NCBI GenBank assembly: GCA_026417625.1
Contig: JAOACW010000002.1
Span: forward strand, 203,237-256,474
Direction of reading: 5' to 3'
DNA from: Syntrophales bacterium
GTDB taxonomy: Bacteria; Desulfobacterota; Syntrophia; Syntrophales; UBA8958
Length of the DNA: 53,238 nt
Made by a program: the position numbers and the translations under genes. The notes below the pieces were generated by a model. It saw only the letters and a list, made by a program, of their open reading frames with translations, made no database searches and was not told the DNA's origin. Shown piece by piece: positions 1 to 53,238 of the stretch (position 1 is its first letter; every line of letters begins with the position of its first letter).

Positions 1-665
1 ATGGTATTAAAAATGGAGATTATAGAGCACGGGATATAAAGTTTTTAGGCCGTTCCTCCCTGTTTACTGTGTGCTACCAAGGTAGTACGTTGGGTCAGGT
101 TGAGATAAACGTACCAGGACGATTCAATGTGTACAACTCATTGGCAGCTGTAGCCGTGGGTCGGGAACTGGATATGGATTTTGAGGATATTAGAGAGGGA
201 CTCAGACAGTTCTCTGGGGTTCATCGCCGCCTTGAGGTTAAGGGGGAAGTGAACGGTGTTACGGTGGTGGACGACTATGGTCACCATCCCACTGAAATTT
301 ATGAAACGTTGGCAGCTGCAAGAATGATGTGGGATGGACGAAGGTTGATTGTGGTTTTTCAACCCCACAGGTACACGAGAACCAAGGCGCTCTTTGATGA
401 GTTTTCAAAAGCATTCCCTGAAGCTGATGTTCTTATTGTAACTGAGATTTATGCTGCAAGTGAGGATCCTATTCCTGGTGTTTCTGGCGAAGCTCTTTTT
501 AGTGCTTTGAAGGAGAGGAACAAAGGTGAGGTGCATTATATTGCCAACCTTGATGATGTGGTCGATTTTCTCGTTGAGATAGTCCGACCAACGGATGTTG
601 TAATTACCCAGGGTGCGGGTTCTGTCTGGAAGGTTGGAGAATCTTTATTGAAAAGAATGGCTTAG
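1..665 (+). CDS. murC: UDP-N-acetylmuramate--L-alanine ligase (MurC), C-terminal part only
   Basis: The reading frame is open from base 3 at the window edge, so only the last ~220 codons are present and the true start lies upstream. MurC adds L-alanine to UDP-MurNAc using ATP, the first peptide step of peptidoglycan synthesis in the cytoplasm. The fragment starts in the end of the central ATPase domain (NGDYRARDIKF) and runs through the C-terminal ligase domain. Seen there are the VPGRFNVYNSLAA segment, VVDDYGHHPTEI and FQPHRYTRT, all typical of MurC rather than MurD/E/F. A GTG near base 69 is internal to the domain and not a real start. It sits 16 bases before murB in a dcw (division and cell wall) cluster. 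Very sure of the family. Confidence 0.95.
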   Translation, partial: GIKNGDYRARDIKFLGRSSLFTVCYQGSTLGQVEINVPGRFNVYNSLAAVAVGRELDMDFEDIREGLRQFSGVHRRLEVKGEVNGVTVVDDYGHHPTEIYETLAAARMMWDGRRLIVVFQPHRYTRTKALFDEFSKAFPEADVLIVTEIYAASEDPIPGVSGEALFSALKERNKGEVHYIANLDDVVDFLVEIVRPTDVVITQGAGSVWKVGESLLKRMA

Positions 666-681
666 GTGAGATTGAACACCG

Positions 682-1596
682 ATGAGGGAAAGCGTAAGAG
701 AAAAGCTGATGGAGATCTGCTCGGGACGCGTAGAATTTTCCTTGCCTATTGCTGAATATACTTCCATGGGTGTGGGTGGTACTGTTGATGCGTTTGTTTA
801 TCCCCGTACGTTCGAGGAGGTTAAACAGATCATAAGGTATCTAAATGCGGTTGGGATACCTTTTCTGCCGGTGGGTCGCATGACCAATATCATTGTTAGG
901 GATGGAGGCTACAGGGGGGTTTTTCTGTCCCTTGCCGAGCTTCGACAGGTGCGTATAGAAGAGGATGGGAACCAGGTGGTTATATATGCACAGGCCGGTG
1001 TATCCCTGGCACAGATGGTTTCACTGTGTGTCGAGAAAGGTTTTGGCGGTGTGGAGTTCTGTGCGGGTATTCCGGGAACAGTGGGTGGAGCTCTGAGGAT
1101 GAATGCGGGGGCATTTGGTAGGGAAATCAAAGATGTTACCCGAGCGGTAGATTTCGTGTTTCCCAATGGTGAGATAAAAACTGTGGCAGCTGAGAAACTC
1201 CTTTTTTGTTACCGCAAGTTGGATGTTCCTGAAAGTACTGTCATAGTTGGAGGAAGTTTTGTTTTGTGGCGTGATGATCCCTCAAAGGTTGGAGGTTACG
1301 TGCGCGATATACTGCGTAAGAGAAAGGAAAAACATCCTCAGGAATTCAAAAGTGTAGGGTCGGTTTTCAAAAATCCCGAAGGTTACGTAGCAGGTCGTCT
1401 TATAGAGGAAGTTGGATTGAAAGGTTTGACCCTCGGAGGGGCCCAGGTATCAGAAAAGCATGGAAATTTCATTGTGAATTTGGGAAATGCCCGAGCAAAA
1501 GATATTCTTACCCTCATGGAGATGGTCCGGGAGAAGGTATATAGGGAGAAGGGTGTTCTCCTGGAATCAGAGGTGGTCGTTGTCGGGGATGACTAG
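682..1596 (+). CDS. murB: UDP-N-acetylenolpyruvoylglucosamine reductase (MurB), type II-like
   Basis: MurB is the cytoplasmic FAD enzyme that reduces UDP-GlcNAc-enolpyruvate to UDP-MurNAc with NADPH. The 304-residue protein has the N-terminal FAD-binding segment (YTSMGVGGTVDAF, residues ~27-39), the central GIPGTVGGALRMNAGAFG flavin-pocket motif (~132-149) and the C-terminal catalytic GSVFKNP serine followed by GRLIEEVGLKG. Length near 300 and the absence of the extra C-terminal loop of the E. coli enzyme point to the shorter type II form; that subtype call is inference. It overlaps ftsQ by 8 bases, so translation of the two is probably coupled. No ddl gene lies between murB and ftsQ, where it is often found. 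Confidence 0.95.
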   Translation: MRESVREKLMEICSGRVEFSLPIAEYTSMGVGGTVDAFVYPRTFEEVKQIIRYLNAVGIPFLPVGRMTNIIVRDGGYRGVFLSLAELRQVRIEEDGNQVVIYAQAGVSLAQMVSLCVEKGFGGVEFCAGIPGTVGGALRMNAGAFGREIKDVTRAVDFVFPNGEIKTVAAEKLLFCYRKLDVPESTVIVGGSFVLWRDDPSKVGGYVRDILRKRKEKHPQEFKSVGSVFKNPEGYVAGRLIEEVGLKGLTLGGAQVSEKHGNFIVNLGNARAKDILTLMEMVREKVYREKGVLLESEVVVVGDD

Positions 1597-2458
1597 TGGA
1601 ATAAGTACAAGAACATTTAGAAAGAAACAGTATCGTTTGGAGGTTTTGAAGCAGAGGACGAAACGCCATTTCAAAGAGATTTTGCGGGAAATTTTATCGT
1701 CTCTGTTTATCCTTTTCAGTGTGCTTTTACTTTCCCTGTGTGGCGTTTATTTGTACGCTCAGATTATTACGTTGCCGTGCTTTGAAGTAAAGGATGTCGT
1801 TGTAAGAGGGGCAAGGAAGGTGAGGGAAGAAGAGATTCTTAAATTGGCGAATGTGCAGAAGGGTCGATGTATATTGAACATTGACCTTGAAGGTGTAGCT
1901 ACAAGGGTTAAGTTGAATCCGTGGGTCAGGGAAGCCTTTGTGGGGAGAGAGTATCCCGACCGGATAGTGATAGAAGTAAGGGAAAGAGAACCAGTGGCCT
2001 TTCTGTGTATGCATGATGGATTTTACTTTGTGGACAGTCATGGTGTGGTGTTCAAGAAGGTTTCACAGGATGATGAGGTGGATCTTCCCGTTTTGACGCT
2101 GAGTGGGGATGAAAATGATGGCTGGGCAAGTGCTATAGAGAGATATCTTGATTTACTCCGATATCTGTCAACCCGTTCTACCTATCCTCGTCTGGAGCAT
2201 GTTGCTGAGGTTCACTGGAGCAGTAAAGAGGGGTTCTTGCTCTTTACCACGGATGGTTACGGTTTGCGCATCGGAACAGGCAATTTCGAGGAAAAATTAC
2301 GTTATCTGGCGAGCGTTATTGCCGATTTGGATAAAAGACAGGTAAAAGGTGGCTTCCTAATGGTGGATCTTAACAACCCTGGTCAAATTACCGTGCAAAT
2401 GAGAAACGTTGTTTCACCACGTGATGTGGTACCTCTGAAGGGTAGATACAAGATATAG
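1589..2458 (+). CDS. ftsQ: cell division protein FtsQ (POTRA domain)
   Basis: FtsQ is a bitopic inner-membrane divisome protein linking FtsB/L to early division proteins. The 289-residue product has a short basic cytoplasmic tail, one transmembrane helix at about residues 30-50 (LFILFSVLLLSLCGVYLY), and then a POTRA domain beginning FEVKDVVVRGARKVREEEI and including NPWVREAFVGREYPDRIVIEV. The ATG at 1589 overlaps the murB stop; a longer frame opens at 1487 but would place 34 unlike residues in front of the cytoplasmic tail and overlap murB by over 100 bases, so it was not used. The C-terminal half (FtsQ/DivIB region) includes GFLMVDLNNPGQITVQ. Family assignment rests on the POTRA plus the position between murB and ftsA. 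Confidence 0.9.
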   Translation: MTSGISTRTFRKKQYRLEVLKQRTKRHFKEILREILSSLFILFSVLLLSLCGVYLYAQIITLPCFEVKDVVVRGARKVREEEILKLANVQKGRCILNIDLEGVATRVKLNPWVREAFVGREYPDRIVIEVREREPVAFLCMHDGFYFVDSHGVVFKKVSQDDEVDLPVLTLSGDENDGWASAIERYLDLLRYLSTRSTYPRLEHVAEVHWSSKEGFLLFTTDGYGLRIGTGNFEEKLRYLASVIADLDKRQVKGGFLMVDLNNPGQITVQMRNVVSPRDVVPLKGRYKI

Positions 2459-2475
2459 GAGGTAAAGCAAATTAG

Positions 2476-3699
2476 ATGGGCAAAAAAGCCAGTATTGTGG
2501 CAGGATTGGATATTGGAACAACAAAAACCTGTATGATTGTAGGAGAAGCAAAGGAAGATGGTGTTGATATAGTGGGGATAGGAGTCCAACCATCTGAAGG
2601 TCTCCGCAAGGGAGTGGTAGTAAACATTGAGAGTACGGTGGAGTCCATTAAGGGTGCGCTTGGAGAAGCTGAAAAGATGTCGGGTTGTAGTATACGTTCT
2701 GTTTATGTTGGTATTGCAGGGGGTCATATTAAATCACAGAACAGTCTAGGGATTGTGGGTGTAAAAGGCAGGGAAGTGGATGGAGATGACGTGCAGCGGG
2801 CTATTGAGGCATCAAAGGCTATTGCTCTACCTCTTGATAGAGAGATTATTCACTCGATTCCGCAGAGCTTTGTTGTGGATGGTCAAGACGGAATTAAGGA
2901 CCCAATAGGGATGTCTGGTGTGCGTCTGGAAGCGAAAGTTCACATAGTCACAGGTATTACCACGTCCATCCAGAATGTGGTGAAATCGGTTAACAGGGCG
3001 GGTCTTGAGATAGAAGAAATTGTTTTAGAACAACTTGCCGCCAGTGAGGCTATTCTTAGTGAAGATGAAAAGGAGTTGGGGGTAGCCCTTGTGGATATAG
3101 GTGGTGGCACAACAAACATCGCTGTCTTTACTGAAGGAAGTGTCAAACATACGGCTGTTATTCCTGTAGGTGGCCAGTACCTGACAAGTGATATTTCCAT
3201 AGGTCTGCGTACGCCGCCCGCTGAGGCGGAGAAGATAAAGATTCACTTCGGCTGTGCCTATATGCCCCTCATTCCCAGGGATGAGGTTATAGAGGTACCA
3301 AGCGTGGGGGGGCGAGAACCACGAGAGGTGTCACGCCAGATTCTAGTAAGGATTATAGAACCTCGCATGGAAGAAATTCTGAATCTTGCCTACCGAGAGA
3401 TTATCCGTTCGGGTTGTGAAGATCTCCTCGGTGCAGGTGTGGTGCTAACGGGAGGAACTGCACTTTTGCCCGGGATTGTGGAGTTGGCAGAACATCTCTT
3501 CAACGTTCCTGTTCGTTGCGGTTATCCCGTGGGGGTAGGTGGAATGGGCGATCTCGTGAGCAGTCCTGCCTATGCCACGGGAGTAGGATTGATCATCTAT
3601 GGTACAAAGGAGATAGCCCAGGGGAGAACTCGGATGGGTTCAGGCCTTTTCGGTGGGTTATTTACAAGGTTAAAGCGTTGGGTTTTGGAATTTTTCTAA
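2476..3699 (+). CDS. ftsA: cell division protein FtsA
   Basis: FtsA is the actin-like protein that tethers FtsZ filaments to the inner membrane and recruits later divisome proteins. The 407-residue product shows the actin-fold phosphate-1 segment (AGLDIGTTKTCMIVGE, ~residues 10-25), the FtsA-specific SHS2 insert region around residues 85-165, and the phosphate-2 motif ALVDIGGGTTNIAVF (~203-217). An adenosine motif VVLTGGTALLPGI follows near residue 325. The last ~17 residues (GLFGGLFTRLKRW) form an amphipathic helix of the kind that binds membrane. A strong AGGAGG-type ribosome site lies about 10 bases before the ATG. It is 16 bases upstream of ftsZ. Confidence 0.97.
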   Translation: MGKKASIVAGLDIGTTKTCMIVGEAKEDGVDIVGIGVQPSEGLRKGVVVNIESTVESIKGALGEAEKMSGCSIRSVYVGIAGGHIKSQNSLGIVGVKGREVDGDDVQRAIEASKAIALPLDREIIHSIPQSFVVDGQDGIKDPIGMSGVRLEAKVHIVTGITTSIQNVVKSVNRAGLEIEEIVLEQLAASEAILSEDEKELGVALVDIGGGTTNIAVFTEGSVKHTAVIPVGGQYLTSDISIGLRTPPAEAEKIKIHFGCAYMPLIPRDEVIEVPSVGGREPREVSRQILVRIIEPRMEEILNLAYREIIRSGCEDLLGAGVVLTGGTALLPGIVELAEHLFNVPVRCGYPVGVGGMGDLVSSPAYATGVGLIIYGTKEIAQGRTRMGSGLFGGLFTRLKRWVLEFF

Positions 3700-3715
3700 A
3701 ATAGGAGGGCTAGGT

Positions 3716-4849
3716 ATGTTTGAGTTTGCAGATACTTGCAATGTGCAAGGTGCGAAGATAAGGGTTATCGGTGTTGGTGGGTGTGGTAACAATGCGGTAA
3801 ATACAATGATTTCCTATAATCTTACCGGTGTGGATTTTCTCTGCGCTAATACGGATATCCAGTGTCTCAGGGTATCGTCAGCGCCGATAAAGATTCAACT
3901 AGGTGCAGAGGTTACGAAGGGACTGGGAGCTGGTGCAGATCCGGAAATAGGTAAAAAGGCGGCTCTGGAGACGAAGGACCTCCTATTTAAATATCTCGAA
4001 GGGTCAGACATGGTCTTCATAACAGCGGGCCTCGGTGGTGGAACAGGTACAGGTGCAGCACCGGTGGTTGCAGAACTATGCAGGGAAATTGGTGCTCTAA
4101 CAGTGGCTGTTGTTACAAAACCGTTTCAGTTTGAGGGGAAGATCAGAATTAAACAGGCTGAAGAGGGTATCGCTCGGCTCCGGGAAATAGTGGACACCCT
4201 TATTGTGGTACCTAATCAGCGACTTTTGAGCCTCGGTGGTCGAAACATCTCTGTCCTTGAGGCTTTTAAAAAGGCAGACGATGTGCTCTATCATGCTGTG
4301 AAAGGGATCTCAGATCTTATCAATGTAAACGGTTTAATTAACCTGGACTTCGCAGACGTGAAAACGGTAATGGCCAATATGGGTCTTGCCCTAATGGGTA
4401 TTGGAACAGCATCCGGTGAGAATCGAGCTGTGGAGGCTGCCCAAAAGGCTATATCATCTCCTCTTCTAGAGGATAACAGTATTCAAGGTGCGAGGGGACT
4501 TTTACTGAATATCACGGGGAGTTCCAATCTAACACTCTATGAAGTTAACGAAGCTTCCTCTATGATTCAGGCGGAGGCCCATGAAGATGCAAATGTGATT
4601 TTCGGAATGGTGATTGATGACAATATGGGGGATGAGGTAAGGGTTACAGTGATTGCCACAGGATTTGAGGATCCTGGTGGAAAACGAAACGTATCCGCAT
4701 CAGCGCTTCATAGGAGCGACATAAGAATTCCTACTTTTGTAAGGAAAATGGATCAAGAAACGATGAAGTCGCTTAAGACAGGTGTTCATGAAGACGAAGA
4801 GGATCTCGATCTTTCTGTGCCTGCCTTTATGAGACGGCAGGCAGACTGA
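3716..4849 (+). CDS. ftsZ: cell division protein FtsZ
   Basis: FtsZ is the tubulin-like GTPase that forms the division ring. The 377-residue protein has the nucleotide-binding GVGGCGNNAVN loop, the tubulin signature GLGGGTGTGAAP (~residues 104-115) and the T7 catalytic loop NLDFADVKTVM (~218-228). A variable linker follows, then a C-terminal conserved peptide (DLDLSVPAFMRRQAD), which binds FtsA and other partners. The start is set by GGAGGG eight bases upstream. All residues needed for GTP binding and hydrolysis appear intact. It is followed after 5 bases by a radical SAM gene, an unusual companion at the end of a dcw cluster; lpxC is not here. Confidence 0.98.
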   Translation: MFEFADTCNVQGAKIRVIGVGGCGNNAVNTMISYNLTGVDFLCANTDIQCLRVSSAPIKIQLGAEVTKGLGAGADPEIGKKAALETKDLLFKYLEGSDMVFITAGLGGGTGTGAAPVVAELCREIGALTVAVVTKPFQFEGKIRIKQAEEGIARLREIVDTLIVVPNQRLLSLGGRNISVLEAFKKADDVLYHAVKGISDLINVNGLINLDFADVKTVMANMGLALMGIGTASGENRAVEAAQKAISSPLLEDNSIQGARGLLLNITGSSNLTLYEVNEASSMIQAEAHEDANVIFGMVIDDNMGDEVRVTVIATGFEDPGGKRNVSASALHRSDIRIPTFVRKMDQETMKSLKTGVHEDEEDLDLSVPAFMRRQAD

Positions 4850-4854
4850 AATTT

Positions 4855-6546
4855 ATGTCCTGGGAGTTGAAAAGAAAATACCGTGATCGCCTCTTGCGGG
4901 AGAGAGGTTATGTGCGGAAGATATGGGGAGAGTGTCTAAGGATTTGTTTAGCCTATCCCAGTTCGTATCCAGTTGGCATGAGTAACCTTGGAGTTCATGC
5001 CGTTTACCGGCTGCTCAATGACTTCCCGACGGTACTGTGTGAACGTGTTTTTTTACCCGATGCCGAAGAAGAGGGATTCTATGGGAGATCTTTACCTCTT
5101 TTCAGCCTTGAATCACAGAGACCCCTGAGGGATTTCGATATTATCGCATTTTCCCTCTCTTTTGAAAACGACTATCCAGGAGTGTTAAAGATTCTGTCGC
5201 TGGGTTGTATAAATCCCCGTAGATCAGAAAGAGGTGAGGAAGAGCCTCTCATAATGGCTGGTGGAATTGCAGTGACCATGAATCCTGAACCACTGGCCGA
5301 TTTTATCGATCTATTCCTCCTGGGGGAAGCGGAGGGTGTTTTGCCATCTTTTGTCAGATGTCTCCTTGATTTGTGGAAGGTAAAAAGGAACAAACAGGAG
5401 ATTCTTGTGGAGCTCCAGCGATGTGTGGAGGGTGTGTATGTACCGGAACTATACCGGGTGGAGTATGGAGGGGATGGCAAAATCAAAAAGTTCTTCCCGG
5501 TTGATAAATCTTTACCTGAGCAGGTGAGAAGACCTTATGCTTCTGATTTTAATTTGTGCTCTGCGGCGCAGGCAATTGTAACTCCTGATACTGTTTTCTC
5601 AGACATGTATCTCATAGAGGTGAACAGAGGTTGTCGCCGGGGGTGTAGATTCTGCGCGGCGGGTTTTATGTATCGACCACCACGCTTCAGACGCTGGGGT
5701 AGTTTGGAGGGTGTAGTTTCTAATGGTCTTTCTGTGGTTAATAGGGTGGGGCTTGTCGGTACGGCTGTATCTGACCATCCAGACTTGGTTACAATGTGCC
5801 GTTTTATACTCAACAGTGGGGGAAGGATTGCCGTGAGCTCCCTTCGTGTAGATGCTCTGAAGGCGGAGATGGTGGAACTCCTCGCTGAAGGCGGTGTTGA
5901 CACCCTTTCTCTTGCACCGGAGGCGGGTTCACAGCGATTGAGGGACCTGGTGAAGAAAGACATAACGGAAGAGCATGTACTGCAGATGGCCGATACACTT
6001 TTGGAGTATGGTATTCTGAACCTGCGTCTTTACTTTCTCCTGGGTTTACCATCAGAGAGAGAAGAGGATGTAGAGGATATTGTGAGAATTGTGAAGATTC
6101 TCGGTGGGAATTCAAAGAAAAAAGAAGGTAAAGAGTTGCGATTCCGCAAGATAACCGTCAGTGTAAATTACTTCGTACCAAAAGCTGGGACACCCATGCA
6201 GTGGTTCCCCCTGGATAATGTTAGAAAAACGGAAAAAAAGGTGCGTTACATCGAATCTGCTCTAACTGGAAGAAGAGAGTTTGATGTTCGTCCCATGCCG
6301 GTTCGGGAGGCTTATATCCAAGCTTTATTTTCAACGGGAGATCGGAGAGTGGGTGAGATTTTATGGGCAGTTCACAATGGGGAGAGTTGGGGAAAAGCGT
6401 TGCGTCGTGCATCCTTCGATGTTGATTTTTTCGTGTATCGCTTCAAAGATAAAGAGGAGTTCCTTCCCTGGTATTTCATTCATCATGGTGTGGAAAAGTC
6501 ATACCTGCTTGAGGAAATGGAAAAAATTATGGTTTTGATCGGGTAA
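4855..6546 (+). CDS. radical SAM protein of the TIGR03960-like family (B12-binding-like N-terminus), function unknown
   Basis: This 563-residue protein has an N-terminal Rossmann-like region resembling cobalamin-binding domains (YPSSYPVGMSNLGVHAVYRLLN), with MAGGIAVTMNPEPLADFIDLFLLGEAEG in place of a classical B12 motif. The radical SAM core follows with C260, C264 and C267 (NRGCRRGCRFCAAG) for the [4Fe-4S] cluster. A later SLAPEAGSQRLRDLVKK stretch fits the SAM-binding half of the barrel. This layout matches the uncharacterised family often encoded near a DUF2344 protein and ribonuclease G, neither of which is here. It begins 5 bases after ftsZ, so it is presumably co-transcribed with the division genes. 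The reaction is unknown; tRNA or rRNA modification is a guess from related families. Confidence 0.85.
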   Translation: MSWELKRKYRDRLLRERGYVRKIWGECLRICLAYPSSYPVGMSNLGVHAVYRLLNDFPTVLCERVFLPDAEEEGFYGRSLPLFSLESQRPLRDFDIIAFSLSFENDYPGVLKILSLGCINPRRSERGEEEPLIMAGGIAVTMNPEPLADFIDLFLLGEAEGVLPSFVRCLLDLWKVKRNKQEILVELQRCVEGVYVPELYRVEYGGDGKIKKFFPVDKSLPEQVRRPYASDFNLCSAAQAIVTPDTVFSDMYLIEVNRGCRRGCRFCAAGFMYRPPRFRRWGSLEGVVSNGLSVVNRVGLVGTAVSDHPDLVTMCRFILNSGGRIAVSSLRVDALKAEMVELLAEGGVDTLSLAPEAGSQRLRDLVKKDITEEHVLQMADTLLEYGILNLRLYFLLGLPSEREEDVEDIVRIVKILGGNSKKKEGKELRFRKITVSVNYFVPKAGTPMQWFPLDNVRKTEKKVRYIESALTGRREFDVRPMPVREAYIQALFSTGDRRVGEILWAVHNGESWGKALRRASFDVDFFVYRFKDKEEFLPWYFIHHGVEKSYLLEEMEKIMVLIG

Positions 6547-6547
6547 T

Positions 6548-6565
6548 AGGGTTGCTATTAACCCT
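6548..6565. terminator. weak stem-loop between convergent genes
   Basis: AGGGTT pairs with AACCCT around a six-base loop, between the stop codons of the radical SAM gene and the copper ATPase gene. No clear T-run follows on either strand, so this is at best a weak terminator. Nothing else is evident in this 88-base gap. Confidence 0.3.
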
Positions 6566-6634
6566 CGGATTACGATCCACTCTTTTTCGCTGAAAGATCT
6601 TGCCTACCCAATTTATTGACCTACGGTAATTTGT

Positions 6635-8902
6635 TCAAGCTCTTTCCACAATTATTAAGGGTTTTTCCGATTTGAAATTTTTCATTAGAAGTGTATTAGA
6701 AACAACGCTAAGAGATGATAATGCCATAGCAGCGGCTGCAATTGATGGATTCAAAAGCCAGCCAGTGAATGGATACAAGACACCAGCGGCGATTGGAATG
6801 GCTGTAATGTTGTAAAAAAAGGCCCAGAAAAGATTTTGGCTGATTTTTTTGAAGGTATATGAGCTCAATTCAAGTGCCGTTACCACATCCCGTAAATCAT
6901 CCTTGAGCAGTATAATATCTCCTGTTTCAATTGCCACATCGGTTCCAGAACCTAAAGCTATACCTAAGTCAGCTTGAGCCAAGGCTGGTGCATCATTGAT
7001 ACCATCGCCAACCATTGCCACAACATGTCCCTTTTGCTGTAATTTTTTTATTTCGACTGATTTATCATGGGGTAGTATTTCAGCAATTACCTCATCTATG
7101 CCTGCCTGTTGTGCTATATTTTCGGCGACTATTTTGCTGTCCCCGGTAATCATTGCTATTTTTTTGCCCATTTTTTTGAGCATCTGTACTGTTTCTCTTG
7201 CGTGGTCTTTAAGAGTATCGGCAACCGCAATAATGCCGATAATGTCTCCGTTTTGAGCCAAAAAGATCGCTGTTTTTCCCTGGTTTTCCAAAGAGGTTAT
7301 TGCATCTTGTGCAATGGGTATATTAGTTAAATTGTCTAACATCAATTTTTTTGATCCTAGAAAGATTTTTTTATCGTCTAATTCTGCTGAAATTCCGTAG
7401 CCTGGCATAACTTGAACTTTTTCTGCTTCCAATAAATTTATTTTCATTTGTTTTGCTTTGTTAACAATTGCTTGAGCCAGGGGATGTCCCGAATTTTTTT
7501 CTAGAGACGCAGCTAATTGTACAATGTAGTTTTTTTCAATATCATCGGTTTGGATAATATCAGTGACGCTGGGTTCGCCTCTTGTTAAGGTTCCTGTTTT
7601 GTCAAACACAACAGTGTCTACACTTCTTGCGATTTCTAGTGCTTTGCCACTCTTTATTAAGATGCCATTTTTTGCTGCGAGACCTACACCCATTATGACA
7701 GCGGTTGGTGTTGCTAAACCTAATGCGCAAGGACAGGCAATGATCAATACAGCTACGAAAACCTGCAGAGAAAAAGCGAAGGATTTGCCATACAGAATCC
7801 ATCCGACAAAAGATAGAACGGCAATACCTATTACGAACGGGACGAAATAGAAAGAAACTTTGTCCACCAAATGCTGTATGGGTGGTTTCGTTCTCATTGC
7901 GTCTTCGACTGCTTTTATAGTCTGTGCAAGTACTGTATCTTTTCCAACCCCTGTTGCTCGGAATTTCAAAATACCGGTTTTGTTAATTGTTGCGCCAATT
8001 ACTTTATTGCCTTTTTTCTTTTCTACAGGTATGCTTTCTCCGGTAATCGCTTTCTCATCAACAAAGGAATAACCATCGATAACAACACCATCAACGGGAA
8101 TTTTTTCACCAGGTCTGACCAAGATGACATCACCCACTACTACTTTGGAGATGGGGATTTTTATCTCTTCATTGTCTTTTATTATGGTTGCTTCTTTGGA
8201 TTGAAGATTTATTAATGCTTCAATTGATTCGCTTGTTTTGCTTTTTGTTATCCCTTCTAGATATCTTCCGAAGGATATAAAGACTAGAATTAGAGTAGCG
8301 CTCTCGTAGTAGATAGGAGCGTCTACTTTTGTTTTCGAAAGTTCCATTATTGAAATTATCAAACTATAGAAGTAAGAAGTGGCTGTTCCTATGAAGATGA
8401 GCGAGTCCATGTTTGGTAACAGGCGGATCAAATTCTTCAAGCCGCTAATCCAAATTTCCGCACAGGCGATAATAACAGCAGTCGTAAGTACAAGCTGAAT
8501 TAGATCCCCATATAATTCCAGAAGTTCAGGAATGGGGACATTCAAATGCTCACCCATAGCAATATACATGATGGGTAGGCTGCAAATGAGGGTGAAAATA
8601 AAGCGTTTTTTAAGCTTCTTCGTTTCTTCGGCTTTTGCTTCTTCGAAAAATTTCTTTTCTTCTTCCTCAAATGTTTCAGTGTACACTCGATAACCAAGAT
8701 CCTCTATTATTTCTCGTATTTTGGCAATACTGATTTCTGTAGGATCAAACTCCAAGTAGACTTTCTCAGATGCAAAGTTGACGTTTGCAGACTTCATTCC
8801 GTGCGTTTTTCTCAAAACGTTTTCGATATTGGCTGCACATGCGGCGCAACGCATGCCTGATATTTTTAAGACATCTTGTTTCATAGCTCGGCTGTCAATC
8901 AT
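6635..8902 (-). CDS. copA: heavy-metal (copper-type) P1B ATPase, CopA-like
   Basis: An inner-membrane pump that uses ATP to export Cu(I), or possibly Ag(I). The 755-residue protein begins with one heavy-metal-associated domain ([12 protein letters not shown], metal ligands C19 and C22). Membrane helices, the actuator loop ([10 protein letters not shown]) and the intramembrane metal site C390-P391-C392 ([13 protein letters not shown]) follow. The phosphorylated aspartate is D434 in [11 protein letters not shown], then the HPLAQAI nucleotide-binding motif and [10 protein letters not shown] hinge. The CPC motif and single HMA domain place it in the Cu+ (P1B-1) group. The start is uncertain: ATG at 8902 or the internal ATG at 8884, neither with a good ribosome site. 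The gene is visibly AT-richer than its neighbours and stands alone on its strand, which could reflect transfer. Confidence 0.93.
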
Positions 8903-8962
8903 GGGTTAGTCTTTAAAGCGTATCGCATGTTTTTTCAATTCTTTTGTATAGACTTTCTTTAA

Positions 8963-8980
8963 ATTGATTCCCCGGTCAAT
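8963..8980 (-). promoter_or_regulatory. dyad ATTGA-N8-TCAAT upstream of the copper ATPase gene
   Basis: A perfect five-base inverted repeat separated by eight bases, about 60 bases upstream of the copA start on the minus strand. Its size (18 bases) fits a metal-sensing regulator site (MerR or CsoR type), but the arms do not match the textbook CueR box and no regulator gene is adjacent. Weak candidate. Confidence 0.3.
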
Positions 8981-9309
8981 ACGCTTCTCCTTTAGGGGTT
9001 GATTTTAGGCTTTTCATATTGGAATTGTCTGAAGTCTTAATTTTTTTACCTGGTGGGCAGGAAAAAATTGAATATATTTTTTTCTTTCTGGTAATACTTC
9101 TGCTATCGTTTTTACGTTTTCTTCTTTGATATCAGATGGAAGATGCTGCCTTTGGTATCTCATCATGTAATGCCTTTATATCTGTTTGATAACAATGTTC
9201 GTATCCACTTTGGGAAGCTTTTACGGAGTTTTTATTTTAACTTAATTTGGCGCCGAATTTTTATCTTGAATTTTTACTTTTGATGGTGTTTATACAGACA
9301 TTCCAAAAT

Positions 9310-9325
9310 GAAAATTGCAATTTTC
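9310..9325. promoter_or_regulatory. 16-base perfect palindrome upstream of the sugar operon
   Basis: GAAAATTGCAATTTTC is a perfect 16-base palindrome lying 80 bases before the first gene of the surface-sugar operon. It could be an operator. In an AT-rich background it could also be chance, although a 16-base perfect dyad is uncommon. Confidence 0.35.
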
Positions 9326-9404
9326 CGTGAGCTGTAATTCGTTAGTTGGCCATTTTAAAAAGTGTTCCATTATACAAAAGAGGGGTTTATTTAAAATCTG
9401 AAGC

Positions 9405-10310
9405 ATGAATGGCAAAGAACCTACTTTATCTGTAATCACGCCGTCTCTAAATCATGGGAAGTACCTTCGAGCGACAGTGGAATCTATATTAGCCCAATCT
9501 TATGACGATTGGGAACATATTGTTGTGGATGGTGGATCAACAGATGAGACGATTGAGATCCTGGAATCGTACAGCCATATTAAGTGGATTTCCGAAAGAG
9601 AAACGGACAAGAACACCATTCTTGAAGCGTACAGAAAGGCCTTCTCCATGTCAAGGGGAAGGTATATCATTCAGTGCTGTGTAACCGATGGTTTTCTTCA
9701 CAAAGATTGGTTTAGGATGTGTGTGGATATTCTAGAGAGTGATCGGGATATTTCTTTGGTTTGGGGGCTTCCCCAGCGTATGTCATCCGATGGAGTTTTG
9801 GGGAAAATTCATTTTGTGGAGTTTTTGGACAGAAGCCCACCTCAAAAAAAGGAGTTTCTTCCCTTTTGGTTGGCTACAGGTTTTGGTTTTCCCGAAGGTA
9901 ATTATTGTGTCAGACGCAGAGTGTTTGATATCTGTTTTCCAAAGCGGGGGGATGAGGATCTACTCAGTTTAAATCCTGCTTGGGGGTTTAACTACAGGTT
10001 TAATACGCTGGGATATCTCCCTTTTTTTCTTCCGATTATCGCAAATTACGGTAGGAAACATGAAAATCAGCGGGGCATCCGTCTTTATGATTTGGAGGAT
10101 AAAGCCTCGCATTTTTACAGAAGACTTGTTGATAAATACAAAATTTTGCTGTTAAAAGGTAGTGTTACACATTATTTTAGAGATGGGGATTCTGAGATTA
10201 TAGATGAGGTCCGTCGAAGAGACTTGGGTGAGATAATGGTTAAGGTGTATAAATACAAAGTAAAACAAAAGATAAGGAAAAGGTTTCAGGAGTTTTTGGA
10301 GAAACTATAA
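9405..10310 (+). CDS. family 2 glycosyltransferase
   Basis: A cytoplasmic or membrane-associated GT-A glycosyltransferase that would move a sugar from a nucleotide donor to a growing surface glycan. The N-terminal ~100 residues carry the family signature: LSVITPSLNHGKYLRATVESILAQSYDDWEHIVVDGGSTDETIEIL, with the DGGSTD nucleotide-binding stretch. The C-terminal ~100 residues are basic (KVKQKIRKRF) with no membrane helix. In place of a clean DxD there is VTDG. The start at 9405 has only a weak ribosome site. It is the first gene of an eight-gene operon of sugar-nucleotide enzymes; donor and acceptor cannot be read from sequence. Confidence 0.85.
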   Translation: MNGKEPTLSVITPSLNHGKYLRATVESILAQSYDDWEHIVVDGGSTDETIEILESYSHIKWISERETDKNTILEAYRKAFSMSRGRYIIQCCVTDGFLHKDWFRMCVDILESDRDISLVWGLPQRMSSDGVLGKIHFVEFLDRSPPQKKEFLPFWLATGFGFPEGNYCVRRRVFDICFPKRGDEDLLSLNPAWGFNYRFNTLGYLPFFLPIIANYGRKHENQRGIRLYDLEDKASHFYRRLVDKYKILLLKGSVTHYFRDGDSEIIDEVRRRDLGEIMVKVYKYKVKQKIRKRFQEFLEKL

Positions 10311-10331
10311 AGGCGAAGGGAGTTGTGACAT

Positions 10332-11270
10332 ATGTCGATGAAAGTTCTTGTAACCGGCGGTGCGGGTTATGTTGGATCTATTTTATGTGAGCATTTGTTG
10401 AGAGAAGGTTTTAAGGTCACGGTACTGGATAATCTTATGTACAGGCAGACCTCTCTGTTCCATCTCTGTGCAAACAGAAATTTCGAATTTGTTCATGGTG
10501 ATGTTAGAGATGAAACACTAATGAGAAAGTTAGTTGGTCAGGTTGACGTATTGATTCCTCTTGCCGCTATTGTGGGAGCACCTGCATGTGATCGAGATCC
10601 GTGGCTGGCAAAGTCGGTGAATTATGAGTCCATATGTATGTTGAATAGAATTCGCAGTAATAGTCAGCTGGTCATATTTCCTACGACAAACAGTGGTTAC
10701 GGAACAAAATCGGGTGACATCTACTGCACTGAGGAGACTCCTTTAGAGCCGATTACTCTGTACGGGCAGACTAAGGTTGAAGCCGAAAAAGTACTACTAG
10801 ATAGTGAAAATACTATAACTTTGCGGCTTGCAACGGTTTTTGGAATGTCTCCAAGGTTGAGAATAGATCTTCTTGTAAATCACTTTGTTTATGCTGCAGT
10901 TACAGAGGGTTACATCGTGATTTTTGAGAAAGATTTCAAAAGAAATTATGTCCATGTTCGGGATGTTGCCGATTGCTTCATTCACTGTATAAAGAATGCT
11001 GAGAAAATGGTTGGTAAGCCTTACAATGTAGGATTGGATGAAGCAAATCTCTCCAAGGAAGAATTGGCTTTAAGAGTTAAGAAACATATACCCAATTTTT
11101 ATATTCACTTTTCAGATGTGGGAAGTGATCCAGATAAAAGAAACTACATTGTATCAAACCAAAGGTTGAGGGATGCCGGTTTTGAAGCGAAGATTACGAT
11201 AGATGATGGCATTAGGGAGCTCATCGTTGGTTATAAAATGCTGGTCAGAGGAAAGTTCAGGAATGTGTAA
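10332..11270 (+). CDS. NAD-dependent nucleotide-sugar epimerase/dehydratase (extended SDR)
   Basis: A soluble Rossmann-fold enzyme acting on a nucleotide sugar. The 312-residue protein opens with the NAD(P)-binding motif VLVTGGAGYVGSILCEHLL. It has the catalytic YxxxK (LYGQTKVEAEK) with a TTNSGYG segment supplying the Ser/Thr, and the LRLATVFG and NYVHVRDVADCF stretches usual in extended SDRs. GGGAG lies about nine bases before the ATG. Its position before a heptose-1-phosphate nucleotidyltransferase and a heptose kinase suggests a sugar-nucleotide substrate, possibly GDP-heptose. Which reaction (4-epimerase, 4,6-dehydratase or 4-keto reductase) is not decided by the sequence. Confidence 0.88.
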   Translation: MSMKVLVTGGAGYVGSILCEHLLREGFKVTVLDNLMYRQTSLFHLCANRNFEFVHGDVRDETLMRKLVGQVDVLIPLAAIVGAPACDRDPWLAKSVNYESICMLNRIRSNSQLVIFPTTNSGYGTKSGDIYCTEETPLEPITLYGQTKVEAEKVLLDSENTITLRLATVFGMSPRLRIDLLVNHFVYAAVTEGYIVIFEKDFKRNYVHVRDVADCFIHCIKNAEKMVGKPYNVGLDEANLSKEELALRVKKHIPNFYIHFSDVGSDPDKRNYIVSNQRLRDAGFEAKITIDDGIRELIVGYKMLVRGKFRNV

Positions 11271-11303
11271 CAATTTACCCTTATTGTAGGAGGGAATTGC
11301 GTT

Positions 11304-12041
11304 TTGGAGAATAAAAAACGTTTTTTAGAAGATGATGTTCAAGCTTTCATTCTTGCAGGCGGGATGGGAACTCGTTTGAAGTCGGTGATTTCTGATCGGC
11401 AGAAAGTCATTTCCGAAGTAAAAGGCCGACCTTTTATTACATACATTTTCGATCTTCTACTCAGAAATGGAATTGAAGAAGTGGTAATATTGGTAGGCTG
11501 GAAGGGAGAAGAGGTCAAATCTCTGATAGGGGACAAGTACGGTGATCTTAAAATATCGTATTCAATAGAGGAAAGACCTCTTGGGACAGCTGGAGCTCTT
11601 AAGAATGCTGAATCCTTTATCAAAACGGAAGAAATACTTGTGCTGAACGGAGATTCCTACTGTCATTTTGATTTTCGTGAATTATTGATTTTTCACAGGA
11701 TGAAGAATTCTCAAGTTACTGTAGTTTCAATAGAGGTAGAAGATACTTCTCGGTATGGAACTTTATATTTAGATGAAACCTCGCGTATTGTTAAATTTGC
11801 GGAAAAGGAGGGTGAATCAAGGAGGGGGTTAATTAACGCGGGGGTGTACCTTATGTCGCGGAGTGTTGTTGAGTCCATTCCTTTCAATCAAAACTGCTCT
11901 CTGGAGAAGGATGTGTTTCCTTATTTAACTGGAATATGTGGGTACATAGTTCAAGGACCTTTCATAGATATAGGAACACCTGAGGATTACAAGAGGGCTT
12001 CAGAGTTTTTTGATTCTTTTGCTAAAATCTCATATGGGTGA
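11304..12041 (+). CDS. hddC: sugar-phosphate nucleotidyltransferase, probably heptose-1-phosphate guanylyltransferase-like (HddC)
   Basis: Joins a sugar 1-phosphate to a nucleoside triphosphate to make the activated sugar. The 245-residue protein begins with the pyrophosphorylase signature AFILAGGMGTRLKSVISDRQK, then KVISEVKGRPFITYIF, the SIEERPLGTAGAL loop and the metal/sugar-binding LNGDSYCHFD. It ends with GPFIDIGTPEDYKRA, common to HddC and mannose-1-phosphate guanylyltransferases. The start is a TTG, the only codon that fits, with AGGAGGG ten bases before it. The next gene is a heptose-type GHMP kinase, so D-glycero-D-manno-heptose 1-phosphate is the likely substrate; this specificity is inference from context. 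Confidence 0.75.
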   Translation: MENKKRFLEDDVQAFILAGGMGTRLKSVISDRQKVISEVKGRPFITYIFDLLLRNGIEEVVILVGWKGEEVKSLIGDKYGDLKISYSIEERPLGTAGALKNAESFIKTEEILVLNGDSYCHFDFRELLIFHRMKNSQVTVVSIEVEDTSRYGTLYLDETSRIVKFAEKEGESRRGLINAGVYLMSRSVVESIPFNQNCSLEKDVFPYLTGICGYIVQGPFIDIGTPEDYKRASEFFDSFAKISYG

Positions 12042-12083
12042 TTTTGCCAGTGCATAAAGAAAACCAGGTGCTGTAAAACTGAA

Positions 12084-13157
12084 ATGGTGATTGTTAGAAC
12101 CCCTTTTAGAATATCTTTCTTTGGCGGCGGGACGGATTATCCAGCGTGGTATGAGAGAAACGGTGGGGCTGTTTTAGCTGCCGCAATCAACAAATACTGT
12201 TATTTAACGTGTCGATACCTTCCCCCATTTTTTGAACATCGTATTCGTGTTGTGTATTCTAAAATAGAGAACTGTTCGGTCATAGATGAGATTCAACACC
12301 CTGCTGTAAGGGAAATCCTCCGGTATATGGATATACAGAGGGGGATTGAGATTCATCATGATGGCGACCTCCCGGCGAGGAGTGGTATCGGATCCAGCTC
12401 CTCATTTACAGTGGGATTGTTACACGCTCTTTATGCCTTAAAGGGAAGAATGGTAGATAAGGAAACATTGGCCAGGGAGAGTATTCACATAGAACAGAAT
12501 ATCCTGAAAGAAACTGTGGGTTCTCAAGATCAGATTATGGCCGCATATGGTGGGTTTAATCACATAACTTTTAAGGCTAACGAGTTCAATGTAACACCAA
12601 TTACCATTTCGAAAGACAGAATATCGCACCTGCAGCTTCACCTTATGTTGTTCTACACAGGTATTAAAAGGACGGCCGCAAAAATTGCGGAAACGTACGT
12701 TAATAAGCTCGGTAGTGTGGAGAATCACTTGATACGCATGTCTGAGTTTGTGGAGGAGGGTTTGCGTATCCTTAATAGTTCTAGCGATATAAAGGATTTC
12801 GGAAGACTTCTTCACGAGGCGTGGATGGTAAAAAAAGATTTGAGTGATAGAGTCACCAATCACTATGTGGATGAATTGTACGAAACGGCTCTCTCCGCTG
12901 GTGCCATTGGAGGAAAGTTACTTGGCGCTGGTGGGGGAGGATTTATGCTTCTTTTTGTTCCACCTGAGCAGCGGCCAGTTGTTCGGGAGCGCCTTAAGAA
13001 GCTTGTTTACGTTCCTTTTTCCTTTGATTATAGGGGCAGTCAGGTGATCTTTAATGATCCGCAGGAAGACTACACGGAACTCGACCTAGAAAGACGTAGC
13101 AAAAAGGTGGAGGTTTTTGAAGAACGCGAGTTCATTGAGAATGGGGAAAAGATATGA
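12084..13157 (+). CDS. hddA: GHMP-family sugar kinase, D-glycero-D-manno-heptose 7-phosphate kinase-like (HddA)
   Basis: Would phosphorylate the anomeric carbon of a heptose 7-phosphate with ATP, supplying substrate for the nucleotidyltransferase encoded upstream. The 357-residue protein has the HddA-type start VRTPFRISFFGGGTDYPAW, the GHMP ATP loop DLPARSGIGSSSSFTVGLLHAL (near residue 100), KETVGSQDQIMAAYGGFN, and the C-terminal motif AGAIGGKLLGAGGGGFMLLF. These are the standard motifs of this kinase branch (also fucose kinase-like). The isomerase GmhA and phosphatase GmhB of the same pathway are not in the window. The ribosome site is weak. The TGA stop overlaps the next start (ATGA). Confidence 0.8.
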   Translation: MVIVRTPFRISFFGGGTDYPAWYERNGGAVLAAAINKYCYLTCRYLPPFFEHRIRVVYSKIENCSVIDEIQHPAVREILRYMDIQRGIEIHHDGDLPARSGIGSSSSFTVGLLHALYALKGRMVDKETLARESIHIEQNILKETVGSQDQIMAAYGGFNHITFKANEFNVTPITISKDRISHLQLHLMLFYTGIKRTAAKIAETYVNKLGSVENHLIRMSEFVEEGLRILNSSSDIKDFGRLLHEAWMVKKDLSDRVTNHYVDELYETALSAGAIGGKLLGAGGGGFMLLFVPPEQRPVVRERLKKLVYVPFSFDYRGSQVIFNDPQEDYTELDLERRSKKVEVFEEREFIENGEKI

Positions 13158-14128
13158 TCGCGTATTCAAGAAAGTTTCTTCGAAGGCTATTTTATGAGAT
13201 GCTTCGCATTCGCCTTGTGCAACTTAAAATTGAATCACTTTACCACCTGGACGAAATGAAGACACCGGTCCATCTCTGTATAGGTCAGGAAGCAGTAGCA
13301 GTTGGTGTATGTGCAGCCCTAAGGAGAGATGACTATATTTCGAGCAATCATCGAGGGCATGGTCATTATCTGGCGAAAGGTGGAGACTTGAAAGCCCTCA
13401 TTGCCGAGCTTTACTGCAGAGAGACAGGGTGCTCAAAGGGGCGTGGGGGGTCAATGCATCTCGTTGACACATCTTGTGGTCATATGGGTAGCTCTTCAAT
13501 TGTCGGTGGAGGGATACCTATCGGTACTGGTTTGGCTTTGGCTTCTGTTATGAAAGGTGAGGACAAGGTAAGTGTTGTCTTCTTTGGTGATGGTGCAGCT
13601 GATGAGGGGGTTTTATATGAGAGCGTGAATTTTGCAGTGTTGAAACGGCTACCAGTTATCTATATATATGAGAACAACGAGTATTCTGTATGTTCTCATG
13701 TTTCTCAACGTCAGTGGGGTGATGTGGTTTTTCATCGCACACCCGCTAACAAAATGATGACCTGCATCATTGATGGGAATGATGTTTTAGCTGTTTATGA
13801 AGCAACCTTCAAGGCGGTGAGGAGGGGACGGAAAGGATTGGGGCCATCGTTAATCGAGTGTAGAACTTACCGTTTACGTGGTCATGCCGGTGCTGGTTCA
13901 GATGAGAAGCTGGGTTACAGAACTGCGGGAGAAATTAGAAAATGGGAAAAGAGATGTCCGATAAAGAGATTTAAAGCAAAACTCCTAAAAGAAAAGATTA
14001 TTTCCCGAGCTGATATTGAGATTATGGAGAAAAAAATCAGTGAGGAAATTGAAGAAGCGTTTAGCTTTGCTCGAGAGAGTCCGTTACCACGGGAAGAGGA
14101 TCTAGAATTGTATCTCTTCAAGGAGTGA
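13154..14128 (+). CDS. thiamine-pyrophosphate enzyme, 2-oxoacid dehydrogenase E1 alpha-like subunit
   Basis: Half of a two-subunit TPP enzyme. The 324-residue protein carries TGCSKGRGGSMHLVD, a GSSSIVGGGIPIGTGLALA segment, and the TPP-binding motif GDGAADEG followed about 28 residues on by ENNEYSV. This is the E1 alpha layout of pyruvate/acetoin/branched-chain dehydrogenases. No lipoyl E2 or dihydrolipoamide dehydrogenase E3 gene is near, and the gene overlaps the heptose kinase and is part of a sugar operon. An ordinary dehydrogenase role is therefore unlikely; acyl transfer from a decarboxylated 2-keto acid to a keto-sugar is a better guess, by analogy with the E1-like pair (AviB1/AviB2, from memory) implicated in a branched sugar of avilamycin. 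Confidence 0.85.
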   Translation: MIAYSRKFLRRLFYEMLRIRLVQLKIESLYHLDEMKTPVHLCIGQEAVAVGVCAALRRDDYISSNHRGHGHYLAKGGDLKALIAELYCRETGCSKGRGGSMHLVDTSCGHMGSSSIVGGGIPIGTGLALASVMKGEDKVSVVFFGDGAADEGVLYESVNFAVLKRLPVIYIYENNEYSVCSHVSQRQWGDVVFHRTPANKMMTCIIDGNDVLAVYEATFKAVRRGRKGLGPSLIECRTYRLRGHAGAGSDEKLGYRTAGEIRKWEKRCPIKRFKAKLLKEKIISRADIEIMEKKISEEIEEAFSFARESPLPREEDLELYLFKE

Positions 14129-14134
14129 TAGGTT

Positions 14135-15175
14135 ATGCCATGGACCCGCATTGCTGCAGAGCGTAATGAGCCATTTAGCGACACTATGAGAGGTGAGCGA
14201 CGTATTTCCTATGTGGAAGCTATTCGTGAAGCACTGGATCAAGCTCTTACCATAGATCCGCGTGTTTTTGTTATGGGACAGGGAGTTGATGATCCTGCAG
14301 GCATGTTTGGTACAACATTGAATCTACATAAAAAGCACGGAAAGAATCGCGTTTTCGATACACCACTCGCTGAAAATGCACTCACTGGTATTGCCATAGG
14401 AGCGGCTATTGGGGGTATGCGTCCTGTCTATTTCCATAACAGGCCAGATTTTCTTTTCCTTGCTATGGATCAATTGGTGAATCACGCGTCGAAGTGGTAT
14501 TACATGTTTGGAGGTCGAGTCTGTGTACCGTTAGTTGTATGGTCATGTATTGGAAGAGGATGGGGATCGGGAGCTCAACATTCCCAAGCAATTCAGGGTC
14601 TGTTTATGCATATTCCGGGCATAAAGCTAATAATGCCAAGTACCTGTTACGATGCAAAAGGGTTGATGCTTGCTGCGATAGCTGATGATAATCCTGTTTT
14701 GATTATTGAGCATAGGTACAATTTTCGACACATCGGTGTAGTTCCAGAGGAACCCTATCTTGTTCCCATAGGGCGAGGTGTCGTTCGGCGGAAAGGAAAT
14801 GATGTAACAGTGGTTGCTGTTTCATACATGGTGACAGAGGCTTATTATGCAGCTCAGAAGCTTGCGGAGGAGGGAGTGGAGATTGAAATTATCGACCCTC
14901 GTACCCTTCGTCCTCTAGATGAGGAACTTATAATTTCCTCGGTGGCGAAAACACGTAGGGTTGTAATTGCTGATACAGGATGGAAAACAGGGGGGGTAAC
15001 AGCTGAAATTGCGGCATTAATTGCAGAAAAGGCCTTCCTTTTTTTAAAAGCACCGGTGCGTAGGGTTGCTTGTCCTGATGTGCCAACTCCTGCGGGTTAT
15101 ACACTGGAGAAGGCATTTTATAGAGGAGCAGAAGATATTGTTGCTGCAGTAAAGGAAGTTATGAGCTATAGTTAG
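14135..15175 (+). CDS. thiamine-pyrophosphate enzyme, 2-oxoacid dehydrogenase E1 beta-like subunit
   Basis: Partner of the alpha subunit encoded six bases upstream. The 346-residue protein has the transketolase-like pyrimidine-binding domain: YVEAIREALDQAL, the PLAENALTGIAIGAAIGGMRPV stretch whose glutamate activates TPP, and GSGAQHSQAIQGLFMHIPG with the active-site histidine. The C-terminal transketolase domain follows (VTVVAVSYMV, EIIDPRTLRPLDEE). All the usual E1 beta catalytic positions look present, so the alpha/beta pair is probably active. The sugar-biosynthetic context and lack of an E2 suggest the hydroxyethyl-TPP intermediate is passed to a sugar or other small acceptor. Substrate not determined. 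Confidence 0.86.
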   Translation: MPWTRIAAERNEPFSDTMRGERRISYVEAIREALDQALTIDPRVFVMGQGVDDPAGMFGTTLNLHKKHGKNRVFDTPLAENALTGIAIGAAIGGMRPVYFHNRPDFLFLAMDQLVNHASKWYYMFGGRVCVPLVVWSCIGRGWGSGAQHSQAIQGLFMHIPGIKLIMPSTCYDAKGLMLAAIADDNPVLIIEHRYNFRHIGVVPEEPYLVPIGRGVVRRKGNDVTVVAVSYMVTEAYYAAQKLAEEGVEIEIIDPRTLRPLDEELIISSVAKTRRVVIADTGWKTGGVTAEIAALIAEKAFLFLKAPVRRVACPDVPTPAGYTLEKAFYRGAEDIVAAVKEVMSYS

Positions 15176-15213
15176 TAACAGTTACATTTTGTTTCTTTGA
15201 GAGAGGGATTTTT

Positions 15214-16431
15214 ATGGTTAAGGAGATGTTGAAAGTACCTTTTGGAACCATATCAATTACTGATTCGGCAAAGGATTTGATCCAGGAAATCATTGCTGCA
15301 AGAAGGATATCCAGTGGAAGATACGTGCGCTTGTTTGAAGATAAGTTTGCAGAACTTTTAGGAGTTAAAAGTTCCGTTGCTGTGAGCAGCGGTACCGATG
15401 CTGATATCCTGGCCTTGGCGGTGTTTCATGATTTTGGTGCAGAGAGGGGCGATGAAGTTATAGTGCCAGCTTTATCTTTTGTTGCTACTGGAAATGCTGT
15501 AGTTCACGCGGGGTACAAACCTGTTTTTGTAGATGTAAGCAGGGATACACTCAATATCGATCCTTTACAGATAGAAGATGCGATTACGGAGAGGACAAAG
15601 ATAATTATGCCTGTGCACTTGATGGGTAAACCTGCAGACATGGATGAGATAAATCGTATTGCAGGAAAGTATGGACTTTTCGTCGTGGAGGATGCAGCAG
15701 AAGCGCACGGGGCATTTTACAAAGGGAAGCCTGTTGGAACGCTAGGAGATATGGGAGCTTTTAGTCTTTACATTGCACACATAATAACCACGGGTGAAGG
15801 AGGTATTGTAACGACCGATAATGAGGAATACGCAGAGATATTACGGTCACTTAGATCGCACGGAAGATCGTGTAAATGTAAGGAATGTGCTATAAACGTC
15901 ACTTCTTCTTTCTGTAAGAAGCGGTTTCAAGGTGAAGACGGCGAAGATCGCCGGTTTTTCTTTGAAAGGATTGGATATTCATGCAAAATGAACGAGCTTG
16001 AAGCTGCAATTGGAATTGGTTCGTTGGCTATGTATCACGAGATAGTAAACAGGAGAAGAGAAAACCTTTTGTATTTCATCTCGAAGTTTGATCAGTTTAA
16101 TCCTTACTTATCAACCATCAGGGAGGATCCGTGGGAGAGTATTGGACCTCACGCGATTCCCATTGTTGTGCAGGAAGATGCCTCTTTCACGAGAGCACAA
16201 TTGGCCCGTTATCTCGAGGAAAGAGGAATTGAAACTAGGACCCTATTTGCTTCTATGCCCACTCAGTGTCCTGGTTTTGCGTATCTTGGCTACTCACTGG
16301 GGCAATTTCCCAATGCGGAATATATAGGTAGGAATGGAATTCACATAGGAGTTCACCAGGATCTGACTATAGAACATATGGATTATGTAATAGAGGTGAT
16401 TAGAGAGTTTTTAGAAAAGTACCAGGATTAG
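15214..16431 (+). CDS. RfbH/ColD-like PLP-fold sugar 3-dehydratase (His in place of the PLP lysine)
   Basis: The fold is that of DegT/DnrJ/EryC1 sugar aminotransferases, but the residue that normally anchors PLP is His189 (AFSLYIAHIITTGEGG). This is the hallmark of C-3 dehydratases such as RfbH (E1 of ascarylose/3,6-dideoxyhexose synthesis) and ColD. These use PLP/PMP to remove the 3-hydroxyl of a 4-keto sugar nucleotide. The RfbH-type cysteine loop is present too: C220, C222, C225 and C234 before KKRF, ending IGYSCKMNELEAAIG. C220 and C222 sit exactly where two [2Fe-2S] ligands of RfbH are relative to the His. The remaining upstream ligand position is Ala162 instead of Cys. No reductase partner (RfbI type) is nearby. 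Clear ribosome site (GAGAGGG). Sure of the subclass, unsure of substrate. Confidence 0.85.
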   Translation: MVKEMLKVPFGTISITDSAKDLIQEIIAARRISSGRYVRLFEDKFAELLGVKSSVAVSSGTDADILALAVFHDFGAERGDEVIVPALSFVATGNAVVHAGYKPVFVDVSRDTLNIDPLQIEDAITERTKIIMPVHLMGKPADMDEINRIAGKYGLFVVEDAAEAHGAFYKGKPVGTLGDMGAFSLYIAHIITTGEGGIVTTDNEEYAEILRSLRSHGRSCKCKECAINVTSSFCKKRFQGEDGEDRRFFFERIGYSCKMNELEAAIGIGSLAMYHEIVNRRRENLLYFISKFDQFNPYLSTIREDPWESIGPHAIPIVVQEDASFTRAQLARYLEERGIETRTLFASMPTQCPGFAYLGYSLGQFPNAEYIGRNGIHIGVHQDLTIEHMDYVIEVIREFLEKYQD

Positions 16432-16439
16432 GGTTTTCT

Positions 16440-17939
16440 ATGAGAAGGCACGATATTGACGTAGTTCTTGTAAATCCTGGCAATCGCTCAGAGGCCTATC
16501 AAGAATTGGGAGATACTTTGGCCGCCATTGAACCCCCTGTCTGGGCGGGGTTGATAGCCTCTTTTATAAGAGCCAAAGGTTTTTCTGTGGCAATTGTGGA
16601 TGCGAATGCGGAAGGTTTGACGCCATTGGAGATCTCCCGAGCTATATATGACGCAAATCCTTTGCTGGTTGTTGTGGTTGTTTATGGTCACCATCCATCA
16701 GCCTCAACACAGAATATGCCTAGTGTAAGGAGGATATGCAGGGCGATAAGGGAAACTGATCCTACAATAAGGATAGCGCTTCTAGGTGGTCACGTAGCTG
16801 CTCTGCCGGAAAGGACATTGGAGGAAGAAGAAACTGATTATGTATGTGATGGTGAAGGTCTATATACCATCTTGGATCTTTTGACCTTATTTCATGAAGA
16901 CGGTCATAATGTGGAAAAGGTCCGGGGGCTGTGGTACCGGAAGGATGGGAAGATTTGTAGAACGGAAGCGGCTCCCCTTGTTATGGACCTAGATGGGGAA
17001 ATGCCAGGGGTTGCCTGGGATCTTTTACCTATGAAAAGATACAGGGCGCATAACTGGCATTGCTTTGGAAATATTTCTCGGCAGCCTTACGGCTCGTTGT
17101 ATACCACCCTGGGATGTCCCTTCAACTGTCATTTCTGTTGTATTCAGGCACCTTTCAGAAGTGGGGAGCGTGTCTTGGGCATGAAGAAAAATAGCTATCG
17201 ACTCTGGAGACCTGAGTCGGTGGTTTCTCAAATTGAGACATTGGTGAGTCTTTACAATGTGCGCAATATAAAATTTGCTGATGAGCTATTCGTACTGAAC
17301 AGGAGGCATGTTGAAGGCATATGTGATTTGCTCATAGAGAGAGGTTTCGATTTGAACATATGGGCCTATGCTCGTGTCGATACACTGAACAAAGCTATTT
17401 TGGAGAAGTTGAGGATGGCAGGAGTGAGATGGCTGGCTTTGGGTATTGAATCGGCGAGCGAGAGGGTACGCAATGATTCTCAAAAAGGGGTTGATAATTC
17501 TAAAATTTATAAAGCGGTAAACGAAATTAGGGGGCAGGATATAAACATCATCGGTAACTACATATTCGGACTCCCGGAAGATGATCTAGAGACGATGAAT
17601 GAGACACTGGATATGGCTTTGTCTTTGAACTGCGAATTTGCCAACTTCTACTGTGCTATGGCTTATCCAGGATCTAAACTGTACGAACGAGCCCTTAAGA
17701 ATGGCTGGCCTTTGCCTGATTCCTGGGGTGGATATGCTCAACATTCCTATGACACCGTACCTTTACCGACCAAATACTTACCACCTCGGGAGGTACTCCG
17801 TTTCAGGGATGAAGCGTTCCACCGTTACTTTACGGACAGTGGTTACCTTGCGATGATAGAAAGGAAATTTGGCATCAGCACTGTCAGAGAAATAGAAGAG
17901 ATGACTAAAAGACGTTTGAAGAGGCGATTGTTGGAGTGA
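16440..17939 (+). CDS. B12-binding-domain radical SAM protein of a sugar cluster
   Basis: The 499-residue protein has an N-terminal cobalamin-binding-like domain (DVVLVNPGNR, then IRIALLGGHVAALPERTL and YVCDGEG) and a radical SAM core with C226, C230 and C233 (TLGCPFNCHFCCIQ) binding the [4Fe-4S] cluster. AYARVDTL, LALGIESASERVRN and GNYIFGLPEDDLETMNETL are the usual later strands of class B enzymes. The family includes methyltransferases and rearrangement enzymes. As the last gene of the operon it probably alters the sugar or an attached group. No ordinary DxHxxG B12 ligand motif is obvious, so cobalamin use is not certain. The reaction is unknown. Confidence 0.82.
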   Translation: MRRHDIDVVLVNPGNRSEAYQELGDTLAAIEPPVWAGLIASFIRAKGFSVAIVDANAEGLTPLEISRAIYDANPLLVVVVVYGHHPSASTQNMPSVRRICRAIRETDPTIRIALLGGHVAALPERTLEEEETDYVCDGEGLYTILDLLTLFHEDGHNVEKVRGLWYRKDGKICRTEAAPLVMDLDGEMPGVAWDLLPMKRYRAHNWHCFGNISRQPYGSLYTTLGCPFNCHFCCIQAPFRSGERVLGMKKNSYRLWRPESVVSQIETLVSLYNVRNIKFADELFVLNRRHVEGICDLLIERGFDLNIWAYARVDTLNKAILEKLRMAGVRWLALGIESASERVRNDSQKGVDNSKIYKAVNEIRGQDINIIGNYIFGLPEDDLETMNETLDMALSLNCEFANFYCAMAYPGSKLYERALKNGWPLPDSWGGYAQHSYDTVPLPTKYLPPREVLRFRDEAFHRYFTDSGYLAMIERKFGISTVREIEEMTKRRLKRRLLE

Positions 17940-18110
17940 TTTCAGGTCACTTAGTGATAAGGTCTTAGTGAGTTTATACATGAAACTTTTCTCTGTTGCT
18001 TGACTCCCACTGAAAACTCCTTCAATTTCGACGAAAATTTCTTTTCTCCGACCAAAGCAATACTTTTACTTCTTGATAAATGCTTGGAGTGGACACTTTT
18101 TAAAATCTGC

Positions 18111-18156
18111 TTGACTTTAGAAAAAAATTGGACGATACGGAACGAACATTCATTCC
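18111..18156 (+). promoter_or_regulatory. promoter and TetR-type operator of the RND efflux operon
   Basis: A TTGACT -35 box (18111-18116), 17-base spacer and weak GATACG -10 box (18134-18139) precede the TetR gene. Touching the -10 is the 18-base imperfect dyad GGAACGAACATTCATTCC (18139-18156), symmetric at GGAA.GAA..TTC.TTCC. A repressor bound there would cover the -10 and the predicted transcription start. Binding of the adjacent TetR protein is inferred from position. Confidence 0.65.
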
Positions 18157-18168
18157 AAATGTGTCTCT

Positions 18169-18768
18169 ATGGTTCAGGGGAGTAAGAGAGAGAGAATTAT
18201 GCGTGCAGCGCTGGAGGTTATAGCGGAACGTGGTTTTCATGCCTCTCCTATGTCACTTATTGCGGAAAAAGCCGGTGTTGGTGCGGGTACCATATATAGG
18301 TACTTCGAGAGTAAGGATGTTCTCATCAATAAGTTACACGATGATCTCAAGGAATACATACTTAAAATTCTAATGGATAAGTACCCTTCGGGACGTACCC
18401 TGAGGGAAAGGTACATTCATCTGTGTTTTACTTTGCTTAAACATTTCATGTCACATCCCTTACACTTTCGGTTTCTGGAACAGTACTACAATTCGCCCTA
18501 TGGCGTTTCCCAGCGGAGGGATAAGATCCTACGCAGGTCAAATAACAATTCTGATATTTTTTTAAAGCTGTTCGATGAAGGGGTTTCTGAGGGGATTTTA
18601 AAGGACCTGCCTGTCGCCGTTTTTGTGGCTTTATCCTTCGGTCCATTGATTGTTTTGGCGAGAGATTATATCTGTGGTTTATTGGAACTTGATGATGAAC
18701 TTGTTATGAAAAGCATCGAGGCATGTTGGGATGGAATTAGGAAGTTAAACCAAAGTGAGGCGGAGTGA
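18169..18768 (+). CDS. TetR/AcrR-family transcriptional regulator
   Basis: The 199-residue protein has an N-terminal TetR helix-turn-helix at about residues 6-52 (RERIMRAALEVIAERGFHA, then AGVGAGTIYRYFESKDVL) and an all-alpha C-terminal ligand domain. It probably represses the RND pump genes that follow and itself, releasing DNA when a toxic or lipophilic compound binds. The ATG at 18169 lacks a clear ribosome site but is needed to keep the first helix. An 18-base dyad lies just upstream, over the promoter. Its stop overlaps the start of the adaptor gene, so regulator and pump form one operon. The ligand is unknown. Confidence 0.88.
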   Translation: MVQGSKRERIMRAALEVIAERGFHASPMSLIAEKAGVGAGTIYRYFESKDVLINKLHDDLKEYILKILMDKYPSGRTLRERYIHLCFTLLKHFMSHPLHFRFLEQYYNSPYGVSQRRDKILRRSNNNSDIFLKLFDEGVSEGILKDLPVAVFVALSFGPLIVLARDYICGLLELDDELVMKSIEACWDGIRKLNQSEAE

Positions 18769-19952
18769 TGTGTAGTAGGGTGAAGGTATTAAGAGATACA
18801 CTTGGCGGGACAATTACGTTTATTTTTTTACTTCTGTTTCCCCTACTGTATGCTGGTTGTGGGAGACAGCAGGCTGCTCAAGTCTCAGGAGCCCCCCCTG
18901 AAGTGGGTGTGATTTACGTTAGAGCATCCACCGTACCCATAGTTACGGAATTAACTGGTCGCGTAGTTCCTTCTCAGATATCTGAGGTAAGGCCACAGGT
19001 AAACGGGATTATACTGAAGAGGCTTTTTCAAGAAGGTTCTGATGTAAAGGAAGGTCAAGTTCTTTACCAAATAGACCCTGCTCCCTACCAGGCAGCCCTG
19101 GATAATGCTCAGGCCGCGCTGGAAAGAGCAGAGGCGAATCTGCCAGCGATAAGAGCAAAGGCGGAGAGAGTGAGAGAGTTGCTCGCCACAAGGGCGGTGA
19201 GCCAGCAGGATTACGACGATGTAACAGCTGCTCTAAGGCAAGCGGAGGCTGATGTGCAGTATTGGAGAGCTGTAGTGAAAACGGCTCGTATAAATCTAGG
19301 ATATACTAAGATAACTGCGCCGATATCTGGCCGGATAGGAAAGTCGAATGTTACAGAAGGGGCGTTGGTTACGGCGCATCAACCGGTACCTTTGACAACT
19401 ATCCAGAAATTAGACCCCGTTTATGTTGATGTACTACAGTCCACAGCGGATATGATGCGCCTGAAAAAAATGGTTCAGAGTACTTCCCGGAGCGGAAACA
19501 AAGATAATGTTCGTCTAGTTCTGGAAGATGGTACACCGTATCAATGGACGGGCAGGCTTCAGTTCCGTGATGTAACTGTTGAGCCATCTACGGGTTCAGT
19601 AATCCTCAGGATTGTTTTCCCCAACCCTCAAGGCATACTTCTCCCCGGAATGTTTGTGAGGGCCCTTGTTGAAGAAGGGGTTAACAAAAACTCTTTACTC
19701 ATACCCCAACAGGCGGTTCAGCGGAACTATCGTGGTGACCCCTATGTGTTTGTGGTTGACCCGGAAGGCAGAGCGCAGGTGCGTCTAATTGTTTTGGAAA
19801 GGGCCATAGGGGATAAGTGGCTGGTATCTTCAGGACTTAAAGCTGGTGATCAAGTTATTGTGGAAGGTATAATCAGGGTAAGACCAGGTGTTCCCGTGAA
19901 ACCTGTACCTTGGAGCGCGGCTCCTTCACCATCACCTGTATCTGCAAAGTAG
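18768..19952 (+). CDS. RND efflux periplasmic adaptor lipoprotein (AcrA/MexA-like)
   Basis: The membrane-fusion protein joining the inner-membrane pump to the outer-membrane channel. The product (394 residues) has a signal peptide ending in a lipoprotein-type cysteine (LLYAGCGRQQ, ~residue 30). A barrel/lipoyl segment follows (VRPQVNGIILKRLFQEGSDVKEGQVLYQIDPAPYQAALDNA), then a coiled-coil hairpin (~100-165) and the second lipoyl half (GYTKITAPISGRIGKSNVTEGALV), in the order typical of AcrA. The ATG overlaps the TetR stop (TGATG). A GTG three bases earlier is an alternative. The pump starts 11 bases on. Confidence 0.93.
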   Translation: MCSRVKVLRDTLGGTITFIFLLLFPLLYAGCGRQQAAQVSGAPPEVGVIYVRASTVPIVTELTGRVVPSQISEVRPQVNGIILKRLFQEGSDVKEGQVLYQIDPAPYQAALDNAQAALERAEANLPAIRAKAERVRELLATRAVSQQDYDDVTAALRQAEADVQYWRAVVKTARINLGYTKITAPISGRIGKSNVTEGALVTAHQPVPLTTIQKLDPVYVDVLQSTADMMRLKKMVQSTSRSGNKDNVRLVLEDGTPYQWTGRLQFRDVTVEPSTGSVILRIVFPNPQGILLPGMFVRALVEEGVNKNSLLIPQQAVQRNYRGDPYVFVVDPEGRAQVRLIVLERAIGDKWLVSSGLKAGDQVIVEGIIRVRPGVPVKPVPWSAAPSPSPVSAK

Positions 19953-19963
19953 TAGGTGGAATC

Positions 19964-22900
19964 ATGATTTCCCGATTTTTTCTCGACCGTCCCGTTTTTG
20001 CCTGGGTTATTGCTATAGCCGTTATGGCGTGGGGTTTGCTCGCCATTTACTTTCTACCTGTTTCACAGTATCCTGCCCTTGCCCCACCTACTATTAGGGT
20101 ATCAGCCTTTTATCCTGGTGCATCGGCAGAAACGGTGGAGAACAGTGTCACCCAGATCATAGAACAGAAGATGACTGGTCTTGATCGGATGATTTATATG
20201 TCCGCAATAAGTGATTCTGCTGGATCGTCTACAATTGAACTTACGTTTGCACCTGGCACAGACCCCGATATAGCCTGGTCAAAGGTTCAGAACAAGCTGC
20301 AACTTGCCCTTGCGAGCTTGCCGGAGGTGGTACAGCGAACAGGTGTAACGGTGGCGAAGTCCACGAGGAACTACCTTTTAATTGTTGGGCTTATTTCCGA
20401 GGACGGTAGCATGAGTGGCTACGACCTTAGGGACTACGCGCAATCGAAACTTGAGCAGGTTCTGGCAAGGATTCCTGGTGTTGGTGAGGTAGAGCTCTTT
20501 GGTTTCCAGTATGCCATGCGTATATGGCTGAATCCGGATAAACTCACGGAATACCAACTCACAGTGGAAGATGTTATCCAAGCGTTGAAAGCTTATAACG
20601 TGGAAGTATCTGCAGGGCAGCTTGGGGGAGCACCAGCTGTGAAGGGTCAACGACTCAATGCGTCTATCGTGATACAAAATCTCCTGAAAACTCCCGATGA
20701 GTTTGCCGCTGTTCCGCTGAAGATAAGACCGGATGGTTCAGTTATTCGCATAAAAGATGTGGGAAGAGTAGAACTGGGAACCGATTATTACGACATAGAG
20801 GGGAACTACAACGGAAAACCCAACGCTGGTCTGGCCATCAGGCCCGAACCTGGGGCAAATGCCCTTGTTACGGCTGATCGCATTAAGAAAACAATGGAAG
20901 AGATGAGCCGTTACTTCCCACCGGGAATGAAAGTGGTGTATCCGTATGACACTACTCCTTTTATAAGGGTTGCCATTGCCGAGGCGTATAAGACACTGAT
21001 CGAAGCTATAATACTTGTCTTCCTCGTTATGTGGCTTTTTCTTGGTGACCTGAGAGCTACCCTTGTCCCCACTATTGCCGTACCTGTTGTCATTTTGGGC
21101 ACATTTGGGGTTCTGTGGGTTTTCGGCTTTTCTATAAATATGCTCACCATGTTTGCTATGGTTCTTGCTATTGGATTGCTGGTTGATGACGCCATCGTCG
21201 TAGTGGAAAACGTGGAACGTATCATGACTGAGGAAGGCCTTCCACCGCGGGAGGCAACGGCCCGTTCTATGGACCAGATTACCCCAGCCCTTGTGGGGAT
21301 TGGTCTCGTGTTATCAGCGGTCTTTGGTCCGATGGCGTTTTTCCCCGGATCTGCGGGTATTCTATACCGTCAGTTTTCAGTTACGATTGCGTCAGCAATG
21401 TTGCTTTCCGTTCTTGTAGCTTTGATCCTTTCTCCTGTTCTTTGCGCTTCTCTGCTTAGGCCCGTGGAAAAGGGTCATGAACCGGCGGAGCACGCAATAC
21501 CGTTCTTGAGACCCTTTTTTCTTTGGTTTGATCGGGTATTTTTCAAAACACGGGATAAATATGTGCGATACGTAAGGCATACCCTGACAAGAAAAGGACG
21601 ATACCTGATTATTTATCTCGTAATAGTTGTGGCATTAGGTGTGCTTTTTGTCCGTATGCCTACAAGTTACATACCTGATGAGGATCAGGGTATTTTATTG
21701 TGTCAGGTAGTTTTACCCTCCGGTGCCACCATGGAGCGGACCCAGATGGTAGTAAGTAGTGTACAAAATTACTTCCTAGAACAAGAAAAAGAGGCGGTGG
21801 CTTCCACTATGGGTGTTGTGGGTATTGGGTTTGCCGGGAGAGCACAGAATCAGGGGATGGTTTTCGTAAAGATGAGGGATTGGCATCTTCGGGATAGAAA
21901 AGACTTGAGGGTTAAGGCCGTTGCAGCACGGGCAATGGTTTATTTTTCGAAGATCAGAGAAGCTTTAGTTTTTGCCTTTCCACCACCACCAGTAATAGAA
22001 CTGGGAAGGGCAAGAGGTGTGGATTTCCAGCTAGTGGATAGAGGGGGGATCGGTCATATTGCTCTTATGGAGGCCAGGAATAAGCTCTTAGCTACGGCAT
22101 CAAAGGATCCCCGTCTTGTGAACGTCCGCCATAACGGTATGGATGATGTCGCTGAGTTCCGTGTTGATATAGACTGGGAAAAGGCTGGCGCTATGGGTAT
22201 ACCTATTACCAGTATTCACAATGCCATATCTGCGATGTTTGGTGGTGCTTACGTTAATAACTTTATTCAGGGTGGACGAGTTAAAAAAGTGTATGTGCAA
22301 GCTGATGCACCTTTCAGGATGTTGCCAGCGGATCTGAAGAAAATATACGTGCGGAATCGCGAAGGGAATATGGTGCCTTTTGATTCCATTGCCTCTACTC
22401 GATGGACGATAGGTTCACCACGGTTGGAGCGTTTCAATGGTTTTCCATCCATAAATATACTGGCAGAACCAGCTCCTGGGAGGAGTACGGGAGAGGTTAT
22501 GAGGATCCTGGAAGATATAACCAACAAACTAGGGCCAGGGGTAGGTTATGATTTCCAGGGTGCGTCATATCAGGAGCGTCAGGCAAGGAAACAGGCAGGT
22601 CCTATCTATTTGTTCTCTATATTTGTCATATTCCTCTGTCTGGCTGCTCTTTACGAGAGTTGGGTCATTCCCATATCCATTCTTTTGATACTTCCCCTTG
22701 GGGTTATAGGGGGTGTTGTGGCATCTACGCTCAGAGGATTGCCTAAAGATGTGTATTTCCAGATTGGTTTACTTACCACACTTGGTCTTGCCACAAAGAA
22801 CGCTATTCTAATTGTTCAGTTTGCCAAACAGGCTCTTGAGAGCGGGATGGATCTCACCCAGGCCACTCTGGAAGGTTCGCGCATACGTTTTCGCCCTATA

Positions 22901-23215
22901 GTGATGACTTCTCTTGCTTTTGGTTTCGGGGTATTACCTCTTGCTGTAGCTACAGGTGCGGGTGCAGGGGCCATGAATGCCATTGGTACTTGTGTATTAG
23001 GTGGCATGGTGACGGGGACGGCTCTTGTTGTTATCTTCAATCCCCTTTTCTACGTTATGATAGAGGGAAGTTTGGGTAAGACGGCACGCAAAGATAAGGG
23101 GAAATTAAAAGTGCTCAGTACTATGGCAGATTGGTTGAGAGAAAATGTGAAAAGGCTGAGATCAAATAGAAAAAAACAAGAGCAACAAGGCAACTTCCCT
23201 ACGGTGGTGATATGA
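19964..23215 (+). CDS. RND multidrug efflux pump, inner-membrane subunit (AcrB/MexB-like, HAE1)
   Basis: A proton-driven trimeric pump that exports amphipathic compounds from the periplasm and inner membrane. The product is 1083 residues, close to AcrB. It starts MISRFFLDRPVFAWVIAI, has twelve expected membrane helices and two large periplasmic loops, and keeps the proton-relay residues: D408/D409 in GLLVDDAIVVVENVER and a lysine at ~945 in GLATKNAILIVQFAKQ. A frame opening at 19910 would add 18 unrelated residues inside the adaptor gene; the ATG at 19964 with GTAGGTGG before it matches the family N-terminus. The stop overlaps the next start (ATGA). A complete pump by all visible motifs. Confidence 0.96.
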   Translation: MISRFFLDRPVFAWVIAIAVMAWGLLAIYFLPVSQYPALAPPTIRVSAFYPGASAETVENSVTQIIEQKMTGLDRMIYMSAISDSAGSSTIELTFAPGTDPDIAWSKVQNKLQLALASLPEVVQRTGVTVAKSTRNYLLIVGLISEDGSMSGYDLRDYAQSKLEQVLARIPGVGEVELFGFQYAMRIWLNPDKLTEYQLTVEDVIQALKAYNVEVSAGQLGGAPAVKGQRLNASIVIQNLLKTPDEFAAVPLKIRPDGSVIRIKDVGRVELGTDYYDIEGNYNGKPNAGLAIRPEPGANALVTADRIKKTMEEMSRYFPPGMKVVYPYDTTPFIRVAIAEAYKTLIEAIILVFLVMWLFLGDLRATLVPTIAVPVVILGTFGVLWVFGFSINMLTMFAMVLAIGLLVDDAIVVVENVERIMTEEGLPPREATARSMDQITPALVGIGLVLSAVFGPMAFFPGSAGILYRQFSVTIASAMLLSVLVALILSPVLCASLLRPVEKGHEPAEHAIPFLRPFFLWFDRVFFKTRDKYVRYVRHTLTRKGRYLIIYLVIVVALGVLFVRMPTSYIPDEDQGILLCQVVLPSGATMERTQMVVSSVQNYFLEQEKEAVASTMGVVGIGFAGRAQNQGMVFVKMRDWHLRDRKDLRVKAVAARAMVYFSKIREALVFAFPPPPVIELGRARGVDFQLVDRGGIGHIALMEARNKLLATASKDPRLVNVRHNGMDDVAEFRVDIDWEKAGAMGIPITSIHNAISAMFGGAYVNNFIQGGRVKKVYVQADAPFRMLPADLKKIYVRNREGNMVPFDSIASTRWTIGSPRLERFNGFPSINILAEPAPGRSTGEVMRILEDITNKLGPGVGYDFQGASYQERQARKQAGPIYLFSIFVIFLCLAALYESWVIPISILLILPLGVIGGVVASTLRGLPKDVYFQIGLLTTLGLATKNAILIVQFAKQALESGMDLTQATLEGSRIRFRPIVMTSLAFGFGVLPLAVATGAGAGAMNAIGTCVLGGMVTGTALVVIFNPLFYVMIEGSLGKTARKDKGKLKVLSTMADWLRENVKRLRSNRKKQEQQGNFPTVVI

Positions 23216-24606
23216 GAAGGATAGTTCTGTTTTTCGTATTTGTGTTTATAATTTATGGGTGCACGTTTGCCCCTGAATTCCAACGCCCTGCAACGCCTGT
23301 TCCTGATAGCTGGCCGAAGGGGGAAGCTTATAGTATTCCTGTTGAGGGTGCAAAGATTCCCACAGAAATCAAATGGCAGGATTTTTTTGCTGATGGGAAG
23401 CTGTGCGCTGTTATATCTGAGGCCCTTAAGAATAATCGTGATTTAAAGCTTGCCGTTTTGAATGTCGAAAGGGTTAGGGCGCTTTATGGAATCCAGCGTG
23501 CTGAATTATTGCCAAGTATAAATGCTGCCGGGACCATGGCTAAGGAAAGAGTTCCTGCAGATCTTTCAAGCACTAGAAGGGTAACTACACAGGAGAAGTA
23601 CAGTGTTAATCTTGGTATAAGTGCGTGGGAGATCGATTTTTCAGGTAGGTTGAGAAGTTTGAAGGATCGTATGCTGGAGGAGTACCTGGCGACAGAACAG
23701 GCGAGTCGGGGTGTGCGTGCGATGCTGATTGCATCTGTTGCTAATGCGTACTTTTCACTTGCGGCCGACAGGGAAAATTTGAGAATTGCCACTTCGACAC
23801 TCAAGACCCAACAGGAGATGTTCGAGCTTATGAAAAAACGTTATGAGGTCGGACTTATCTCCGAAATTGATCTCAAGCGAGCACAGTCGCAACTTGAAGC
23901 GGCAAGGGGTGATGTAGCTCGATTTACCCAGTTGGTAGCGCAGAGCGAGAATGCCCTTTTTCAACTTGTAGGTTCAACTCTTCCACCTGAACTTCTCCCC
24001 GATGGTCTGGATCATGTGAAGCCGCCCCAAGATGTGACTCCGGGTATACCTTCAGAGGTTCTTTTGAAACGGCCTGATATTTTGGAGGCTGAGCACAGAT
24101 TGAAGGCAGCGAATGCAAATATAGGTGCAGCCCGTGCTGCTTTTTTCCCCCGCATCGCTCTAACCGCAAGTGTGGGGACAGCGAGTGCAGAGCTTTCCAA
24201 TCTTTTCAAATCAGGCCAGGGTACTTGGAATTTTATGCCGCAGATTGTGATGCCGATCTTTGATGCCCGCACGTGGGCTGCGTATGATGCAGCTAAGGCA
24301 GAGAGGGAAATGGCGCTCACTAAGTATGAGAAGGTGATTCAAGAAGCCTTTAGAGAGGTTGCCGATGCTTTAGCAATAAGAGGTACCGTAACAAAACAAC
24401 TGGAGGCACAGCAATCTCTGGTTGAGGCACTTAATCAAACTTACATTCTTGCGACTACCCGTTATATGAGGGGTCTTGACAGTTATCTAAGTGTGCTCGA
24501 TGCACAGCGTTCCCTTAACGATGCAAAAAAGGGTTTAGTCAATCTCCGCCTCGTGAGCTACACAAACTTGGTTACGCTTTACAAAGTCCTCGGTGGGGGA
24601 AGTTAG
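23212..24606 (+). CDS. outer-membrane efflux channel lipoprotein (TolC/NodT/OprM-like)
   Basis: The outer-membrane factor completing the tripartite pump. The 464-residue protein has a short signal peptide with a lipobox cysteine (FVFIIYGCTFAPEFQRP). Two OEP repeats of long helices follow, with the family stretches LISEIDLKRAQSQLEAARGD, LLKRPDILEAEHRLKAANANIGAARAAFFP and TTRYMRGLDSYLSVLDAQRSL. NodT-type OM lipoproteins show the same order. The gene overlaps the pump gene by four bases at its start. Its TAG stop overlaps by three bases the stop of the oppositely oriented monooxygenase gene, leaving no room for a terminator between them. Confidence 0.93.
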   Translation: MRRIVLFFVFVFIIYGCTFAPEFQRPATPVPDSWPKGEAYSIPVEGAKIPTEIKWQDFFADGKLCAVISEALKNNRDLKLAVLNVERVRALYGIQRAELLPSINAAGTMAKERVPADLSSTRRVTTQEKYSVNLGISAWEIDFSGRLRSLKDRMLEEYLATEQASRGVRAMLIASVANAYFSLAADRENLRIATSTLKTQQEMFELMKKRYEVGLISEIDLKRAQSQLEAARGDVARFTQLVAQSENALFQLVGSTLPPELLPDGLDHVKPPQDVTPGIPSEVLLKRPDILEAEHRLKAANANIGAARAAFFPRIALTASVGTASAELSNLFKSGQGTWNFMPQIVMPIFDARTWAAYDAAKAEREMALTKYEKVIQEAFREVADALAIRGTVTKQLEAQQSLVEALNQTYILATTRYMRGLDSYLSVLDAQRSLNDAKKGLVNLRLVSYTNLVTLYKVLGGGS

Positions 24607-25577
24607 TTTTTAGTGATGACTTTCAATTTTTCGTTGATGATCTCCTTTGCTTCTCCGATAATACGATCCACCAGTTCTTTCACGGTGGGTATATCCTTTA
24701 TTAGACCTATGCACTGACCTATTGAAACGATGCCTTCATCGATGGTTCCCACTTCGAACATTTTTTGACCTTTACTGCCAGCGATGAGATGGTGCAGTTC
24801 ATCAATGGTTGCACCACTTTTTTCCATTTCCATCACCTTCAGACTGTATGGTGTTTTCGCCACTCTGAGGGAATTTCGGAACGCACGGAGGAGTATCATT
24901 GTGTCTCTTTCGGAGAATTTGATTAACCATTCCTTCACATTTCGATGAACGGGTGATTCTTCCGTAAGGAGAAAACGGGTGCCCATATTGATACCGGAGG
25001 CGCCAAGGGCAAGAGCCGCTACTAGGCCGCGCCCGTCGGCGAAGCCACCGGAGGCGATAATGGGAATGTTCAACGCATTGGCGGCCGCGGGTATCAGTAC
25101 CAGTCCTCCTACGTCATCTTCACCTGGGTGGCCGGCGCATTCGAAGCTGTCTATACTGACGAAGTCACAGCCGAGTGATTGAGCCTTAAGGGCGTGCCTA
25201 ACACTTGTGCACTTGTGAATGACGGTAATTCCATTTGCTTTGAGGCGCTCTATTACCCGCTCGGGATTATTTCCCGCTGTTTCCACAATTTTTATGCCCT
25301 CACTTATGATCACGTCTAAAATCTCATCGTAGTTTACATCGCGGAATGTGGGAAGCAGAGTAACGTTCACTGCAAAAGGTCTGTCTGTCATGTTTCGCGT
25401 TTTTTCAATTTCTTTTGCCAGTTCCTTCCCGCTGGCAAAAGTTAAAGCGGTTAGAGTTCCGAGAGCTCCCGCATTGGAAACTGCACTTACCAGCTCGGCA
25501 CGTGATACCCAGAGCATACCTCCTTGCATGATGGGATGTTCGATGTTCAGTATCTCAGTCATCTTCGTTTTGAGCAT
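24603..25577 (-). CDS. nitronate monooxygenase family (2-nitropropane dioxygenase-like) FMN protein
   Basis: A TIM-barrel FMN enzyme. The family oxidises nitronates, but related members are enoyl reductases or have other roles, so the substrate is open. Seen in the 324-residue protein are PIMQGGMLWVSRAELVSAVSNAGALGTL at the N-terminus, CDFVSIDSFECAGHPGEDD with the conserved family histidine, and the phosphate-binding IIASGGFADGRGLVAALALGASGINMGTRFL. AAGGAGA lies at the right distance before the ATG. It is the last gene of a three-gene minus-strand operon with a metallo-beta-lactamase-fold protein and an Fe-S protein. Family call sure, reaction unknown. Confidence 0.85.
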   Translation of the reverse strand: MLKTKMTEILNIEHPIMQGGMLWVSRAELVSAVSNAGALGTLTALTFASGKELAKEIEKTRNMTDRPFAVNVTLLPTFRDVNYDEILDVIISEGIKIVETAGNNPERVIERLKANGITVIHKCTSVRHALKAQSLGCDFVSIDSFECAGHPGEDDVGGLVLIPAAANALNIPIIASGGFADGRGLVAALALGASGINMGTRFLLTEESPVHRNVKEWLIKFSERDTMILLRAFRNSLRVAKTPYSLKVMEMEKSGATIDELHHLIAGSKGQKMFEVGTIDEGIVSIGQCIGLIKDIPTVKELVDRIIGEAKEIINEKLKVITKN

Positions 25578-25601
25578 AAGTTTCTCCTTTCTTTTGGATT
25601 T

Positions 25602-26552
25602 TCAGGATCTAAATGTGAGTCGTGTTCCTGCCATGTTGAGAATGAAACTGTCATGCATTGATTTTTCAATTTCCAAAATGGCCCGCCGTCCTGTACAGTG
25701 ACAGGGGATTACATAGTCAGGTTGTAGTTCTTTGAGTTTCTCGACCGTTTTTCCGATGATCCCTTCAAAGAGTGAACCTGAGAGGTGGAAGCCTCCCATT
25801 ACTGCGTGAATTTTGTTCACACCCGTTAATTCTACAGCATATAGCAAGGTGTTGACAATACCAGCATGGGCACATCCAGAAACTACAACGAGTCCTTTAC
25901 CCTCAAGATGCATCACGATGGAAGTATCATCTTCTATGGGGTCCCATTTTTCCGATCCCTCGTCCTCGTAGTATGCTATCGGAAATCCCCTTTCGAAGTC
26001 TGTCCGTCTAGGAATTTCGCCTAGAAAGAGTACTGTATCGTCCAGAAGAAAAAAGGGTGATTTTGATTCAATCAGTTTCAACCCTGCTTTCTCAATCTCT
26101 GTTCTATCCAGAGGAGAGAAATAAACTTTACGACCTGGCATTTTCAAATATCGAGGTGTGCGAAACACGGCGGGGTGAACAACGAAAGGTATGTTTTTCT
26201 TATTTATCAATGCTGTTAGAGTTGAAAACCCTCCTGTGTGGTCATTATGACCGTGGGATAGGACTACAGCCTCTACCTTGTCCATCTCGATGCCCAGAAC
26301 TCTAGCGTTGTACGCAGCACCAATTTCCGAAAAGCCAAAGTCAAGTAGTAATGACCTTGATTGGTCTCCGTATACCGTTTTTACGTATACTGAGAAGCCG
26401 TGCTCGGCGATAACGGACATCCTTAAATTGTCTTCCGAAAAGGGTGCTGCTCTTGTCACTATAGCGGTGTTATCCATAGCTGTTATTTCAATGTAATTGT
26501 CTTGAAGCGTCGTAATTTCAATACTGTTTACGGGTTTTAATTTTTTATCCAT
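25602..26552 (-). CDS. metallo-beta-lactamase-fold hydrolase, COG1237-like
   Basis: A metal-dependent hydrolase of the family that includes an archaeal dihydropterin ribofuranosyl-aminobenzene phosphate synthase. The protein (316 residues from the chosen start) has the metal motif VVLSHGHNDHTGGF (~residues 105-118), then VVSGCAHAGIVNTLLYA and VMGGFHLSG, which are characteristic of this branch, and a late CHCTGRRA. The ATG at 26552 was chosen because TGGAGTGGA precedes it; ATG 26564 is possible, and a longer frame would run back into the upstream gene. Its substrate cannot be predicted; it lies between an Fe-S protein and a flavin enzyme. Confidence 0.78.
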   Translation of the reverse strand: MDKKLKPVNSIEITTLQDNYIEITAMDNTAIVTRAAPFSEDNLRMSVIAEHGFSVYVKTVYGDQSRSLLLDFGFSEIGAAYNARVLGIEMDKVEAVVLSHGHNDHTGGFSTLTALINKKNIPFVVHPAVFRTPRYLKMPGRKVYFSPLDRTEIEKAGLKLIESKSPFFLLDDTVLFLGEIPRRTDFERGFPIAYYEDEGSEKWDPIEDDTSIVMHLEGKGLVVVSGCAHAGIVNTLLYAVELTGVNKIHAVMGGFHLSGSLFEGIIGKTVEKLKELQPDYVIPCHCTGRRAILEIEKSMHDSFILNMAGTRLTFRS

Positions 26553-26568
26553 TTTCCACTCCATAGAT

Positions 26569-27594
26569 TTATTCTGGCTTGTCTTCCGGCAGTTGTTCAC
26601 CAATGGCGAGACGGCATATGTCGCTTATCATGTAGTTTTTCATACCGGCCTCACGAGCTTTTTTGCTGAGTGTCCTGAAGCACATAGGACATAAGTAGAC
26701 CATGGCCTCCGCCCCATTTTTTTTAGCGTCTTCTATATTCTTGTCTCTGAAAGGTTCGAAGTTTTTACCTCTGGGAAACAGTTTCAAATTGGGACCCGCA
26801 ATCTCAACACCACAGCACAAGGCATTTACGGCATCGTAAGTTCTTTTAACCCTTTCCACACCTATGAGGGAAAATATCTCGTCAAGAAAACGGTCCTTTT
26901 CAGGGGCATAACGGGAAGCGCAAGGTCGCTGGTAGGCTATTTTCATGTCTAATTTCCTGATCTTGTCGGAATGCTTTCTCAGATATTCGGCGAGGTACTC
27001 AATTATAGATACTGGACGGAAAGGCACTTTAATACCGTACTCTGGGGCTATTCCTGCAAGCAGGGCATAACAGTCTTCATGCACAAAGACGATTTCCTTT
27101 GCTCCTGTTTTTGCTAGGTTATCCACAAGACCCTGGAGGCGTTCTCTCATGATGGACTCGTCCCCCATATGGACAAATAGAACGTTGCAGAAGTAATGCC
27201 GTCCCTTAAGCAAAGGTAACTCCTGGAAGAGGTCTCCCTGAATAGCCCATGGCATGCTGCCTTCCATTACGCAGAGAGACATGTAACGTTCCTTCGGCTC
27301 TACAGGACGGGGTTCGCCTTCAGCTTTGAATCTGTCTGCCATTTGTTTTCTTAAAGCAGGGTCGGTGAAATCGCCTGCCTCTTCCATGCGTTTAAGGATG
27401 AGATCGAAGGGGCGGGCATCTTTGGGACAGTATTCGTTACAAGCAAAACATGTTACACAATCATAGATCCAGTTTTCCTTTTCACCTCTGGCAAGTTTTT
27501 TAAACGCCTCTGACCCGCTTTCTCTGTCAAAATCCAGGTAGTTACACCTTGCAAGACATTCACCGCAAAAATCACAGCGATCTTCACGAAACAT
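26569..27594 (-). CDS. Fe-S protein with two [4Fe-4S] motifs and a cysteine-rich (CCG) domain, HdrD/GlpC-like
   Basis: An electron-transfer or disulfide-reducing protein related to HdrD, GlpC and LutA/LldE. Two ferredoxin motifs are seen at the N-terminus of the 341-residue protein: CDFCGECLARC and CVTCFACNEYCPKDARP. The C-terminal part has CCG-type cysteines: PCASRYAPE, ALCCGVE and YLCPMCF. That is one and a part of the CX(n)CCGX(n)CXXC pattern that binds a non-cubane cluster in heterodisulfide reductase. No membrane anchor is present. GGAGG lies well placed before the ATG. It leads the operon with the hydrolase and flavin genes, so it may shuttle electrons to or from the flavoprotein. Confidence 0.82.
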   Translation of the reverse strand: MFREDRCDFCGECLARCNYLDFDRESGSEAFKKLARGEKENWIYDCVTCFACNEYCPKDARPFDLILKRMEEAGDFTDPALRKQMADRFKAEGEPRPVEPKERYMSLCVMEGSMPWAIQGDLFQELPLLKGRHYFCNVLFVHMGDESIMRERLQGLVDNLAKTGAKEIVFVHEDCYALLAGIAPEYGIKVPFRPVSIIEYLAEYLRKHSDKIRKLDMKIAYQRPCASRYAPEKDRFLDEIFSLIGVERVKRTYDAVNALCCGVEIAGPNLKLFPRGKNFEPFRDKNIEDAKKNGAEAMVYLCPMCFRTLSKKAREAGMKNYMISDICRLAIGEQLPEDKPE

Positions 27595-27630
27595 GATTTA
27601 TTTCCTCCATGTTTTAAAGTGGGCAAGTTA

Positions 27631-27659
27631 ATTTGACATAGACTATCTCCTTAAGTCAA
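27631..27659 (-). promoter_or_regulatory. promoter of the Fe-S/hydrolase/flavoprotein operon
   Basis: On the minus strand TTGACT (27654-27659), a 17-base spacer and TCAAAT (27631-27636) form a fair sigma-70 promoter about 36 bases before the Fe-S gene start. Confidence 0.5.
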
Positions 27660-27663
27660 GGAT

Positions 27664-27686
27664 ATATGAGAATATGCACCTCATAT
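27664..27686. promoter_or_regulatory. inverted repeat ATATGAG-N9-CTCATAT
   Basis: Perfect seven-base arms around nine bases, just upstream of the minus-strand promoter of the Fe-S operon and in the divergent region before the zinc operon. Probable regulator site or part of one; the bound protein is unknown. Confidence 0.4.
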
Positions 27687-27689
27687 TTA

Positions 27690-27703
27690 TGTGATCGATC
27701 ACA
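27690..27703. promoter_or_regulatory. 14-base perfect palindrome in the divergent promoter region
   Basis: TGTGATCGATCACA is perfectly symmetric. It resembles CRP half-sites, but the arms are four bases apart instead of six, as in LacI-type operators. Centred near -72 of the predicted Fe-S operon start. Which regulator binds is not known. Confidence 0.45.
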
Positions 27704-27806
27704 CATTGTATTTCGAGGATGTGAAAGGAGTGTGTTTTTCTCAGCTTTACAATTCTGATACCGGAGATTAACTCTCGGTGCAGCTGATTGATCCTGAGGA
27801 GACAAT

Positions 27807-27837
27807 TTGACCTTGACTTTGGTATTACAAAGTAATA
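27807..27837 (+). promoter_or_regulatory. promoter and dyad operator of the zinc-uptake operon
   Basis: TTGACC (27807-27812), an 18-base spacer and AGTAAT (27831-27836) make a plausible promoter. Overlapping the -10 is TATTACAAAGTAATA (27823-27837), six-base perfect arms around AAA, ending 22 bases before the start of the ribbon-helix-helix gene. This is the expected place for autorepression by that protein. Binding is inferred. Confidence 0.55.
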
Positions 27838-27859
27838 GCTATGGTGTACTGGGGGTAAT

Positions 27860-28135
27860 ATGAAGAAGAAAGAGCGAATTATCACATTTAAGGTCCCGCA
27901 TGATCTTGCTGAGGTTATTAAGAGTATACCTAACAGGTCGGAGTTTATCAGAGCTGCTGTAAAGATGGCGCTGGATAGTACATGTCCTCTCTGTGCTGGT
28001 ACGGGCACTCTTTCGCCTAGCCAGAAGGCCCACTGGGATGATTTTAGTCGGAATCATAAAGTGAAGCGTTGCACGGAATGTGATGAGATCTACATTGAAT
28101 GCGAAAAGGGCATACTTTCTGATCCTCACAGTTGA
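27860..28135 (+). CDS. small ribbon-helix-helix regulator with Cys/His-rich C-terminus, putative zinc sensor
   Basis: A 91-residue protein with two parts. Residues 1-38 look like a CopG/Arc-type ribbon-helix-helix DNA-binding domain (RIITFKVPHDLAEVIKSI, then RSEFIRAAVKMAL). Residues 39-91 hold C42, C45, H58, H66, C71, C74 and C81, spaced like a small zinc-binding domain. It heads an operon with znuA, znuC and znuB, so a metal-responsive repressor of zinc uptake is the natural inference. NikR is also an RHH metal regulator, but its metal domain is an ACT fold, not this. GGGGGT precedes the ATG. The gene overlaps the next start by 53 bases. The DNA target may be the dyad at 27823-27837. The family is not one I can name. 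Confidence 0.75.
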   Translation: MKKKERIITFKVPHDLAEVIKSIPNRSEFIRAAVKMALDSTCPLCAGTGTLSPSQKAHWDDFSRNHKVKRCTECDEIYIECEKGILSDPHS

Positions 28136-28994
28136 AAGTATCCTTCTCTTCATTATTTTTTTCTGGATGGAAATCACCTCTGCTGCAGAACGAAAAGTGG
28201 TGAGGGTGGTTACCTCAATACCGCCACATGCATACGTTGCAGAGCGGATTGGGGGCAAATTCGTTCATGCCGATGTGCTTATCGATGAGGGAAAATCACC
28301 CCATAGTTGGGAACCAACGCCTACGAGGGTCGCTAAGTTATCTCAGGCCGATGTCTTCTTTACCCTGAATCTCCCTGAAGAGAGAATCCTTTTAGGGAAG
28401 ATTAAAAAGTTGCACGGGACGCTGAGATATGTGGACCTGCAAAGAGGTGTGAATTTCAGGTGTTTAGACCGGGGTATTGATGTTGAGAAAAAGGAATTGG
28501 CTTGTGTAATTGATCCCCATACTTGGTTGTCCCCAAAAAACATGGCAATCCAGGCCGGGATTATCTGTGATACACTTGTTAGCATGTACGGTGAGCACAC
28601 AGACTACTTCAGAAGGAACTTAAAGGCTTTTCTTGCGGATCTTGAAGAAGTGAATTCTATGGTTACGCATATACTTGCTCCTTTCAAGGGTAAAAAAATT
28701 TATGTTTTTCATCCGGCGTTTGGTTATTTTACTGACACCTATGGTTTGTTCCAGGTGCCGATACAAGCAGAGGGTAAAGAACCTGGACCGCGAACGTTAA
28801 GCATTATTGTGCACCAGGCAAAAAGGGAAGGTGTAAAGGTGATTTTTATACAGCCTCAATTTTCAGTGAAAAACGCCCAGGCTATTGCCAGAGCTATCGG
28901 GGGGGAAGTTTTTTCCATAAACCCACTGTCTAAAAATTATATTGCAAACCTTGAAATAATGGCAAGGACAATTGCTAAGGGTCTGGGGACATGA
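28083..28994 (+). CDS. znuA: zinc ABC transporter substrate-binding protein (ZnuA-like)
   Basis: A periplasmic metal-binding protein delivering Zn2+ (or Mn2+) to the ABC permease. The ~303-residue product has a signal peptide (AYFLILTVESILLFIIFFWMEITSAAER), then VRVVTSIPPHAYVAERIGG. The cluster A-I metal-ligand motifs are SPHSWEPTP, DPHTWLSPKN and YVFHPAFGYF, each with a histidine. The charged His-rich loop of many ZnuA proteins is missing. The start overlaps the regulator gene by 53 bases; ATG 28083 (GTG 28080 is adjacent) is needed to include the signal peptide. Zinc rather than manganese is favoured by the cysteine-rich regulator beside it. Confidence 0.85.
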   Translation: MRSTLNAKRAYFLILTVESILLFIIFFWMEITSAAERKVVRVVTSIPPHAYVAERIGGKFVHADVLIDEGKSPHSWEPTPTRVAKLSQADVFFTLNLPEERILLGKIKKLHGTLRYVDLQRGVNFRCLDRGIDVEKKELACVIDPHTWLSPKNMAIQAGIICDTLVSMYGEHTDYFRRNLKAFLADLEEVNSMVTHILAPFKGKKIYVFHPAFGYFTDTYGLFQVPIQAEGKEPGPRTLSIIVHQAKREGVKVIFIQPQFSVKNAQAIARAIGGEVFSINPLSKNYIANLEIMARTIAKGLGT

Positions 28995-28997
28995 ATC

Positions 28998-29744
28998 ATG
29001 AATGGAGAAAAGGCCGATGCTATCAGTTTTGAGAATGTTACCTTCACATACAACGGAGCTCCCGTCTTAGAGGATGTAAAATTTTCCCTGGAAGAAAGGA
29101 CGTTTGTCTCCGTTGTAGGACCTAATGGAGGGGGCAAAACGACTATGCTAAAATTGATTCTCGGGATATTGAAACCGACCCGTGGTGAAGTTAAGGTTTT
29201 TGGATGCCCTCCCGAGAAAGTAAGACAATGTGTTGGTTACATGCCTCAGCATATGCTTTTTGATCCAAAGTTCCCGATGACGGTTATGGATGTGGTCCTT
29301 ATGGGACGCCTTGGAAAGGATACGTGGGGTATATGGCCGTATAGAAAGAAGGATAAAGAAATTGCCCTTGAGACTCTGGACAAGGTGGGGATGGTGGGGT
29401 ACGAAGAAAGGTTGTTTATGTCCCTCTCTGGAGGAGAACGACAACGTGTCCTTATAGCAAGAGCTTTAGCCACAGAACCACGTTTGCTACTCCTGGATGA
29501 ACCTACGACTAATGTTGATGTGGTGGCAGAAGGGGAAATCTTCAAACTTCTAGATGAAATGAGTCGTGAAATTACTGTGGTCGTTGTCAGTCACGATCTA
29601 GGCTTTGTGTCCCAGTTTGTTAAAAAAGTGATCTGCGTAAATAGGAGAGTTGTTCTGCACCCCACAGATGCTGTAACAGGAGATGTGATATGCTCGCTGT
29701 ACGGAGCTGATGTTCATATTGTCCGTCATGGAAGAGAAGGATGA
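28998..29744 (+). CDS. znuC: zinc ABC transporter ATP-binding protein (ZnuC-like)
   Basis: The cytoplasmic ATPase of the metal importer. The 248-residue protein shows Walker A GPNGGGKTTMLKL (~residues 38-50), Q-loop MPQHML, the signature LSGGERQRVLIARAL (~140), Walker B LLLLDEPTTNVD and the switch histidine in VVVVSHDLGFV. The N-terminus (ISFENVTFTYNGAPVLEDV) is that of metal-type importers. It follows znuA by three bases and overlaps znuB by four. Both sequence and neighbours support assignment; the exact metal is not read from this subunit. Confidence 0.9.
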   Translation: MNGEKADAISFENVTFTYNGAPVLEDVKFSLEERTFVSVVGPNGGGKTTMLKLILGILKPTRGEVKVFGCPPEKVRQCVGYMPQHMLFDPKFPMTVMDVVLMGRLGKDTWGIWPYRKKDKEIALETLDKVGMVGYEERLFMSLSGGERQRVLIARALATEPRLLLLDEPTTNVDVVAEGEIFKLLDEMSREITVVVVSHDLGFVSQFVKKVICVNRRVVLHPTDAVTGDVICSLYGADVHIVRHGREG

Positions 29745-30604
29745 TCCTGTTGTGTGACGTTGCTTCCGTTGCTGCGAAATATACAATTCTCAGTGCCGCT
29801 GTCTGGGCTGCACTGCTTGTAAGTGTTTCCTGCGGTATTGTGGGAAGTTATGTGGTCACAAGGCGGATAACGTATGTAGCTGGAAGTATAGCCCATACCA
29901 TACTTGGAGGAATTGGAGCTGCCCGTTTCTGTCAGGAGGTTTGGGGCTGGACGTGGTTTACACCGGTCCTAGGTGCTGTAGTTACTGCAATTTCTGCGGC
30001 GGTAATAATCGGTTTAGTCAGATCGAAGTCGAAACAGAGGGAAGATACCATAATTGCCGCGCTCTGGGCGTTAGGGATGTCAATGGGGATTCTTTTCATG
30101 TACAGTACACCTGGTTACGCTGAAGACCTTATGAGTTACCTCTTTGGTAACATCCTTATGATCACCTCGGATGATCTCTGGATGATAGTTCTCCTCGATG
30201 GGATTATTCTGATTGGGGTTGTTATTTTTTACAATCCTATCCTTGCAATATGTTTTGATGAAGAGTTCGCCCTTACCCGTGGGATTCCCGTTCAACTCTA
30301 CTATGTCGTACTTCTCTGCGCAACAGCTCTTACTGTAGTTTTGCTTTCTTTTGTTGTTGGGGTGGTCATGGTGGTGGCTTTGTTATCCATTCCTGCAGCG
30401 ATTGCAGGTGAATTCTGCAAAAAACTCTGGCAGATGATGACTTTTGCGACACTTCTGACAGCTATTTTCATACTTTCTGGTCTGTTTTTTAGTTACAGAT
30501 GGGATATACCGACAGGTGCCACAACCATAGTGATTGCAGGTTTTTCCTATTTGGCTGTGATTGTGGCAGATAGAATCGTAACTAGGTTAAGAATGCGTGG
30601 TTGA
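29741..30604 (+). CDS. znuB: zinc ABC transporter permease (ZnuB-like)
   Basis: The inner-membrane channel subunit of the ABC-3 family. The 287-residue protein has about eight hydrophobic helices and the family pattern SCGIVGSYVVTRRITYVAGSIAHTILGGIG near the N-terminus. ALTVVLLSFVVGVVMVVALLSIPAAIA near residue 210 is also typical of ABC-3 permeases. The start ATGA overlaps the ATPase stop. It is the third transport gene of the operon, followed by a DUF429 gene that may share the transcript. Confidence 0.9.
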   Translation: MILLCDVASVAAKYTILSAAVWAALLVSVSCGIVGSYVVTRRITYVAGSIAHTILGGIGAARFCQEVWGWTWFTPVLGAVVTAISAAVIIGLVRSKSKQREDTIIAALWALGMSMGILFMYSTPGYAEDLMSYLFGNILMITSDDLWMIVLLDGIILIGVVIFYNPILAICFDEEFALTRGIPVQLYYVVLLCATALTVVLLSFVVGVVMVVALLSIPAAIAGEFCKKLWQMMTFATLLTAIFILSGLFFSYRWDIPTGATTIVIAGFSYLAVIVADRIVTRLRMRG

Positions 30605-30616
30605 TTGAGGGTACAG

Positions 30617-31321
30617 ATGGGTTTAATTGCAGGTATTGATGGTTGTCGTTCTGGATGGTTCTGTCTTACCGAAGATATGGCTTCTGGGGAAATTGATGCA
30701 CGCATCATTTCTAATATTGAGGAGATTTTAGGCTGGCAGCCTTCTCCGGAAGTCGTTACTGTAGACGTGCCCATCGGGATTCCAGATGTGGGTTATCGCG
30801 TTTGCGATATAGAAGCTCGTAAGCGTTTGGGATACCCACGGGCGAGTTCTGTCTTTCTAACCCCTGTGAGGGCAGTGCTTCTGGCCGGATCATATGGGGA
30901 GGCTTGTGAAATAAATAGAAAACGCACTGGTAAAATGTTGAGCAAACAAACGTGGAACATAATTCCAAAAATACGCGAGATGGATGGCTTTGTCCGGGGT
31001 TATGACGTGGAACAGACATGGATACGAGAAATTCATCCTGAGGTTAGCTTCTGGGCATGGAATGGTGGCAGGGCGATGAAGTTCAGCAAACGGGTAGCTC
31101 AGGGACAACAGGAGAGGGAACACCTTATAAGAACGTTTTACGGTGTTCGCTTTGATCATGTGAAAGAACAATTAGGTGCAAAAGGGTTTAAGTGCGATGA
31201 TTTGCTTGACGCTTTTGCTGCCCTTTGGAGTGCGAGGAGAATCGTAAACGGTAAAGCAATAATTTTGCCAGAATATCCACCAGTGGATCCAATGGGGCTC
31301 CGAATGGAGATAGTGGTATGA
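30617..31321 (+). CDS. DUF429 domain protein (predicted RNase H-like nuclease)
   Basis: The 234-residue protein has the DUF429 N-terminal motif IAGIDGCRSGWFC (~residues 5-17), TVDVPIGIPD, SSVFLTPVRAVL and a C-terminal CDDLLDAFAALWSARRI. The conserved acidic residues in these stretches give the family its predicted RNase H-like fold. No role has been fixed for the family; it is often found as a lone housekeeping accessory. GAGGG before the ATG at 30617 decides the start over an upstream TTG. It sits 12 bases after znuB and just before a strong terminator. Confidence 0.78.
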   Translation: MGLIAGIDGCRSGWFCLTEDMASGEIDARIISNIEEILGWQPSPEVVTVDVPIGIPDVGYRVCDIEARKRLGYPRASSVFLTPVRAVLLAGSYGEACEINRKRTGKMLSKQTWNIIPKIREMDGFVRGYDVEQTWIREIHPEVSFWAWNGGRAMKFSKRVAQGQQEREHLIRTFYGVRFDHVKEQLGAKGFKCDDLLDAFAALWSARRIVNGKAIILPEYPPVDPMGLRMEIVV

Positions 31322-31352
31322 AAAAGGGTGCCAAAAAAATGGCACCCTTTTT
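31321..31352. terminator. strong bidirectional intrinsic terminator
   Basis: AAAAAGGGTGCCA and TGGCACCCTTTTT form a perfect 13-base-pair stem around six adenines, flanked by T-rich sequence in both directions. It starts at the last base of the DUF429 stop and ends 8 bases before the transporter stop on the other strand, serving both. Confidence 0.92.
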
Positions 31353-31360
31353 CATTTTTC

Positions 31361-32593
31361 TTATTTTTCTGGTTTTTTAAGTAGCGCGAAGGCTGTGAGC
31401 ATACCGAACAGCGCAAGAACGGCTGTAGCGTAGAAAGCATACAGATAGGAACCAAGTACATCCTTTGCTTGGCCTGAGATTATACCTCCCAAGATAGCTC
31501 CCAGTCCGTATGCAAAGAAGACAAGTCCATAGTTGCGTGCGTAGTTTTTAACACCAAAGTAGGTGGTTGTTGTTGTGGGTGCTATTGCAAGCCAGCCGCC
31601 AAGGACGAGCCAGAAACCCATAAAACTCAGAACGTATGTCCATAATGTGCCTTCTCCGGCGGTTAACATTGCCAGTGAGCAAACGAGAATAATCACAAAG
31701 GATATTATGGCGGTAGTTCTTGGTGAGAGCTTATCGGTTAAGTACCCGAATAGTGGACGTCCCACACCATTGAAAATAGCGAATACACCAACTAGGGTTG
31801 CTGCTGTTGCTGCATTGATCTTAATGATTTCCTGACCAACTGGGCTGGAAATACCAATTGCCATGAGACCAGCCAGACAACCAATGGTGTAGCAAATGAA
31901 AAGTCCATAAAAGGCCCCTGTCTTTACCATTTCACCCATTGTAAATTCCTGACCAGCTGTGCTTTGGCCAGACGTGACAGGTTTCCAACCTGCCGGTGCC
32001 CATCCTTCCACTGGGTAGCGGAAAGGTAGGAAGCAGATCACTAGAATGACGAGGAATGCAGCACCCATAACAAAGAAAGTTTGCATGGGTCCAATAGTTT
32101 TTATCAGATAAGCGGCAACATTGGCGGAGATGAAAGGAGACCCACCAAAACCTGCCAGTGTTAACCCGAGAGCCAATCCTCTTTTGTCGGGGAACCAGCG
32201 CCCCACAACTGCTAAAGGTGCACCATAGGCAAGACCAACACCTCCACCTCCAATAACACCATAGGCAATGGTTAGCATCGCAATACTTGTGGATTGGCTG
32301 GCTAACATCCATCCCACCCCTACAATTACGCCTCCTAAAATGCCCAGATTACGGGGACCGAGTTTGGCCATTAACTGACCACCGAAGAACATCATTACAG
32401 CAAACATGGCTAGAAATACCATGAATGGCAATCCCGCTTCCGTCGCTGTAGCATTAAGCAACTGCTGGACAGGCTTACGGAACACGCTGTACGCATAGAT
32501 GCTGCCGAGACATAGGTTGATCGCAAATCCCAGTAGAACCAACAACCAACGGCCTGATTCTGCTGGCATTCCCAATAATTTTGAATCATTCAT
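31361..32593 (-). CDS. major facilitator transporter, oxalate/formate antiporter (OFA) family
   Basis: A 410-residue inner-membrane carrier with twelve predicted helices. The N-terminal stretch GRWLLVLLGFAINLCLGSIYAYSVFRKPV and the loop sequence GAPLAVVGRWFPDKRGLALGLTLAGFGGSPFI are characteristic of OFA members; GRPLFGYLTDKLSPR is the second MFS loop motif. Such carriers exchange small organic anions (oxalate, formate, lactate, monocarboxylates), but the substrate cannot be given. AGGAGGGGG lies ahead of the ATG. Monocistronic on its strand, between the terminator at 31321 and a promoter at 32626-32654. Confidence 0.87.
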   Translation of the reverse strand: MNDSKLLGMPAESGRWLLVLLGFAINLCLGSIYAYSVFRKPVQQLLNATATEAGLPFMVFLAMFAVMMFFGGQLMAKLGPRNLGILGGVIVGVGWMLASQSTSIAMLTIAYGVIGGGGVGLAYGAPLAVVGRWFPDKRGLALGLTLAGFGGSPFISANVAAYLIKTIGPMQTFFVMGAAFLVILVICFLPFRYPVEGWAPAGWKPVTSGQSTAGQEFTMGEMVKTGAFYGLFICYTIGCLAGLMAIGISSPVGQEIIKINAATAATLVGVFAIFNGVGRPLFGYLTDKLSPRTTAIISFVIILVCSLAMLTAGEGTLWTYVLSFMGFWLVLGGWLAIAPTTTTTYFGVKNYARNYGLVFFAYGLGAILGGIISGQAKDVLGSYLYAFYATAVLALFGMLTAFALLKKPEK

Positions 32594-32625
32594 ACTATTC
32601 CCCCTCCTGACAATTGGTTTGGCAG

Positions 32626-32654
32626 GACATAACCGAACACGGTCGATTTGTCAA
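32626..32654 (-). promoter_or_regulatory. promoter of the OFA-family transporter
   Basis: Minus-strand TTGACA (perfect -35, 32649-32654), a 17-base spacer and TATGTC (32626-32631) lie about 33 bases before the transporter start. Confidence 0.6.
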
Positions 32655-32792
32655 GGATTTAAGCAATTTTATTGTGGCATGAAAAGTGCATCATACATAA
32701 TTTAAAAATGAACCTTTCGTGCATAGAATACTTAAAGAATGCTTTTTGACACATTATGAGAAGTTACTGTGATGGGATTTTTGAAATAACGC

Positions 32793-32808
32793 CGTCAATA
32801 TTTTGACG
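32793..32808. promoter_or_regulatory. dyad CGTCAA-TATT-TTGACG before the Cache gene
   Basis: A perfect six-base inverted repeat around TATT, 24 bases upstream of the Cache protein start and just before its ribosome site. Could be an operator or a leader hairpin; no regulator is assigned. Confidence 0.4.
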
Positions 32809-32831
32809 AAGAAAATTAAGGAGGTTTGGGT

Positions 32832-33284
32832 ATGAAAAGGAGGTTTTTAGCGGTTTTGTTGGTTGGTTTTTTTCTAGTAGGTTTGGCGTGGGCTTCTTCT
32901 AAAGGTACGGCAAAAGAAGCTGAGGAACTGGTTAAGAAAGCGGTGGCACTGTACAAGTCTGTGGGCCAGGAAAAAGCCTTTGCCGAGTTTAACGATCCTA
33001 AGGGGAAGTTTGTGGATCGTGATCTTTACATCTACGCATTGAACATGAGTGGAACGGTTTTAGCTCACGGGGCGAACAAGGCGCTTATCGGGAAGGACCT
33101 ATATAATCTGAAGGACTCTGCGGGCAAGCAGTTTCTGAAGGAAATTATCGATGTTGCCAAATCTAAAGGGAAAGGTTGGGTTGAGTACAAGTGGACCAAC
33201 CCTGTGAGCAAAAAGGTAGAGGATAAAGTGGCCTATTTTGAGAAGGTGGGAGACGTTATTCTCGTGTGTGGTTACTACAAGTGA
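32832..33284 (+). CDS. secreted single Cache-domain protein
   Basis: A 150-residue protein with a signal peptide (FLAVLLVGFFLVGLAWASS) and then one small-molecule-binding Cache-type domain. The domain begins EAEELVKKAVALYKSVGQEKAFAEFNDPKGKFVDRDLYIYAL and ends GDVILVCGYYK. It has no membrane anchor after cleavage and no signalling domain, so it is probably periplasmic. Family members bind small organic acids and other ligands; the ligand here is unknown. AAGGAGG sits seven bases before the ATG. The next gene, 67 bases on, is a chemoreceptor, so the two may sense together. Confidence 0.85.
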   Translation: MKRRFLAVLLVGFFLVGLAWASSKGTAKEAEELVKKAVALYKSVGQEKAFAEFNDPKGKFVDRDLYIYALNMSGTVLAHGANKALIGKDLYNLKDSAGKQFLKEIIDVAKSKGKGWVEYKWTNPVSKKVEDKVAYFEKVGDVILVCGYYK

Positions 33285-33291
33285 TGTTTTT

Positions 33292-33336
33292 GGGTTCAGG
33301 CTGTGATGCTGGAAGGCATCGCAGCCTGTTTAACCC
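33292..33336 (+). terminator. large hairpin between the Cache and chemoreceptor genes
   Basis: CAGGCTGTGATGC (33297-33309) pairs with GCATCGCAGCCTG (33316-33328) around TGGAAG, with one G-T pair; GGGTT and AACCC extend the base. Only TTT follows, so it may be a partial terminator, letting some transcripts reach the receptor gene, or an mRNA stabiliser. Confidence 0.55.
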
Positions 33337-33351
33337 TGGGAGGGACGTGAG

Positions 33352-34929
33352 ATGATAGGACGACTGTTTGGAAATCTGAAAATGTGGCAAAAATTGTTGT
33401 TGGCCCCTCTTCTGGTCACGTTGTTTATGATTGGTTTGTCGATCTGGGTGTATCTTGGTTTAAACAACCAGAAGATAGCTGTGGATGATATATACAACAG
33501 TCGGTTTAAAGCTTACCAGAACATATCTCGCATTGCCAACGATATAGCGAATGTTCACTCTAACGTCTACAGGGTTTTAAGCTGGGCCAACTCCAATTAT
33601 GAAAAGGGAAAGATAGATGCCCTTGCAAAGGAACAGATTGTGGCAATTGAAAGGAACATAAAGGAATTGCAAAGCATTCTGAGATCGCAGAATGTAAATG
33701 CCGAGGAGAAAAAACTTCTGCAGGAAGCTATTGGGACACTTCTGGAGTATCAGAAACCGGCTGTTGGTGTGTTGGATGTAGCATCGGCAGATGTTCACGC
33801 ATCTACAATGTTCATGGGGGTTGCCGACGAGGCGTATTTGAAACTAAACAAGCATCTCGAACAACTCATGTCTCTTGAGGAGAAGCTGAGCAGAGAGAAG
33901 TTCGAGTTTTCTGTGAAGAATTCCAACACAACAATGCAGATTTTCATTGTGGTTTTTGCATTAGCGTTGGTTATGTCCATATCTCTTAGTATCTTTGTCA
34001 GCCGTGCCGTAGTGGCGCCTATATACAGAACCATAGAGGTTGTGCAGAAAGTGGCCGAAGGCGATTTGACAAGGGAAATAGATTTGAATTCACGTGATGA
34101 ATTGGGAGAGCTGGCTCGAGCAGTAAATACCATGAGATTGAAGATGGGTGATGCTGTTGGTCGGTCCCTTTCTATATCAAAGGATCTTTCAGAGTCTGCC
34201 TCTCATCAGGCATCATCCCTTGAGGAAACTTCTGCTGCGATGGATCAAATGGCTTCGATGATAAAGCAAACTGCAGATCATACCGCAGAAGCAAACAGTT
34301 TGATGAATGCTGCGAAGGATGCCATCCAGAAGGCAAATGGTTCCATGAATGACCTCGAGCAATCTATGAAGGTGATAGCCTCGTCGAGTGAGAAAACGCA
34401 GAGTATTGTAAAAAGCATTGACGAGATTGCTTTCCAGACGAACCTCCTGGCTCTTAACGCGGCGGTGGAGGCCGCTCGTGCAGGGGAGGCGGGTGCGGGT
34501 TTTGCAGTGGTAGCTGATGAGGTGCGTAATCTCGCTATGAGGGCAACTGAGTCGGCGAAAAACACGTCAGGTCTAATCGAGGATATTGTTCGGAAGGTTA
34601 AGGAGGGCGAAAAGCTCGTTCAGTTAACAAGCAATGCTTTCACCCATGTGACTGATACATCGAATAAAGTAATGGAGCTGATAAGTGAAATAGCCACAGC
34701 ATCAAAGGAACAGTCGGAAGGAATTAATCAGATAAATCGTGCACTGGCAGATTTAAACCAAGTAACGCAACAAAACGCGACTAATGCACAAGAGCTGGCA
34801 CACATCATGTCGATGTTCAGTACTGAGGACAATAAGAGACAATTAAAAGAGAGGCCAGCTTTCATTGCTTTTAAGGAAGCCGCTGTGAAGAAAGAGAGTG
34901 CTGAAAAGCTTATACCTCTTACTACTTGA
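33352..34929 (+). CDS. methyl-accepting chemotaxis protein
   Basis: A transmembrane chemoreceptor that feeds a CheA/CheW system. The 525-residue protein has a first helix at ~residues 12-32 and a periplasmic four-helix-bundle-like sensor (~35-200) lacking an obvious Cache or PAS fold. A second helix follows at ~203-222, then a HAMP domain (~223-276: VVAPIYRTIEVVQKVAEGDLTREID) and a cytoplasmic signalling hairpin. The hairpin tip is the highly conserved EIAFQTNLLALNAAVEAARA. No C-terminal CheR-docking pentapeptide is present. GGGAGGG precedes the ATG. No che genes are in the window. The upstream secreted Cache protein could present ligand to it. Confidence 0.93.
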   Translation: MIGRLFGNLKMWQKLLLAPLLVTLFMIGLSIWVYLGLNNQKIAVDDIYNSRFKAYQNISRIANDIANVHSNVYRVLSWANSNYEKGKIDALAKEQIVAIERNIKELQSILRSQNVNAEEKKLLQEAIGTLLEYQKPAVGVLDVASADVHASTMFMGVADEAYLKLNKHLEQLMSLEEKLSREKFEFSVKNSNTTMQIFIVVFALALVMSISLSIFVSRAVVAPIYRTIEVVQKVAEGDLTREIDLNSRDELGELARAVNTMRLKMGDAVGRSLSISKDLSESASHQASSLEETSAAMDQMASMIKQTADHTAEANSLMNAAKDAIQKANGSMNDLEQSMKVIASSSEKTQSIVKSIDEIAFQTNLLALNAAVEAARAGEAGAGFAVVADEVRNLAMRATESAKNTSGLIEDIVRKVKEGEKLVQLTSNAFTHVTDTSNKVMELISEIATASKEQSEGINQINRALADLNQVTQQNATNAQELAHIMSMFSTEDNKRQLKERPAFIAFKEAAVKKESAEKLIPLTT

Positions 34930-34942
34930 GATAAAAGATAAC

Positions 34943-34980
34943 AGGAAGGCACAGGTGCATATGGACCCTGTGCCTATCCT
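34943..34980. terminator. intrinsic terminator between convergent genes
   Basis: AGGCACAGG (34947-34955) pairs with CCTGTGCCT (34967-34975); AGGA/TCCT extends it past one bulged base. TTGTTTTATC follows on the plus strand, and T-rich sequence follows on the minus strand as well. It lies between the chemoreceptor and acyl-CoA synthetase stops. Confidence 0.75.
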
Positions 34981-34984
34981 TGTT

Positions 34985-36637
34985 TTATCTCCGTTTAAGT
35001 TCCCTTTCTCTGAGCTCCCGGCGTAGAACTTTGCCCACGGAGCTTTTGGGAAGAGAATCCATAAACTCCACAAACAGAGGAACTTTGTAAGGGGCTAGTT
35101 TCTCCCGGCAAAACGCTAATATTTCTTCTTCACTCAAAGTTTCACCGGGTCTAGGTACCACAAAAACTTTAACTACTTCTCCTTTATATGCATCGGGTAT
35201 ACCGATAGTGCAGACCTCAAGTACTTTGGGATGGGACATGATTAGCTCATCTATCTCCCTGGGATATATGTTGTAACCTCCGGATATTATGACGTCTTTT
35301 TTGCGATCTACTATGGTCAGATAACCATCTGTGTCAAGAAAACCAACATCACCAGTCTTAAGCCATCCATCTTTAAGGACGAGCTGTGTTTCATCTTCTT
35401 TTTTATAGTAGCCCTGCATCACTTGAGGTCCTTTAAAGCAGATCTCACCTGTTTCTCCGATGGGAAGTTCTTTTTCGCCTGTTTCTAAGTCCACAATTTT
35501 TAAATCGGTATTTGGCAAGGGTACACCAACAGTTTCCGGTTTCTCCAACCCACCCCATGGGGTTGCTGTTCCCATAGGAGTTATCTCTGTGAGTCCGTAA
35601 ACGTTAATCAGGGGAACATCTCTCACTTTTTTGAGGGCAGCAATCGTTTCCACAGCCATAGGAGCAGCGCCGGTTAGGTACGCTTTCACAAAGGAAAGGT
35701 CCATATTCAAAAAACGCTCGTTATTGAGGAGTGCTACGAAGATTGTGGATACACCGGGAAGGAGAGTGGGTTTGAACCTCTCAATTAAGTCAAGAATTAT
35801 TGCTGGTTCGGGTCTTGTAACTAGGATGTTTGTCCAACCAGCGTATATACATGTGTTCTGTATTCCCGTCCAACCGGCGGCGTGGAAGAAAGGATATATA
35901 GCCAGCATCCTCTCGCCACCATCCGGGCACTCGGGAAACCAGCTCCGGAACTGCTGCACATTGGAAGAGATATTTCCGTGACTTAGCATCACACCTTTAC
36001 TTATACCAGTAGTACCCCCCGTGTATAGCAATGCCCCAAGATCGTCCCAGGTCGGGTTGTTGTCAACCGGGGTATCTTTTTCGGCCTCTACGAGTTGTGA
36101 AAACCTAAAAACGTTTTTTACTGAAGGAATCTCAGCCACGGGGAAATTGGGTTTCAAAGGAGGAGGTAAGAAATCCGCAATGGAACAGAAGATGATCTTT
36201 TCTACCTTTGTTCGTTCCATGAGCTTTTCTCCCAGGGTTGCCGCATTGTCTAACATAATGGCGGTTGTTGATTCCGAGTCATTGAACTGATAGGTTAACT
36301 CATCGAGTGTGTATAGGGGATTGTTCATGACCGTTACCGCGCCAATACGGAACATGCTGTAGTTGGCTATGGTAAATTGGGGAATATTGGGGAGGACCAT
36401 GGCCACTTTATCTCCCTTTTTTACACCGAGATTTATGAGTGCACGGGAGAATCTGTTAACAAGGGCCTCCAGTTCGCTGTATCTGATTTCCGTGCCAAAA
36501 AATATCAGGGCTGGGTTATTGGGGTATCTCTCGGCGGTTCTTCTCAGAATTTCCGGCATTGTCAAACGTTCAAAAACGATTTCCCTCGGAACCTTTGGGT
36601 GGTAATGCTTGTGCCAAGGTCTTACGAATTCAGACAT
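34985..36637 (-). CDS. long-chain-type acyl-CoA synthetase (AMP-forming, FadD-like)
   Basis: Activates a carboxylic acid to its CoA ester through an acyl-adenylate in the cytoplasm. The 550-residue protein shows the P-loop LLYTGGTTGISKGVMLSH (~residues 204-221), VYGLTEITPMGTA (A5-type motif) and the hinge aspartate region GYLTIVDRKKDVIISGGYNIYP. The C-terminal catalytic lysine is in LPKSSVGKVLRREL. All motifs of a functional ANL enzyme are present. Its long-chain affinity is suggested by similarity to FadD. It is the last gene of the TetR-led operon, just before a terminator. GGAGGG precedes the ATG. Confidence 0.9.
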   Translation of the reverse strand: MSEFVRPWHKHYHPKVPREIVFERLTMPEILRRTAERYPNNPALIFFGTEIRYSELEALVNRFSRALINLGVKKGDKVAMVLPNIPQFTIANYSMFRIGAVTVMNNPLYTLDELTYQFNDSESTTAIMLDNAATLGEKLMERTKVEKIIFCSIADFLPPPLKPNFPVAEIPSVKNVFRFSQLVEAEKDTPVDNNPTWDDLGALLYTGGTTGISKGVMLSHGNISSNVQQFRSWFPECPDGGERMLAIYPFFHAAGWTGIQNTCIYAGWTNILVTRPEPAIILDLIERFKPTLLPGVSTIFVALLNNERFLNMDLSFVKAYLTGAAPMAVETIAALKKVRDVPLINVYGLTEITPMGTATPWGGLEKPETVGVPLPNTDLKIVDLETGEKELPIGETGEICFKGPQVMQGYYKKEDETQLVLKDGWLKTGDVGFLDTDGYLTIVDRKKDVIISGGYNIYPREIDELIMSHPKVLEVCTIGIPDAYKGEVVKVFVVPRPGETLSEEEILAFCREKLAPYKVPLFVEFMDSLPKSSVGKVLRRELRERELKRR

Positions 36638-36661
36638 GTTTCCCTCCTTTTTTAAGTGATT

Positions 36662-37834
36662 TTATGTTCTCTCTATTATTGTTGCAGGGGCCATACCACC
36701 TCCTGTGCAGAGAGAGATGAGGGCGTATTTACCTTTGCGGCGTCTGAGTTCGTGCACGGCGGTTACCATCAAACGGCAGCCAGAATTCCCCACGGGGTGA
36801 CCGAGGGCCATTGCACCTCCGTTAACATTGAGGCGGTTCAAATCTGCATGGAGTTCTTTTGCCCAGGCAAGAGGAATGGGTGCAAAGGCCTCGTTTATTT
36901 CGTAGATGTCCATATCTTCAAGTTTTAAACCCGCTTTAGAGAGCACTTTTGGTGTTGCGAAAATGGGGCCTGTAAGCATGAGTCGTGGGTCTGACCCTGC
37001 AACGGCATTGGCCACTATGCGGGCAAGGGGTTCTATATTCAGTTCCTTCATTTTGTTCTCTTCCATAAGAACCACTGCGGATGATCCATCCGTTATGGTG
37101 CTGGAAAGACCTGCTGTTATCCATTTTGTTTTCGGTAAGATCTTTAGGCTGTTTAATATCTCATGGTTGGTTTCTGGGCGTATTGTTTCGTCTGTGTCCC
37201 GGATTATTTCGTTTCCCTCTTTGTCAAGACCTTTCATAGGAAGAATCTCATTTTTGAAGTATCCCTTTATTGTTGCCTCATGGGCTTTGCGGTGACTGGC
37301 TATCGCAAAATCCTGACACTCTTCCTTGGTGATGTTCCAGGCGTCGGCGACCATTTGGGCAGCTTCTATTTGATCTGGTATCCCGAATTGTTCTGTGTAG
37401 AAGGGGCCAAATGGGTTCCCCATGGGTTTTCCGTTGTAGAGTGTACCATTTAAGTCGGAGAACATTCCGTATTTGGACATGAGTTCGCAACCGCTGGCTA
37501 TCACTATGTCCATCGTTCCTGAGGCTATCAGGGCATAGGCCATTTGAATTGCTGTGAGACTGCTACCGCATTGTCTATTCACAGAAACGCCGGGAACGGA
37601 TACAGGAAAACCCGCTGCTAGAACACCCATACGGGCAAGAGTGAAACCCTGTTCTCCCACCTGGTAAACAGTTCCTGTTATGACGTCATCCACAAGGGCT
37701 GGGTCTAGATTGATGCGCCTCACTGCTTCTCTGAGGACTGCTCCTAATAGTTCAGGGGCAGTCCAGTCTCTGAGGAATCCGTTCTGTCTTCCCACTGGTG
37801 TACGGACTGCAGATACTATGTAAACGTCTCTCAT
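36662..37834 (-). CDS. acetyl-CoA acyltransferase (thiolase)
   Basis: Thiolytic cleavage of 3-ketoacyl-CoA, or condensation of acetyl-CoA. The 390-residue protein begins DVYIVSAVRTPVGRQNGFLRDW and has the nucleophilic cysteine in VNRQCGSSLTAIQ (~residue 88). The EINEAFAP motif, GGAMALGHPVGNSGCRLM and the second catalytic cysteine CTGGGMAPA follow. All thiolase catalytic residues (Cys, His, Cys) are thus seen. A frame opening at 37867 overlaps the upstream gene; the ATG at 37834 has GGAGGTG nine bases before it and fits the family N-terminus. The operon also has a second, different thiolase. Confidence 0.93.
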   Translation of the reverse strand: MRDVYIVSAVRTPVGRQNGFLRDWTAPELLGAVLREAVRRINLDPALVDDVITGTVYQVGEQGFTLARMGVLAAGFPVSVPGVSVNRQCGSSLTAIQMAYALIASGTMDIVIASGCELMSKYGMFSDLNGTLYNGKPMGNPFGPFYTEQFGIPDQIEAAQMVADAWNITKEECQDFAIASHRKAHEATIKGYFKNEILPMKGLDKEGNEIIRDTDETIRPETNHEILNSLKILPKTKWITAGLSSTITDGSSAVVLMEENKMKELNIEPLARIVANAVAGSDPRLMLTGPIFATPKVLSKAGLKLEDMDIYEINEAFAPIPLAWAKELHADLNRLNVNGGAMALGHPVGNSGCRLMVTAVHELRRRKGKYALISLCTGGGMAPATIIERT

Positions 37835-37863
37835 TTGTTTACACCTCCACTTACGTTTGTGCT

Positions 37864-39009
37864 TCAAAGTCCCATTAGGCGTCCCACGATAACTTTCATC
37901 ACCTCGGTGGTTCCGGCGAAGATGGGAAACACTCTAATATCCCGCGCATAGCGGCAGATAGGATACTCTTCCATGTACCCGTAACCACCATGAAGCTGGA
38001 CACAGTGGTATGCAACCCTATTTGCCATTTCGCATACCCACGCTTTGGCCATTGATACCTTTTTTACAATATCCTTACCGGAGATGTGGTCCTCGATGAG
38101 GGAGTCAACAAAGGTTCTACCCAGTTCTATTTCTGTCGCCATTTCCACAATTTTGAAGGTATTGTGCTGAAATGAACTGATAGGTTTACCAAAGATAGTC
38201 CTCTGTTTGCAGTACTGAATTGTCATATCCAACATCGCCTCAGCCATTGACTGGGCCATAATACTGCAGACGAGCCTTTCCTGCTGCAGTTTCTGCATCA
38301 TGTAGTAAAAACCTTCCCCTTCTTTGCCGAGAAGGTTGCTTACAGACACACGGCAGTTGTCGAATGTTAATTCTGCCGTGTCCTGACTGTGGAGCCCCAT
38401 CTTTGCCAGTTTTCTGCCCTTTATATAACCCGGTGTTCCGTCCTCGACGAGGAGAAGGCTTATCCCCTTCGATGGGGGGGAGGCCGTGGGGTTTGTTTTT
38501 GCAGCAACAATACAGAGGTCGTTTATTAGCCCATTGGAGATAAATGTTTTTTGTCCGTTGATTACGTAGCTATCCCCTTCGCGGATCGCCGTTGTTCTGA
38601 TGGCTGCGAGATCCGATCCTGTGTTTGGTTCTGTCATAGCAATTGCAGTTATTACATCGCCAGAGGTACATAGGGGGAGCCACTTCATTTTTTGCTCTTC
38701 GGTTCCGTAACTGTGTATGTAGGGTACTATGATATCACTGTGGAGACCTGCGAGCAGGCCATGACATCCTGCATAGGCCATCTCTTCTATAATCACTACG
38801 GAATATTCGAATCCCGCGCCCATTCCCCCGTATTTCTCCTCTAACCAAGGACATAGATAGCCGTTTTGACCCATTTTTTTCCAAGCTTCCCGAGGGACAA
38901 TACCCTGTTCTTCCCATGTTTCGATGTGGGGTTTTATTTCCCTATCCAGAAATTTTCTGAACGCTGCTCTGAATATCTCGTGTTCCTCTTGGAAGATCTT
39001 TCGAGTCAT
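37864..39009 (-). CDS. acyl-CoA dehydrogenase (catalytic Glu at the LCAD/IVD-type position)
   Basis: FAD enzyme introducing the alpha,beta double bond into acyl-CoA. The 381-residue protein has the IAMTEPNTGSDLAAIRT flavin/substrate motif (~122-138), INGQKTFISNG, QLHGGYGYMEEYPICRYARD and a terminal IFAGTTEVMK. In medium/short-chain enzymes a catalytic glutamate sits at the position now Ala in IFAGT. Here the likely base is Glu244 in QQERLVC, as in long-chain and isovaleryl-CoA dehydrogenases. Electrons should go to an electron-transfer flavoprotein, not encoded here. The start overlaps nothing upstream; the stop overlaps a longer form of the thiolase frame. Confidence 0.9.
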   Translation of the reverse strand: MTRKIFQEEHEIFRAAFRKFLDREIKPHIETWEEQGIVPREAWKKMGQNGYLCPWLEEKYGGMGAGFEYSVVIIEEMAYAGCHGLLAGLHSDIIVPYIHSYGTEEQKMKWLPLCTSGDVITAIAMTEPNTGSDLAAIRTTAIREGDSYVINGQKTFISNGLINDLCIVAAKTNPTASPPSKGISLLLVEDGTPGYIKGRKLAKMGLHSQDTAELTFDNCRVSVSNLLGKEGEGFYYMMQKLQQERLVCSIMAQSMAEAMLDMTIQYCKQRTIFGKPISSFQHNTFKIVEMATEIELGRTFVDSLIEDHISGKDIVKKVSMAKAWVCEMANRVAYHCVQLHGGYGYMEEYPICRYARDIRVFPIFAGTTEVMKVIVGRLMGL

Positions 39010-39018
39010 TTTGGCCCC

Positions 39019-41016
39019 TCATCGGTAAAATTTTTTTCCGAACATCTTCTCGCTCAAACCTGTAAGATCGGCCCATTTCATGGGTCCACCCTTGTCAGGA
39101 GGAAACCCAACCCCCCATATCATCCCCACATCGATAAGTCGAACATCATCAACTATTCTGCGATCAAGCAGATCATTTCCTACCTTTACCATTTCCTCAA
39201 GAATCTCCTGTTGGATTTCCCGGTCACTTCTTATTTTCCCATCTCTTCTCTCGATAAGGGGAAGCACATCGGGATCTACGGAACCATCCTTCAGGAAGAT
39301 GCCCTTCCCAGATTTTTTAAGACCTAGTCTTCCATCGGAAACGATGTTTTTCAGAGACTTTTGTTCTATACCCATACCGAGCAAGGCTTTGTATGGCACA
39401 TCGATCCCCACCTCATCTATCAGTCTTATGGGTCCTACTGGCATACCAAAGTTCACCATTGCCTTGTCTACCACCTCAATGGGAGTACCTTCCTCGACAT
39501 AGCGGAGGGCGTTTAGGAGATAGGGTATGATCATGGCATTTACTACAAACCCCGGGTTGTCTTTACACACAATGGGTCGCTTGCGGATCAGACCCACGAA
39601 GTGAAGCAGATTATCAATGGTTTCCCTACTCGTTTTTTCCCCCTGCACCACTTCCACGAGCTGCATCATCCAAACGGGTGAGAAAAAGTGCAGTCCACCA
39701 AAACGTTCTGGGTTTTTGACTGCTTCAGCCATTTTTGTTATGGGAATGGAAGATGTGTTACTCGCAATTATGCAATCTTCGGGGACAACGGTGCAGAGTT
39801 CTTTGAAAACTTGGTTTTTTACATTTATGTCCTCAAAAACGGCCTCCACTACCAGGTCCACGTCTCTGAACGTATTACCGTATTCCGCGGTGAGCTCCAA
39901 ACGGGAAAGTATGGATTCCAGTGACTCTTTAAGTTTATTCTTCGATATCATTTCGTCTAGAACTCTGGAAATAAAGTTCTTTCCTGGCTCCAGAGCTTCG
40001 GGTAAGTCTTTCACCACAAGGGGAAGATTGGTATTCTTCAGGACTTCAATAGCGATACCCCTACCCATTGTACCTAATCCGAGTATGGCTATTTTTTTTA
40101 GGGATTTCGGCTGAAATCCTCTTGAGATAAAGGATCCGGGTTTATCCGTTAGAGTCTTTAAGAAGAAGGTATTTATGGAACCCTTGGATTCTGGAGTTTC
40201 AACAACCTTCTGGAAGTATTTCTTCTCGATCTCCAGACCTTCTCTAAGGGAAACCTTTAGTCCTTCCTGCAGGGCAGCTAAAGCTAACATATGGGCAGGA
40301 ATTTCTCTTCCTTTTGTTGTTTTTAGCACTTCGGTTCTTGCCATTGCCACTATCTTATCGATGTTAGAAAAATCGTGGCTCGGACGCTTTAAGGTTAACT
40401 TTCCCTCTATGAGATCTCCTAAGAATTTTTTTGCCTCGGAGAGGAGATCCGCATCAGGAGGTAGAAGTTTATCCACGATTCCTAGTTCGAAAGCCTTCGC
40501 AGCGGGTAGCATGGTTCCCTTGAGTATGAGTTCTATCGCAGGTGTGCCTATGAGGCGAGGGAGCCTTTGGGTTCCACCTGCCCCGGGAAAGAGCCCCACG
40601 TTGCATTCTGGAAGGCCGATTAGTGTAGTTTTGCCTTCTTTTGCAATTCTTGCAGTGCATGCTAGAGCAAATTCCAGTCCCCCTCCGAGACAGTGACCGT
40701 GGATGGCGGCAAGGGTAGGTACCTTTAATGATTCAATTCTGTTGAAGTGACCATGGAAGATGTTGAGTATCTTCATGGCCTCTTCGCCACTCTCTATGTT
40801 GGCGATCATCTGTAAATTGGCTCCGGAGAAGAAATTATCGGGCTTGCCTGAAATAAATAATACACCTTTGATCTCTTCTGAGTTTTCCAGGATGTCTAGT
40901 ACTTCTCCTAGTTCGGAAATTGCCTCCCGTGTCCATGTGTTCATGGGTTCACCAACCACGTCGAAAGTAACGATGCCCAATTCGTTTTCCAGTTTAACTT
41001 CGAATATTTTTCCCAT
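39019..41016 (-). CDS. bifunctional enoyl-CoA hydratase / 3-hydroxyacyl-CoA dehydrogenase (FadB/FadJ-like)
   Basis: Two consecutive beta-oxidation steps in one cytoplasmic protein of 665 residues. The crotonase half (~1-190) has HGHCLGGGLEFALACTARIA and IGLPECNVGLFPGAGGTQRLPRL, each with a catalytic glutamate. After a linker, the dehydrogenase half (~305-665) has the NAD motif IAILGLGTMGRGIAIEVL, SNTSSIPITKMAEAV and the catalytic histidine and glutamate in LHFFSPVWMMQLVEVVQG. The start at 41016 follows GAGGGG. A further ATG at 41031 would overlap the ligase gene. It is a shorter relative of E. coli FadB, consistent with FadJ-type enzymes. Confidence 0.93.
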   Translation of the reverse strand: MGKIFEVKLENELGIVTFDVVGEPMNTWTREAISELGEVLDILENSEEIKGVLFISGKPDNFFSGANLQMIANIESGEEAMKILNIFHGHFNRIESLKVPTLAAIHGHCLGGGLEFALACTARIAKEGKTTLIGLPECNVGLFPGAGGTQRLPRLIGTPAIELILKGTMLPAAKAFELGIVDKLLPPDADLLSEAKKFLGDLIEGKLTLKRPSHDFSNIDKIVAMARTEVLKTTKGREIPAHMLALAALQEGLKVSLREGLEIEKKYFQKVVETPESKGSINTFFLKTLTDKPGSFISRGFQPKSLKKIAILGLGTMGRGIAIEVLKNTNLPLVVKDLPEALEPGKNFISRVLDEMISKNKLKESLESILSRLELTAEYGNTFRDVDLVVEAVFEDINVKNQVFKELCTVVPEDCIIASNTSSIPITKMAEAVKNPERFGGLHFFSPVWMMQLVEVVQGEKTSRETIDNLLHFVGLIRKRPIVCKDNPGFVVNAMIIPYLLNALRYVEEGTPIEVVDKAMVNFGMPVGPIRLIDEVGIDVPYKALLGMGIEQKSLKNIVSDGRLGLKKSGKGIFLKDGSVDPDVLPLIERRDGKIRSDREIQQEILEEMVKVGNDLLDRRIVDDVRLIDVGMIWGVGFPPDKGGPMKWADLTGLSEKMFGKKFYR

Positions 41017-41027
41017 GTGTGTACCCC

Positions 41028-42695
41028 TCATTTACCTAGTTTTTTCTTAATATCTTCTCTTAGAACACCTTTCAGAATCTTCCCCACTGGGTTTCTGGGG
41101 ATTGCGGTGATAATTTCCAATCTTTCGGGAATCTTGTATGCCGCAATGCCTTTTTCTTTCATAAAGGTTTTGATCTCCTCTAATGTCAATTGCTCGCCCG
41201 GTTTAGGAACAACATAAACACACACCTTTTCTCCGAGCATTTCATCTGGCATGGCTACAGCTGCCGCATCCAGAACTTTCGGGTAAGCAAGAATCATATT
41301 CTCCACTTCCTGGGCACTTATGTTGAAACCACCACGGATGATGATGTCTTTTGCCCGATCGAAGAACCCCACGCAATCGTTGTCTTTGATCTGGAAAAGG
41401 TCACCTGTGTTGAAGAAACCGTCTTTGTCGAAAGATTTTTCAGTTAGATCTGGCCTACGGAAATAACATGGTATTACGTTTGGACCTTTATACCAGAGTT
41501 CTCCCACAGCTCCTTCTTCCGTTAATTCCTTTTTGGTGACGGGATCCAAAATTTTCATATGTATGTGTTTTCGAAGTGGAGATATATTTTCCCATTTCGA
41601 GCCTTTCTTTCCATAATGGGGAAAGTGGTCCAGACGCATCTCCAGGTCAGGTATGTCATATGGCCCAGCAACGTTGGCTGTACCCTCATTCTGACCCCAT
41701 ATATTGGCGAATTCAATGCCCCAGCGACGTCTGAGCTCCTGAACAGACCATAGAGATGGTGGAGCCGCTCCGATAGTTATGGCCCTCATCTTTTTTAAAT
41801 CGAATTGATCAACCTTGGGATGCTTTAGAAGAGCGTTCACAATTGCGGGAACTAGGAGAGTGTAGTTTATCTCCTCGGTCATGAGCTGCATCACAAAGGT
41901 GGGTCCGTCAAACGGATGATGGAGACAGAACTTCCCTCCCCCGATGAGCCATTCAATAAACACCGTTCCTACGGAAGCCATGTTGACAAGGGGTCCTGCG
42001 GTGATCACATTATCACCAGGTTTTATAGGGGCTGTTTCGTAGCAGAAAGATGCCTGAAATATCCAGTTGTTGTGGCTCAAGGGACATCCCTTTGGTTCTG
42101 CTTCTGTACCCGATGACCAGCATAATGTAAAGATATCGTTGGGGTCCAGGGGTACTTTATCTAGTTTCCCTGTTACATCCCCTTTACTCATCTCCCGAAT
42201 CTCTTCCAGCGTTAATATTTCTTTGAGATTTGAGAAGTTAGGTTTGAGTTCCTCGATCATTTTTTTGTGACTGAAGTTGTTGAATGTTTCCACAGTGATG
42301 AACGCTTTGGCCTCTGTCGTTCTTAGCACATGATTGATCTCCGTCTGACGCCACTGCATAGGAAGGGGTGATATTAGGGCTCCAGCCCGGGTAATGGCAA
42401 GGTAGAGCATGGCGAGTTCCCAAGTATTGGGTAATTGCACCACTACAATGTCATCCTTGCCGATGCCTTTTGACAGGAGGGCTTCACCTGTGGCGTCCAC
42501 AGCCCTGTCGAGTTCCTTGTAGGTTAACCTTTCTGGTTTTAGACCAACGAGTGTTTCCTTATTCGGTGGGTCAACGAGACATATCTTGTCGGGTGCTTTG
42601 GCCACATTTTCTTTGAAGCAATCGATGAGTGTTTTATTGCCCCACACACCTTTTTCTGTCCATTCTTTAATCTTCTCCTTTGGTGCAAGAATCAT
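41028..42695 (-). CDS. AMP-dependent carboxylic acid-CoA ligase (cyclohexanecarboxylate/benzoate-type branch)
   Basis: A second acyl-activating enzyme of the operon, 555 residues. The P-loop is atypical (CWSSGTEAEPKGCPLSH), then NIWGQNEGTANVAGP, ELWYKGPNV, FNTGDLFQIKDNDCVGFFDRAKDIIIRGGFNIS and the C-terminal lysine in IPRNPVGKILKGVLRE. The pattern resembles ligases for cyclic or short/branched acids (AliA, 2,3-dihydroxybenzoate-AMP ligase types) more than long-chain FadD. The actual acid is unknown. A run of G (GGGGGGG) precedes the ATG. Together with the other ligase, it suggests the operon handles two acid classes or one acid with two entry points. Confidence 0.85.
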   Translation of the reverse strand: MILAPKEKIKEWTEKGVWGNKTLIDCFKENVAKAPDKICLVDPPNKETLVGLKPERLTYKELDRAVDATGEALLSKGIGKDDIVVVQLPNTWELAMLYLAITRAGALISPLPMQWRQTEINHVLRTTEAKAFITVETFNNFSHKKMIEELKPNFSNLKEILTLEEIREMSKGDVTGKLDKVPLDPNDIFTLCWSSGTEAEPKGCPLSHNNWIFQASFCYETAPIKPGDNVITAGPLVNMASVGTVFIEWLIGGGKFCLHHPFDGPTFVMQLMTEEINYTLLVPAIVNALLKHPKVDQFDLKKMRAITIGAAPPSLWSVQELRRRWGIEFANIWGQNEGTANVAGPYDIPDLEMRLDHFPHYGKKGSKWENISPLRKHIHMKILDPVTKKELTEEGAVGELWYKGPNVIPCYFRRPDLTEKSFDKDGFFNTGDLFQIKDNDCVGFFDRAKDIIIRGGFNISAQEVENMILAYPKVLDAAAVAMPDEMLGEKVCVYVVPKPGEQLTLEEIKTFMKEKGIAAYKIPERLEIITAIPRNPVGKILKGVLREDIKKKLGK

Positions 42696-42718
42696 AATGT
42701 CCCCCCTTTTAGAAATGG

Positions 42719-43936
42719 TTAAACTTTAAGAATAATGGCTTCCCCCTGAGCAAGCCCGCCGCAAATGGCCGCAACTCCATAACCTCCGCCGCGGCGTCTG
42801 AGCTCATACGCGAGGGTCATCGTAATGCGTCCCGCGCTTGCACCGACAGGGTGCCCAATGGCGATGGCCCCCCCGTTTACGTTCGTTCTCTCCTGGAGTT
42901 CTTTCCATTTTTTTTCGTCTCCACCCGCTAGGATTTTTGTTGAGACCAGCGGCATGGCAGCAAACGCCTCGTTGATTTCTATGAGTTTCATATCGTCGAT
43001 TGTAAGACCAGCAGTGGCGAGTGCCTTCTGAATGGTATATGCCGGGATAATGGCAATGCCCCTTGGTTCCATGGCATGAGAAACAACCGCGACCACCGTC
43101 GCTAGAGGTTCTAGCCCTCTCTTCTCAGCCTGTTCTCTTGTCATGAGCAGAATGGCACTGGAACCGGCGCTGATGGGCGGGGCATTACCAGCTGTTACCG
43201 TCGGACTACCGTAAACTGTTTTGAGCTTAGAGAGTTCTTCGAGAGAAGTTTTCCTAGGAGCTTCATCCCTGTCAATAACAATGGGACCTCCTTTCTTCTG
43301 CGGAATGATAACGGGTGTAAGTTCTTCTCCAACTCTTATCTTTCCATCTTCGTAAGCTTTTAGGCAACGTTCGTGGCTCCTTAGGGCCCATTCATCCTGC
43401 ATTTCGCGTGTTACCCCGTATTCTAAAGCTACTTCCCCGGCGTCCACGGCTACTGGTTTGAATCCCTTTGCCTGGTAACCCAGTTCATAAAGGAGGTCGA
43501 TGAGCTTGATATGTCCAAGTCTCGTTCCACGTCTTAGACCAGGAGCGAGGTGTGGTGTGCGCGGCATGTTTTCCGAACCTACGGACATTACCGTGTTTGC
43601 CATTCCGGCTTTCATTGATAAGGCACCCAATCTTAACGTTGTGAGAGAAGAACAACAGGCGCGATCTAGTGTTACAGAGAAAAGTTCCGGGGGAAAACCG
43701 GCTAGCAAAGTTGCCTGTCTGGCGGGTATATCAGTTTCCAGGGCAAATTCGGCTACTACACAGCTTCCGTAGTAAACCTCATCTACTTCTGCGGTTTTAA
43801 CGTTCACGCGGTTTATAACCTCTTTCATGACGATCATGGCGAGATCAATACTGGGTATGTCGGCCATAGCAGTATCAAACCTGCTGAATGGAGTTCTAAC
43901 GGCGCTTACAATCACGATATCCGTTTTGTTTTCCAT
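42719..43936 (-). CDS. thiolase family protein (acetyl-CoA acetyltransferase-like)
   Basis: The 405-residue protein starts DIVIVSAVRTPFSRFDTAMADIP and has the nucleophile cysteine in TLDRACCSSLTTLRLG (~residue 95), EINEAFAAMPLV, NVNGGAIAIGHPVGASAGRIT, and the final CGGLAQGEAIIL cysteine loop. It differs from the operon's other thiolase at most non-catalytic positions, so the two probably work on different chain lengths or in different directions. GGAGGCG lies before the ATG. Gap to the SDR gene 12 bases. Confidence 0.92.
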   Translation of the reverse strand: MENKTDIVIVSAVRTPFSRFDTAMADIPSIDLAMIVMKEVINRVNVKTAEVDEVYYGSCVVAEFALETDIPARQATLLAGFPPELFSVTLDRACCSSLTTLRLGALSMKAGMANTVMSVGSENMPRTPHLAPGLRRGTRLGHIKLIDLLYELGYQAKGFKPVAVDAGEVALEYGVTREMQDEWALRSHERCLKAYEDGKIRVGEELTPVIIPQKKGGPIVIDRDEAPRKTSLEELSKLKTVYGSPTVTAGNAPPISAGSSAILLMTREQAEKRGLEPLATVVAVVSHAMEPRGIAIIPAYTIQKALATAGLTIDDMKLIEINEAFAAMPLVSTKILAGGDEKKWKELQERTNVNGGAIAIGHPVGASAGRITMTLAYELRRRGGGYGVAAICGGLAQGEAIILKV

Positions 43937-43948
43937 GGCTCGCCTCCT

Positions 43949-44716
43949 TCATTTTGCGGGCATTCTTAATGCACCATCGAGGCGGATAGTATCACCGTTC
44001 AGCATGGGATTCTCTATTATATGCTGGCAGAGCATGGCATATTCGTCTGGACGACCCAGGCGAGGAGGGAAAGGAACCATTCTACACAAGGCTTCACGGG
44101 CCGGTTCTGGAAGAGCGGCTAGCATAGGTGTGTCGAATACCCCTGGCGCAATGGTGACCACACGTATTCCATACTCAGCGCATTCCCTCGCGATGGGTAG
44201 CGTCATACCTACGATGCCCGCTTTTGAGGCACTGTAGGCAGCTTGACCAATCTGTCCGTCAAAGGCTGCGATGGATGCAGTGTTGATTATCACTCCCCTT
44301 TCCCCCTCGGTGTTGGGAGTATTGGTCAACATCTTCTCCACGGCAAGCCTGATGACGTTGAAGGTTCCCACAAGATTTATCTGTAGTACCCTGTTAAAGA
44401 AAGAAAGGGGCATTGGGCCTTTCTTGGATAAGACCTTTCCTGGGTCACCCACACCAGCGCAGTTGATGACTACGTTTATAAGACCAAAAGCTTCTAGGCA
44501 TTGTTTGATTGCGCTGCTCACACTTTCCTCATTCGTTACGTCTGTGTTAGCGAAAATGACCTGATCTCCTAGTTCAGCGGCCAGTTTTTCACCTTTATCC
44601 TGTTGAAGATCGAGAATTGCTGCTTTGCCACCCGCTTCAGCGATTCTACGTACACATGCCTCCCCTAATCCAGATGCTCCACCTGTGACCAATGCCACGG
44701 TTTGTTTGAAATCCAT
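43949..44716 (-). CDS. short-chain dehydrogenase, 3-hydroxyacyl-CoA dehydrogenase type 2-like
   Basis: An NAD(P)-dependent SDR of 255 residues similar to HSD17B10 (type 2 3-hydroxyacyl-CoA dehydrogenase). Seen are the cofactor motif [28 protein letters not shown], the catalytic serine [23 protein letters not shown] with YxxxK, and [14 protein letters not shown] with the PG motif after the active site. The ATG at 44716 is fixed by AAGGAG eight bases upstream; a GTG nine bases earlier lies on the ribosome site. It could oxidise branched or short-chain 3-hydroxyacyl-CoA in parallel with the bifunctional enzyme. Confidence 0.87.
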
Positions 44717-44741
44717 ACTTTTCACTCCTTTCTTTGAGGTT

Positions 44742-45371
44742 TTATAACCCTTTTCGTATGCCCCTCAGTATGATTTCCATTGCGGCATAGAGGGTAGATT
44801 TCCGATAGTCTGATTTTCCCGGCATCATACGATTCTCCTGAAACTGTATCACTCCCATGAAGGTATTCCAGATAATGATGGATACCACTTTTGGGTCTAC
44901 CTCTCTGAATATCCCTTTCTCCATACCCTCACATATAGCTTTCTCCACCTGTTTGAGATTGGACCGCATGAGATTTTTCAGGTGGGAAAGCTTTTCGGGA
45001 GATAGCAGTTTGGAGAATTCCGCTGCTTTGTACCTTGCAACCAGATGGTAGGCGTCTGGGTCCTGTTCATAAAAGGCGTATGTGGCTTCCATCGCCTTTA
45101 TAATTTTAGTTTCAGGATTATCACTGCTTTCGGAAATTCTTATGAGATTCTGGGAAAGTTTGTTGAGCGAAGGTTCAATGAGAGCGTAGTAGAGATCCTC
45201 TTTGCTTTTGAAATAAATGTATATTGTGGCCTTAGAAATCTCTGCCCGTTTCGCTATCTCTTCCATTGTTGCGGCTTCAAAACCTTTTTCGTTGAAGGTC
45301 GCCGCTGCACTTTCCCTGATTTGCTTAATCCGGGCGAGTCTTTCCTTTTGCCTGCGTTCTCTTGTACCCAT
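44742..45371 (-). CDS. TetR-family regulator of the beta-oxidation operon
   Basis: The 209-residue protein has an N-terminal HTH ([51 protein letters not shown], residues ~14-63) and an alpha-helical ligand domain (~70-209) similar to FadR/AcrR-type repressors. It is the first gene of the operon, 25 bases before the SDR gene, so it likely represses its own operon and is released by an acyl-CoA. AAGGAGGGGG gives a strong ribosome site. A dyad covering its -10 box lies upstream at 45408-45423. Ligand inferred only from the neighbouring genes. Confidence 0.9.
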
Positions 45372-45407
45372 CCCCCTCCTTAGTATTTTCTATAACCGTG
45401 GTTACTT

Positions 45408-45446
45408 TATGACCAAAGTCATAGTAGTTTTATACTTTACTGTCAA
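45408..45446 (-). promoter_or_regulatory. promoter and overlapping dyad operator of the beta-oxidation operon
   Basis: Minus-strand TTGACA (45441-45446), a 17-base spacer and TATGAC (45418-45423) form the promoter. The -10 is one arm of the perfect dyad TATGAC-CAAA-GTCATA (45408-45423). A second short dyad TAACC-GT-GGTTA lies at 45393-45404 between it and the start codon. The encoded TetR probably binds here. Confidence 0.65.
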
Positions 45447-45488
45447 GTGAAAAAATGTTCCTAAAAAGGAATCCTTTTTTTCACTTGA
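45443..45488 (-). terminator. terminator-like stem-loop after the BKACE gene
   Basis: TCAAGTGAAAAA and TTTTTCACTTGA form the outer stem, and TTCCT/AGGAA an inner hairpin, with T-runs on both strands. It follows the end of the four-gene upstream operon. Its right-to-left tail overlaps the -35 of the next operon. Confidence 0.6.
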
Positions 45489-45504
45489 GAAATGGATTTT
45501 AATT

Positions 45505-46428
45505 TCAGAAATTCACATTTTCTATCCCTTTCAATCCGAGGATTTTTCTAGCTTCGTCAGGTGTTGCTGGTTCTATCCCCAGTTCTCGGGCTATGCGGAT
45601 TATTTTCTCCACCTGTTCGGCGTTGCTTTTTGCGAGGCGTCCTTTTTCTAGGTAGAGGTTGTCCTCTAGTCCCACACGGCAATTTCCACCTAGGAGAAGA
45701 GACTGAGTGCAGATGGGAAACTGTGCCCTTCCGGCAACGCACACGGAGAACTCAAAATCACCTATGAGCCTTTTCGCGTAATCCACAAGGAACATGAGGT
45801 TCTCTGGACTGGCTGTTATGCCTCCCAGAACGCCCATAACAAACTGGATGTATACAGGTTTCTTCACATGACCTGCTTCAATGAGAAAAGCTACATTGTT
45901 CACCATTCCCGCATCGTATATTTCAAATTCCGGTTTTGTTCCATTTTCGTTGAAGATGGCACAGTACTCCCTCATGGTTTTGAAGGTGTTTGGGAAAATG
46001 AAGTCCTCACTCATGGCCAGATATTTCGTTTCCCAATCGTACTTCCAGCCGCTGAAGCGGGGTATGGCATGGAATAGAGCGAAGTTGATGGACCCTGCGT
46101 TAAAAGAGGCAAGTTCCGGTTTGAACAGTGTTACAGGCGCTACTCTCTGTTCCACGGTCATGCCCAAACCCCCACCTGTTGTAATGCAGATGACGATGTT
46201 GCACCTACTCTTGATCTCCGTAATTATTTCCCTTATGAGGTTTGTGTCCGGGACAGGCATTCCATTTTCCGGATTACGGGCGTGGATGTGACACACTGCC
46301 GCCCCTGCCTCATAGGCCCTCACCGCCTCATCAGCAATCTGTTTAGGCGTGATGGGTAAATAAGGTGACATGGTTGGCGTATGAATGCTCCCCGTAATTG
46401 CCGCTGTAATAATGGCCTTCTCTTTCAT
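45505..46428 (-). CDS. beta-keto acid cleavage enzyme (BKACE, DUF849 / Kce-like)
   Basis: A zinc TIM-barrel enzyme that condenses a beta-keto acid with acetyl-CoA to give acetoacetate or acetoacetyl-CoA plus a shorter acyl product; Kce acts this way in lysine fermentation. The 307-residue protein shows the family N-terminus (IITAAITGSIHTPTMSPYLP), the zinc-binding CHIHARNPENG (two His), ASFNAGSINFALF, and RVGLEDNLYLEKGRLAKSNAEQV with the acidic ligand. AAAGGAGC precedes the ATG. The next genes are a carnitine-dehydrogenase-like enzyme and a permease, so the substrate would be a beta-keto acid formed from a beta-hydroxy acid. The side-chain specificity cannot be read. Confidence 0.9.
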   Translation of the reverse strand: MKEKAIITAAITGSIHTPTMSPYLPITPKQIADEAVRAYEAGAAVCHIHARNPENGMPVPDTNLIREIITEIKSRCNIVICITTGGGLGMTVEQRVAPVTLFKPELASFNAGSINFALFHAIPRFSGWKYDWETKYLAMSEDFIFPNTFKTMREYCAIFNENGTKPEFEIYDAGMVNNVAFLIEAGHVKKPVYIQFVMGVLGGITASPENLMFLVDYAKRLIGDFEFSVCVAGRAQFPICTQSLLLGGNCRVGLEDNLYLEKGRLAKSNAEQVEKIIRIARELGIEPATPDEARKILGLKGIENVNF

Positions 46429-46445
46429 TTTTCAAGCTCCTTTCT

Positions 46446-47339
46446 TTATCCTTTCAGGAAATCTGGTCGTGCCCATTCTGGATTGGGGTATGTGTAGAAT
46501 CCCTTCCCCGTCTTTACTCCCAATTCATTACGATCAATCATCTCTTTGAAAGAGGGTGGGGGTATGTCTCGCGGGTCTTTAGATTCATTGTAGTACGACA
46601 TTTCAATATCGTATACCACATCCAATCCCACCATGTCCATTAATGCAAAAGGACCGTACGGCATTCCGGTAAACACCATCCATGCACGGTCGATATCTCG
46701 GAAGTCCACGTAGCCGTTGCACGCAAGGAAAAGTACGTGTTTTTTTATTGCCCTCCACACGCTGTTAAAACAGAAACCTAGGATTTCCTTGTTGACCTTT
46801 AGGGGAATGAGGTCCAAGGAACGGATAAACTGCCTTGCCGTTTCTATTATTTCTGGTAGTGTTTTAGTTCCCCCCATGATGTCACAGAGTATGAAGCCCA
46901 CGGCAGGTTGATAGAAGTGCATGTTAAGACAACGTTCCGGTCGATTCGTTGCGCTCTCTATGCGGGAGATAGGTATTGAGGAACTGTTCGTGGCGAGGAT
47001 GGCATGTTTCGGTGCCAACTTGTCCATTTTTGTGAAGACTTCCCTTTTCAGTTCCAACACCTCAGGGACGGCTTCGATAACGAGATCTGCATCTTTCAGA
47101 CATTCCTCCATGTCAGTGATTACCTTCACACTTGCTGCAGCTTTCTCCCACGCATCTATGGGGACGGTGGGTCCTTTTCCTGTGGTTTTCATTGTGGCTC
47201 TTATCTTCTCCAGTGTTTTTGAAAAACTATCCGAGACAGTGTCATATCCTTTCACATTGTATCCGTAGGCAGCGCATTGAACGGAGATCTGTGTTCCCAG
47301 TGTACCCAAACCGACGATACTTACGTTTTTGATCTCCAT
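46446..47339 (-). CDS. 3-hydroxyacyl-CoA dehydrogenase family protein with Asp in place of the catalytic Glu
   Basis: A 297-residue NAD enzyme: dinucleotide motif VSIVGLGTLGTQISVQCAAYG, then VIEAVPEVLELKREVF and TNSSSIPISRIES. The catalytic histidine is in LNMHFYQPAVGFILCDIMGG. The partner that is Glu in ordinary 3-hydroxyacyl-CoA dehydrogenases (LVEVI) is Asp here (LCDIM). The C-terminal domain ends ELGVKTGKGFYTYPNPEW. It is encoded between a carnitine-dehydrogenase-like enzyme and a BKACE, so it may act on a related hydroxy-acid or its CoA ester. The Asp swap makes its activity or substrate uncertain. Confidence 0.85.
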   Translation of the reverse strand: MEIKNVSIVGLGTLGTQISVQCAAYGYNVKGYDTVSDSFSKTLEKIRATMKTTGKGPTVPIDAWEKAAASVKVITDMEECLKDADLVIEAVPEVLELKREVFTKMDKLAPKHAILATNSSSIPISRIESATNRPERCLNMHFYQPAVGFILCDIMGGTKTLPEIIETARQFIRSLDLIPLKVNKEILGFCFNSVWRAIKKHVLFLACNGYVDFRDIDRAWMVFTGMPYGPFALMDMVGLDVVYDIEMSYYNESKDPRDIPPPSFKEMIDRNELGVKTGKGFYTYPNPEWARPDFLKG

Positions 47340-47360
47340 TTTTACCTCCTTTAAATGTTA

Positions 47361-48326
47361 TCAAATTTTCCCGTGAAATTTTAGGAGCATTATCAGTCCA
47401 TCGTCTCGCCATCTCGCGATTTCCTCGATTGTACGGCCTTGCTCAGGGGAACGTTCGCTTATTTCCTTCAATACACCTTCCTGTGCGATTTCCAACCATC
47501 CGGGAGGCCATCTTTTCCAGTCTGCCATGTCCTCCCACCATGATTCCACGGTGGGACCTATGTGCTGAAGTATACCCTTGATGCCCTGTTGACCTCCTCC
47601 AAGATGGTAAATGAGATTGGGCCCCATGAGAGCGAGCCGAAGTCCGGGACCGAAGGTAACAGCTCTGTCCACGTCTGCTACAGAACATACACCCCTCCAT
47701 ACAAGATCCACTGCTTCTCTGTAAAGGGCCATGGACAAACGATTCGCAATGAATCCCACGGCTTCCTTCTGAAGTACAATGGGCTCCTTGCCCAGAGCGC
47801 GGTAAAAATTGTACGCATGGTCAATGTATTCCTGTGCTGTTCTTTCGCCCTTACTTATTTCTACAAGGGGTATGAGATAAGGGGGGTTGTAAGGATGGGC
47901 ACCTAGACACCTCTGCGGATAGGCTGACCCCTCAGCAATACGTGTTATCAGCAAACCGGATGTGCTGCTCGCAAAAACTGTATTTGGAGATGCGAATTGA
48001 TCGACTTCTCTAAGTAATTGCTGTTTTATTTCGTATCTTTCCGGGGCTGCTTCCTGGATGAAATCCGCATCTTTCACTGCTTCAGATAGATCTGTTGTGT
48101 ATCGGGCGAGCCCTTTGGATACTCTAGCCTGCTCTTCGGTGATGATGCCTTTAGAGACAAGGTAGTCAAAGTTTGTAGAAATACGTTTGCGGGCCATATC
48201 CAGAGCTTCATCCGAGATGTCGTATATGTTTACGGGGTAGCCTTTCCAAAGGAAATTCGTTGCCCACCCTGATCCGATTAGACCACCGCCCAGCACGGCG
48301 ATTTTCTCGATGGTTTTCAGTGTCAT
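47361..48326 (-). CDS. L-carnitine dehydrogenase / lambda-crystallin-like 3-hydroxy acid dehydrogenase
   Basis: A 321-residue NAD-dependent 3-hydroxy acid dehydrogenase with free acids, not CoA esters, as the typical substrates of this branch. The N-terminus has IAVLGGGLIGSGWATNFL. STSGLLITRIAEG, CLGAHPYNPPYLIPLVEISKGERT (catalytic His and Glu both kept) and RAVTFGPGLRLALMGPNLIYHLGGG follow. The last is diagnostic of the carnitine dehydrogenase/lambda-crystallin group. It would give the beta-keto acid cleaved by the BKACE encoded two genes on. Whether the natural substrate is carnitine or another beta-hydroxy acid is open. Confidence 0.83.
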   Translation of the reverse strand: MTLKTIEKIAVLGGGLIGSGWATNFLWKGYPVNIYDISDEALDMARKRISTNFDYLVSKGIITEEQARVSKGLARYTTDLSEAVKDADFIQEAAPERYEIKQQLLREVDQFASPNTVFASSTSGLLITRIAEGSAYPQRCLGAHPYNPPYLIPLVEISKGERTAQEYIDHAYNFYRALGKEPIVLQKEAVGFIANRLSMALYREAVDLVWRGVCSVADVDRAVTFGPGLRLALMGPNLIYHLGGGQQGIKGILQHIGPTVESWWEDMADWKRWPPGWLEIAQEGVLKEISERSPEQGRTIEEIARWRDDGLIMLLKFHGKI

Positions 48327-48343
48327 TTTTCCACCCCCCTGCT

Positions 48344-49654
48344 CTAATATATCATGATACCCAGAGGAATTACTACAAAAAGCGCAATAAGCGTTGCGAT
48401 AATGTGTCCCCAGAAGATGTGTCGGTATGCATTAACGTGAGTTAGACCGGTAACGGCAAGGAAGGTGATGACAACCCCGTTATGCGGTAAAGCATCAAAG
48501 CAGCCAGCAGACATCGTGGCGATTCTGTGGATCAGTTCAGGGGAGAGGTTCAATGCTAGGTATTTAGGTATTAAGGTTTCAAGAATAATACCAAGACCTC
48601 CTGAAGCTGAGCCTGTAATACCAGCCATTATGTTCGTAGCTATAGATAAAGAAATGATGGGATGCATGGGGAGATTAAGCATCCAGGAGGAAATAGCTTT
48701 AAAACCCGCCGTGGAGGCAACGGCCATACCATAGCCCACATCGGCGCAAGTGTTCACTATGGGGATTACAGTATTTACAGCACCTTTATTCAGAGTATCC
48801 AGAATATTTTTAAAGTAGGGAAAGAAAAAGGCGAGACAACATATGGTTCCACCCGTTAAGGCCCACACGGCGTCCAGTTTGAAAACGTTTAATAGAACCA
48901 CAACTACGACCGTAGGTATAGTGCTCAAGTATACATTGGGGAGCTTTTCTGTGTTTACCGTGTCTCCCGTTACTACCCCTATACCTGATGGGGCTATATA
49001 TGATTCGTTTCGTAGTTTTGCTTTTTTTAGCTCGTATTTGAAGTAAAAGAAGTTAAAAGCGGCCACAATTACTGCACCGGCGATGCCAAGTAGGGGAGCA
49101 GCCGTGGGGGTAGAAGCCATGTACTTAGTTGGCATTATGTTCAATATCTGCGGTGAACCGGGGAGCATGGTCATTGTGATGGATCCTATTGAGAACACGT
49201 AGGGAATAACAAATAGATGCCAGGGCAAGTTGAGTTCCTTGAAGATCGGTCTCCCTATGGGGATGAGGGCAAATATAACAACAAAGAGACTAACACCACC
49301 GTAAGTCAGGGCAACGCCAATAGCGGCAATGGCAATGGCTGCATTCACTGGGTTATCCCGTCCTACGAGTTTGAGAATTCCCTCCGCAATGGAACGGGCC
49401 GCACCACTGTCCTCCATAACTTTACCGAAGAGAGATCCCATGAGAAATATGAGGTAGAACTTAGCGGCATAGTTGACAAATCCTTTCATGTACGGTCCCA
49501 TAAGTGTGTTGAGTATGTCCATACTTGAGAATATTGCTACAATTACAACTGCGAGAGGTGCAATAAGTATGATGTGCCAGCCTCGCAATGCCAGGACTAC
49601 GATGAAGGCCAAAGAAAAAATGATACCTATGATACTAAGTGTCGTGGGATCCAT
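48344..49654 (-). CDS. GntP-family permease
   Basis: A 436-residue inner-membrane carrier with about a dozen helices. Recognisable stretches are ALTYGGVSLFVVIFALIPIGRPIF, ITMTMLPGSPQ, ITGSASGGLGIILETLIPKY and GCFDALPHNGVVITFL. GntP-family members import gluconate, idonate or beta-hydroxybutyrate with protons. The ALPHNG stretch and the downstream dehydrogenase/BKACE genes favour a beta-hydroxy monocarboxylate. AAAGGAGGA is a strong ribosome site. First gene of the operon; a set of direct repeats precedes it. Confidence 0.85.
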   Translation of the reverse strand: MDPTTLSIIGIIFSLAFIVVLALRGWHIILIAPLAVVIVAIFSSMDILNTLMGPYMKGFVNYAAKFYLIFLMGSLFGKVMEDSGAARSIAEGILKLVGRDNPVNAAIAIAAIGVALTYGGVSLFVVIFALIPIGRPIFKELNLPWHLFVIPYVFSIGSITMTMLPGSPQILNIMPTKYMASTPTAAPLLGIAGAVIVAAFNFFYFKYELKKAKLRNESYIAPSGIGVVTGDTVNTEKLPNVYLSTIPTVVVVVLLNVFKLDAVWALTGGTICCLAFFFPYFKNILDTLNKGAVNTVIPIVNTCADVGYGMAVASTAGFKAISSWMLNLPMHPIISLSIATNIMAGITGSASGGLGIILETLIPKYLALNLSPELIHRIATMSAGCFDALPHNGVVITFLAVTGLTHVNAYRHIFWGHIIATLIALFVVIPLGIMIY

Positions 49655-49685
49655 ATGTTCCTCCTTTCAAAGGGTTTTCACGCAC

Positions 49686-49765
49686 AACACCCCTATTAAA
49701 GGAGGATCGGGAAGACCACAATGGAGGAGAGCACCCATTTTTAGGGAGTAGAACACCCCATTTTT
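49686..49765 (-). promoter_or_regulatory. three 22-base-phased direct repeats before the GntP operon
   Basis: The motif AACACCCC-A-TTTT (plus-strand reading) occurs at about 49686-49697, 49730-49742 and 49752-49765. The shared CAC starts at 49688, 49732 and 49754: spacings of 44 and 22, i.e. multiples of two helical turns. They lie between the response-regulator stop and the permease start; a plausible minus-strand promoter (TTGTGG, 17 bases, TAATAG) falls among them. A probable activator-binding array, possibly for that response regulator. Confidence 0.5.
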
Positions 49766-49771
49766 GATGGT

Positions 49772-50440
49772 TCATTCATTCCAGAGCTCGGGATCAACGA
49801 CGCCTATTTTGATGGCGTATTTCAGTAGTTCCAAGCGGTCGTGAATGCCCAGTTTGTTCATCATGGACAATCTGTGTTTTTCTACCGTTTTTGGACTTAC
49901 GCATAGTATGGAAGCAATCTGGCTTGTGGTATTGCCCTCCACTACAAGTCGGAATACCTGCTGTTCCCTCTCGGATAGGAGGTTGTAACCGTGCGGAGTC
50001 GGCGGTTTATCGTGCTGACGCAGATACTGTCCTATTACTTCAGACTTTATCTTTGAGCTGAGGAAGTATTCTCCTCTATGCGCGGCGCGTATTGCCTCAA
50101 TTATGTCTGTTCTAGGTGAGGCTTTCAGCACGTATCCTAAGGCACCCCGCGCAAGTGCCTGGTATACAAAACTCTCTTTGCCGTACATGGTGAATATTAC
50201 TATTTTAACCGTCGGAACGGCACTGCGTACCAGCCCTATGAGTTCCAGGCCGTTTAGCACGGGCATGGCAATATCCACAACTATTACATCAGGTTTTAGA
50301 CTTTTTGTCTTTTCCAGGGCTTCGTATCCATCTTCAGCTTCACCTATAACTTGAAGGTCAGGTTCCGCGTCGATTACCTGTTTAAGTCCGTCTCGAACTA
50401 TGGCATGATCATCGGCCACAAGAATGTTTATTTTTTTCAT
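49772..50440 (-). CDS. NarL/LuxR-family response regulator
   Basis: A 222-residue two-component regulator. The receiver domain (1-120) has the acidic pair D10-D11, the phosphorylation site D56 (VIVVDIAMP), the threonine in VIFTMYG and a lysine in YVLKASP. The C-terminal LuxR HTH (~155-215) has LLSEREQQVFRLVVEGNTTSQIASILCVSPKTVEKHRLSMMNKLGIHDRLEL. It is encoded six bases after its kinase and directly upstream of the GntP operon, the likely target. Helices are complete, so it should bind DNA. Confidence 0.93.
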   Translation of the reverse strand: MKKINILVADDHAIVRDGLKQVIDAEPDLQVIGEAEDGYEALEKTKSLKPDVIVVDIAMPVLNGLELIGLVRSAVPTVKIVIFTMYGKESFVYQALARGALGYVLKASPRTDIIEAIRAAHRGEYFLSSKIKSEVIGQYLRQHDKPPTPHGYNLLSEREQQVFRLVVEGNTTSQIASILCVSPKTVEKHRLSMMNKLGIHDRLELLKYAIKIGVVDPELWNE

Positions 50441-50446
50441 GTCCTT

Positions 50447-51904
50447 TTAGTCTCCTATGGGGATCTCTACCCTTACGCTTGTTCCTTTGCCTGGTGCCGA
50501 GGTGATGCTTAAGGATCCACCGACGGAACTTACCCTTTCCCTCATACTCAGTATGCCCACTCCGCGGGGTTTGCCCCTTTCATTATGTAGATTTTCTGGA
50601 TTGTAGCCCACGCCATTGTCCCTAATACTTAGAATTATGCTGGGATAGTTGAATACTAGCAAGATTTTTACCTCCGTTGCCCGGGCATGTTTTGCTATGT
50701 TTGTCATGCATTCCTGAAAAACCCTGTAAAGAACAATTTCTGTTTGTAACGGTGGACGTCTTTTAAATCCAATGGCTTCAAATGATACGTTTAGTCCTTG
50801 CCTGTCACGAGTGTAATCCTGAATGTACCATTCCATCGCCGGGATAAGTCCAAGATGGTCAATGACGTCCGGCCTTAGGATGGAGATTTTTTTTCTTATA
50901 TGTTCGGCCATTTTCTCTACCTGTTTGATTAATGTACGACACCGTTCCCTCTGGATTAGTTCCTCTTCTGGCAGAGACATCTCGAGCACTTCGAGTCCAA
51001 AATGTAGAGAGGTTAGATTTTGTCCTAATTCGTCGTGAAGATCTGCGGCCAGTTTTTTCTTCTCCTCCTCACTCACCTCTATCAATCTCCTATAGAGATG
51101 TCTGATTTCCTCTTCAGCACGCAGTCGCTCCGAAATATCTGCTACAAAAACGACAACAGCTGGGTGCCCTCGGAAGGTAGCCGGGCTTGCCCAAAGCTCA
51201 GCCCACATAACTGAGCCATCTTTTCGGAGGGCTCGAAATGCGTACTGTTGCGGCTGGAACTGTTTTTTTTGTCGCTGGATACCTCTCTTCTTAACGGTTT
51301 CTCGGTCATCAGGATGTATCAGTTCCCAAAAGGGTTTTCCTACGAGTTCTTCTGCTGAGTTGTAGCCCAGCATAGTGACCAATCTTCTATTTAGGTACTG
51401 GAAGAGACCGTTTTGGTGAAAACAGATACCAACGAGCGAATTTTCCAACACTGTTCTGTGTTTTTCTTCTGATTCCTGGAGGATTCGCTGGATTCTTTTC
51501 TTATCCGTGATGTCTATCACAAAATATTCTTGCTGGGCAGCATATCCTCTTTTGTTACGTCTTATCAAAGCTGTTATGCTTATGTCGATTATTGAACCGT
51601 TTCTCTTTCGCATCTGTGTTTCGAATTCTTTCACGTATCCTTTTCTTTCAATCAATTGCTGGAATACCACTCTATCTTCGGGATTTACGAATATATAATC
51701 CCGGGCATTAAGTCCTATAACTTCTTCGGTGTTTGCATAACCAAGCATGTCTACTCCCGCTCTGTTGATGTCCAGAATAATTCCGTTTCTATCCGTGATG
51801 AGTATCATGATTGGGGAGTGCTCAAATAGATGGCGGTATCTCTTGCTTTTCTCAATTGAGATTCTGGGGGATTTACTTTCCCCGAAACCACTGGATTCTT
51901 TCAT
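50447..51904 (-). CDS. PAS-domain sensor histidine kinase (NarX-like HisKA_3), soluble
   Basis: The sensor of the two-component pair. The 485-residue protein has two PAS domains (~20-140: FEHSPIMILITDRNGIILDINRAG; ~150-270: LENSLVGICFHQNGLFQYLNR), each followed by a PAC-type segment. HisKA_3 follows with the phosphorylated histidine in LAADLHDELGQNLTSLHFG, then a GHKL ATPase (IAKHARATEVKILL, IRDNGVGYN, GVGILSMRERV). No membrane helices, so the signal is cytoplasmic. The ATG at 51904 has AAAGGG before it; a TTG 21 codons upstream lacks one. The signal is unknown. Confidence 0.9.
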   Translation of the reverse strand: MKESSGFGESKSPRISIEKSKRYRHLFEHSPIMILITDRNGIILDINRAGVDMLGYANTEEVIGLNARDYIFVNPEDRVVFQQLIERKGYVKEFETQMRKRNGSIIDISITALIRRNKRGYAAQQEYFVIDITDKKRIQRILQESEEKHRTVLENSLVGICFHQNGLFQYLNRRLVTMLGYNSAEELVGKPFWELIHPDDRETVKKRGIQRQKKQFQPQQYAFRALRKDGSVMWAELWASPATFRGHPAVVVFVADISERLRAEEEIRHLYRRLIEVSEEEKKKLAADLHDELGQNLTSLHFGLEVLEMSLPEEELIQRERCRTLIKQVEKMAEHIRKKISILRPDVIDHLGLIPAMEWYIQDYTRDRQGLNVSFEAIGFKRRPPLQTEIVLYRVFQECMTNIAKHARATEVKILLVFNYPSIILSIRDNGVGYNPENLHNERGKPRGVGILSMRERVSSVGGSLSITSAPGKGTSVRVEIPIGD

Positions 51905-52249
51905 TATGCCCTTTGCCGATTTAGAACGAGGTGAATGAGTATAGATTTTTGACTTTAGGTATGTCAAGTAAAGTTAAATCACGATGTATCGAACAACTGT
52001 GATTAGACGTATTTTCCCCCGAACTGAATCGGTAGTTGAATTGATCTCTGAAATGATAACATTGGATTTTAAAAGGTGCTCACGAATTTTGTGATCCACG
52101 TAGATTTGAATTTTCTTAAGTTTTTGAAATAGTGATCTGTTGTTGACAGGTCCACAGATTTATTCTCCTCCTTCATTTTTTTAAGTTGTTGCTTTTTTGT
52201 AAGGTCCTTTGATACGCTTTATTTTACAATTTAAAGATGTGAGGTTGAA
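51905..52249. other. AT-rich intergenic region between divergent genes
   Basis: About 345 bases between the histidine kinase and the GT9 gene. I see no coding frame, no strong hairpin and no confident promoter; TTGACA occurs near 52144 but without a good -10 at the right spacing. Confidence 0.5.
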
Positions 52250-53238
52250 TTGAAATTTAGCACGATTCGTTTAATGGATGTCTGGTTAGGTAGGTTTTTC
52301 TGCTTCGGATTGACATTGGTGCGTTATATCGGCGAGGCGTTATCCAGAGATGGAAGCACCTCTCAACCAATACGTAAGATCCTCTTTTTGAAACTTATAG
52401 AGCAAGGTGCAACGGTTCTGGCTGCTGGAGCAATAAGGAGAGCAGTGCATATGGTGGGAGGGAAAAACGTATATTTCTGTGTTTTTGCAGAAAACAGGGA
52501 AATTCTGGATGTTCTTAACCTGATACCTAAAGAGAATGTGTTTACTCTGAGGCACGATAATATTTTTGTTTTTGTTCGTGATGTTTTTTCCTTTCTACGC
52601 AGGGTTAGACACCTGAAAATCGATGCAGTTATTGATATGGAGTTTTTCTCTAGGGCTTCTGCAATCATCGCTTTTCTCACCGGTGCTAGGAACAGGGTAG
52701 GACTTCATCGTTTCACTTCTGAGGTGCCTTACAGAGGAGATCTTGTGACGCACAGGGTTCAGTACAATCCGTATCTCCATGTGGCGGTGGCTTACGAACT
52801 ATTGGTTGAGGCCCTTAATTCTGACCCTAAGGAAGTACCTTTGCTTAAGCAGAGGAGTGATACTTTTAATTGCTACGTACCTGTTTTTGTTCCTGGGGAT
52901 GAAGATCTGAGACGGGTAAGAGAGATGCTACAGGAGGCATTTGGAAAAGAGGTGTTCGATAGAAGAATAGTCATTCTAAACCCCAACACTTCGGATATGT
53001 TGCCCATAAGGCGCTGGCCGGAAGCACGTTTTGTGGAGCTTGCGAGTATGATTCTGGATAAATTTTCCGAGGTGTGTATAGTTCTAACGGGATCAAGATC
53101 TGAAGAGAAGGCCGTTGCAGAGCTGCAAAGAAAGATATGTTCTTGGCGTGTAGCATCCCTTGCAGGAAAGACGACACTACGCGATTTACTTGTGCTCTAT
53201 ACACTAGGACAAGTGCTCGTAACCAATGACAGTGGGCC
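52250..53238 (+). CDS. glycosyltransferase family 9 (heptosyltransferase-like), truncated by window end
   Basis: An open frame runs from an in-frame stop at 52232 to the window edge with no stop. It begins with a hydrophobic N-terminus (DVWLGRFFCFGLTLVRYIG) and then IRKILFLKLIEQGATVLAAGAIRR, the first beta-alpha unit of the GT9 fold. AVIDMEFFSRASAIIAFLTGARNRVGLHRF, ILNPNTSDMLPIRRWPEARFVELA and the C-terminal VTNDSG donor-binding motif follow. Heptosyltransferase-type enzymes add heptose or related sugars to LPS core or other glycans. The TTG at 52250 was taken as start because GAGG lies five bases before it; ATG 52274 is the alternative. It probably belongs to an LPS or glycan locus beyond the window. 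Confidence 0.8.
   Translation, partial: MKFSTIRLMDVWLGRFFCFGLTLVRYIGEALSRDGSTSQPIRKILFLKLIEQGATVLAAGAIRRAVHMVGGKNVYFCVFAENREILDVLNLIPKENVFTLRHDNIFVFVRDVFSFLRRVRHLKIDAVIDMEFFSRASAIIAFLTGARNRVGLHRFTSEVPYRGDLVTHRVQYNPYLHVAVAYELLVEALNSDPKEVPLLKQRSDTFNCYVPVFVPGDEDLRRVREMLQEAFGKEVFDRRIVILNPNTSDMLPIRRWPEARFVELASMILDKFSEVCIVLTGSRSEEKAVAELQRKICSWRVASLAGKTTLRDLLVLYTLGQVLVTNDSG

Follow-up and report, generated by a model that had tools for sequence, protein, structure and literature searches.

A conserved four-cysteine loop in a putative lineage of His-type nucleotide-sugar 3-dehydratases linked to ThDP enzyme genes

Introduction

When a dehydratase of the RfbH/E1 kind carries alanine where one of its four cluster ligands is expected, does it bind an altered iron-sulfur cluster, work without one, or stand between two known types? 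This question is raised by the gene for protein P0001 in the window, that is, the whole stretch of 53,238 nucleotides that was analysed. To our knowledge, very few enzymes have been characterised that perform biological 3-deoxygenation by PMP radical chemistry. The cluster of E1 is unusual in that the cofactor strand supplies one of its ligands; in line with the alignment, these ligands are taken to be C193, C251, C253 and C261, and the RfbH/E1 motif is presumably C-X57-C-X1-C-X7-C, with C193 beside the PLP-binding Asp. E1 and SpnQ bind [2Fe-2S] via four cysteines, and ColD binds none (PMC8987622). A lineage keeping the His but moving a ligand into the loop would allow the part played by this odd ligand in electron transfer to be addressed directly.

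Sequence sets and tree

The ortholog set comprised 51 distinct sequences, including P0001 itself, one from a viral-contig collection, 42 from a genome collection (L014-L055) and seven retrieved by comparing full-length sequences within the phylum of the window; L072, apparently the same locus as L020, was left out of the count. The viral-contig relative is 59% identical to P0001 and the genome-collection orthologs 51-74%. They are distributed over Thermodesulfobacteriota, Nitrospirota, Omnitrophota, Elusimicrobiota, Planctomycetota, Chloroflexota, Myxococcota, a Woesearchaeote and others, single taxon names being uncertain as many of the genomes are metagenome-assembled. For comparison, 24 RfbH/E1 sequences were used (23 loci and 3BCX). 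A maximum-likelihood tree was built from 65 sequences, with the columns of the loop, A162 and H189 omitted.

A His-type member of the DegT fold

The features of P0001 on which the argument turns are the following.

15214-16431, plus strand: P0001, 405 aa, putative His-type DegT-fold nucleotide-sugar 3-dehydratase (open reading frame, PF01041 match, solved relatives, AlphaFold model)
15697-15699, plus strand: Ala162, where RfbH/E1 enzymes have ligand C193 (alignment, orthologs)
15778-15780, plus strand: His189, at the PLP-lysine position (pairs with E1 H220; orthologs)
15871-15915, plus strand: loop C220-x-C222-x2-C225-x8-C234, proposed full [2Fe-2S] ligand set (conservation, E1 alignment)

By both profile (341 bits) and fold, P0001 belongs to the DegT/DnrJ/EryC1/StrS family (PF01041), and its best solved relatives include E1 (3BCX) and ColD (2GMS). 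The AlphaFold model, based on 63 sequences, reached a mean pLDDT of 95.3 and was matched by Foldseek and VIA to sugar aminotransferases, E1 and ColD. The VIA Z values of the model (51.0 for GDP-perosamine synthase, 49.8 for E1 and 49.1 for ColD) are too close to decide function. The ligand loop is the least confident core part of the model (pLDDT blocks 77-83), and the loop of an RfbH control model was also lower (73-84).

The class of the enzyme is indicated by its catalytic residue. H189 aligns with H220 of E1 and H188 of ColD and is present in 51/51 orthologs, in agreement with the earlier note, which had read His189, replacing the PLP lysine, as a mark of a dehydratase and not an aminotransferase. 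A PLP lysine elsewhere in P0001 was considered and rejected, because H189 takes the position of the catalytic His in the alignment and the tree places the lineage apart from the Lys-type sequences. Conserved residues thus support the assignment of P0001 as a PMP-dependent, His-type nucleotide-sugar 3-dehydratase rather than an aminotransferase.

Exchange of one cluster ligand

The cysteines of P0001 are found at positions 220, 222, 225, 234, 257 and 352. Relative to H189, C220 lies at +31, C222 at +33, C225 at +36 and C234 at +45, with A162 at -27, so that all residue positions given in the earlier note were correct. In the alignment with E1 (3BCX; CDP-6-deoxy-L-threo-D-glycero-4-hexulose-3-dehydrase), with which P0001 shares the fold and the His for the PLP Lys, A162 pairs with C193, C220 with C251, C222 with C253 and C234 with C261, confirming that C220 and C222 occupy two RfbH/E1 ligand positions. 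Three of the four E1 ligand positions are therefore in register in P0001, and C193 alone is gone. A C-x-K-R-F string is common to P0001 (at C234) and E1 (at C261). The displacement of C234 by four residues, noted earlier, was found to be a real four-residue insertion preceding C234 but not a simple shift, since the cysteine itself aligns with C261. In contrast to RfbH/E1, P0001 carries Ala for C193, an invariant C225 and this insertion, and it scores 282.5 bits against the NCBIfam RfbH model, below the curated cut-off of 423.

Conservation of these residues was examined across the ortholog set. C220, C222 and C225 are invariant in 51/51 sequences, like H189, and C234 in 50/50 of those whose sequence reaches it, while 50 sequences have Ala at position 162, one has Ser and none has Cys; for C220 and C222 the conservation is partly by construction in the genome-collection set, because one of the two search patterns used there (HGR[SA]CKC) contained both. 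Neither pattern included C225, C234, A162 or H189, and the same residues recur in the seven orthologs that were retrieved purely by full-length similarity. Across these sequences, the residue set appears conserved far beyond chance.

The RfbH/E1 set displays the reverse arrangement. The C193 equivalent is Cys in 24/24 sequences, and the only Cys lying between loop positions two and four is C257 of E1 itself, which is not conserved. In this sample, the swap between C193 and C225 is exclusive between P0001 orthologs and RfbH/E1. In the alignment to RfbH, ColD and E1, no other Cys was placed at the Ala162 position and no PLP lysine was revealed elsewhere.

The description of P0001 as lacking one ligand is therefore not borne out, as four cysteines are present and co-conserved. 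Similarly, C225 is present as the additional loop cysteine that had been pointed out, but it is not a stray one, being found in every ortholog. The fourth ligand appears to have left the PLP-Asp strand for a place in the loop, giving C-x1-C-x2-C-x8-C, and, with four cysteines still available, the loop alone could ligate a cluster. The idea of an altered cluster ligation gains support from the invariant loop and the Ala/Ser at the C193 position, and C225, invariant as it is, is the likely stand-in for C193, as had been suggested. The loop site could hold zinc instead.

Two other cysteines were considered as replacement ligands and rejected, as neither is invariant, unlike the four loop cysteines: C352 is Cys in 40/44 orthologs and C257 in 16/44. 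As a separate observation, C352 (PTQC; 16267-16269) is absent from E1 and ColD and possibly has an active-site role.

Comparison with ColD

An alternative is that P0001 is a cluster-free 3-dehydratase like ColD (GDP-4-keto-6-deoxy-D-mannose-3-dehydratase; 2GMS), in which H189 and PMP would act in a redox-neutral manner, glutamate would regenerate PMP, and the loop cysteines would be structural or bind Zn. P0001 resembles ColD in its fold, in the His for Lys and in a probable GDP-sugar context, and ColD needs no cluster (PMC8987622). However, ColD has neither a cluster nor loop cysteines and occupies a separate tree branch on the RfbH side, whereas the four loop cysteines of P0001 are invariant across phyla and three of them align with the RfbH ligands in a CxC...C-x-KRF arrangement. 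The earlier suggestion that P0001 works without a cluster, as ColD does, is accordingly disfavoured by the invariant loop, and we regard this alternative as unlikely, though it keeps some weight.

A ColD-like archaeal sequence (L056, 9311-10663) was observed to keep EDCCEA at the C193 position; its loop, RNCRNEEFKNRY, is reduced, perhaps the vestige of a cluster that was lost.

Gene neighbourhood in the window

In the window, P0001 is preceded by a glycosyltransferase, an SDR, HddC-like and HddA-like genes and an E1alpha/E1beta pair, and is followed by a B12 radical-SAM gene.

9405-10310, plus strand: family 2 glycosyltransferase, head of the run (Pfam Glycos_transf_2)
10332-11270, plus strand: NAD-dependent epimerase/dehydratase, SDR (Pfam Epimerase)
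11304-12041, plus strand: nucleotidyltransferase, nearest HddC, heptose-1-phosphate guanylyltransferase (NCBIfam 171.7 bits, cut-off 300)
12084-13157, plus strand: GHMP kinase, nearest HddA, heptose-7-phosphate 1-kinase (NCBIfam 135.6 bits, cut-off 600)
13154-14128, plus strand: E1alpha-like ThDP subunit of alphaKADH2 type, with GDG...NN ThDP motif (Pfam E1_dh, 238 bits)
14135-15175, plus strand: E1beta-like ThDP subunit (Pfam Transket_pyr and Transketolase_C)
16440-17939, plus strand: B12-binding radical SAM protein, HpnJ/BchE/AprD4-like (Pfam Radical_SAM and B12-binding; NCBIfam below cut-off)

The sugar and nucleotide are uncertain, because the HddA and HddC scores lie well under the curated cut-offs. 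Elsewhere in the same genome there are two clear GDP-mannose 4,6-dehydratases and a SIS-domain gene, which may encode a heptose isomerase. P0001 has no dedicated reductase (E3) gene beside it; two ferredoxin-reductase-like (PF00175) loci elsewhere in the genome are possible electron-donor partners. A lipoyl E2 acyltransferase (PF00198) gave no match in this 97.8% complete genome, with 10/14 control genomes positive, and the lack of a detectable E2 makes it unlikely that the neighbouring E1 pair serves a pyruvate dehydrogenase complex. The B12 radical-SAM protein scores below every curated cut-off and may act on a branched sugar.

Linkage to ThDP enzymes across orthologs

A ThDP pair, counting incomplete ones cut off by a contig end, lies near 42/51 ortholog loci, being strongly E1-type in 15, divergent E1-type in five and a split transketolase in 22. 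E1-type and transketolase-type pairs never occur together at one ortholog locus, and most of the nine loci without a pair are cut short. Among loci with at least 5 kb of flank on both sides, a pair was found at 30/32 ortholog loci and 0/13 RfbH loci (Fisher p = 1.4e-9, a value that treats related genomes as independent, which the loci are not fully). In the RfbH neighbourhoods taken as a control, a ThDP pair occurred in 0/20 loci, scanned with the same ThDP profiles, which were not built to detect the YerE-type enzyme. Unlike the P0001 locus with its HddA, HddC and ThDP neighbours, RfbH loci show, of these, only a weaker nucleotidyltransferase match. Genes near the 51 orthologs also include a kinase (42-44), a nucleotidyltransferase (37), radical-SAM (28), SDR (28) and GDP-fucose-synthase-like genes (26). 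The exclusive ligand swap combined with a constant ThDP partner is the strongest new point of this analysis.

Beside the dehydratase, E1alpha/beta and split-transketolase pairs replace one another across phyla (L014-L055, L103-L109), and a third, divergent E1-like pair was seen at L017, L020, L104, L108 and L109. The contig of the ortholog L013/L071 (IMGVR_UViG_3300020171_002008), filed as viral, carries split transketolase and kinase genes; its visible genes resemble an ordinary bacterial sugar island, the neighbours of the ortholog being sugar genes.

Proposed pathway

Relevant precedents come from sugar-branching enzymes. Of three ThDP groups with a described or proposed role in branching keto sugars, two are the alphaKADH2 enzymes and the split transketolases, whose described or proposed reaction is the attachment of C2 branches; branching split transketolases are known from Streptomycetes only and are untested in vitro (PMC12247030). 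AviB1/AviB2 and Pau11/Pau12 are proposed acetyl-branching pairs (PMC4753412). Together with KbDH (alphaKADH2) and the miharamycin/amipurimycin split transketolases, these pairs resemble the window in placing a two-gene ThDP enzyme beside deoxysugar genes, and alphaKADH2 carboligases, like the E1 pair of the window, have no E2 (PMC12247030; PMC4753412). The window differs from these antibiotic systems in that the clusters are of surface-polysaccharide type, come mostly from uncultured bacteria and contain a heptose-type activation pair. The yersiniose pathway (RfbH/E1 and YerE) likewise combines His-type 3-deoxygenation with subsequent ThDP branching (PMC12247030; PMC4753412), YerE acting on the E1-pathway product CDP-3,6-dideoxy-4-keto-glucose (PMC12247030). 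Yersiniose, however, involves a CDP-sugar and a single YerE-type decarboxylase, whereas P0001 loci contain other ThDP families and another dehydratase lineage.

On this basis, we consider it fairly probable, with appreciable room for doubt, that P0001 is an E1-type reductive 3-dehydratase with a four-cysteine loop cluster, and that its product then receives a branch from the ThDP pair. PMP would condense with a 4-keto sugar, most likely GDP-linked; H189, which could form no Schiff base with PLP, would act as the base taking a proton from the cofactor; and the C3-OH would leave to give a glucoseen intermediate. These steps (PMP condensation, base and loss of C3-OH) belong to the established E1 mechanism (PMC8987622). 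The glucoseen would be reduced stepwise by single electrons via a [2Fe-2S] cluster held wholly by the loop, with C225 doing the job of RfbH/E1 C193, and the product would be a 3-deoxy-4-keto sugar, probably GDP-linked and perhaps heptose-derived. The two-subunit ThDP enzyme (E1alpha/beta here, split transketolase elsewhere) would add a two-carbon branch to this product, after which the SDR and B12 radical-SAM proteins may modify the branched sugar before its transfer to a surface polysaccharide.

The dehydratase could also be a His-type Fe-S enzyme as proposed while its product is not a substrate of the ThDP pair, which is merely part of a common polysaccharide island. Sugar islands do shuffle genes, and no ThDP pair was found at nine loci, even if most are cut short; but two mutually replacing ThDP types, present at nearly all well-flanked ortholog loci in many gene orders and at none of the RfbH loci, make such a coincidence quite improbable. 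The linked ThDP genes suggest that a large set of branched surface sugars is still unexplored, and they supply a concrete acceptor on which split transketolases and E1-type carboligases from beyond Streptomyces could be tried.

A third His-type lineage

The tree, which did not include SpnQ and in which ColD is a long branch, separated Lys-type from His-type enzymes with support of 99/95. Within the His-type part, the P0001 family and L009/L010 (99/91) are set against RfbH and ColD (100/99), ColD and L056 falling with RfbH, apart from the P0001 lineage. The P0001 family is a third, separate His-type lineage, sister to RfbH and ColD. A separate, supported lineage does not support the earlier view of P0001 as an intermediate between the two known types. 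That P0001 is a degenerate RfbH minus one ligand, on the way to ColD, is hardly credible: the Ala at the C193 position would fit, but Ala or Ser accompanies C225 in all orthologs and is no one-off, and the lineage lies outside RfbH and ColD. By its residues and its place in the tree, P0001 reads as a widespread and conserved variant of a known enzyme kind, neither a broken nor a transitional RfbH.

Whether this undescribed third lineage, with a single-loop motif C-x1-C-x2-C-x6-9-C for [2Fe-2S], marks a widespread pathway for alphaKADH2 or split-transketolase two-carbon branching of 3-deoxy GDP-sugars on surface polysaccharides seems to us evenly balanced. No earlier description of such an enzyme was found in the literature searched, which is weak evidence as subscription papers lie largely outside the search; within the same limit, none was found for GDP-heptose with transketolase and radical SAM, or for DegT with transketolase.

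The distant pair L009/L010 (35-37% identical) has a loop C-x-C-x2-C-x6-C and no C193 equivalent; the four-cysteine loop of L009, found also in L110, is RLCDCRICRRPAGKCPH. No more enzymes of this type were found in 297 genomes at 1e-75, a sample without any genome known to match. L009/L010 lie in a cassette of GMD, Fcl-like and dehydratase genes resembling colitose genes, which points to GDP-sugar 3-deoxygenation and, by analogy, is the best hint that the lineage may use GDP-4-keto-6-deoxy sugars. A distant His-type relative with a four-cysteine loop was observed in such a GMD, Fcl-like and dehydratase cassette at L110 (8070-9359) and L111 (1420-2709), an arrangement like the colitose pathway in which an enzyme possibly of Fe-S type takes the place of ColD.
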